This document shows, one piece after another, positions 1 to 36,041 of a stretch of DNA of 36,041 bases. The notes under the pieces are model-generated. The model worked only from the letters and a program-made list of their open reading frames with translations. It was not told the origin of the DNA and did not search any database. The DNA comes from an uncultured Opitutia bacterium. GTDB taxonomy: Bacteria > Verrucomicrobiota > Verrucomicrobiia > Opitutales > Puniceicoccaceae. The stretch is from contig CAJXLM010000029.1 of assembly GCA_913056175.1 (NCBI GenBank), positions 1 to 36,041 of the forward strand, given 5' to 3'. Within the stretch, counting starts at the first letter, position 1, and each line of letters starts with the position of its first letter. The position numbers and the translations under genes are program-made.

Positions 1-498
1 CAGCGCTTCTCCCGCTGGTTCAACCGCCGCCACCGCCGCAAGGGTCCCCTCTGGGCGGACCGTTTCCAGAGCGTGCTCATCGAGCCGAAGGAGAACGCGG
101 TGGGCTGGTACCGGGCCTCCGTGCAGACGGCCCCGGTCCGGGCGGGGGAGGCGGCCGATCCCGACGACTACCGCTGGTCGACGTCCCGGCCGGGGGGCTG
201 GGGCGGGATCCGGCGCTACTCCGTGCGGCGGAAGCTGCGCGCTTGGTCGGACCGGGCGGCGGAGGAGGCAGTGAGCTGGCTGCTCAACCCGAAGGGCCGC
301 CTCGTCGAGGTCCGGGGCGGCCGGGCTCCGCCCCGGGTGATCGAGGAGGCGATGGCCCGACGGGTGATCGCCGGCTCCGAGGCCTATGTGCGCCGTCACC
401 GCGCCCGCTGGGCCGGCGCACCGCGGGCGGTCCCCGTCGAGGAGGTCGACATTCCCCTCTGGGGTGCCCAGCCCTGGCGGCGGACGATGCTCAAGTAA
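1..498 (+). CDS. REP-associated tyrosine transposase (RAYT, Y1_Tnp family), 5'-truncated by the window edge
   Basis: The reading frame is open from base 1, so the N-terminal HUH part lies outside the window. The visible 165 residues begin QRFSRWFNRRHRRKGPLWAD and continue RFQSVLIE. This is the family's usual stretch (arginine-rich helix, then a G-x-LW-x-x-RF-x-S motif). It is followed by a PVRAG...DPDDYRW block and, further on, a GSEAYVRR stretch typical of RAYT C-termini. These enzymes cut single-stranded DNA at REP hairpins and are normally single-copy chromosomal genes. The visible part has an oddity. In relatives the catalytic tyrosine sits five residues before the PVRAG proline (Y-x-x-x-N-P). 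Here that position is serine (ASVQTAPVRAG), although a nearby WY pair could substitute. The gene ends about 20 bp before a hairpin-rich repeat array, the expected partner. The family call is confident; catalytic competence is doubtful. Confidence 0.8.
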   Translation, partial: QRFSRWFNRRHRRKGPLWADRFQSVLIEPKENAVGWYRASVQTAPVRAGEAADPDDYRWSTSRPGGWGGIRRYSVRRKLRAWSDRAAEEAVSWLLNPKGRLVEVRGGRAPPRVIEEAMARRVIAGSEAYVRRHRARWAGAPRAVPVEEVDIPLWGAQPWRRTMLK

Positions 499-723
499 CG
501 ACCTCGAGGTCGCGGGGGTCGCGGGGCTTCCGCTGGTTCCGGGGGTTCGGGGTGTCTTGGGGGATCCGGGGCGTTGCGGATTCGCGGGCAGGGGAATGCC
601 TGCGGCGCGGCATGGGAGTGGGCGGCGCTCATGGCAGGAGAGCGGGATGCGGTGCGGCCCGCGGCATGGGATGAATTCGGTTTTTTGGGGGAATTCAACC
701 AGGCTGCGCCTTGCGGCGTTTCT

Positions 724-742
724 CTGCCGGGCCTTCCGGCAG
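724..742. repeat. REP-like hairpin in repeat unit 1
   Basis: CTGCCGG-GCCTT-CCGGCAG is a perfect 7-bp inverted repeat with a 5-nt loop. It occupies the same place in its unit as the hairpin at 1743-1761. The corresponding sites near 1255 and 1540 are degenerate. Confidence 0.6.
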
Positions 743-1742
743 ATCTCGGCCGCGGTTTCCAGCGCTTGCCTGCTTTGCCTCCCGGCAATCGATGCCGCGC
801 CTTCGGCGCTTCCCTGCGCTGCGGCTCGGGGTGATGGCGCGGGGTGGTGGGGGTTCGGGGTGTATTTGTGAGTTTGGGGAGTTTCTGGCTCGCGTGCATG
901 GGAACGCCTGCGGCGTGGCATCGGAGCGGGCGAGGGCCCATGGCAGGGGATGGATTCGGAATTTTTCGGTGTTTTGAATCCTACTGCGCCTTCCGGCGCC
1001 CTTCTGCTGGGCCTGCGGCCTCTCTCTGCGGCCCTCCCATGCTCTGTGCCTTCGGAACATCCGGACCGCACCTTTCCGTACTCTCTTGCGCTTCACTCGG
1101 GGTGGTTGCGCGAGGCGGCAGGAGATTCCGGGATGTCTTTGGGGAATCGAGGCGTTGCGGACTCGCGGGCAGGGGAGCGGGCTGCGGCCCGCGGCATGGG
1201 ATGGGTTCGGGTTTTTCCGGGGAACTCAATCAAGCTGCGCCTTGCGGCCTTTCTCTGACAGGCCTCCCGGCAGATTCCTACCGCGCTTTCCAGCGCTTCC
1301 CGGCTGTGCCTCATGGCACATCCATGCCGCGGCATTCGGCGCTTTTTTGTGCGTCGACTCGGATCGACAGCGCGGGATGGCGGGGGTTCGGGGTGCCTTT
1401 GGGGAATCCGGTGCGTTGCGGGCTCGCGGGCAGGGAAGCGCCTGCGGCGCATCATGGGAGCGGGCGGAGCCCGCGGCAGGGGATGAGTTCGGGATTTTTC
1501 GTGGAATTGATCCCATGCTACGCCTTCTGCCGCTTCCCTGCAGTATTCCCGGCAGATCCCGGCCGCGCCTTCGGCGCACTGCTGCGCTTTGGCTTGAGGA
1601 GGTGGCGCTGGAGAGCGAGGATTTTCGGCTGTCTTTGGGAGGTCGGGGCGTCGACGGCTCGGGGCAGGGGAACGCCCGCGGCATGGGGTGGGTTCGGGTT
1701 TTTCCCGGGGAATTCAACCAGGCTGCGCCTTGTGTCGTTTCT

Positions 1743-1761
1743 CTGCCGGGCCTCCCGGCAG
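1743..1761. repeat. REP-like hairpin in repeat unit 5
   Basis: CTGCCGGG-CCT-CCCGGCAG is a perfect 8-bp inverted repeat with a 3-nt loop. It is the best preserved copy of the hairpin shared by the array units. Confidence 0.6.
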
Positions 1762-2111
1762 ATCCCGGCCGCGCTTTCCAGCGCTTCCCGGCTGTACCTC
1801 ACGGCACATCCATACTCTGCTTTCCGGCGCTTCGCTGCCGTACCCTCGGCACTTCCCTGCCGCCTTTCGGGGCTTCCCCGCGCTTCGGCTTGGGTCGATG
1901 GCGAAGGGGGGGTTCGTTCGAGTACGGGGCGCTACGGGCTGGCGGGCAGGGGAGGGCCTGCGGTGCGGCTGGGGAGTGGCCGCTCCAGCGGCACGAAGGT
2001 TCAGGGTTTGCGTCGTTCGGGATTCTGGAGGGTCCGATTCGTCGGGGACCCGGGTCCATCCGGTGGTTGGTCAACCGATTGTGTTCGGAAGCAGATCGAG
2101 GGCCTCGAGCT

Positions 2112-2148
2112 CCCACGCGCCTTCCGTGGAAACACGGAAGGGCGTGGG
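2112..2148. terminator. Long hairpin with GAAA tetraloop, possible terminator of the minus-strand gene at 2239
   Basis: The 5' arm 2112-2128 (CCCACGCGCCTTCCGTG) pairs with the 3' arm 2133-2148 (CACGGAAGGGCGTGGG) over 16 bp with one bulged G. The loop is GAAA as read on the plus strand. It lies about 90 bp beyond the stop codon of the minus-strand repeat-protein gene. No U-tract follows in either direction, so it may act as an mRNA 3'-end stabiliser or a factor-assisted terminator. The interval 2000-2238 otherwise shows nothing gene-like. Confidence 0.5.
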
Positions 2149-2238
2149 GAAAACGGGACCCTCGGCACCAGGCCCAGCTACTCCGGGGGCGTCCTTAGGA
2201 GGATTCCTCTTCCCTGCGTCCCGGCCGGCGCCGGGATC

Positions 2239-2841
2239 TCAGAAGGAGAAGTTAAAGATCGGGAAGACGTAGAGAGGGTCGGCCTCCACGTTGAAATTGA
2301 GGAGCCCGATCTGGAGCCCGTAGAGCTGGTCGGTGAAGTTGATCAGGCCCAGCTGGACCCCGTTGACGCTACCTGCCTTGTTGAAGAGACCCGTTTGGAG
2401 TCCGGCCACTTCGCTGTCGGCGAGGGAGACGGCGCCGTACTGCCAGCCGACCAGGTCATCCCCCTGGAGGTTGATGAAGCCGCCTTTCACCCCGGTGAAC
2501 TCCCCATCCGTCTGGGTGTAGAGGCCCGTCTGCCAACCCGTCATGTCGCCCTCGACGATGCTGCCGAGGAAATTGAACTGGACCCCTTGGACGTCGCCGG
2601 TCCACTGACCGACCCCGAGGAGGCCGAGATCGAGACCGCGGAGGTTGTTGTTCTTCGCGTAAAAGATGTTGAAACGAACCCCCTCAACACTGTCGAACTC
2701 GCTGCCGACCTGAGCCGGATAGAAAATCGAGAAATCGGTAGAGCGGGTGAAACCCAACTCCTCCTGCGCCTCGACTTGGGCGGGAAGAAAAGCGGCGGCG
2801 GCGACGGTGCCAGCGGCGAGCAACAGGTGTTTCAGTTTCAT
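2239..2841 (-). CDS. Secreted, probably outer-membrane protein with about nine short G-x-Q-x-G repeats (LA_2272-type surface repeat)
   Basis: The 200-residue product starts MKLKHLLLAAGTVAAAAF, a clear Sec signal peptide with likely cleavage after VEA (residue 25). From about residue 54 to the end, a 14-17-residue motif G-[VLW]-[QRDK]-x-[GN]-[LFA] repeats about nine times (for example GVQFNFLG, GWQTGLYT, GLQTGLFN, GVQLGLIN, GLQIGLLN). This matches the repeat style of LA_2272-family surface proteins known from spirochaetes and other Gram-negative bacteria. The protein ends FNFSF, and a terminal phenylalanine is typical of beta-barrel proteins inserted by BamA. I chose the ATG at 2841 because it gives the intact signal peptide. 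The gene follows argD on the same strand with a 61-bp gap but has no obvious link to arginine synthesis. The biochemical role is unknown. Confidence 0.7.
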   Translation of the reverse strand: MKLKHLLLAAGTVAAAAFLPAQVEAQEELGFTRSTDFSIFYPAQVGSEFDSVEGVRFNIFYAKNNNLRGLDLGLLGVGQWTGDVQGVQFNFLGSIVEGDMTGWQTGLYTQTDGEFTGVKGGFINLQGDDLVGWQYGAVSLADSEVAGLQTGLFNKAGSVNGVQLGLINFTDQLYGLQIGLLNFNVEADPLYVFPIFNFSF

Positions 2842-2902
2842 GGGTGGAAGCTTGGTAGGGAGTGTTCGTGGTTTCGAGATCCGAGCCTTCGTCTTGGAGC
2901 GA

Positions 2903-4108
2903 TTAGAAGTCAAGATTACCGCGAAGAACTCCGCGTAGAATCCGAACCGATTCCGCCAGCTCCGCCTCTCCGGCGACCAGCGGAGGGAGGAGCCGGAGGG
3001 TTTGCTCGCCCGCGGGCACCGCGAGCAGGCCCGCCTCGCGGAGATGTCCGGCGAGAGCCCGCGGATCCCCGTGGAGCCCGATGCCGACCAGGAAGCCGCG
3101 TCCCCGCACCTCGCGAAGCCGGTCCGGATAGGCACGCAGCAGGTCCTCCAGCTCTTCGATCCAGGGCTGGCTGAGCCGGCGGACGTGCGCGATCCGGTCG
3201 TCCTCCTCGAGGACATCGAGTACCGCGAGGGCGGCCGCGCAGGCCAGCGGCTGTCCGCCGAAGGTCGTGCCGTGGGAGCCCGGGGCGAAGAGGTCCGCGC
3301 ACGCCTCGGCCACCCAGATCGCCCCCACCGGGAATCCCCCGCCGAGACCCTTGGCCATCCCGATCGCATCCGGCTCGATCCCCGCCTCCTCGAAGGCGAA
3401 GAAGGAGCCCGTCCGCCCGATCCCGCACTGCACCTCGTCGAGCATCAGGAGGATGTCCCGTTCCGTGCAGAGCTCGCGGAGTCCGCGCAGGAAGTCCGCG
3501 TCCGCCGGGAAGATCCCGCCCTCGCCCTGGACCGTTTCCAGGAACACCGCGGCCACCGAGTCGTCCATGGCCTCGGCAAAGGCGTTTAAATCGTTGAGCG
3601 GAGCGTGCCGGAAGCCCGGGAGCATCGGGCGGAAGCCCTCCTGGATCTTTTCCTGCGGGGTGGCCGCCATGCCCCCGAAGGTACGCCCGTGGAAGCCCCG
3701 CTCGGCGGTGACCACCGCAAAGCGCTCCCCCTCGCTCCCGGCTCGCCTCCGCCCGTGCAGGCGGGCGAGCTTGAGGAGGGCCTCATTGGCCTCGGCGCCA
3801 CTGTTCACGAAAAGGAAGCGTCCCGGCGGGGTGTAGGCGGCCAACCGCTCGGCCAGCTCCCCCTGGCCGGGGACCGCAAAGAGGTTGCTGGCGTGGACGA
3901 GGACGGCCGCCTGCCGCCGGACCGCCTCGACCCAGCGGGGATGGCAATGGCCGAGGGCGGACACCGCGATCCCCGAGGTAAAGTCGAGGTACTCCCGGCC
4001 CTCGTCGTCCCAGAGCCGGCAACCTTCCCCGCGCACCGCGGCGAGCGGGGGCGGTGCGTAGTTGGAGACCAGGTAACGCTCGTACTGCCGGGCGGTTTTC
4101 GCGTTCAT
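2903..4108 (-). CDS. argD: Acetylornithine aminotransferase
   Basis: A class-III PLP-dependent aminotransferase of 401 residues that converts N-acetylglutamate-5-semialdehyde and glutamate to N-acetylornithine and 2-oxoglutarate in the cytoplasm. Visible marks are the YLDFTSGIAVSALGH substrate region, the VNSGAEANEA phosphate-binding loop near residue 103, the cofactor aspartate in MLDEVQ (D224), and the Schiff-base lysine in GMAKGLGGGFP (K253). Length is normal for the family. The start is MNAKTARQYERYL at 4108; upstream in-frame sequence shows no family similarity. The gene lies 22 bp after argB and is the last arginine gene of the argC-argJ-argB-argD run. ArgD enzymes often also act as succinyldiaminopimelate aminotransferase, which cannot be excluded here. 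Confidence 0.93.
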   Translation of the reverse strand: MNAKTARQYERYLVSNYAPPPLAAVRGEGCRLWDDEGREYLDFTSGIAVSALGHCHPRWVEAVRRQAAVLVHASNLFAVPGQGELAERLAAYTPPGRFLFVNSGAEANEALLKLARLHGRRRAGSEGERFAVVTAERGFHGRTFGGMAATPQEKIQEGFRPMLPGFRHAPLNDLNAFAEAMDDSVAAVFLETVQGEGGIFPADADFLRGLRELCTERDILLMLDEVQCGIGRTGSFFAFEEAGIEPDAIGMAKGLGGGFPVGAIWVAEACADLFAPGSHGTTFGGQPLACAAALAVLDVLEEDDRIAHVRRLSQPWIEELEDLLRAYPDRLREVRGRGFLVGIGLHGDPRALAGHLREAGLLAVPAGEQTLRLLPPLVAGEAELAESVRILRGVLRGNLDF

Positions 4109-4130
4109 GGGAGGGGGATCCGATTCTTGC

Positions 4131-5015
4131 TCAAGAAACAATCTCCGTGCCGACCCCCTGGTCGGTGTAGATCTCGAGGAGCAGGGAATGCGGTTGTCGG
4201 CCGTCCACGAAGTGAACCCGTCGCACGCCCTCCTGCAAGGCGCGGACCGCACTGTCCACCTTGGGAAGCATCCCGGCGGCGATGACCCCCTCCCGCTTCA
4301 GTTGCGCCACCTCGCCGACGGCGAGACTGGAGAGCAGGGTGCCCGGGTCCGCGGGGTCGCGGAGCAGGCCCGGGACATCGCAGAGGTAGACCAGACGGCG
4401 CGTGCCGAGGGCACCCGCCACCCGGCCGGCGGCCACATCCGCATTCGTGTTGTAGGGTTGGCCGGAGGCGTCGGCCCCGACCGGGGACACGATCGGCATT
4501 TCCCCGGCGGCAAGGGCTTCCTCGATCGAGGCGGTCTCGACCGCCTCGATCTCCCCGACGAAGCCAATGTCGAAGGGCTGCCCGTCCGGCCCGGTATCCA
4601 TCCGGCGGGTCCGGAGGATCCCGCTCCCCGGGAGGGAGCGCGGACGCCCGCCCCGTTCGGCGAGGAGGGCGCAGAGCTCCCCGTTGACCTCCTCGTCGAG
4701 CGTCCGGCGGACCACCTCGACCGTTTCCGCATCGGTCACCCGATAGCCCTGTTCAAAGCGCGGCTGGCGGCCGGTTGCGTCCATGGCCCGCGAGATCGCC
4801 TTGCCTCCCCCGTGCACGACCACCACGCGGATGCCGGCCGTAGCGAGGAAGATGAGGTCGGTGGCGACCCGGTGGCGCATCCCCGGATCCGGATCGTCCA
4901 TAAAGCTGCCCCCGTACTTCACGACGAACACGGAACCGGCGAAGCGCTGCAGGTAGGGCAGGGCCTCGAGGAGCACGCGGGCCTTGGTCGTTGGGGGGAT
5001 GTCTCGCAGGTCCAT
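4131..5015 (-). CDS. argB: Acetylglutamate kinase
   Basis: An amino-acid-kinase-fold enzyme of 294 residues that phosphorylates N-acetylglutamate with ATP, the second step of arginine synthesis. It shows the VVKYGGS nucleotide motif (residues 31-37), VVHGGGKAI (67-74), and the distal YNTNAD and GMLPKVDSA motifs for substrate and ATP binding. The N-terminal segment KARVLLEALPYLQRFAG matches the extra N-terminal helix that marks arginine-inhibited kinases in other bacteria. Feedback inhibition by arginine is therefore likely and makes sense beside a recycling ArgJ. I chose the ATG at 5015, 7 bp after the argJ stop. An alternative ATG at 5048 would overlap argJ by 26 bp and adds residues without family similarity. 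Confidence 0.93.
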   Translation of the reverse strand: MDLRDIPPTTKARVLLEALPYLQRFAGSVFVVKYGGSFMDDPDPGMRHRVATDLIFLATAGIRVVVVHGGGKAISRAMDATGRQPRFEQGYRVTDAETVEVVRRTLDEEVNGELCALLAERGGRPRSLPGSGILRTRRMDTGPDGQPFDIGFVGEIEAVETASIEEALAAGEMPIVSPVGADASGQPYNTNADVAAGRVAGALGTRRLVYLCDVPGLLRDPADPGTLLSSLAVGEVAQLKREGVIAAGMLPKVDSAVRALQEGVRRVHFVDGRQPHSLLLEIYTDQGVGTEIVS

Positions 5016-5022
5016 GGGGCTC

Positions 5023-6240
5023 TCACTCACTCTTGTTGAAGTCGACATAGCCCGGGGTGAGGTCACTGGCCAGCATGCGGAAGGTGGCCTCGCCCTGCCC
5101 GAGGGAGAGGATGATGCGAAAGTCCGGGCGCGCGACCTCCCGCCGCCATGCCTCGGCATTCTCCTCGAGCGGGCATCCCGCCCGGACCACCGGGACCTCC
5201 CCGTAGTGGAGATCGAGGTCCTCCAGGCGGATCCCGGTACGGGCGGCCCCGGCGGCCGAGAGCAGCCGGCCCCAATTCGGGTCCTCCCCGTACCAGGAGG
5301 ACTTCACGAGGAGGGAGTGGGCGATGCTGCGGGCGACCTTCTCGGCGGTCTCCGTGGAGCGGGCGCCGCGCACACAAAGCTCGATCCGGTGCTCCACGCG
5401 TTCGCCGTCGCCCACGATCATAGAGGCGAGCCGCTGGCAGCAGCCGGCGAGGGCCTCGGCGAGGGCCGCCGCCGTCCCCTTCCCTTCCCCCACTCCGGCG
5501 GCCCCATTGGCGAAGAGGAAGACCGAGTCGTTGGTACTCATGTCCCCGTCCACCGTGATCCGGTTGAAGGAGCCATCGACGGCTGCCCGCAGGTGCTCCT
5601 GCAGGGAGGGGGCGGGGACGGCGAGATCGGTGGTGAGAAAGGCCAGCATCGTCGCCATGCCCGGCTCGATCATGCCCGCGCCCTTGGCGGTACCCCCGAC
5701 CCGGAAGAGGACCTCCCCGGCTTCCCGCACCGTGGCCGTGACGGTCTTCGTACGGGTATCGGAGGTAAGGATGGCCCGGGCGAAGCCCTCGCCGGCTTCC
5801 CCGGAAGCCTCCGGGTGGGCCGCGGCCGCGCGGATGCCCTCCCCCACTGCCGCCATGGGGAGCGGACGCCCGATCCGGCCCGTGGAGGCGACGAGGTACT
5901 CCTCCGGCGCCCCGCCCACCGCCAAGGCGATCTCCCGCGCCATGGCGGTACAGTCCCGACGCCCCGCCTCGCCCGTGCAGGCGTTGGCATTCCCACTGTT
6001 CGCCACGATTCCGCGGACCGGACGACCGGAGCGGAGGATTCCGCGGCCCTGTTCCACCGGTGCGGCCACGATGTCATTGCTGGTGAAAACCGCCGCGAGG
6101 GCGGCCGGGCTCTCCGAGAGCAGCACTCCCACATCCGCGCGGTCCGACCCGTCGCCGCGGATTCCGGCGGCGGCCCACCCCGCCCGATAGCCGGCGGGCG
6201 CCACCACCCCCTCCCTCGCTTCCGAGAATTCCGTTTCCAT
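5023..6240 (-). CDS. argJ: Glutamate N-acetyltransferase / amino-acid N-acetyltransferase (bifunctional ArgJ)
   Basis: This 405-residue cytoplasmic enzyme moves the acetyl group from N-acetylornithine to glutamate, closing the acetyl cycle of arginine synthesis; many members also use acetyl-CoA. It is made as one chain and self-cleaves before a conserved threonine. Here that site is GMIEPGMATMLA, with T197 as predicted nucleophile. Other family marks are VFTSNDIVAAP, NSGNANACTG and the SSWYGEDPNWGRLL block near the C-terminus. The ATG at 6240 lies 16 bp after the argC stop. No argA or argE is seen in the window, consistent with the cyclic pathway. Confidence 0.94.
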   Translation of the reverse strand: METEFSEAREGVVAPAGYRAGWAAAGIRGDGSDRADVGVLLSESPAALAAVFTSNDIVAAPVEQGRGILRSGRPVRGIVANSGNANACTGEAGRRDCTAMAREIALAVGGAPEEYLVASTGRIGRPLPMAAVGEGIRAAAAHPEASGEAGEGFARAILTSDTRTKTVTATVREAGEVLFRVGGTAKGAGMIEPGMATMLAFLTTDLAVPAPSLQEHLRAAVDGSFNRITVDGDMSTNDSVFLFANGAAGVGEGKGTAAALAEALAGCCQRLASMIVGDGERVEHRIELCVRGARSTETAEKVARSIAHSLLVKSSWYGEDPNWGRLLSAAGAARTGIRLEDLDLHYGEVPVVRAGCPLEENAEAWRREVARPDFRIILSLGQGEATFRMLASDLTPGYVDFNKSE

Positions 6241-6256
6241 GCCCGGGCTCTCCCCG

Positions 6257-7291
6257 CTAGAGCAGACCCTCCGTCTCCGGGCGCCCGCAGCGCAGGTTCA
6301 TCAACTGGAGCGCCTGACCGCTGGCACCCTTGACCAGGTTGTCGATCGCCGAGTGCAGGAGCACCCGGCCCGTGCGCGGGTCGTCGTGCACCGCGAGATC
6401 GATCCGGTTCGTGCCCACCACCAGGCCCGTCTCCGGAAGCTGGCCTTCCGGGAGGATCCGGACAAAGGGCCGGTCACCGTAGGTCTCTCCCCACGCCGCC
6501 CGCGCGGCCGCGGCCCCACCGGCGAGCGGGCCCAGGCTGATCGTGCTGAGGATGCCGCGCTGCATGGGGATGAGGTGGGGAAGGAACTGGAGCGGCAGAG
6601 CTTGCCCGGCGACCCGGGCGAGCTGCTCCTCCAGCTCGGAGAGATGGCGGTGCACCGGCTGCCCGTAGGCCCGCACACTCTCGTTGCGCTCACAGAAACT
6701 GAATTCTTCACTCGCCTTCCGCCCGGCCCCGCTGACCCCGCTCATTCCCACGGCCACGATCGGGTGCTCCGGCGCGAGCAGGCCGGCCCGGGCGAGGGGG
6801 AGGAGGGGGAGGAGGAGGGAGGTCGGGTAGCAGCCCGGGCAGGCAAAGAGCCGGGCCCCGGCCCAGTCGGCCCGGTCGGGGCCGTCGGCGAGCGCGTAGT
6901 AGGCCTCCCCGAGGAGGGCGGGGTCGGGATGCTCGCTGCCGTAGAATTCGGCGTAGCGGCGCTCGTCGGAAAGGCGCAAGTCCGCGCTCAAGTCGAAGAC
7001 CAGGTGCCCCGCCTCGAAAAGCGGCCGGGCAAAAGCGGCCGCGACCCCGTGGGGAAGGGCCAGGAAGACCGCGTCGAGGTCCGTACGGGCGGCGACCGCC
7101 TCCGGGTCGGAAGCGGCAAAGCGCAGCTCGCCCGCCCGGTGGGCGAGGCGCGGCATCTTCTCGCGGACCGGCTGCCCCGCCCACTGGCGGGAGGTCACCA
7201 GGACGAGTTCCGCACCCGGATGCGCGAGCAAACGCTCCACGAGGATTTCCCCGGAGTACCCGGAGGCCCCAATGACTCCAACCCTGACCAT
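6257..7291 (-). CDS. argC: N-acetyl-gamma-glutamyl-phosphate reductase
   Basis: An NADPH-dependent reductase of 344 residues that makes N-acetylglutamate semialdehyde, the third step of arginine synthesis. The N-terminus VRVGVIGASGYSGEIL is the dinucleotide-binding glycine motif. The catalytic cysteine is in CPGCYPTSLLL (C154), and the downstream histidine region reads YGQPVHRHLSELE. Length matches the long (type 1) ArgC class. The ATG at 7291 directly precedes the Rossmann motif. As the first gene of the minus-strand arg operon, it should carry the operon promoter upstream, where an inverted repeat lies at 7299-7329. Confidence 0.94.
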   Translation of the reverse strand: MVRVGVIGASGYSGEILVERLLAHPGAELVLVTSRQWAGQPVREKMPRLAHRAGELRFAASDPEAVAARTDLDAVFLALPHGVAAAFARPLFEAGHLVFDLSADLRLSDERRYAEFYGSEHPDPALLGEAYYALADGPDRADWAGARLFACPGCYPTSLLLPLLPLARAGLLAPEHPIVAVGMSGVSGAGRKASEEFSFCERNESVRAYGQPVHRHLSELEEQLARVAGQALPLQFLPHLIPMQRGILSTISLGPLAGGAAAARAAWGETYGDRPFVRILPEGQLPETGLVVGTNRIDLAVHDDPRTGRVLLHSAIDNLVKGASGQALQLMNLRCGRPETEGLL

Positions 7292-7298
7292 GAGTCGG

Positions 7299-7329
7299 TT
7301 GGTCTAGCGGGGAGAGGCGGTGGGACCAA
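7299..7329. promoter_or_regulatory. Inverted repeat in the argC leader, possible operator or leader hairpin
   Basis: TTGGTC (7299-7304) and GACCAA (7324-7329) form a perfect 6-bp inverted repeat separated by 19 bp, starting 8 bp upstream of the argC start codon. A compact CGGGG-CGCT-CCCCG hairpin follows at 7342-7355. Both lie in the 104-bp divergent space between argC and the plus-strand gene at 7396. I see no clear match to a known ArgR box, so the assignment is tentative. Confidence 0.25.
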
Positions 7330-7395
7330 TCCCGAATTGCGCGGGGCGCTCCCCGGCCTTGCGGACGGTCGGTGCCTTCCCTTGGATTAGCCAAA

Positions 7396-7689
7396 ATGGT
7401 CGACATCGATCCCCGCGTGAATCTCTACCTTTTCGTTCCCCATCGGGAGTGGCAGGACGCCTGCGGGGCCGTGGCGGTATCCGCCCGGGACTTCCAGCGA
7501 GCGGAGGGGATTGCCCGCAAGGCGGCCGCGGAGCGCGGCATCCCCGGGACGAGTTTCTCGATCCTCGAGGAGGAAGTGCGCGGGGAGGCGGCCGTCGGCC
7601 ACTGGACGGAGATCGAGCGCTACCGGGATGTCGAGGACTCCGAGCGGCTCGTCTTCTTCCAGTTCACGGCCCGCGGGGAAGGCGCTTAG
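7396..7689 (+). CDS. Conserved-looking small protein of unknown function
   Basis: A 97-residue soluble, acidic protein starting MVDIDPRVNLYLFVP. No signal peptide, membrane segment or metal motif is visible, and I do not recognise the family. The frame has normal GC-rich codon use with many GCG/GCC alanine codons. It is divergent from argC and leads toward the carotenoid-type gene 118 bp downstream. I preferred the ATG at 7396; an in-frame GTG at 7372 would add eight residues. The composition, aromatic and charged with a mixed alpha/beta rhythm, suggests a folded domain. Confidence 0.55.
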   Translation: MVDIDPRVNLYLFVPHREWQDACGAVAVSARDFQRAEGIARKAAAERGIPGTSFSILEEEVRGEAAVGHWTEIERYRDVEDSERLVFFQFTARGEGA

Positions 7690-7747
7690 TGGGGGCGGGG
7701 GAGAAGCAGAGCGCGGGCTTGCGGGAAAACGGCACGGCCCCTGCACT

Positions 7748-7777
7748 GGAGCGGATTTGCGGGACAAGTCCCGCTCC
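7748..7777. other. Pair of mutually exclusive hairpins between two plus-strand genes
   Basis: GGAGCGG (7748-7754) can pair with CCGCTCC (7771-7777). Alternatively GCGGGA (7759-7764) can pair with TCCCGC (7769-7774) around a CAAG loop. Both are perfect but share bases 7771-7774, so only one can form. It lies 31 bp before the start of the membrane-protein gene, where it could terminate the upstream message or limit access to the start codon. Confidence 0.3.
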
Positions 7778-7807
7778 CTGCGGCAGGATTCCCCCCGCCC
7801 GCGCCCC

Positions 7808-8605
7808 ATGAGTCTTTTTGTTTACCGCAGTCGGTCCTTCTACCGCCTCTACTCCCTCGTCCTCTTCGTCTATGGCGTGTGGTTTCTCGTCGGGCTCTTC
7901 GTGGTGGGCGCCCAGCTGCCGACCCCGCTCGGACCGTGGGCCGATTTCATCTTCATGGCGCTGGCGGCGCTCGTCCTCTTCCTCCACCTCGTGTCGCACG
8001 CCCCGGCGGGAATCGCCTGCCTCGCCCTGCTCCTCATCGGCGGCCTCGGCGGGGTGGTCGAGTGGATCGGCGCGGCCACCGGCTGGCCCTTCGGCCACTA
8101 CCGCTACACCGGCGCCTTTGGTCCCCGGCTGGCGGGCTCGCTGCCCCTCTCCATCCCCCTCGCCTGGTGGGTGATCGTCTGGCCCATCCATTCCGTCCTC
8201 TACTCCGCCCTCGCCGGCAGGCAGGGGTCGGTGTGGATCCCCTTCTTCACCGCCTTCGGGGCCGTCTGGGTGGACCTGTTACTCGAGCCCGTGGCCACCG
8301 GCGTGCGCGGGTACTGGATCTGGGAGCAGGAGGGCTTCTACTACGGGGTCCCCCTCCTCAATTTCGCCGGCTGGTACCTCACCGCCCTCGTCCTCTCCTT
8401 CCTCACCCAGCTCTTCCTGCCGCACACACCCTTCAAGCGCGGACAACTCCTCGTGCCCGTTCTCGTCCTCACGACCACCCTCGTGCCCTTCCTGCTCGTC
8501 TCCGTGCTCGAGGGCTTCGTCGGGCCGACCGTGATCGGACTGCTCTTTCTCGCCGCCTTCCTCTACCTGGCGCGCGGGACGCGGCGGAGCCGGTTGAGCC
8601 AGTAA
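7808..8605 (+). CDS. CruF-like carotenoid biosynthesis membrane protein (DUF422/Caroten_synth family)
   Basis: This 265-residue integral membrane protein has about seven hydrophobic segments. It carries the family hallmark FGHYRYTGAFGPRLAGSLPL followed directly by SIPLAWWVI, and a later WVDLLLEPVAT...GYWIWE block. Characterised relatives (CruF and the archaeal bisanhydrobacterioruberin hydratase) add water across the C1-C2 double bond of acyclic carotenoid ends in the membrane. A carotenoid role is therefore likely, though substrate and exact reaction are inferred. Other carotenoid genes are not adjacent; the only possible relative is the FAD oxidase at 34632. The ATG at 7808 is chosen because the N-terminal hydrophobic helix begins soon after it. 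The end is convergent with the phosphohexomutase, 52 bp away. Confidence 0.75.
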   Translation: MSLFVYRSRSFYRLYSLVLFVYGVWFLVGLFVVGAQLPTPLGPWADFIFMALAALVLFLHLVSHAPAGIACLALLLIGGLGGVVEWIGAATGWPFGHYRYTGAFGPRLAGSLPLSIPLAWWVIVWPIHSVLYSALAGRQGSVWIPFFTAFGAVWVDLLLEPVATGVRGYWIWEQEGFYYGVPLLNFAGWYLTALVLSFLTQLFLPHTPFKRGQLLVPVLVLTTTLVPFLLVSVLEGFVGPTVIGLLFLAAFLYLARGTRRSRLSQ

Positions 8606-8657
8606 ACGACCCGGCCTTCCCCCTTCCCCGGTCGGGAGGGACGGAACGCTCGCCGCC

Positions 8658-10631
8658 TCAACCCGCCCGGACCGCGGCGTCCGCCTCGATCGCCTCCCGG
8701 AGAGCGCGGAGGCGGGCCTGCAGGTCGGCGGCCACCTGCTCGTAATCCCCGTCCGGGCCGAGCTCACTCCGCCCGAAGACGTAGAACTTGATCTTCGGCT
8801 CGGTGCCGCTGCCCCGGACCGCGAAGCGGAAATCCTCGGCGAGGCGCAGGAAGAAGAAGTTCTCCGCGGGAATCGTCTCCCCGTCCGCGTCGACGACCGT
8901 GTCGCGCCCGAAATCGGTAACCTCCTCGACGGCGTAGCCTCCGATCTCGGTGGGGGGATCCTCCCGGTAGGAGCGGAGGATGTTCGCGATCTTCTCGGCC
9001 CCAGAGGCTCCCTCGTAGTAGACGTTGCCGAGGTCCTCGCGGTAGTAGCCGTAGGTGCGGTAGATTTCCTCGAGGAAATCGAGGACCGAGCGGCCCTCCT
9101 CGCGGAGGCGGGCGGCCATCTCGCAGAAGAGGAGGATGGCCGCGTTGGCATCCTTGTCCCGGACCAGGTCGGTCGCCAAATACCCGTAGCTCTCCTCGCC
9201 CCCGAAGACATAGAAGGTGCTGTGCTCGAGCAGCAGCCGGGCCCGGGCGGCGAGGGTGGAGGCGGCGTAGTCGAGCACCATGCCCGTGGACGCGCGCAGA
9301 TTCGCCTGCAGCTCCTCCTCGTAGCGACGAAGCTTGGCCCCGATCCACTTGAACCCCGTGAGGGTGTTGATCGCCTTGAGCCCATGGCGCTCGGCGATCG
9401 ACTCCTGCAGCGGGGTCGTCACGAAGGTCTTGACGAGGGCGGCCCGCGGACTCCCCCCGGCCGGCAGGAGCCCCTGTTTCTTGTACTCGCGAATCCGGAA
9501 CTCGGCGAGGAGCGAGCCGATCATGTTGCCGGTGAGGAGGACCATCTCCCCGCGGGCGTTGCGCACGGCCGCCCCCATCCGGTCCCCGTCCGGATCGGTG
9601 GCGAGCACCACCTCCGCCCCTTCCCGGTCGGCCTGAGCAAGGGCAAGGGTGAGGGCCTCCGCGTTCTCCGGGTTGGGGGAGTCGACCGTGGAGAAGAGGG
9701 GGTCCTGCGCGAGTTGCTCCTCCACCGTGGACAGGGAGAGGCCCGCCGCCTCCAGAAGGGGGAGCGCGGCGACCGCACCGGTGCCGTGGATCGGGCTGTA
9801 GACCACCCGCGGCGCGGAGCGGCGGAAAAGGCCCGGATCGGCCATCCCTCCGAGCAGAGTGGAGCGGTAGGCCTCGTCGACGGAGCTTCCCAGCCAGCGC
9901 ACCCGGGAGAGGTCCGTAGTGAGGAGCGGGCCGATCTCCGCGAGGGTCGCCGCATTCGCCTGCTCCATGATGCCCTCGGCGTGGGGAGAGACCGTCTGCG
10001 CCCCATCCTCGAAGTAGGCCTTAAAGCCGTTGTAGGCGGGCGGATTGTGGCTGGCGGTAATGACCACTCCGGCGTGCGCCCCGAGAAAGCGGACGCTGAA
10101 GCTGAGCTGGGGGGTCGAGCGCGGCCCGTCGTAGAGGTAGGCCTGGCCGCCCTGGGCGGACCAGACCGAGGCCGCCAGTTCCGCAAAGCGGCGCGAGAAG
10201 AAGCGGACATCGTGCACCAGGACGAGGGAGGGCACCTCGTGCCCGCGCCCGGCCTCCTCGAGGAAGTGGCGGGTATGGCGGTAGAGCCCGAGGGTGGCCC
10301 GGGCCACGTTGAAATCGTTCAGGCAATGGGCTCCCACGGCGGCATGCCGGGGATCCGCCTGGCCGTCCGGACCCACCTCGGAGGAGGCGGAGACCCGGCC
10401 AATGGTGCGGCCGCGCATGCCGCCCGTCCCGAAGGCGAGGTCCTGGTAGAAGCGGTCGTTCAGCTCCTCCCACTGGCCGGTGGCCACGAGTTCCTCGAGG
10501 GCTTCCCGGGCCCACGCGGGCAGGGCCTCGCTCCGGTACCAGGTGAGGAAGCGGGGACCGACTTCCGGGAGGAGACGGCCGTCCTCGAGGGCAGATTGCA
10601 GAGTGGATTCGGTGGAATTGGATTCGCTCAT
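8658..10631 (-). CDS. Alpha-D-phosphohexomutase (phosphoglucomutase/phosphomannomutase family, long PGM2-like form)
   Basis: A 657-residue cytoplasmic enzyme predicted to interconvert hexose 1- and 6-phosphates via a phosphoserine. All four domain motifs are present: the catalytic serine in VITASHNPPAYNGFKAYF (S194), metal-binding ATDPDGDR (about 345-351), the sugar-binding loop GGEESYG (477-483) and the phosphate-binding RGSGTEPK (606-613). Length is above the roughly 450-residue bacterial PMM type and close to the PGM2 / phosphopentomutase-like group. Glucose-1-phosphate is the most likely substrate, but ribose-1-phosphate is possible. I chose the ATG at 10631 (MSESNSTEST); an upstream TTG would add five residues. 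The gene is divergent from fumC. Confidence 0.88.
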   Translation of the reverse strand: MSESNSTESTLQSALEDGRLLPEVGPRFLTWYRSEALPAWAREALEELVATGQWEELNDRFYQDLAFGTGGMRGRTIGRVSASSEVGPDGQADPRHAAVGAHCLNDFNVARATLGLYRHTRHFLEEAGRGHEVPSLVLVHDVRFFSRRFAELAASVWSAQGGQAYLYDGPRSTPQLSFSVRFLGAHAGVVITASHNPPAYNGFKAYFEDGAQTVSPHAEGIMEQANAATLAEIGPLLTTDLSRVRWLGSSVDEAYRSTLLGGMADPGLFRRSAPRVVYSPIHGTGAVAALPLLEAAGLSLSTVEEQLAQDPLFSTVDSPNPENAEALTLALAQADREGAEVVLATDPDGDRMGAAVRNARGEMVLLTGNMIGSLLAEFRIREYKKQGLLPAGGSPRAALVKTFVTTPLQESIAERHGLKAINTLTGFKWIGAKLRRYEEELQANLRASTGMVLDYAASTLAARARLLLEHSTFYVFGGEESYGYLATDLVRDKDANAAILLFCEMAARLREEGRSVLDFLEEIYRTYGYYREDLGNVYYEGASGAEKIANILRSYREDPPTEIGGYAVEEVTDFGRDTVVDADGETIPAENFFFLRLAEDFRFAVRGSGTEPKIKFYVFGRSELGPDGDYEQVAADLQARLRALREAIEADAAVRAG

Positions 10632-10768
10632 GATGGGGGATCGCAACGAGGCGGAGCATGGTCCGGCTCGATCGCCCGTGCAATCCGGGAGTGGTCCCTG
10701 GCCCGGGAGGGCCGCCCGCTCCCGGTTTTTGGCTCGATCCCCACCCGTCCGGGCGGCAGGGTTCCCCC

Positions 10769-12154
10769 ATGCGTACTGAATCGGATTCCATGGGGGAAAT
10801 GCAGGTCCCCGACGATGCCCTCTACGGTGCTTCCACGCAGCGGGCGGTCCTCAATTTCCCGGTGAGTGGCTACCCCATGCCGACCGCCTTCGTCCACGGA
10901 CTGGCCCGGGTGAAATCCGCCTGTGCCACCGCCAACGAGGACCTCGGCCTCCTCCCCACGGACAAGGCCGGGCTGATCCGCGACGCCCTCCAGGCAATCC
11001 TCCGGGGCGAGCACGACGACCAGTTCCCCGTGGACGTATTCCAGACCGGGTCCGGGACCTCCACGAACATGAACCTCAACGAGGTGGTCGCGAACCTCGC
11101 CAGCCTCGCCCGGGGCGAGGCGATCGGCTCGCGCAAGCCCATCCACCCGAACGACGACGTCAACCTCGGCCAGTCGTCCAACGACGTCATCCCGACCGCC
11201 CTCCACGTGAGCGTGGCGCTGGCCCTCCGGGACACCCTGATCCCCGCGCTCACCCACCTCGCCGCCGAGCTGCGGGAGAAGAGCGAGCGCTTCGCGGATC
11301 TCGTGAAAATCGGGCGGACGCACCTCATGGACGCGACCCCGCTCACCCTTGGCCAGGAGTTCTCCGGCTACGCCGCCCAGGTCCGCAAGGGGGCGGAGCG
11401 CGCGGAGCGGGCCATCACCTGCCTGGCCGAGCTGGCCATCGGGGGGACCGCGGTGGGCACCGGGATCAACACGCACCCCGAGTTCGGGGCACGGGTGGCC
11501 GCCCTCCTCAGCGAGGAGACCGGGCTCTCCTTCCGCGAGGCGGACAACCACTTCGAGGCGCAGGGCGGCCGCGACGACGCCGTGGAGGTGGCGGGGATCC
11601 TCGCCTCGATCAGCGCCGGGCTCACCAAAGTGGCCAACGACATCCGGCTGCTCGGGTCCGGGCCCCGCTCGGGCCTCGGGGAAATCGCCCTGCCGGCGAC
11701 CCAGCCCGGTTCCTCGATCATGCCCGGCAAGGTCAATCCGGTGATGAGCGAGATGCTCGTGCAGGCCTGCCTCTTCGCCCAGGGGCAGTGCCAAGCGGTG
11801 GTCAGCGCCGGGCGGGACGGCCACTTCGAGCTGAACGTGACCCTTCCCCTCCTCGCCCACAGCCTGCTCGAGAGCATCCGGATCCTCGCCCACGCGGCCC
11901 GCACCTTTGCCGACCGTTGTGTCGCCGGGATCGAGGCCAACGAGGAAACCTGCGGCGAACTCGTGCGCCGCTCGCTCATGCTGGTGACCGCGCTGAACCC
12001 TCACATCGGCTACGACAACGCCGCCCGGGTGGCGAAAAAGGCCTTCGCCGAGAACAAGACCCTGCGGGAGATCGTCCTCGAGGAGGGCCTCCTCGACGAA
12101 GCCACCCTCGACCAGGCCCTCGACCCCAGCGGCATGGTCCGCCCCCTCGCCTGA
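10769..12154 (+). CDS. fumC: Class II fumarate hydratase
   Basis: A 461-residue homotetrameric, iron-free fumarase that interconverts fumarate and L-malate in the TCA cycle. The N-terminus [14 protein letters not shown] followed by [11 protein letters not shown] is the standard class II start. Also present are [10 protein letters not shown] (93-101), [14 protein letters not shown] (126-139), the catalytic [10 protein letters not shown] block with H185, and the superfamily signature [11 protein letters not shown] (314-324) containing the catalytic serine. Length is as expected. Aspartase is less likely given the close FumC-type signatures. The ATG at 10769 was chosen because family similarity begins there. 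lpxK follows 38 bp downstream on the same strand; the two functions are unrelated. Confidence 0.95.
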
Positions 12155-12192
12155 GCCTTTCCGCCCCCGCGCCACGCTTGCCCCACCCTTCC

Positions 12193-13449
12193 GTGACCGC
12201 AGCCCGCCGCAGCCTCCAGCAGCGCCGGAAGGCGGTGGAGCGCTTCCTCGTCGACGTCGTTTACGACCGGAGGCGGGACCGCCTCGCCCGGTCGACCGGA
12301 GTCGTGCTCGGCGGATTGTCGCGGCTCTTCGCGACCATCGTGCGGGCACGCGAGTACGCCTACCGGATCCGGCTGCTCCGCAACCGTCCCCTCGGCTGCC
12401 TCGTCGTGGTCGTGGGCAACCTCACGGTGGGGGGCACCGGCAAGACCCCCGTCGTCGAGAAATTCGCCCGCAGCCTGCGCGACCAGGGCCGAAACGTGGC
12501 CATCCTCTCCCGCGGCTACAAGAGCCGCCGCGATCCCCTCGCCGTGCGCGGCTGGCGGGCCCTGACCCACCGCACGGCCCCACCCCCGAAAGTCGTGAGC
12601 GATGGCCGGCAGGTGTTCCTCGGACCGGAAGAGGCCGGGGACGAGCCCTACATGCTGGCGCGCAACCTTCCCGGGGTGCACGTGCTGGTGGACAAGGACC
12701 GCGTGAAGGCCGGCGAGTATGCCATCCGCCACTTTGGCGTGGACACCCTCCTCCTCGACGACGGGCTCCAGTACATGGCCCTGAAGGGCAGCCTGAACCT
12801 CATCCTCGTGGACCGGACCAATCCCTTCGGGAACCGCCGCGTCCTCCCGCGGGGAGTCCTCCGGGAACCCGTGGACCACCTGCGGAGGGCTTCCTACGTC
12901 TTCCTGACCAAGTCGGACGGGTCCCCCTCGGACGACCTGCGCCGGGAAATCCACCGCCACCATCCCGGCGTGGAAATCGTGGAGTGCGCCCACCAGCCGA
13001 CCCATTTGCAGAGCCTCGACGGACGGGAAACCCACCCCCTGGCCCTTCTCGCGGGGGCGCGGGTCGCCGCGTTCAGCGGGATTGCCGTGCCGGAAAGCTT
13101 CGAAAATTTCCTGCGGGACCACGGGGCCTCGTTGCCGCTCACCCGCCGTTTCCTCGACCACCACTGGTTCACCGCCGCCGAGTTGGAAACCCTCGACCGC
13201 CAGGCGCGGGACGCCGGGGCCGATTTCCTCGTGACCACCGAGAAGGACGCGGTGCGCCTGTCCGCGGACGCCGGCTTTCAGCTCCCGGTGTACTACCTCC
13301 GGCTGGAAATCGACATCCTGTCCGGGGCGCAGGACTTCGAGGAGGCCGTCGAGAGGGTCTGCTTCCCCGGCGGCGTACGCCCCGCCGCGGTGACCGAGGA
13401 GATGCCGGCCGTGGCCCGCCGCTCGGAGGGACTCCCCTCGGAAAGTTAA
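12193..13449 (+). CDS. lpxK: Tetraacyldisaccharide 4'-kinase
   Basis: An inner-membrane kinase that phosphorylates the lipid A precursor DSMP at the 4' position, which implies an LPS-bearing outer membrane. The P-loop is [14 protein letters not shown] (residues 74-86), followed by AILSRGYKS, the conserved LLLDDGLQY aspartate motif, LPRGVLREP and, near the end, [12 protein letters not shown]. At 418 residues it is longer than the E. coli enzyme (about 330), with an extended N-terminus. That N-terminus holds the predicted amphipathic membrane-contact helix ([16 protein letters not shown]). The start is uncertain: I take GTG 12193; an in-frame TTG at 12178 would add five residues. The end is convergent with the respiratory operon. 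Confidence 0.92.
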
Positions 13450-13497
13450 GAGGGCCCGGAGGCTAAGAGTACCCGGCCTGGAGCCCGCGATTCACGA

Positions 13498-13520
13498 CGC
13501 GCCGCCGAGGCGGCTCCGCG
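13498..13520. terminator. GC hairpin between convergent lpxK and the respiratory operon
   Basis: GCCGC-CGAG-GCGGC (13501-13514) is a perfect 5-bp stem with extra pairing possible outside it, in the 91-bp space between two convergent stop codons. There is no U-run, so intrinsic termination is only suggested. Confidence 0.3.
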
Positions 13521-13540
13521 ACGGCAACCTTGTTCCCCGC

Positions 13541-14224
13541 CTACGGTAACGGATAGTCGGCGAGGATCTCCTCCCCGGTCCACGGGGCGGACCGGGGTGC
13601 GCTAGCCCGCAGATCCGCGACCCGGTCCTCCGGGACGACTTCGGAACCGTTCCACTCGACGCGGATGTAGCTGAGGACCGCGGCGATGTCCCGGTCCGAG
13701 AGGATTCCACCGAAGGCCGGCATATTCCCGTTGTAGGCCTGCCCATTGACCTCGATCGGCCCATTCATGCCCGCGAGCAGGATGTGGATGGAGCGGTCGG
13801 GGTTGCCCTGCACCCAGTCGACCTCGACCAGCGGGGGGAACGCCCCGGGGAGGCCCTGCCCGTCCGACTGGTGGCAGGCCACGCAGTTGTTCCGGAAAAT
13901 CCGCTCCCCGTGCGCGATGGGGTCGAAGGCGGGCTCCTCCGCCTGCACGGTGACCTGGCCGCCCTCGTAGTTCGGGTCGAAGACCTCCGCGCTAAAGCCG
14001 GCGTACTTCGTGCCGAAGTAGAAGGCCGCCCAGGCGACCACCAGCCCGCTCAGGGTCACCAGCCACAGCGGCATGGGCCGCATGAGCTCGTTCGGCTCCT
14101 TCTTTTCGCGGAGAAGCTGGTCGTGCAGCCGGCTCATCTCCCGGTCGCCGAGCCCTTCCCGCTCGGCGCCGAGGCCTTGGGCCCGCCGCTCCTCTCCGGA
14201 GGGGCGCTGGGATTCATCGCTCAT
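13541..14224 (-). CDS. Mono-heme, membrane-anchored cytochrome c in the position of cbb3 subunit CcoP
   Basis: This 227-residue protein has a long charged cytoplasmic N-terminus, one membrane helix (about residues 52-70) and a periplasmic cytochrome c domain. The domain has a single heme site CVACH (114-118) and a likely axial methionine in NGNMPAF (M168). Its place directly after ccoO, with a 4-base ATGA overlap, marks it as the third oxidase subunit, carrying electrons to CcoO/CcoN. Classical CcoP has two CxxCH sites, so this is a reduced mono-heme version. It is the last gene of the operon. Similar single-heme proteins also accompany ACIII clusters in other phyla, so an ACIII-to-oxidase shuttle role is an alternative. 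Confidence 0.8.
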
Positions 14225-14874
14225 TGACTGAATTTCGCTTCCGGCAGCTCGTAGTCAATCCGCAGGCTGAGAAGATAGGCCACGAGGGCCTTCGCCTCGT
14301 CCGTCGGCACGACTTCGTAGCCCGGCGGTGGGGCGTACGGGAAGTCGGCGGGGATGGACACCGCGTCCGGCGAGGGCCCCTCCGGATCGATCTCCTGCAT
14401 CCGGTAAAGGTAGCGGAAGGGCGGCATTACCGAGCCCGGTGAAGTGATCTGCGGGTTGTAGAGGTGCTGGTGGTGCCAGTCCGCGCTGAGGGCCCTCCCC
14501 CCAACGTTGGCGAGGTCCGGACCCGTCCGCATGGTGCCGAGGAGGACGCGGTCCTCGAGGATGTAGTCGCGGGGCACCGTCTGGCGCGGACCCCAACCCC
14601 GCTCGAAATCGGCGCCGTAGCCCTTCGGCCGCACCTGCTGGGAATGGCAGTACATGCAGCCCTGGTTCTGGTAGACCTCCTTGCCCTGCAGCGCGATTCC
14701 CGCCGAGGCTGCCGGAAACAGCTCGCCCCCCTCCTCTGGCTCACCCTCGGCATTGAGGGTGGAGGTGGTCGGCACGAGTTTCCCGTACTGGATTTCCGAG
14801 GAAAGGATCAGGCCGCTCCAGGAGAAGGCCAGGGTGAAGAAGATCCCGAGGAAGAGGAGGGGCAGGTTCTTCAT
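14221..14874 (-). CDS. ccoO: cbb3-type cytochrome c oxidase, mono-heme subunit II
   Basis: A 217-residue subunit with one N-terminal membrane anchor (residues 5-26) and a periplasmic mono-heme domain. The heme motif is [13 protein letters not shown] (CMYCH at 73-77), followed by the CcoO-typical [12 protein letters not shown] and [12 protein letters not shown] blocks, with the axial methionine in GSVMPPF (M150). It transfers electrons from the cytochrome c domain of the third subunit to the heme b centre in CcoN. The start at 14874 lies 6 bp after the ccoN stop, and its stop overlaps the next start (ATGA). Confidence 0.92.
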
Positions 14875-14880
14875 GGCGGC

Positions 14881-16356
14881 TCAGGCGGGGACCCGCTCCC
14901 GGCCCAGCGAGGTCTTCGGCACGGTGGAGCGCGGGCCGGCGATCATCCAGATGAGGTTCGCGAAGAAGGCGAGGTGGCCGACGGTGAGAAGAATCCCCGC
15001 GAAGGAGCGGGAGAGGAGCCAGGGAATCATCGCCTGGACGATGTCGAGGAAGGGGATGTCGGGGTTGTTCATCATGAGCCCCTGCATCCAGCCCCCGATG
15101 GAGAGCCCCACCACATAGATGCCGATCCCGAGGGCGCAGGCCCAGAAGTGGATGCGGATGAGCGTCGCCGAAGGCCACTCCCGGTTGAGGAGACGGGGAA
15201 GCATGAAGTAAATCGCCCCGAACATCACCATGGTGAAGAAGGCGTAGACCCCATGGTGGGCGTGGGCCACGGTGAAGTGGGTGAAGTGGGTGACCTCGTT
15301 CACATCCGGGACCGCCATCGCGGACCCGATGAGGCTCGTCAGGGTATAGGACATCGCCCCGAAGACGACGAAGCGGAGGGTTGGGCTGTTCCAAACGGCC
15401 CGGAACGAACCCCGGGCGGTGAGGTGGTGGTTCACGGCCACGACGATGACGGGAATGACCATGCCGATGCTGCCGACCGTGCCCGCCGCCTGGAGCCAGA
15501 GCGGGATGGGACCCCCGATGAGGTGGTGGACGCCCGCCCAGTTGTAAAAGAGGGCGAGGGACCAGAACCCGAGGATGGAGAGGTAGTAGCTGTGGATGGG
15601 TTTCCCGAGGATCTTCGGGATGAGGTAGTAGGCGGCGGCGAGGCCGACCGGCGTGTACCAAAGCCCGAGCACGTTGTGGGCGAACCACCAGTTGGTGATC
15701 GCCTGGACCGTCCCGCGGGCCGGGGTGAAGAAGATCATCATCTGGGCCACCGTGTACAACCAGGGGAACCAGAAGAGGGCGGCGAGAATGTACCACTGGG
15801 AGACGTAGACATGGTCCCCCTTGCGGAAGTGGAAGGCGAGGATCCCCCAGACCCCGACGAGGGCGTAGGATAGGGCGAGGAGCGGAGTCACGTAGGTTGG
15901 CATCTCCAACCATTCCACCGAGGTCAGGTCGCCGAAGAGGATGCCCCAGATGCCGATGGTCACCCCAAGGTTCCACATGACCCCCGCGGTGATCAGGATG
16001 TAGTGGTAGCGGACGGGGGCCCGGCAGAGCCGGGACATGATCCAGAGCGCCACCGCGAAGAGGGCGTTGTTACCCCACCCGTAGGTCATCGCGTTGAGGT
16101 GGGCGGAGCGGGCCCGGCCGAAGGTGAGGGCCTCGATGTTCCCGAGGAATTCGGGATTGTGGAGCTTGAAGGAGGCGACGATCGCGAGGGCCGTGCCGAT
16201 GAGCAGCCATACTCCCCCGGACACCACGAAGAAGATCCCGGGCACCCGCATCGATTCGTCGATGGTACTGAGGGCGACCCGGTCGCTCCACTCCTCGGGG
16301 GGCGCCTCGGTCTTTGCCGGAGCCGGAGAGGCTTGGGTGGTGGGCAAGGTACTCAT
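14881..16356 (-). CDS. ccoN: cbb3-type cytochrome c oxidase catalytic subunit I
   Basis: The proton-pumping, oxygen-reducing heme-copper subunit (491 residues, about 12 membrane helices). By alignment from memory, the low-spin heme b ligands are H86 (RSAHLNAMTYGW) and H367, and the high-spin heme b3 ligand is H365 (VAHAHHG). The CuB ligands are H227 (WWFAHNVLG), H277 and H278 (YNWAGVHHL), and the cross-linked tyrosine is Y271, six residues before H277 as in cbb3 enzymes. The position of the conserved helix-IX glutamate (E323 in Pseudomonas stutzeri) appears to be isoleucine 343 in SLIGSAMAV, so this belongs to a divergent subgroup. NO-reductase relatives are a less likely alternative given the neighbouring ccoO and ccoS. 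Its ATG overlaps the ccoS stop. Confidence 0.92.
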   Translation of the reverse strand: MSTLPTTQASPAPAKTEAPPEEWSDRVALSTIDESMRVPGIFFVVSGGVWLLIGTALAIVASFKLHNPEFLGNIEALTFGRARSAHLNAMTYGWGNNALFAVALWIMSRLCRAPVRYHYILITAGVMWNLGVTIGIWGILFGDLTSVEWLEMPTYVTPLLALSYALVGVWGILAFHFRKGDHVYVSQWYILAALFWFPWLYTVAQMMIFFTPARGTVQAITNWWFAHNVLGLWYTPVGLAAAYYLIPKILGKPIHSYYLSILGFWSLALFYNWAGVHHLIGGPIPLWLQAAGTVGSIGMVIPVIVVAVNHHLTARGSFRAVWNSPTLRFVVFGAMSYTLTSLIGSAMAVPDVNEVTHFTHFTVAHAHHGVYAFFTMVMFGAIYFMLPRLLNREWPSATLIRIHFWACALGIGIYVVGLSIGGWMQGLMMNNPDIPFLDIVQAMIPWLLSRSFAGILLTVGHLAFFANLIWMIAGPRSTVPKTSLGRERVPA

Positions 16357-16586
16357 GAGCGGGTCTCCTCTTCCGGGGGCCAGGGGGGACGGGGCTTCTC
16401 CTTGTCCGGGAAGGCATCGAGGGGCCGGCCCTCGGGCTCCTCCTCGGTGAAGATCGACTTGGCACCTTCCTCGAAGCGTTCGAGCTGGCCGTGTCGGGAG
16501 GCCCAGTAAAGTGCGTACACGGCGGACACGAAGATCAGGCAGGCAACGATGATGACGACGGTGACGAGGGCGCTGGCGGTATACAT
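16353..16586 (-). CDS. ccoS: cbb3 oxidase assembly protein CcoS
   Basis: A 77-residue single-pass inner-membrane protein: MYTASALVTVVIIVACLIFV, then the hallmark ALYWASRHGQLERFEE...IFTEEE. CcoS is needed for cofactor insertion into CcoN in other bacteria. The usual x-F/YW-x-x-x-x-GQ-x-x-x-x-E pattern is clear. The ATG at 16586 is 10 bp after the preceding gene, and the stop overlaps the ccoN start (ATGA), so its synthesis is coupled to the subunit it helps assemble. The partner assembly genes ccoG, ccoH and ccoI are not in this window. Confidence 0.8.
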   Translation of the reverse strand: MYTASALVTVVIIVACLIFVSAVYALYWASRHGQLERFEEGAKSIFTEEEPEGRPLDAFPDKEKPRPPWPPEEETRS

Positions 16587-16596
16587 GCGGAGCTTC

Positions 16597-16926
16597 CTAG
16601 TTGGTAGTTCCCGGCACGGAATCCTCCCGCCGGTACTTTTCAACCGTCAGCTCCATTGCTTCTTCCACGGGAATTCGGTAAACGCCCTCCTCTGGGTCGA
16701 CCACTCCGTAGGTAGTCGTCAGCTCGGTGGAGTCGTTCTTGATCTCATTGTAGGTCTCCATCCTCTGCTGCCCCTGGACCTCGGCGATCGGCTCGGGCCG
16801 GTAGGGCAGGTAGGCGAGCCAGAGGATCAGGAGGAACAACAGGATGAACCCGATACCAGCAAGGATCGAGAGCCACATGTTGCGCGGGGGGCGGTTCTCC
16901 GCCCCGGGGGAAACGGACTCACTCAT
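16597..16926 (-). CDS. Small membrane-anchored protein of the ACIII/oxidase cluster, unknown function
   Basis: A 109-residue protein with a charged N-terminus, one hydrophobic helix (about residues 18-41) and a periplasmic tail. The tail contains YGVVDPEEGVYRIPVEEAME. This resembles the Y-G-x-V-D-x-x-x-G-x-x-x-I-P-I-D-x-A-M motif of small proteins found beside ACIII, SCO and oxidase genes in Acidobacteria and relatives; that comparison is from memory. The ATG lies inside the end of actF (8-nt overlap), and ccoS follows 10 bp later. The gene therefore bridges the complex III and oxidase halves of the operon. A structural or assembly role joining the two complexes is a guess. Confidence 0.65.
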   Translation of the reverse strand: MSESVSPGAENRPPRNMWLSILAGIGFILLFLLILWLAYLPYRPEPIAEVQGQQRMETYNEIKNDSTELTTTYGVVDPEEGVYRIPVEEAMELTVEKYRREDSVPGTTN

Positions 16927-18226
16927 GGTGCTCGAGGGCTTCGCGGATCCGGGGATCCCGCCGGGGAATGGCTCCCTTCTCCCGCAGGCTCGTCAGGTAA
17001 GCCCAGAGGACGAGGGCGCCGATGCCCACGAAGACGGCGACGTCCCAGAAGTTGATCGTGAACTGCCGGACCTTGTAGTTCAGCACGTTGTCGGCCGGAG
17101 CCGACTTCGACGGCAGGATATTGAAGTAGAGGTCGACGACGTGGAAGGTGAGGATCCAGGCCGCCACGAAGAGGATCAGGGGGATACGGACCTTCGTCTT
17201 GTAGAAGAGCAGGAAGAGGAACGGCAGGAGGAAATTGCAGAAGATGAGGGTCAGCCCGACCCACCACCACGAATTCGTGGTGCCGTCCGCGTTCATGTGG
17301 CGGATGTTGTACCAGAAGGTTTCCTCGGGGATGTTCGCCTGGTAGATGAGGAAGTACTGGGAGAAGCTGATGTAGGCCCAGAAGACGGTGAAGGCGAGGG
17401 CGATGCAGCCGAGCTGGTAGTTGTGGGAGGGCCGGTGCAAGCCTTGGAGGACCCCCCGGTCGGCCTGGAAGAAGAGGAGGATGAGGAGGAAGGCGAGAGC
17501 GGCCCGCATGGAGGCGGCGAAGAACCACACCCCGTACATCGTCGAGAACCAGTGGAACTCGATGCTCATGAACCAGTCGATCGCGGCGAAGGTGAGGGCG
17601 AGCCCGCAGGCAAACACCCCGGCCCCGGAGAGCACTTTCTGCCGCTGGACCCGCGAGCGGTCGCCATCCTCGTCCAGCCCGAAGGAGTTCCGCCGGAGGG
17701 CGTTCGCGAAGAAGAGGAAGACCCCGAAGTAGAGGAGGGAACGGAGGGTGAAGGCGGTCTTGTTGAGGTAGGGCTCCTTGGCCTGGTAGAGGGCGTCGGT
17801 CGCCACGGTGTAGCCGTTCGGGAGAATGTGCTCGGGGTTGAGCCACTTCCAGAGGATGCCCGGGTCGCGGTAGAACCAGGCGATCAGGAGAAGGGGGAGG
17901 AAGAGGATCGCGATCCACTTGAACCCGGCGAGGAGGTGCTCCAGCTGGCGGCGGACGAGGACCGACCAGCCCGCGTCGAACAAGTTGAAGATCATCACGA
18001 AGAAGAGCGAACCGAGGAGGATGCTCGTCCAGAAGGAAAACCCGAGGAGCCAGCTGATCACCGGGCGGGCGTCGCCCGCGGAGAGACCCGTGCCGAGACC
18101 GACCAGCCCGATCCCGATGCCGGCTACGGCGAGGGCGAGGAGCAACCCGGGGAGGGGCCGCCGGCTCCCGGCCCCGGCGAGTCCGGCGGCGGGGGAGCTG
18201 CGGGTGCTGGTGCCGGTGGTGCTCAT
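16919..18226 (-). CDS. actF: Alternative complex III subunit ActF (NrfD-like membrane protein)
   Basis: A 435-residue integral membrane protein with about ten helices, one of the two NrfD/PsrC-like subunits of ACIII. Recognisable blocks are AIDWFMSIEFHWFSTMYGVWFF, FWAYISFSQYFLIYQANIPEE and WILTFHVVDLY, all conserved in ActF. In ACIII structures it pairs with ActC across the membrane and contributes to the putative proton path. The first 30 residues are a low-complexity cytoplasmic lead. Its ATG overlaps the actE stop. Confidence 0.92.
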   Translation of the reverse strand: MSTTGTSTRSSPAAGLAGAGSRRPLPGLLLALAVAGIGIGLVGLGTGLSAGDARPVISWLLGFSFWTSILLGSLFFVMIFNLFDAGWSVLVRRQLEHLLAGFKWIAILFLPLLLIAWFYRDPGILWKWLNPEHILPNGYTVATDALYQAKEPYLNKTAFTLRSLLYFGVFLFFANALRRNSFGLDEDGDRSRVQRQKVLSGAGVFACGLALTFAAIDWFMSIEFHWFSTMYGVWFFAASMRAALAFLLILLFFQADRGVLQGLHRPSHNYQLGCIALAFTVFWAYISFSQYFLIYQANIPEETFWYNIRHMNADGTTNSWWWVGLTLIFCNFLLPFLFLLFYKTKVRIPLILFVAAWILTFHVVDLYFNILPSKSAPADNVLNYKVRQFTINFWDVAVFVGIGALVLWAYLTSLREKGAIPRRDPRIREALEHHE

Positions 18227-18876
18227 AATCCGAGGGCCTCCCTCGCGCTGGCGGGCAACTCGTCCGCGCGGGTCCCGGCCGCTTGCTGGAGGGCCCGCAC
18301 GTAGAGGATGATGGCCCAGCGCTCCCGGGGCGTGATCTTGTCGCCGTATCCGTACATCGAGTTGTAACCGTGGGTGATGGTCTGGAAGAGGTTGCCGTTC
18401 GGGCGTTCCCGGTACACGTCGGTCACCATGTTCGTGGCGATGATCCCGTACTGGGAGGTCACGCCCCTTCCGTTGCCGGCCTCCCCGTGGCAGACGGTGC
18501 AGAAGATCTGGTACTTCTCCCGGCCGAGCTGCATGAGCTCGTTGGTGACGGGAAGCGGGAAACCCTCGGTAAGTTCGCCGTCGGGGCCCTGCCCCTGGAA
18601 GAAATCGGTGTTCGTGTAGCGCTGGGTGCCGTAGTCCTCGCTGAAGACTTCCTTCCGCTCCCAGCCCTGGCCCCGCAGGGCCGTCCGCCGCGGGCGCGGG
18701 CGATCGTCCATGCGGTTCGGGAAGAAGTCATTGGCCGCTTGGGGGTCATAGCGGGGCTGGTTGTCCATGTCCGGGAAGACCCAGAGCGGCGGCTTGTCGC
18801 TCTTCTGGCCGCGGAAGCCGAGTACGATGACCACCGCGACGATCGCGAAGAAGTAGATGGCAAAGAAGGTCTTCAT
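18223..18876 (-). CDS. actE: Alternative complex III mono-heme cytochrome c subunit ActE
   Basis: A 217-residue membrane-anchored cytochrome c: N-terminal helix (residues 4-20), then [15 protein letters not shown], a [10 protein letters not shown] segment and the heme site [14 protein letters not shown] (CTVCH 126-130). Further on are the [13 protein letters not shown] region with the likely axial methionine and [14 protein letters not shown]. It passes electrons out of the complex toward the oxidase. Both ends overlap neighbouring genes by ATGA, implying coupled translation with actD and actF. Confidence 0.92.
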
Positions 18877-19433
18877 GCCGCTTGCGCTCCCGGGGCCACC
18901 ACGGTGATTTCCTCCCCGCCCGCCTCCTCGAGGAGGGCCCGCACGCGATCCGGGTCAAAGGCGGGGTCGCTCGATTCGATCACGATCATGAAACGGTCGT
19001 CCGAGGTCTGCAGGAAGGGCTGGTAGTCGAAGAGGGGGTGGTTGTGCCGGGGGAGCCGGTTCGTGATGAACATCCCCCCGAGCGTCCCGAAGGCAGCCAG
19101 GAGGATGGTGAGCTCATAGAAGATCGGGAAGGGAAAGACCGGGCTGAAGTAGGGCTTCCCCCCGACGACGAGGGGATAGTCCATGTTCATGTACCAGACG
19201 ATGGTCAGGCCGGTGAGGAAGCCGAGCATCCCGCCGATGAAGGTGAAGAAGGGCACCCGGGAACGCTTCAGCCCCATCGCGTGGTGCAAGCCGTGCACCG
19301 GGAACGGGCAGTAGGAATCCCACCGCCGGTAGCCGGCGTCGCGCACCTTCTCGCAGGCGTGGTAGATGTCGGGGGCGGTCCAGAAGGTGGCCGCGATCCC
19401 GAAGACGCCGTCCTGGGGTCGTGCTGCACTCAT
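18873..19433 (-). CDS. actD: Alternative complex III subunit ActD
   Basis: A 186-residue protein with a soluble N-terminal domain and two membrane helices (about 61-82 and 107-128). The family start [20 protein letters not shown] is clear, as are [18 protein letters not shown] and the [12 protein letters not shown] segment after helix 2. ActD is a non-cofactor subunit that packs against ActC and caps the cytoplasmic side. Its ATG overlaps the actC stop. Confidence 0.93.
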
Positions 19434-20905
19434 CCGCGGGCCTCCTGTCCCCGCTGGTTCTGCGGGTGGTCATGGTTGTGGGGGTCGGCCTGCGGCAGGC
19501 TGAGCGCCTTCACCTCGGAGAAGGCAATCAGCGGGAGGAAGCGCAGGAAGAGGAGGAAGAGGACGGAGAAGACCCCGAAGGTCCCGAAGAAGGTGAAGAT
19601 GTCCACGATCGTGGGGGAGTAGTAGCCCCAGCTGCTGGGGAGGAAATCGTTGGCGAGGGAGGTCACCGTGATGACGAAGCGCTCGAACCACATGCCCACG
19701 TTCACGAAGATGGAGATGATCCAGACGAGGGCGGTGTTTTCCCGGATCTTCCGGAACCAGAAGAGCTGGGGCGAGATCACGTTGCAGGAGATCATGATCC
19801 AGTAGGCCCAGGCGTACTGCCCGAAGGCCCGGTTAATGAAGGCAAATCCCTCGTACGGGTTGGCCCCGTACCAGGCGATGAAGAACTCCATCGCGTAGGC
19901 GTAGCCGACCATGCTCCCGGTCGCCAGGGTGATCTTGCACATCGCGTCGATGTGGTACTGGTTCACCAGGTCGTGCAGCCCGAAGACGGCGCGCAGGGGA
20001 AGGATGAGGGTGAGCACCATCCCGAACCCGGAGAAGATGGCGCCGGCCACGAAGTAGGGGGGGAAGATCGTGGTGTGCCAGCCGGGAAGGATGGAGGCGG
20101 CAAAGTCGAAGGAGACGATGGTGTGGACGGAGAGCACCAACGGGGTGGAGAGGCCGGCGAGGAGCAGGTAGGCCATCTCGTAGTTGTGCCAGTGCCGGGA
20201 GGAGTTCCTCCACCCCATGGCGAGCGTCCCGTAGAAGAACCTCCGCCAGGTGGACTGGGCCCGGTCGCGGAGGGTTCCCAGGTCGGGAATCATCCCCATG
20301 TACCAGAAGAGCACGGAGACCGTCCCGTAGGTGGAGACCGCAAAGACGTCCCACTCGAGGGGACTGCGGAAGTTGGGCCAGATCCAGTTGGCGTTGGGCA
20401 GGGGGAAGAGCCACCAGGCGAACCACACCCGGCCGACGTGGAAGAGGGGGAAGATCCCGGCGCAGACCACCGCGAAGATGGTCATGGCTTCCGCCGTGCG
20501 GTTGATGGAGGTGCGCCAGCGCTGCTGGAGGAGGCAGAGAACGGCGGAGATGAGCGTGCCGGCGTGCCCGATCCCGATCCAGAAGACGAAGTTGACGATC
20601 GCCCAGCCCCAGTTGACGGGATTGGCGAGGCCCCAGACGCCCACCCCGGTGGCCACGAGGTAGACCAGGCCCATCAGGGTGAAGCTGGCGATCCCGCAGG
20701 CGATGGCGAAGGACCACCACCACCAGGTCGGAGTCTTTTGCTCGCAGATACCGCAAACCTTCTCGGTGACCCAGTGGTAGGAGCGGTCGCCGAGGACGAG
20801 GGGCTTGCGGGGGAGGTCGACGGGCTTGACCGTGCCGGCGACTTCGCCGGGACCGAGGGGCCCGGCGGTGTCGGTGAGGGTCGGGGGAGGGGGAGGCGGA
20901 GGCAT
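19430..20905 (-). CDS. actC: Alternative complex III quinol-site subunit ActC (NrfD/PsrC family)
   Basis: A 491-residue polytopic protein (about ten helices) of the NrfD family, the probable menaquinol-oxidising membrane subunit. Conserved blocks include [19 protein letters not shown]-like sequence (here [16 protein letters not shown]), [39 protein letters not shown] and [17 protein letters not shown]. It opens with a run of prolines (MPPPPPPP), an unusual cytoplasmic start. It follows actB with a 23-bp gap and its stop overlaps actD. Confidence 0.94.
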
Positions 20906-20928
20906 CGAACGGTCGGCGAGGCGGGGGG

Positions 20929-23900
20929 TTAGTAGTCGTTCCCGTGGCTGGCGGCGGCGGGCTGCTTCCCGCCGTGGTCGTCGCCGGCGTGGCCCTTGCC
21001 ATGGCCGCCCCCGTGGCCATAGCGCTGCTCGTAGTCACGGCGGCCGAAGGGCTGGCTGTAGCGGTACTTGCTCGGCATGGCGGGGTTGGGATTGCGGAGC
21101 TTGGCCTGGTAGGTGGTCCGGGGCCGCGTGTTCAGGTAGCCGAGGACGGCGTAGTCCCGGGGGGACTCCTTCGCCCGGGAGACCCGCGTCGTCGGGTCGG
21201 CCACATCGCCGAAGACGATGGCCTCGGCCGGGCAGACCTGCTGGCAGGCCGTCTTGATGGTGCCGTCCGGCACGAGCACGTCGGAGGAGGCTCCCGCCTT
21301 CGCGAGCTGGTTGATCTTGCCCGCCTGGATGCGTTGGACGCAGAAGGTGCACTTCTCCATGACCCCGCGCATCCGCACGGTCACGTCGGGATTCTTCTGC
21401 ATCTTGAGCGGCTTGGGGGGGCCGGAGGGACCGAGGGGGCCCTCGTAGAAGTGGTCGATCTCCCGCTTGTTCCAGTCGAAGAAATTGAAGCGGCGCACCT
21501 TGTACGGGCAGTTGTTCGCGCAGTAGCGCGTGCCCACGCAGCGGTTGTAGGCCATCACGTTGAGCCCTTGGCTGTCGTGGACGGTGGCATTCACCGGGCA
21601 GACTGTCTCGCAGGGGGCCAACTCGCAGTGGACACAGGCCATTCCCTGGAAGGCCACCTGGACGTCGTCGGGCAGGCCGTCCTCATCCTCGCTCTGGGTG
21701 GCAAAGTAGCGGTCCAGCCGGATCCAGTGCATCTCCCGCCCGCGGAGGACCTGGTCCTTCCCGACAATCGGGATGTTGTTCTCGCTCTGGCAGGCGATCA
21801 CGCAGGCATTGCACCCGGTGCACACGTTGAGGTCGATGGACATGCCCCACTGCTGCGGCGCGGTGAACTCGGGGGTCTTGTACATCGACCCTCCCTGCGG
21901 GATCTCGGTGACCTTTTCGGCAAGGGGATCGTTCTTGTTCCGGCCGTAGATGGGCGGGGAGTGGGACTCCACGCTCATCTTGGAGACAAAATCCGGCTTC
22001 TTCGCGAATTCGTCGACGGAGCCCTCCCGGAGAAGGGCCCGGCCCTCCATGGACCAGTGCTCCTGGGTGTTGGCCAGCTCGTAAACCTCCCCGGTCAACT
22101 GCAGGCGGCCCCCGGAAGCGTTCCAGCGGTTGTCGGCGGGGATGGCCGGGTAGGCATCGAAGCCGGACCCCTGCCCGACCGGGCCGACGGCCGTTCGCCC
22201 GAACCCGATGGGCACCACCACAGTATAGGTGTCCAGCCCGGGCAGGACGTGCACGGGGCCGCGAAGGGTCGCCCCGTTCACGGTGAGCTCGGCCATGAGC
22301 GCCTGCTCCTTGCCCCGCTTGAAACGGGCGGTGTTCTGGACGAGCTGGCCGGTCTCGTTCATGAGATTGGAAGCCGGAAAGATCTGGCCCTCCCCGGCTT
22401 CCTCGAGCTGCTTGCCGAGCTGGGGGCTGATGAGGATGGCGTTGTCCCAGGTCAGCTTGGACATCGGGTCCGGGCACTCGAGCATCCAGCCGTTGTTCGC
22501 GAAACGTCCGTCGAGGGTCTGGTTGCTCGGCCGGAACTGCACGCAGAGGTCGCTCGCGCTGGCTGCGGACGGAGCCGGGGGAGCCTCCCGGAGGACGCGG
22601 ACGACTTCCCCGGTCGGGGTGGCATCGCGAAGGACGGGGTAGCCGCTCTCCGGGAGGACGCCGGTGGCGAGGAAGGTCTGGAAGGCACCGGGACTGGAAC
22701 CTCCGCCCCGCTGCTGGAAGGTTTCCCGCACGATCTCGTAGGGGTCGACGGTGGCGCGGCCGCCCAGCCGGGCGAGGACCTCCAGCTCGGGAAACGAGTC
22801 CATGAGGGGCTCGATCATTGGCTGGACGGGCAGGAGGGTGCCCTCCCGCGTCTCCCCGTCGCTCCACTCCTCGAGGTAGTGGGGAGTGAGGAGGAAGGTG
22901 TTCGCCGCCACGGAGGTCTCGTCGTCCCAGTAGCCAAGGCGTACCACTTCGCCGGCCATCTGCTGGAGAAGGGGCCAGTCGAGGTTGGCGGGGGCGTTGT
23001 AGACGGGGTTCCCGCCGAGAATGACGAGGGTGTTCACCGACCCCTGCTGGAGGGCGTTGGCGAGCTGGGAAATCGTGGTGGCTTCCTCCTCCTCGCGCTC
23101 GAGGAGGGAGAGGGTGCTGCCGGGCGCGCCGAGCATCTCGTTGATGGCGAGGCCGAGGAACTGGCAGCGCTCGGGCAGGCCCGTGCCCACGGCGACGAGG
23201 GCTTCCCCGCGGTGGGCGCGCAGATCGTCGGCGACCGCCTCCACCCAGTCGGCGGGAACGGCCGGATCCTCGGGCATCCCGCGCACGGCGGCGACGAGGC
23301 CGGGGGGAAGGGTCTCACCCCCGGCGAGGAGGGCCCGGGCGAGGGCCGCGAGGAAGCCCTCGTAGTGCCGGGCGGCCAGCTTCAACCGGTGGTCGGCCAT
23401 TGCCCCGGTGAGGGTGAGGTCCCCCTCCACGGCGTAGAGCCGGTTCATCCTCTTGGCCTCCTTCGGGTCGTCGACCCGGCGGGACGCGCTGAAAGCGCGG
23501 GTGTGGCGGGTGGAGCCGGGCTCGCGCCCGAGGAAGTCGCAGTCGACCGCGAGGATCCGGCGCGCCCTGTCGAAGTGCGGTTGCACCCGGGAAGGGCGGC
23601 CGTAGTAGCGGGTCGCCGCACGGTCCCCGGCCTGGTAGTCGATCGGTTGGTATTCCGCCCAGGTCAGGGCCGGGCAGGCCTTCCGCAGCTCGGCCACCAT
23701 GCGGCGGCGGCTGGGGGAGGTGCTCGGCTCGGCGAGGAAGGCCACTCCCTCGCCCCCGCTCTCCCGGATCTTCTCCCCGAGGGCGGTGATCCGGTCGAGG
23801 GCCTCCGCACGGGAGAGCGTGGAGCCACCACTGCGGTTCCGCTTCGCCCGGGAGGGGTCGTAGAGGTCGAGGACGCTGGCCTGGGTAAAGATGTCCGTCC

Positions 23901-24297
23901 CGCCGGCCGTGCCGGGCACGCTGGGGTTTCCCTCGAGCTTGGTGGGCCGGGCTCCATGGGTCTCGGCGACCACCGGCATGTTCTCCCACGGGGTCGGCCG
24001 GGAGGTGGAGTAGAACTGGGGCTGCCCGGGCACGACATCCTCGGGGGTGTCGACGTACGGGAGGATTTCGTGCTTCGGTCGACGGCAGCCGGCGAGGCCG
24101 ACCCCGGCCAGGCCGAAGGAGGCGGCCATGATCTTCATGAAGTGCCGCCGGTCGAACCCGCCACTGAGCTCGGAGGCACCCTGCGGGAACTCGCGCTCGG
24201 CCCACTCGCGGAAACCGTCCGTCTGCGCGAGCTCGTCGAGGCTTTTCCAGTAGGCGGCGCCGGTCTTTTCTTCGAGGCTTTGGAATTCCTGGTCCAT
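20929..24297 (-). CDS. actB: Alternative complex III iron-sulfur subunit ActB
   Basis: A 1122-residue fusion of a molybdopterin-oxidoreductase-like domain that lacks the cofactor in known ACIII and a ferredoxin-like domain. The N-terminus carries a twin-arginine motif, [18 protein letters not shown], ending in a lipobox LAGC (C71), so Tat export and lipidation are predicted. The cluster-binding region has [16 protein letters not shown] (about 823), [14 protein letters not shown] (about 886), [14 protein letters not shown] (about 922), CTFCVQR (about 984) and CQQVCP (about 1017). This fits the family's 3Fe-4S and 4Fe-4S set. The last 30 residues are His/Gly-rich ([19 protein letters not shown]). 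I chose the ATG at 24297, 8 bp after the actA stop; upstream in-frame sequence overlaps actA and is spurious. Confidence 0.95.
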
Positions 24298-24305
24298 CGA
24301 CGGTC

Positions 24306-24959
24306 TCAGCGGTGGCATCCCGAGCAGGATTCGGGGGGGTTGACCCTCCAGTGTTCCACGAGCTCCTCGCCCATCTCGATCTGGGCCTGCTCGGATTCCG
24401 GCTGCCAGGTCAGGTCGTACACCTTGTCGTTCGGCCGGAGGTACTTCTCCGGCTCGCGGTGGCACTCGAGGCAGAAGGCCATGGAGAGGGACTTCGCGTG
24501 GTAGACTTCCTCCATCTCGTTCACCTGCCCGTGGCACTCCACGCAGCTCACCCCCCGGTTCACGTGGGCGGCGTGGTTGAAGTAAACGTAGTCCGGGGTC
24601 TTGTGGACGCGCACCCACGGGATGGGTTCGTTGTTCGCCCAGCTGTCCCGCACGGGTTGGAGGGAGGCTGCGTCCGTCTTCACCATGCTGTGGCAAGCCA
24701 TGCAGGTCTGGGTGGCCGGCACATTGGAGTGCTGGGAGCGGTCTACGTTCGTGTGGCAGTAGCGGCAGTCCATCCCGAGCTGGGTGACGTGCAGGTCGTG
24801 GCTGAAGGAGACCGGCTGGGTCGGCTCGTAGCCGACGCGCGCGTACTTCGGCGTGAGATAATAGGTGCCCCCCGCGATGACGGCACCCACGACGAGGAGC
24901 AGGCAGCCAATGACCCGGAGGGGGGCGCGGTTCGCCCAGCGGGGGAAGATGTTCGCCAT
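24306..24959 (-). CDS. actA: Alternative complex III penta-heme cytochrome c subunit ActA
   Basis: A 217-residue membrane-anchored periplasmic cytochrome. After one helix (residues 14-34) come five CxxCH sites: CRYCH 65-69, CMACH 86-90, CVECH 139-143, CLECH 163-167 and CSGCH 212-216. The motifs PVSFSHDLHVTQLGMDCRYC, VYFNHAAHVNRGVSC and CLECHREPEKYLRP are typical of ActA. It relays electrons from ActB to ActE or the oxidase. It is the first recognised gene of the operon, and a possible 56-codon gene ends 6 bp upstream. Confidence 0.95.
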   Translation of the reverse strand: MANIFPRWANRAPLRVIGCLLLVVGAVIAGGTYYLTPKYARVGYEPTQPVSFSHDLHVTQLGMDCRYCHTNVDRSQHSNVPATQTCMACHSMVKTDAASLQPVRDSWANNEPIPWVRVHKTPDYVYFNHAAHVNRGVSCVECHGQVNEMEEVYHAKSLSMAFCLECHREPEKYLRPNDKVYDLTWQPESEQAQIEMGEELVEHWRVNPPESCSGCHR

Positions 24960-24965
24960 GGAGGT

Positions 24966-25136
24966 CTAGAGGAAGTGGGAATCGTTGCGGGGCACCCGAC
25001 GCGCGGCCGCCCGGGTGTAGTCGCGCTCCTCGGTCCGCTGCTCCCGGCTCTCACCCGCCCCGAGCGGCGTCTTCGAAACTACGAAAAGACCGGCCAATCC
25101 GGCAGCCATGCGACGAAGGAAGGAGGAACGTTTCAC
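24966..25136 (-). CDS. Possible small exported protein encoded directly upstream of actA
   Basis: A 56-codon frame from GTG 25136 to TAG 24966 reads MKRSSFLRRMAAGLAGLFVV followed by a cleavage-like SKTPLGA and a charged tail (GESREQRTEERDYTRAAARR...). Basic residues followed by a short hydrophobic run look like a signal peptide. The 6-bp spacing to actA matches the operon's tight packing. Against it: no Shine-Dalgarno sequence is seen, the start is GTG (an internal ATG at 25109 is the alternative), and I know no homologue. It could be a true small subunit or an upstream frame coupling translation to actA. Confidence 0.4.
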   Translation of the reverse strand: MKRSSFLRRMAAGLAGLFVVSKTPLGAGESREQRTEERDYTRAAARRVPRNDSHFL

Positions 25137-25220
25137 GACAATGGGGAAGGGAGTGCAGCCCTCGGGGTGGGTGGCTGGCGTCCCGGAACGGTGGGGGCCG
25201 CTTTTCCGGTCCGCAAGATT

Positions 25221-25249
25221 TTTTGGCCGAAAGAAGCTGCGGCGCAGCG
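25221..25249 (-). terminator. Possible intrinsic terminator after the alpha/beta hydrolase gene
   Basis: On the minus strand GCTGC-GCC-GCAGC (25248-25236) is followed by TTCTTTCGG and an A-run. It starts 8 bp after the hydrolase stop codon and would separate that gene from the respiratory operon. The stem is short, so confidence is modest. Confidence 0.4.
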
Positions 25250-25256
25250 TTGCTAA

Positions 25257-26084
25257 TCACGACTGCAAGAATTCGTTAACGGGTTCCGTGAAGGCACGCC
25301 CGCCCTCGATGTGGACGTTGTGGCCGCACCCGGGGAGCCGCACCGCCCCCCACTCCGCGAAGTGCCGGTCCGCCCGGGCGAGGTCCTCCTCCTTCACGAA
25401 CTCGGACCGGCCGCCATGGACGAGGAGGGTGGGCTGGCGGGTCACCGTGCCCTCGGGAAAGGGGAGCCCGGCGATGGCGTCGAGATTCTCATGGAGGTTC
25501 CCGAGGTTGACCTGCCAGCGGAGACGGCCGTCCCCTCCCCGGGCGAGGCTCGTCAGGAGGAAGGCGCGGAAGGTCTCGCTGGGAATCCGCTCGGCGAGAG
25601 CCGCGTCCGCCTCGGCCCGAGAGGAGAACCGCTCGGGGTGCAGGGCCCGGAGGACGCCGAGGGTCTCCCGCAGGTGGGGCTCGTAGGCCTTCGGGAAGAT
25701 GTCGGCGAGGACGATCCGGTGCACGAGGGCGGGCTCCTCCCATCCCACCCGCAGGGCCACCTTCCCCCCGAGGGAATGGCCGAGCCAGTCGGGCGGCTCC
25801 GACCAGCCCTTCCCCCGCACCCACGCCCGCACCCGCCCGGCGTACTCGGCGAAGGAAAAGGCCGCGGTCGGGTCCGATTCGCCGTGGTCGGGCAGGTCGA
25901 GGGCATACACCGGCCGGCCCGGCACGAGGAGACGCCCGGCGGTCCCCCAGTTGCGGGAGGAGCCGAGCAGGCCGTGCAGGATGACGAGGGGCCGGCCGAC
26001 CGCATCGTCCCCGGACAGCCGGCGGGCGTGGACTTTCCCGTTGCGGGGCTCGGGGGAAGTGGGCACCTGTGGGAGCGGGTCCAT
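25257..26084 (-). CDS. Alpha/beta hydrolase (YbfF-like esterase family)
   Basis: A 275-residue soluble hydrolase. LVILHGLLGSSRNW forms the oxyanion region, LDLPDHGESD follows, and the nucleophile elbow is GHSLGGK (S104). The acid lies in the LLVHGGRSEF region and the catalytic histidine in GCGHNVHIEGG. The motif set resembles E. coli YbfF and related acyl esterases; the true substrate is unknown. The serine elbow rules out an OleB-type (aspartate) dehalogenase fold despite an OleA-like gene in the window. It is divergent from mutS with only 44 bp between the starts, so promoters must overlap. Confidence 0.82.
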   Translation of the reverse strand: MDPLPQVPTSPEPRNGKVHARRLSGDDAVGRPLVILHGLLGSSRNWGTAGRLLVPGRPVYALDLPDHGESDPTAAFSFAEYAGRVRAWVRGKGWSEPPDWLGHSLGGKVALRVGWEEPALVHRIVLADIFPKAYEPHLRETLGVLRALHPERFSSRAEADAALAERIPSETFRAFLLTSLARGGDGRLRWQVNLGNLHENLDAIAGLPFPEGTVTRQPTLLVHGGRSEFVKEEDLARADRHFAEWGAVRLPGCGHNVHIEGGRAFTEPVNEFLQS

Positions 26085-26128
26085 GAGAGGGAGCGGCGGC
26101 TCCGTCCCCGACCCAAACCCTCCGGCGG

Positions 26129-28660
26129 ATGAGTGCCAAGAAGGAAACTCCCATGATGCAGCAGTACCGGGCCGTCCGGGCGGAATTGCCCGAGGGCTGC
26201 CTGCTGCTCTTCCGCCTCGGCGACTTCTACGAGATGTTCGAGGAGGACGCCGAGCGGGGCGCCGCCGTGCTCGGGATCACCCTCACCCAGCGCAACGGGA
26301 TGCCCATGGCGGGCATTCCCTACCACGCCGCCGACAACTACCTGCAGCGCGTGCTCGACGCGGGGTGGAAGGTGGCGATCTGCGACCAGACGGAGGTCCC
26401 CAAGCCGGGCAAGCTGGTGGAGCGTTCCCTCAGCCGCATCCTCACCCCCGGCACGGTCCTCGAGGAGGACCACCTCGACCCGCGCTCGGGCTCCTTCCTC
26501 GTGGCCCTCGAGGCCGGGGAGGAAGCCCTGCACGCGGCCTGGCTCGACCTCTCCGCGGGGACCTTCGCCCTCGCCTCGGAGAGCGCCCGCCACGACCTCA
26601 TCAGCTTTCTCGACGGCCTCCGGCCCACGGAGATCCTCCTGCCCGCCGGCACGGACCGGGACCGCCTGCCCGAGGAGCTCTCCTGGTTCCTCGGGCAGGC
26701 GCCGACCACCGAGCTGGAGACGGAGGACGCCACCGTGCACGACCCCGCCGGCGAAGTCGCCCGGGCCCTCGGGGTGCTCTCCCTCGACGGCTTCGGGATC
26801 CCCCCGGAGCACCCGGCCCTGCCCTCGGCCGCCCGCCTCCTCCGCTACGCCTCGGAGATGCTCCGGCAGGCCCCGGGGAACCTCCGCACGCTCCACTGGC
26901 ACCGGCTCTCCGAGTCCGTGCGGCTCGACTCGGCGACCCTTCGCAACCTCGAGATCTTCCGCACCGCGCAGGGCCGGCGGGAGGGCTCGCTCCTCGCCTG
27001 CATGGATGCCTGCACCACTCCGGCGGGTGCCCGCCTCCTCGAGGCCTGGTTCAGCCATCCGCTCCAGGACCGCGCGGAGATCGAGCGGCGCGCCGGCCTC
27101 GTCGGCCTCTTCCACGACCGGCCCCTGGAGACAGCCGACCTGCGCGCCCAGCTCCGCTCCACCCGCGACCTCGCCCGCATCCTCGGGCGGCTGCAGAACC
27201 GCATCCGCAACCCGCGGGAGATCGGGGGCATCCGCGACACCCTGGAGCGGCTCCCCGGCCTCGAGGAGGGGCTCCGCCGCCTCGGCGACCCCGCCGCCGG
27301 CGCCCTCGCCGACCGCCTCGGCCGTTTCGCGGAGCTGCGGGAGTTCCTCGCGGCCCGCCTCGCCGACGAGCTGCCCGGCAAGCTGGACGACGGCGGCGTC
27401 ATCCGGGAGGGAGCCGACGAGGCCCTCGACCACAGCCGCTCCCTCGCCCGGGATGCCCGCGGCTGGGTGGCCGAGCTGGAGCAGCAGGAGCGCGAGCGCA
27501 CCGGCATCCGCAACCTCCGCATCCGCTACAACGGGAGTTTCGGCTACTTCCTCGAGGTCACCAAGGCAAACCTCGCCCTCGTCCCGGAGGACTACGTCCG
27601 CCGGCAGACGATGACCAACGCCGAGCGCTTCACCACCCCCGCGCTGAAGGAAAAGGAGAAGGAGATCCTCCATGCGGAGGAGGACGCCCTCGCCCGGGAG
27701 GAGGAACTCTTCGCCGCGGTGGTCGAGCGGGTCCTCGCCGAGGCCGGCGACCTCCGCCGCACCGCTGAGGCCCTCGCCGAGCTGGACGTGCTCGCCGGCT
27801 GGTCGAACCTGGCCCGCGAGCGGGGCTATACCCGCCCGGTGGTGGACGACTCCCTCGGTGTCGAGATCGCCGAGGGCCGCCACCCGGTCATCGAGGAGTC
27901 CCTCCGCCAGGCCCCCGCCGGGCTGGCCGGGACGACCCAGTTCGTGCCGAACGACTGCCGCCTCGCCGCGGACGAGGCCCAGGTGGCCGTACTCACCGGC
28001 CCGAACATGGCCGGCAAGTCGACCTACATCCGCCAGGTCGCCCTGCTCGCCTTCCTCGCCCACACGGGGGCCTGGGTGCCCGCGCGGCATTGCCGGATCG
28101 GCCGGGTCGACCGGATCTTCTCCCGGGTGGGCGCGAGCGACGAGCTCGCCCGGGGGCACTCCACCTTCATGGTGGAGATGAACGAGACCGCGAACATCCT
28201 CCACAACGCCACCGAGCGCAGCCTCGTCGTCCTCGATGAGATCGGGCGGGGCACGAGCACCTACGACGGGCTCTCCATCGCCTGGGCGGTCCTCGAGCAC
28301 CTCCACGGGGACGGGCCGCGCGGGCCGCGCACGCTTTTCGCCACCCACTACCACGAGCTCACCCGGCTGGCCGGCACCCTCCCCCGCGTGCGCAACTACT
28401 CGGTCGCCGTCAAGGAGTGGTCCGAGGAGATCATCTTCCTCCGCCAGGTGGTCGAGGGGGCCGCCGACCGCTCCTACGGGATCCAGGTCGCCCGGCTCGC
28501 CGGGCTCCCGTCCACGGTCCTCGACCGCGCCCGCGAACTGCTCGAGAGCCTGGAGGGCGGGTCCAACGGCGCGGAAGCCCCCGCCGCGCCCGGAACGCGC
28601 AAGACCCGGCCCCGCAAGAGGGGCGAGGCGGACCGCGACCAGCTCCAGCTGTTCGGCTGA
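26129..28660 (+). CDS. mutS: DNA mismatch repair ATPase MutS
   Basis: An 843-residue MutS1 that binds mismatches and recruits MutL. The mismatch-wedge motif GDFYEMFEEDA gives F33 and E35. The clamp/connector region contains RNLRIRYNGSFGYFLEV, the Walker A is TGPNMAGKSTYI (about 624-632), and the Walker B block is VVLDEIGRGTSTYDG (about 700). ATHYHELT is the family H-loop. The protein ends DQLQLFG, a good match to the beta-clamp-binding consensus QL-x-LF. Length is normal. The ATG at 26129 gives a short lead MSAKKETPMMQQYR, which is standard. Confidence 0.96.
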   Translation: MSAKKETPMMQQYRAVRAELPEGCLLLFRLGDFYEMFEEDAERGAAVLGITLTQRNGMPMAGIPYHAADNYLQRVLDAGWKVAICDQTEVPKPGKLVERSLSRILTPGTVLEEDHLDPRSGSFLVALEAGEEALHAAWLDLSAGTFALASESARHDLISFLDGLRPTEILLPAGTDRDRLPEELSWFLGQAPTTELETEDATVHDPAGEVARALGVLSLDGFGIPPEHPALPSAARLLRYASEMLRQAPGNLRTLHWHRLSESVRLDSATLRNLEIFRTAQGRREGSLLACMDACTTPAGARLLEAWFSHPLQDRAEIERRAGLVGLFHDRPLETADLRAQLRSTRDLARILGRLQNRIRNPREIGGIRDTLERLPGLEEGLRRLGDPAAGALADRLGRFAELREFLAARLADELPGKLDDGGVIREGADEALDHSRSLARDARGWVAELEQQERERTGIRNLRIRYNGSFGYFLEVTKANLALVPEDYVRRQTMTNAERFTTPALKEKEKEILHAEEDALAREEELFAAVVERVLAEAGDLRRTAEALAELDVLAGWSNLARERGYTRPVVDDSLGVEIAEGRHPVIEESLRQAPAGLAGTTQFVPNDCRLAADEAQVAVLTGPNMAGKSTYIRQVALLAFLAHTGAWVPARHCRIGRVDRIFSRVGASDELARGHSTFMVEMNETANILHNATERSLVVLDEIGRGTSTYDGLSIAWAVLEHLHGDGPRGPRTLFATHYHELTRLAGTLPRVRNYSVAVKEWSEEIIFLRQVVEGAADRSYGIQVARLAGLPSTVLDRARELLESLEGGSNGAEAPAAPGTRKTRPRKRGEADRDQLQLFG

Positions 28661-28702
28661 CGGGGAGCCGGCGTCCCTCCGGCCACCCGGCGGTGCCCCG
28701 CC

Positions 28703-29662
28703 TCAGCCGAGGGCCACCCCCGACTCGAGCCGGGTCATCGTCCGCAGCTTCTCCACGCGCTCCTCGATGAGGTCGCGGCCGCCCGAGGCAAGTCGGTCGC
28801 ACGAAAAGGCCTCCACCGTGAGGCTGGCCACCACCGTGCCGTAGAGGAGGCCGAGCTTCTGCGCGGCCAGGGTGGTGTCCCCGAGCGCGGAGAGAGTGCC
28901 CACCATCGCCCCGAGAAAGGCGTCCCCGGCCCCGGTCGGATCCCGCAGCTCGGTCACCGGGTAGGCCGGCAGGGCGAAGAGCCCCTCCGGATGGAAGAGA
29001 TAGGCCCCGTGCTCGCCCTTCTTCACGACGACTTCCCGCGGCCCCATCGTGCGCAGGGTCTCCCCCGCCCGGATGAGGTTGTCCTCCCCGGTCAGGAGGG
29101 TTGCCTCGCTGTCGTTGACCACGAGGAGGTGGATCCGCTGGAGGAGGCGGAGGAGGGGCTCGCGGGCGGTCTCGATCCACAGGTCGATGGTGTCCGCGGC
29201 CACGAAGACCTCCTCGTCGGTCAGCTGGTCGAGCACATAGGTCTGCAGCTCCGGGTGAATGTTCCCGAGGATGACGAAGCGGCTGTCCCGCTGCGCCCCC
29301 GGCAGGTGCGGCTGGAACTTCTCGAAGACGTTCAGGCGGAGGTCGAGGGTCTCCCGCCGGTTGTAGTTCTCGTGGTACTTCCCCGACCAGCGGAAGGTCG
29401 GCCCGCTCCCGTCCTCCTGCAGGCCCTCCGTGTCGATGCCGTGGGCGGCGAGTCGGTCGCGGTCGGCCTGCGCGAAGTCGTTGCCGACGACCCCGACCAT
29501 GCAGACGGGGGAGAAGTAGCTCGCCGCGAGGGAAATGTAGGAGGCGGAACCCCCGAGGATGCGCTCGTCCCGCGCGTGCGGGGTCTCGATGTCGTCGTAG
29601 CCGACCGATCCGGTCACCAGGACCGAGTCCGGCTGTCGTGAGGAAAGTTGCACGCGTTGCAT
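28703..29662 (-). CDS. PfkB-family (ribokinase-like) sugar or nucleoside kinase
   Basis: A 319-residue cytoplasmic kinase. The N-terminal part has LVTGSVGYDDIETP and the GGSASYISLAAS substrate motif. The C-terminal part has the catalytic signature RDPTGAGDAFLGAMVG (base in GAGD, about residues 240-249) preceded by VVVKKGEHGAYL. A FRWSGKYHENYNRRET segment and LGNIHPELQ are typical of a subgroup common in Verrucomicrobiota and Planctomycetes, whose substrate I cannot name. Start at ATG 29662 (MQRVQLSSRQPDSV). It is convergent with mutS, 42 bp away. Confidence 0.8.
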   Translation of the reverse strand: MQRVQLSSRQPDSVLVTGSVGYDDIETPHARDERILGGSASYISLAASYFSPVCMVGVVGNDFAQADRDRLAAHGIDTEGLQEDGSGPTFRWSGKYHENYNRRETLDLRLNVFEKFQPHLPGAQRDSRFVILGNIHPELQTYVLDQLTDEEVFVAADTIDLWIETAREPLLRLLQRIHLLVVNDSEATLLTGEDNLIRAGETLRTMGPREVVVKKGEHGAYLFHPEGLFALPAYPVTELRDPTGAGDAFLGAMVGTLSALGDTTLAAQKLGLLYGTVVASLTVEAFSCDRLASGGRDLIEERVEKLRTMTRLESGVALG

Positions 29663-29754
29663 GGCTCCGAGCAAACACCCCCGCGCCCCCCTGTCACCCG
29701 AAATCGGGGCCGGGCGGGCCTCCGCGCCACCGCCGGACCTCTTCCTCCCGCTGC

Positions 29755-29784
29755 GGCCCCGGCCCTCTCCGGTCCCGGGGAGCC
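29755..29784. terminator. GC-rich hairpin downstream of the OleA-like gene
   Basis: GGCCCCGG (29755-29762) can pair with CCCGGGG-A-GCC (29774-29784), an imperfect stem with an 11-nt loop, about 70 bp past the minus-strand stop at 29855. No U-tract follows. Confidence 0.25.
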
Positions 29785-29854
29785 GGATCCCTTCGTCGCC
29801 GCCGGGCGGGGAGCGCGGACGGCCGGCTCGCGGGGACCCGCGCCCTTCCTCGCC

Positions 29855-30892
29855 TCAGTCCCCCGTCCTGATCCCGAGCATCACCGAGCTGAGACCGCTG
29901 CCGATCCCGAGCAGGGCCACCCGCTCGCCGGGGGCGAGCACCCCGGCCTCCCGGGCGAGGGAGAGGGTGACCGGGCAGGCCACCGAGCCGACATTGCCGA
30001 GAAAGGGGTAGGTGGCGTAGTCCCGCTCCGGGTCGAGGCCGAGGGCCTCGTGGAGGCGGCGCTGGTGGGTGCGGCCGACCTGGTGGGTGATGGTGTGCCC
30101 GAAGGGCTCGCCGGAGGGGTCGGCCGCGCGGAAGCGGTCCCAGGTCGACGCCGCCAGCCCGATCCCAGCCTCGAGGAGCGCCTCGGAATCGGTCTGCATC
30201 ATGAGGCCCCCACCCTCCGCGCTGTCCCCTTCGCAGAGCCGGGCGTAGCGGCCGTCCGTCCCGGCCACCCCGTACTCGAGGCGGCCGACGGGCGGGACCG
30301 GGCAGTCCTCCTCCGCGCAGAGAACGGCCGCCACCGCCGCGCTCCCGATGGTCAGGTTGGCGAAGTAGGGCTTGATCCCCTTCCGCGAGGGCGGATCCGC
30401 GAGGAGGGTGGCGAGGGTGTGCTCGAGGAGGGGGCGCCCGTTCTCCCCGGCCACCACGAGCACCCGGCGGGCGAGCCCGCTCTCGATCTGCCCGGCCGCC
30501 ACCACGAGGGCGTTGAGGAAGCCGAGGCAGGCGTTGGAGAGGTCGAAGATCTGGGTGTGCGCGGGCAGGCCGAGGGCCTCGTGCACATAGGCGGCGGTCG
30601 CCGGCTCGAGCCGGTCCCGGGACACGGCCGCGTGCACGAGGAGGTCGAGGGAGTCGCGCCCGGGCCAGCCGGCGAGGACGGCCTCCCCGGCCGCCGTGCT
30701 GGCCGCCGAGGGCCGCGTCCCCTCCGCCCACGCCCGCCGCTCGCGGATGCCGGTCATCAGCTCGAGGCGGCCGGGGGAGAGCCCGATGCGCCCGTAGACC
30801 GGGGCGAGCCGCTCCTCGATTTCCGCCGAGGTGATCACCTCCTCCGGCAGGGCATGGGCGAGCGCCCCGAGGACGGTGCGGCCGAACCTCAT
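29855..30892 (-). CDS. oleA: OleA-like thiolase-fold acyl-condensing enzyme (3-oxoacyl-ACP synthase III family)
   Basis: A 345-residue thiolase-superfamily enzyme with the complete Cys-His-Asn triad: C122 in FDLSNACLGFLNAL, H270 in HTITHQVGR and N300 in FLGNVGSVA. Several features fit OleA, which condenses two acyl-CoAs head-to-head for long-chain olefins, rather than housekeeping FabH. These are the IEERLAPVYGRIGL start, the MTGIRERRAW loop, VSRDRLEPAT with E96 exactly 26 residues before the cysteine (as OleA E117 to C143), and the ending ALLGIGSGLSSVM. The start overlaps the fabI stop (ATGA). No oleB, oleC or oleD is nearby, so the product may be a beta-keto acid or ketone. FabH remains the alternative. 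Confidence 0.72.
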   Translation of the reverse strand: MRFGRTVLGALAHALPEEVITSAEIEERLAPVYGRIGLSPGRLELMTGIRERRAWAEGTRPSAASTAAGEAVLAGWPGRDSLDLLVHAAVSRDRLEPATAAYVHEALGLPAHTQIFDLSNACLGFLNALVVAAGQIESGLARRVLVVAGENGRPLLEHTLATLLADPPSRKGIKPYFANLTIGSAAVAAVLCAEEDCPVPPVGRLEYGVAGTDGRYARLCEGDSAEGGGLMMQTDSEALLEAGIGLAASTWDRFRAADPSGEPFGHTITHQVGRTHQRRLHEALGLDPERDYATYPFLGNVGSVACPVTLSLAREAGVLAPGERVALLGIGSGLSSVMLGIRTGD

Positions 30893-31695
30893 CCCCCGCG
30901 CAGGCTCTTCTCCACGACCTCCCGGTCGAAGTAGTTGAAGTCCATCCCCGCGTTCACCACGAGGCCCTGCCCGTTGATCCCGGACGACCGCGGGCTGAGG
31001 AGATAGACGGCCGCGTCAGCCACCTCACCGGTCGTCACCGCGCGCTTCCGCAGGGTGAGCTTCTCCGCGTAGAGGTAGTTCTCAAGGTAGCCGGGAATGC
31101 CGGCGGAGGATTTCGTCTTCAGCGGACCGGCGTTCACGGTGTTGAAGCGCACCTCCGAAAAGGCGCTGAAGGATTTCGCGAGATGGCGCGCGTTGGCCTC
31201 GAGCATGCCCTTGATGGGCGCGAGGTAGCCGTAGTTTTCCGCGGTCAGCTCGGTCGTGGAAATGCCCATGGCCACCACCGAGGCATCCCGCGCCAACCGC
31301 GGCCGCAGGGCCCGGGCCAGCTCCACGAGCGAGAAGGCCGAGACCTGCACGGACGACAGGAATGCCTCCCGTTCCGTCTCGTGAAAGGGGCGCACGCCAC
31401 CCCCGAAATCGGCGAAGGCGATCGAGTGCACCAAGCCGGCCAACTCCCCCTCCGCCTCCGGGATTTGTTCCGCCAGTCGCACGGCCGCCTCGGGCTCGGC
31501 CACGTCACAGACATAGCAGGGACGGCCCGCGAGGAGCTTGCCAAGCTCCTCCCGGCGCTCCGCCGTGCGTACGCTGTAGAGGACCCGCGCCCCGGCCTCC
31601 TCGAGGCGGCTCCCCACCGCCCACGCCACACTGCGCCGGTTCGACAAGCCGCACACGAGCACGGTCCTTCCCGCCAATCCAAGCCAGTCTTCCAT
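30889..31695 (-). CDS. fabI: Enoyl-ACP reductase, FabI type (divergent)
   Basis: A 268-residue short-chain-dehydrogenase enzyme that should reduce enoyl-ACP in fatty-acid elongation. The NAD motif reads VCGLSNRRSVAWAVG, followed by HSIAFA. The catalytic pair is Y155 and K162 (NYGYLAPIKG, Y-x6-K), with SAGIPGYLENYLY and a C-terminal SSGINGQGLVVNAGM typical of FabI. In E. coli FabI a second tyrosine (Y146) lies ten residues before the catalytic one; here that position is I145. I used the ATG at 31695, because the upstream extension lacks similarity. It is the first gene of a two-gene unit with the OleA-like enzyme. Confidence 0.85.
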   Translation of the reverse strand: MEDWLGLAGRTVLVCGLSNRRSVAWAVGSRLEEAGARVLYSVRTAERREELGKLLAGRPCYVCDVAEPEAAVRLAEQIPEAEGELAGLVHSIAFADFGGGVRPFHETEREAFLSSVQVSAFSLVELARALRPRLARDASVVAMGISTTELTAENYGYLAPIKGMLEANARHLAKSFSAFSEVRFNTVNAGPLKTKSSAGIPGYLENYLYAEKLTLRKRAVTTGEVADAAVYLLSPRSSGINGQGLVVNAGMDFNYFDREVVEKSLRGG

Positions 31696-31786
31696 CCCCG
31701 CCCACTCCACCGCCCGACCCCGGCCCTGACGAGTGCAATCTCCCCCGGACCCATCCACCGCCCGCCCGGCGGGAAACAGATTGGAG

Positions 31787-31813
31787 GCATAAGTATGCAA
31801 AATGATTATTTTG
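31787..31813. promoter_or_regulatory. Two abutting inverted repeats, likely operator of the toxin-antitoxin module
   Basis: GCATA-AG-TATGC (31787-31798) and CAAAAT-GATT-ATTTTG (31798-31813) are perfect inverted repeats sharing one base. They lie in an AT-rich pocket 24 bp upstream of the predicted -35 box of the antitoxin gene. MazE/AbrB antitoxins bind such palindromes to repress their own operon. They also lie upstream of the divergent fabI and could affect it. Confidence 0.45.
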
Positions 31814-31836
31814 TATTTGCGCGCGGAACTTTTGAT

Positions 31837-31866
31837 TTGACAATCCCCCCAGAATTTCCTTATTTT
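31837..31866 (+). promoter_or_regulatory. Predicted sigma-70-type promoter of the toxin-antitoxin operon
   Basis: A perfect -35 box TTGACA (31837-31842) and a -10-like TATTTT (31861-31866) are separated by 18 bp. The start ATG lies at 31875, so transcription would begin within a few bases of the start codon. No Shine-Dalgarno sequence precedes it, which predicts a leaderless message. Confidence 0.5.
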
Positions 31867-31874
31867 TTCCCTTT

Positions 31875-32147
31875 ATGAAACTACCACTCGTTCGAATGGG
31901 CAACAGCCGCGGAGTCCGGATTCCCAAAGCGTTGATTGAATTGTGTGATCTCGGCGAGGAAGTCGAAGTGGAGGTGTCCAACGGCCAGCTGATCTTCCGG
32001 AAGGCCGGGGGCAACCGGATCGGTTGGGCGGAGGCCTTCGAACGCCGCCAGACCGCTCACGAACACCCGGCCGAAGCCCGCTCCGCCCACGAACCGGTCA
32101 CGGACCGTTTTCGATCGATCCACTCCGCCTCCCCTACCTACTCATGA
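31875..32147 (+). CDS. MazE/AbrB-family antitoxin
   Basis: A 90-residue protein whose first 43 residues form a swapped-hairpin AbrB DNA-binding domain: LVRMGNSRGVRIPKALIELC, then a short acidic strand and NGQLIFRK. The remaining tail is charged and probably disordered, as expected for the segment that wraps around and blocks the toxin. It likely also represses its own promoter through the palindromes upstream. The stop TGA overlaps the toxin ATG (ATGA at 32144-32147), so the two are translationally coupled, antitoxin first. Confidence 0.85.
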   Translation: MKLPLVRMGNSRGVRIPKALIELCDLGEEVEVEVSNGQLIFRKAGGNRIGWAEAFERRQTAHEHPAEARSAHEPVTDRFRSIHSASPTYS

Positions 32148-32470
32148 CGGTCGATCGCTTTGATGTCATCCAGCGCAGAACCACGCCGAGCGGGTCCGAC
32201 GGCACTCACGACGGCGAGGACCTCTGGGTCATTCTCTCCCCGCCGGAGATGAATGCCCATTTCGACCAAGTGCTGGCCGCCCCCCTCTCTCCCGCTGAAG
32301 CCAACCTCCCCACCCGCATCCTCTGCCGGATCGATTCGCAGGAACGGACCATTCTGCTGGACCAGTTGACCTCCCTCCCCCGCACGGAACTCGGGGAGTC
32401 AGTCTCCACCCTTCCCTGGCCCACCCAGAACAACATCCTCTCCATCCTGCAGGAAATGTTTGCCCGCTAG
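32144..32470 (+). CDS. MazF/PemK-family toxin (mRNA interferase)
   Basis: A 108-residue protein with the MazF-like order: WVILSPPEMNAHFDQVLAAPLS (the LSP-x-x-x-N strand-turn), LPTRILCRIDSQERTILLDQLTSL (DQ strand) and a final helix NNILSILQEMF. MazF enzymes cleave single-stranded RNA at short sequences. The conserved arginine that usually precedes the V-V-V-L-S-P strand is not obvious here (sequence EDLWVILSP), so cleavage activity is not certain. Directly coupled to the antitoxin gene. Confidence 0.8.
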   Translation: MTVDRFDVIQRRTTPSGSDGTHDGEDLWVILSPPEMNAHFDQVLAAPLSPAEANLPTRILCRIDSQERTILLDQLTSLPRTELGESVSTLPWPTQNNILSILQEMFAR

Positions 32471-32506
32471 GCGGCCCAGGCCGCCCCGCGGTGTCCCGCG
32501 GCTTTT
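32471..32506 (+). terminator. Terminator after the toxin gene
   Basis: Right after the stop codon come GCGGCC-CA-GGCCGC (32471-32484) and CCGCGG-TGTC-CCGCGG (32486-32501), the latter followed by CTTTT. Either hairpin could end the mazEF-like transcript before the tRNA gene. Confidence 0.45.
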
Positions 32507-32550
32507 CCCTCGACCCGCCCCGGGAGCGGAGCCAGGATTTTGGCCAGAGG

Positions 32551-32633
32551 GCCCAGGTGGCGGAATGGTAGACGCGGCGGACTCAAAATCCGCTCTCCTT
32601 ACGGGGGTGAGGGTTCGAGTCCCTCCCTGGGCA
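32551..32633 (+). tRNA. tRNA-Leu (anticodon CAA)
   Basis: An 83-nt cloverleaf. The acceptor stem GCCCAGG (32551-32557) pairs with CCTGGGC (32626-32632), and the discriminator base is A (32633). The anticodon stem GCGGA/TCCGC encloses the loop CTCAAAA, giving anticodon CAA (32584-32586), which reads UUG. A long variable arm (about 32594-32608) and the T arm GAGGG-TTCGAGT-CCCTC confirm a class II leucine tRNA. The 3' CCA is not encoded. The following 157 bp (32634-32790) hold no gene I can support, only a short TTCCC-GCC-GGGAA hairpin. Confidence 0.95.
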
Positions 32634-32790
32634 CAGCCAACAGCCCCTCCGTCCGCCCGTCCCGGTTCCCGCCGGGAAACGCTTCCACCTTTCCCCTGCC
32701 CCCGGCGTAGGGACTGCGGGTAGCGCCCCGCCCCCTCCGGCCTTCCCGCCTCCCGCCTACGGGGAAGCGCGGAATCGCGGTCCCGCCCGC

Positions 32791-32955
32791 CTACCGGTGC
32801 GCTTTCCGGATCATCCGGACCATCCGGAGGTTGAGCATGAGGAAGCGCCAGAGCTGGACGAGCACCGACTGCCGCCTGCGCAGGCTCCGCCGGGTCGGTT
32901 GGGTGACCAGGGGTGGGGGCTGGTTGGGGACCGCGGGTTTCTTCACGACGGTCAC
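32791..32955 (-). CDS. Small basic protein coupled to the SQR-like flavoprotein gene
   Basis: A 54-codon frame beginning at GTG 32955, which overlaps the TGA of the upstream flavoprotein gene (GTGA), and ending at TAG 32791. A proline-rich start (PAVPNQPPPLVTQP) is followed by a very basic stretch TRRSLRRRQ and an amphipathic helix SVLVQLWRFLMLNLRMVRMI. The helix suggests a peripheral membrane protein. A second GTG at 32946 is possible. Coupling and helix character argue for a real gene. Function unknown; a partner or membrane tether of the flavoprotein is plausible. Confidence 0.55.
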   Translation of the reverse strand: MTVVKKPAVPNQPPPLVTQPTRRSLRRRQSVLVQLWRFLMLNLRMVRMIRKAHR

Positions 32956-34406
32956 TCCGGAATGAGGCTCCACCCGGGCCGGCAGCGGGCCTTGTAAAGA
33001 AACAGGTAGTGCAGCAGGTACTTCAGCCAATGACCGGCCAAGCCGATCTCGCCGGTGGTACTCTCGAGGTCGCGCCCGTACTCGTAACGCTCGTAATCGG
33101 GCACGAGGGGATACATGGTGATTGTCGCCGCCGAGCCCAGCCGGAACCCCGCCCCGGCCGAGGCCACGCAGGCGACCGCCATGGTGGCAAAGGGATTCCG
33201 ATGGAGGGGGGCCTCCGGTCCCTTCCGCACGAGGTCGGCGATCGACTCCGCCACGGTCGCCCCCATCACCGCGGCGGTCATCCCGGTGCGCGGCACGGTC
33301 GGCCCGTAGGTGTGGCCCCGCGGGGTCCGGATCGGTCGCGAGACGGGATGGGGCGGGGCGAAGGCGATACCCACGGCGAAAAGGCGCGGGTCATGGGGGC
33401 TCTGGTAGGTCTCCGGCCAGTCCCGCGGACTCCACTCCCCGAAGGCCTTCGCCCCGTAGTCCGCGTCCACGCGCTGGAAGCCGCTGGGCGCGAAGAGACG
33501 ATCGGTGAGGTCCTCTCCGTTCCGGTCGTAAGCCTGTAACCCGACCCCTGCGAAGGGGGGCAGGAGCATGGCAAAATCATGGGTGAGCTCCCCCTCGCTC
33601 CCGTCCGGGCTCTCCCACGCCAGACGGCCCGGGCCCACTTCCATGACGTTCGCCCCCTTGACCCACTCGATCCCCCGCTCCGTGAAAAGAGACTCGGCAA
33701 AAAAGTGGCTTGGAGTCACGTAGCCCTCGTGCCGCAGGAAAAGTCCGCCCACCCCGAAATCGCCGAGCTCCGGCTCGTTGGTCACGAAGACGATCCGGCC
33801 CTTCTCGCGGACGCCGTGGCGCTTCAGCTCGTGCTCGACATTGAGCACGTACTCGAAGGCGGCCCCCTCGCAGGTGCAGGAGCCGTGGCCCATCCCCACC
33901 ACGAAGGTCTGCTCCTCCCCCCGCTTCATTCTCTCGACCGCTTCGAGGAAGGCCGCCGAGGCCTCCACGGCATGCTCGGCCGTGCACACCGACCACGAAT
34001 GGCCGCCCTCCCCGGGCCCGAGCCCGGGCGTGGCCCCGAAGTTGAGCTTCGGACCGGTCGCGTTCACGAGGAAGTCAAAGCTCTCCCGCCGCGTCTCCCC
34101 GCCCGTGCCGGCCGGCACATACTCCACAAAGGGCCGGGAGGAGGAAGCGTCCCCCTCCGGATGGATCGCGGTGGCCGCGCCCACCCGGAACTCCACCCCG
34201 ATCCGCTCGTAAAGCGGCGCGAGGGGAAAACAGACCTGCTCTGCGCCCATGATTCCCACCCCCACCCAGATGTTCGAGGGCACCCAGTTCCACTCCTCGT
34301 TCGGTGAGATCATCACGATCTCATGCTTCCGCGGCAGCTTCTTGCGCAACAGGGTCACCGCCGCCTGCCCGGCGATCCCAGCCCCGAGAATCACAATCTT
34401 GGCCAT
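32952..34406 (-). CDS. FAD-dependent oxidoreductase of the sulfide:quinone oxidoreductase / type II NADH dehydrogenase superfamily
   Basis: A 484-residue flavoprotein. The N-terminal FAD motif is IVILGAGIAGQAA, followed by WNWVPSNIWVGVG and SVCTAEHA (C141), both SQR-like. GMGHGSCTCEGAAFEYV gives C177 and C179, and PELGDFGVGGLFL is also SQR-like. The C-terminus HWLKYLLHYLFLYKARCRPGW is the amphipathic membrane anchor. In classical SQR the redox disulfide uses a third cysteine in a G-[IV]-C-x-A motif; here the matching site reads VGIAFAPP, with no cysteine. Sulfide oxidation is thus possible but unproven. ATG 34406 is preceded by a good ribosome site (AAAGGAAG). Confidence 0.75.
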   Translation of the reverse strand: MAKIVILGAGIAGQAAVTLLRKKLPRKHEIVMISPNEEWNWVPSNIWVGVGIMGAEQVCFPLAPLYERIGVEFRVGAATAIHPEGDASSSRPFVEYVPAGTGGETRRESFDFLVNATGPKLNFGATPGLGPGEGGHSWSVCTAEHAVEASAAFLEAVERMKRGEEQTFVVGMGHGSCTCEGAAFEYVLNVEHELKRHGVREKGRIVFVTNEPELGDFGVGGLFLRHEGYVTPSHFFAESLFTERGIEWVKGANVMEVGPGRLAWESPDGSEGELTHDFAMLLPPFAGVGLQAYDRNGEDLTDRLFAPSGFQRVDADYGAKAFGEWSPRDWPETYQSPHDPRLFAVGIAFAPPHPVSRPIRTPRGHTYGPTVPRTGMTAAVMGATVAESIADLVRKGPEAPLHRNPFATMAVACVASAGAGFRLGSAATITMYPLVPDYERYEYGRDLESTTGEIGLAGHWLKYLLHYLFLYKARCRPGWSLIPE

Positions 34407-34440
34407 GCCTTCCTTTCTCCCATTCGCCGGACCCAACGAG

Positions 34441-34479
34441 ATGAGACCGTTAACGGATGCGCTTGTCCAGAAATTGGAC
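34441..34479 (-). promoter_or_regulatory. Predicted promoter and palindromic operators of the SQR-like gene
   Basis: On the minus strand TGGACA (34469-34464) and TCTCAT (34446-34441) are spaced by exactly 17 bp, about 35 bp before the start codon. The spacer carries the perfect palindrome CCGTTAACGG (34447-34456), and the -35 box lies inside the inverted repeat GTCCA-GAAAT-TGGAC (34465-34479). Such placement suits a repressor site. Confidence 0.4.
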
Positions 34480-34631
34480 CCATTTCCCCCTTCCCCGCAA
34501 GCCCGCTCCCCCGAAAAAGTTGTCCTTCCCGGCGAGAGCGGCCGCCCACTTGTCCCGCACCGGGCGAGCGCAACCGGAGGCATCCGCCCTCCACCCTTGC
34601 CGCCGCCCCCCTCCTCCCGTCTCTTCCCCCC

Positions 34632-35906
34632 ATGGAATCCTCGGCCTCCCGTCCCCTCGTCATCGGCGCCGGCATGGCCGGTCTCGCCGCCTGCCGGGAG
34701 CTCGAGCGGGCCGGCCGGTCCCCCCTCCTCCTCGAGGCCTCCGACCGGGTGGGCGGGCGGCTCCGCACGGAGTCGGTGGACAGCTGGCCGCTCGATCACG
34801 GTTTCCAGGTGCTGCTCACCGCCTATCCGGCCGTCCAGCGCGAACTCGACCTCGACCGACTCGACCTCCGCCTCTTTGACCCGGGAGCGCTCGTCCGCAA
34901 GGGAGGCCACTGGAGACTGCTCGGGGATCCCCGACGCCGCCCCGCCGATCTCTGGCCCACCCTCCGCTCGGGCATCGGCACCTGGGGGGACCGGATTCGG
35001 GTCCTCCGCCTCGCCGCCGACGTCCGGCACGGGCCGATCGAGCGCTGCTTTGCCGGGCCCGAGGAAAGCACCGCCGCCTACCTCCGCCGCCGCGGATTCA
35101 CCTCCGGCTTTGTTCGCGATTTCTTCCAACCCTTCTACGCGGGGATCTTCCTCGAGCCGGAGCTCGCCACCTCCGCCCGCATGTTCCGCTTCTCCTTCCG
35201 CATGTTTGCCGAGGGGCAGGTTGGGGTCCCCCGCGCGGGGATCGAGGCCGTCCCTCGGCAGCTTGCGGGGACCCTCGAGCGCACGGAAATCCGGCCCGGG
35301 ATCGCCGTCCGCTCGGTCGACGCCCGGGCCGCCGTTCTCGCCGACGGTACCCGGCTCCCCCACGGAGGCTGCATTCTCGCCACCCCCACACCCGCACGCC
35401 CGGCGACCAGCCCGCCCCAACCGACCCGGGCGGCCGCGACGGGGTGGAACCGCTGCCTCAACTACTATTTCCGGGCGCGGCCCGACCAAGCCGGCCCCTC
35501 CCGGCCGCTGGTCCGCTTGCTCCCCGGCGGGGGCCGCATCTGCAATCTTCACCGGATGGACGACCTTTTCGAGGACGAGGACGAGCGCGGTGGGGAGAGT
35601 CTCTGGTCGGTCACGGTGCTGCCCGCCCCGGGGGACCCCGACCAGCCCCCGGCCCTCGAGGAAGACATCCGCACGGAACTGCGCGGGAGGGCCGGTCTGG
35701 TCGCCTCCACTTGCCTCCGCGCCTTCGCCATCCCCCACGCCCTGCCCCGGCTCGCGGACCTCCGCTACCAGCCCGACCCGCAAGACCTGATCCTCGCCCC
35801 CGGCCTCGCCCAAGCCGGCGACACCCTCGCCCACCCCTCCCTCAACGCCGCCCTCGACTCCGGCCACCTCGCCGCCCAAGCCCTCCTCCGCCACCCGCCA
35901 CCCTAA
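34632..35906 (+). CDS. FAD-dependent amine-oxidase / phytoene-desaturase-like flavoprotein
   Basis: A 424-residue protein with the dinucleotide motif LVIGAGMAGLAACRELERAG, then LLLEASDRVGGRLRTE and DHGFQVLL, which is the standard amine-oxidase/protoporphyrinogen-oxidase start. It continues with FFQPFYAGIFLEPEL...FRFSFRMFAEGQVGVPRAGI, a stretch common in NAD(P)-binding 'amine oxidase' proteins of photosynthetic and carotenoid-making bacteria. The C-terminal FAD clamp reads LAQAGDTLAHPSLNAALDSG. The substrate is unknown; carotenoid or porphyrinogen oxidation are options. It is divergent from the SQR-like gene across a 225-bp spacer. Confidence 0.75.
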   Translation: MESSASRPLVIGAGMAGLAACRELERAGRSPLLLEASDRVGGRLRTESVDSWPLDHGFQVLLTAYPAVQRELDLDRLDLRLFDPGALVRKGGHWRLLGDPRRRPADLWPTLRSGIGTWGDRIRVLRLAADVRHGPIERCFAGPEESTAAYLRRRGFTSGFVRDFFQPFYAGIFLEPELATSARMFRFSFRMFAEGQVGVPRAGIEAVPRQLAGTLERTEIRPGIAVRSVDARAAVLADGTRLPHGGCILATPTPARPATSPPQPTRAAATGWNRCLNYYFRARPDQAGPSRPLVRLLPGGGRICNLHRMDDLFEDEDERGGESLWSVTVLPAPGDPDQPPALEEDIRTELRGRAGLVASTCLRAFAIPHALPRLADLRYQPDPQDLILAPGLAQAGDTLAHPSLNAALDSGHLAAQALLRHPPP

Positions 35907-35973
35907 GCCTCCGACCCGAAGCCCCAACCCCGTTGCCTCCGCTTTTAGGGTTAAATGTTTCCCGTCCCTTTGC

Positions 35974-36041
35974 ACGCCCCAACGCCCCAACGCCCCAACG
36001 CCCCAACGCCCCAACGCCCCAACGCCCCAACGCCCCAACGC
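35974..36041. repeat. Perfect 8-bp tandem repeat (ACGCCCCA)n running off the window
   Basis: At least 8.5 uninterrupted copies of ACGCCCCA. On the minus strand this is (TGGGGCGT)n: regularly spaced G4 runs with 4-nt CGTT loops, a strong G-quadruplex pattern. The repeat would encode a GRWGVGAL peptide repeat on the minus strand, but no start or family supports translation. The 67 bp between the flavoprotein stop and the repeat contain a short AT-richer stretch (TTTTAGGGTTAAATGTTT). Confidence 0.9.

What the first reader, a model, noticed from the sequence alone, without database searches (positions are those of the whole stretch)
1..2000. RAYT transposase followed by a 1.5-kb hairpin-rich array
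A Y1-type REP-associated transposase is followed within about 20 bp by at least five imperfect tandem units of 210-285 bp, each with several GC hairpins. Known REP elements are shorter (tens of bp) and often paired. Units this long, with a pyrimidine-rich and a G-rich half, may be a new class of RAYT-mobilised repeat in this phylum.
Basis: partly seen in the sequence, partly recalled or inferred. Interest (0 to 1): 0.65.

Follow-up and report, generated by a model that had tools for sequence, protein, structure and literature searches.

The report
Dead-transposase gene with hairpin-repeat tail
This bacterial genome carries about 26 scattered copies of a transposase-derived gene that has lost the residues such enzymes cut DNA with, each followed by a private array of long hairpin-rich repeats, which raises the question of how a gene without its cutting machinery spread and why every copy is still kept intact.

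Summary
The window starts (contig edge) inside a RAYT-like gene; 42 nt after its stop lie five full units and one partial unit (541-2009), each with several GC hairpins. The same gene-plus-array recurs about 26 times in this 2.6-Mb Opitutales genome, at unrelated sites. About 85 copies of the unit core exist; all lie in RAYT-linked arrays except one orphan and one IS-broken array. The array was not found in 102 other genomes of the order.

This RAYT lineage has lost both HUH histidines (HxH to GIQ) and the nucleophilic tyrosine. Full-length relatives elsewhere in the order keep all three and have no array. The loss is a single event (support 100/99) that precedes the amplification. The gene copies are not recent (pS 0.17) but strongly constrained (pN/pS 0.01-0.11). 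The array diverges almost neutrally, with no hairpin covariation beyond shuffles.

Best reading: a REPtron-like element whose RAYT became a non-catalytic, probably hairpin-binding protein. Gene and array dispersed together, by a route other than canonical Y1 chemistry in cis. That route is not shown.

The parts
1..498 (+). C-terminal 165 aa of RAYT-A, a degenerate Y1 (REP-associated) transposase homologue; the 5' part is missing because the contig ends in this multicopy gene
   Evidence: a Ser stands where the Tyr of Y---NP should be (ASVQTAPVRAG)
499..540 (+). G-rich lead-in between the stop codon and the first unit, homologous between copies but diverged
541..845 (+). unit 1 (core 656-749)
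849..1115 (+). unit 2 (core 935-1028)
1122..1378 (+). unit 3 (core 1186-1280)
1382..1612 (+). unit 4 (core 1468-1562)
1618..1909 (+). unit 5 (core 1673-1768)
1920..2009 (+). partial unit 6, G-rich half only: distal end of the array

Best explanation
The window opens in one of about 26 copies of a dispersed 2-2.5-kb element: a conserved promoter-like block, then the RAYT-A gene, then an array of 1 to about 6 composite hairpin units. RAYT-A descends from a catalytically competent Y1/RAYT transposase but has lost the HUH pair and the tyrosine. It most likely now works as a sequence- or structure-specific binding protein for REP-like hairpins (in DNA, or in the transcript that runs into the array) and not as a nuclease. 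The array is a cluster of REP-like hairpins: 3 in one orientation, a T-rich spacer, about 6 in the opposite orientation, repeated head to tail. It grows by local tandem duplication and travels with the gene. Shown: copy number, linkage, unrelated insertion sites, loss of catalytic residues before amplification, constraint on the protein, near-neutral drift of the array. Inferred: that the protein binds the hairpins, and that dispersal was driven in trans or by host recombination rather than by RAYT-A's own chemistry.
For: Copies: 26 contig edges carry the RAYT-A start. On the other side, 19 edges carry its end followed by the array, and 7 more begin in an array or in an IS beside one. Linkage: about 85 full unit cores, all in these arrays except an orphan at C36 and an IS-broken one at C9. 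Unrelated sites: flanks beyond the element are not similar between copies, apart from a few short stretches in 6 of 1378 pairs, and share no clear neighbours with the RAYT loci sampled in same-family genomes. Catalytic loss: relatives with both motifs readable show HxH plus Tyr (100 rows, with a few broken or misaligned exceptions); the G000 lineage has G-I-Q and A/S/L. GIQ was read in 5 RAYT-A copies. The only PDB match, TnpA_REP 4er8, aligns its HMH to this position. Published Y115F in E. coli TnpA_REP is the catalytic mutant and gives no product (PMC8266576). Order of events: the HUH-less clade is one group (100/99) and RAYT-A is nested in it. Constraint: pS 0.166, pN 0.0023 over 19 C-terminal copies; pN/pS 0.11 over 25 N-terminal copies; singleton codons 14 synonymous to 2 nonsynonymous. 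Array drift: heterozygosity about 0.25 along the unit; nearest neighbour in the same array for 18 of 85 units, against 2.7 by chance.
Against: Binding of hairpins by RAYT-A is not tested. No selection on stem pairing was detected: 82.4% of cells paired against 82.7% in shuffles, and 1 pair changed on both sides against 2.1. So the hairpins may be mere relics. One outer pair of a G-half hairpin does covary (24 G-C, 11 A-T, 9 mixed). No full-length RAYT-A lies in any contig, and the tyrosine position was read in one RAYT-A copy only (the window's). No close relative is available to show an empty site, so transposition is inferred from the unrelated flanks.
Confidence: 0.5

Rival explanations
1. 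Dead allele spread by gene conversion. RAYT genes with intact catalysis were already dispersed, as in G001-G003, and a catalytically dead allele later overwrote them. No spread without catalysis is then needed.
For: Multicopy intact RAYTs are the rule in the sister genus (6-40 matches per genome). Third-position differences are lowest in the middle of the gene (about 0-0.07) and rise to about 0.17 at its ends, as conversion would give, although contig truncation biases this.
Against: Three separate paralogs (C19, C24, C39; 51-73% identical) carry the same loss, so it is old. RAYT loci of G000 and of G001-G003 share no clear neighbours. Every RAYT-A carries the array, which intact relatives lack, so the array would have had to be copied to every site as well.
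Confidence: 0.17
2. Arrays came first. The hairpin arrays are older intergenic repeats and RAYT-A inserted next to them, so they are its landing sites.
For: An orphan array of three near-identical units at C36:621-1477; related short hairpin clusters in about a dozen intergenic places without RAYT.
Against: Only two of about 28 arrays lack RAYT-A. The junction stop codon / lead-in / unit start is homologous in all copies read. First units differ by 0.23 on average, not far above the synonymous distance of 0.17, so gene and array look about equally old.
Confidence: 0.12
3. Classical REPtron: RAYT-A is an active transposase that mobilises these repeats.
For: RAYT ancestry, hairpins with a conserved tag, inverted halves as in REPIN/BIME, and linkage of gene and repeat.
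Against: No HUH and no Tyr. No GTAG guide: 35 GTAG in the arrays against 22.5 in shuffles, far below the rest of the window. Composite units do not disperse without the gene.
Confidence: 0.06
4. Relocated active site: RAYT-A still acts, with a new nucleophile (the Y of [W/Y/F]YRA, three residues before the lost Tyr) and new metal ligands.
For: Of the HUH-less proteins of this genome, all but C39 (which has Phe) have Tyr there, followed by an Arg invariant in the HUH-less set. The family spread after losing the old site and is under strong constraint.
Against: C39 has Phe there. No candidate metal-binding pair was identified and no structure was modelled.
Confidence: 0.1
5. The array is an inert passenger, a decaying 3' tandem repeat without function; only the protein matters, for a role unrelated to the array.
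For: Near-uniform heterozygosity of 0.25, no excess covariation, modest folding z-scores of -1.35 to -2.4.
Against: The array is retained behind nearly all copies over a synonymous distance of 0.17, although one copy is down to a fragment (C38). Conservation is weakly clustered around unit positions 60-130 (p = 0.012).
Confidence: 0.25

Closest known systems
RAYT / TnpA_REP with its REP elements (REPtron), class 2 of the TnpA-Y1 superfamily
   Same: Homologous protein: best and only PDB match is TnpA_REP 4er8 (weak, E 0.35), and the NCBIfam model REP_Tyr_transpos matches below cut-off. Repeats are GC hairpins with a conserved tag, in inverted halves. In Marinomonas, REPs are also concentrated near tnpA_REP (PMC8266576).
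   Different: No HUH and no Tyr; no GTAG tag enrichment; about 26 near-identical copies where class 2 is low-copy (PMC6006769) and RAYTs are described as single-copy genes that do not copy themselves (PMC8049555); repeat units of about 275 nt in tandem.
BIME-2 / REPIN composites
   Same: REP-like hairpins in opposite orientation around a spacer; tandem repetition of the composite.
   Different: Several hairpins per half (about 3 and about 6) instead of one; found only behind RAYT-A (and in one orphan), not through the intergenic space.
IS200/IS605-type insertion sequences
   Same: Gene flanked by non-coding hairpin sequence, dispersed at unrelated sites, many copies.
   Different: No catalytic residues; the right part varies in unit number and has no single fixed end; copies are old and constrained (pS 0.17) rather than recent; neighbouring copies face either way, so no strand bias is evident.
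Multicopy intact RAYT family of Opitutales (G001-G003, Coraliomargarita and others)
   Same: Direct relatives of RAYT-A; multicopy; intact reading frames; upstream motif shared between some copies.
   Different: Keep HxH and Tyr; paralogs 61-76% identical on average rather than 98-100%; no downstream array.

Membership tests
RAYT / TnpA_REP (active transposase) | Homology to the Y1 transposase core | tested here: met
   below the curated cut-offs, but TnpA_REP / Y1_Tnp is the consistent best match; relatives in the same tree pass Pfam Y1_Tnp at 1e-11 and below
RAYT / TnpA_REP (active transposase) | HUH metal-binding motif | tested here: not met
   G-I-Q in 5 RAYT-A copies and in C19, C24, C39; other non-HxH sequence in C1, C9, C40, C55; HxH in essentially all relatives outside the genome
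RAYT / TnpA_REP (active transposase) | Nucleophilic Tyr of the Y---NP motif | tested here: not met
   A, S or L at that column; for RAYT-A itself read in the window copy only
RAYT / TnpA_REP (active transposase) | Single or low copy number per genome | tested here: not met
   26 left and 26 right junctions
REP element | Short palindrome with a conserved tag at its foot | tested here: met
   Hairpins separated by GGCA[T/G]GGGA, 146 against 0.7 in shuffles
REP element | GTAG or CGTC tag | tested here: not met
   GTAG 35 against 22.5 in shuffles and 115 expected from the rest of the window; the conserved tag is a different one; CGTC was not counted
REP element | High-copy dispersal over intergenic space independent of the RAYT gene | tested here: inconclusive
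   Composite units: no. Related short hairpin clusters: about a dozen intergenic places
REPIN / BIME | Two REPs in inverted orientation around a spacer | tested here: met
   G-half tag and its reverse complement in the pyrimidine half; several REPs per half rather than one
IS200/IS605 insertion sequence | Fixed ends flanking the gene | tested here: inconclusive
   Left block homologous to about -85; right ends cluster at the unit end (about 21 of 28 at profile position 205-274) but unit number varies
IS200/IS605 insertion sequence | Cleavage and strand transfer activity | not testable with these tools
   needs protein

The most novel reading that the evidence does not exclude
A Y1-transposase lineage kept spreading as a gene-plus-array element after losing its entire known active site, either with a relocated tyrosine and new chemistry or by a host- or trans-driven route that recognises the hairpin array; all about 26 copies stay under protein-level selection, so the proteins do something in the cell that each copy is needed for.
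Probability: 0.2. Interest if true: 0.85.

Novelty: new variant of a known kind. Interest (0 to 1): 0.62.

Why it matters
RAYTs are the textbook domesticated bacterial transposases: single-copy, catalytically intact, tied to dispersed short REPs. Here the same ancestry gives the reverse pattern: many copies, no catalytic residues, repeats that stay with the gene, and strong constraint on every copy. It makes two open questions testable: what RAYT proteins do for their hosts apart from cutting REPs, and whether Y1-derived elements can spread without their own chemistry. The intact, array-less relatives in the same order provide a natural before-and-after comparison.

Tried and rejected
Rfam: no match at gathering level; two sub-threshold hits only.

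Protein-coding array: unit spacing (308, 273, 261, 235) is not a constant multiple of three; the long ORFs over it are high-GC chance frames.

Selection on hairpins: RNAalifold on whole units found no shared hairpins; a named-structure count showed no covariation beyond shuffles.

Segmental duplication as the mode of spread: flanks unrelated.

Orthology of RAYT sites with the sister genus: no clear shared neighbours.

Replication-strand bias: neighbouring copies on single contigs (C24, C46, C2, C19) face both ways.

Array behind other RAYTs of the genome: absent. Array behind RAYTs of relatives: absent.

RAYT-A in viral contigs or plasmids: no relative in viral contigs; one distant partial plasmid hit.

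Terminator and promoter scans of the array: not clearly above shuffles.

Convergent-neighbour test: 15 of 25 next genes face the array, but gene calls were rough, so no claim is made.

Full report
WHAT IS THERE. The window is contig C29 of a 2.61-Mb, 84-contig genome. Its first 498 bases are the C-terminal 165 codons of a RAYT-like protein. After a 42-nt G-rich lead-in come five full units and one partial unit, ending near 2009. Hairpins are about 2.7 times as frequent as in dinucleotide shuffles (20 against 7.4). The array lies between this gene and a convergent gene (2239-2841, minus strand).

THE UNIT. An alignment of 50 units gives a consensus of about 275 nt. The G-rich half has up to three hairpins (ACGCC-TGC-GGCGT, GTGGGC-GGA-GCCCAC, GCGGGC-TGCG-GCCCGC) separated by GGCA[T/G]GGGA. 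A T-rich spacer follows. The pyrimidine-rich half has about six hairpins separated by sequence close to the reverse complement of that tag. The tag occurs 146 times in the arrays, against 0.7 expected. So the unit is a composite of REP-like hairpins in two opposed clusters, not one long REP. A single unit can also fold as one long imperfect hairpin, but folding energies are only modestly better than shuffles (z -1.35 to -2.4). Array hairpins show no compensatory changes beyond chance, except one outer pair. Heterozygosity is close to uniform at 0.25, with a weak dip at positions 60-130.

COPIES IN THE GENOME. The gene is multicopy, which is why the assembly breaks in it. Its start is seen at 26 contig edges. 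Its end followed by an array is seen at 19. Seven more edges begin in an array, or in an IS beside one. A covariance model of the 95-nt unit core finds about 85 full copies. All lie in these arrays, except three in an orphan array at C36 and one in an IS-broken array at C9. Flanks beyond the element are unrelated between copies. A promoter-like block (GGAATATAATGACAGGCTTT...CTTGACTT) precedes nearly every copy. The arrays add up to 25.6 kb, about 1% of the genome.

THE PROTEIN. In the window lineage the HxH motif reads G-I-Q and the Tyr of Y---NP reads A, S or L. Among aligned relatives from the order, 100 rows read HxH plus Tyr, with a few broken or misaligned exceptions. The only solved structure matched, E. 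coli TnpA_REP, aligns its HMH to the changed site. In E. coli TnpA_REP, Y115F is used as the catalytic mutant and gives no product (PMC8266576). On a tree, all HUH-less proteins form one clade (100/99), and RAYT-A is nested in it beside the paralog C19. The loss therefore came before the amplification. A caveat: no contig holds a full RAYT-A. GIQ was read in five copies; the missing Tyr was read in the window copy and in the paralogs.

AGE AND SELECTION. Between copies pS is 0.17 and pN 0.002 in the C-terminal part, and pN/pS is 0.11 in the N-terminal part. Singletons are 14 synonymous to 2 nonsynonymous. These are old copies, each still constrained. First array units differ by 0.23, somewhat above the synonymous level, which fits common descent of gene and array with little constraint on array sequence. 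A minority of units are local duplicates (18 of 85 nearest neighbours in the same array, against 2.7 by chance).

RELATIVES. Sister-genus genomes carry 6-40 matches of intact, array-less RAYTs, 61-76% alike on average in the two genomes compared. In the order, 51 of 273 genomes have the protein family. None of 102 others has the array. Named relatives of the protein include Puniceicoccaceae MAGs and Coraliomargarita; a Coraliomargarita protein is nearly identical to one from a genome of the window's order, so the order is taken as Opitutales.

RELATED REPEATS. The tag-hairpin-tag pattern also occurs in intergenic clusters on C11, C8 and C79, and a search with one such cluster finds about a dozen places without RAYT. 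The composite array therefore belongs to a wider hairpin-repeat population of this genome.

HOW IT MOST LIKELY WORKS. Shown: a gene-plus-array element dispersed to unrelated sites; catalytic motifs lost first; protein constrained; array drifting. Inferred: RAYT-A is now a hairpin-binding protein, and the element was copied by something other than its own canonical chemistry. I give this about 0.5. The main rivals, some of which overlap with it in part, are an inert array (0.25), gene conversion of a dead allele over older sites (0.17), arrays first (0.12) and a relocated active site (0.1).

KNOWN OR NEW. It works somewhat like a REPtron, and its protein is a RAYT by descent. It is not an active RAYT by the defining residues. 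Published accounts describe class 2 genes as low-copy (PMC6006769) and RAYTs as single-copy genes that do not copy themselves (PMC8049555). I rate it a new variant of a known kind.

Noticed in passing
G000 C13, C22, C34, C25, C3 (N-terminal ends) and C14, C53, C62 (C-terminal ends); L200-L207: A second multicopy RAYT family, at about five contig edges and about 45% identical to the RAYT-A relative C19 in the N-terminal part, without this array.
   Followed up: partly
L095 (C8:37936) and L099 (C7:33685): Two RAYTs of another group with intact HxH and Tyr: the only candidates found in this genome for driving mobility in trans.
   Followed up: partly
L257, L258, L259, L260 and other places: Intergenic clusters of short GC hairpins with the tag GGCAGGGGA, one directly after a stop codon, not next to any RAYT; some are followed by a CCTCCTTGGGAAGGAGG palindrome.
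   Followed up: partly
upstream of RAYT genes in G000 (L068-L093, L032, L033): Most RAYT copies and paralogs in this genome are preceded by a strongly C-rich, G-poor stretch (GC skew down to -0.47) that is not conserved in sequence.
   Followed up: no
G056, G174, G138, G024: Other Opitutales show more than 100 first-look candidates of this RAYT family per genome; only a few proteins were read, all with HxH.
   Followed up: no
window 35974-36041: A perfect 8-bp tandem repeat (ACGCCCCA, 8.5 copies) at the other end of the contig.
   Followed up: no
L191 (C27 end), L189 (C9 start): An insertion-sequence transposase fragment sits at or inside arrays, so arrays are also IS targets.
   Followed up: no
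window 2239-2841 (-): Outer-surface-type protein of the VC2662 / LA_2272 repeat family next to the array.
   Followed up: partly
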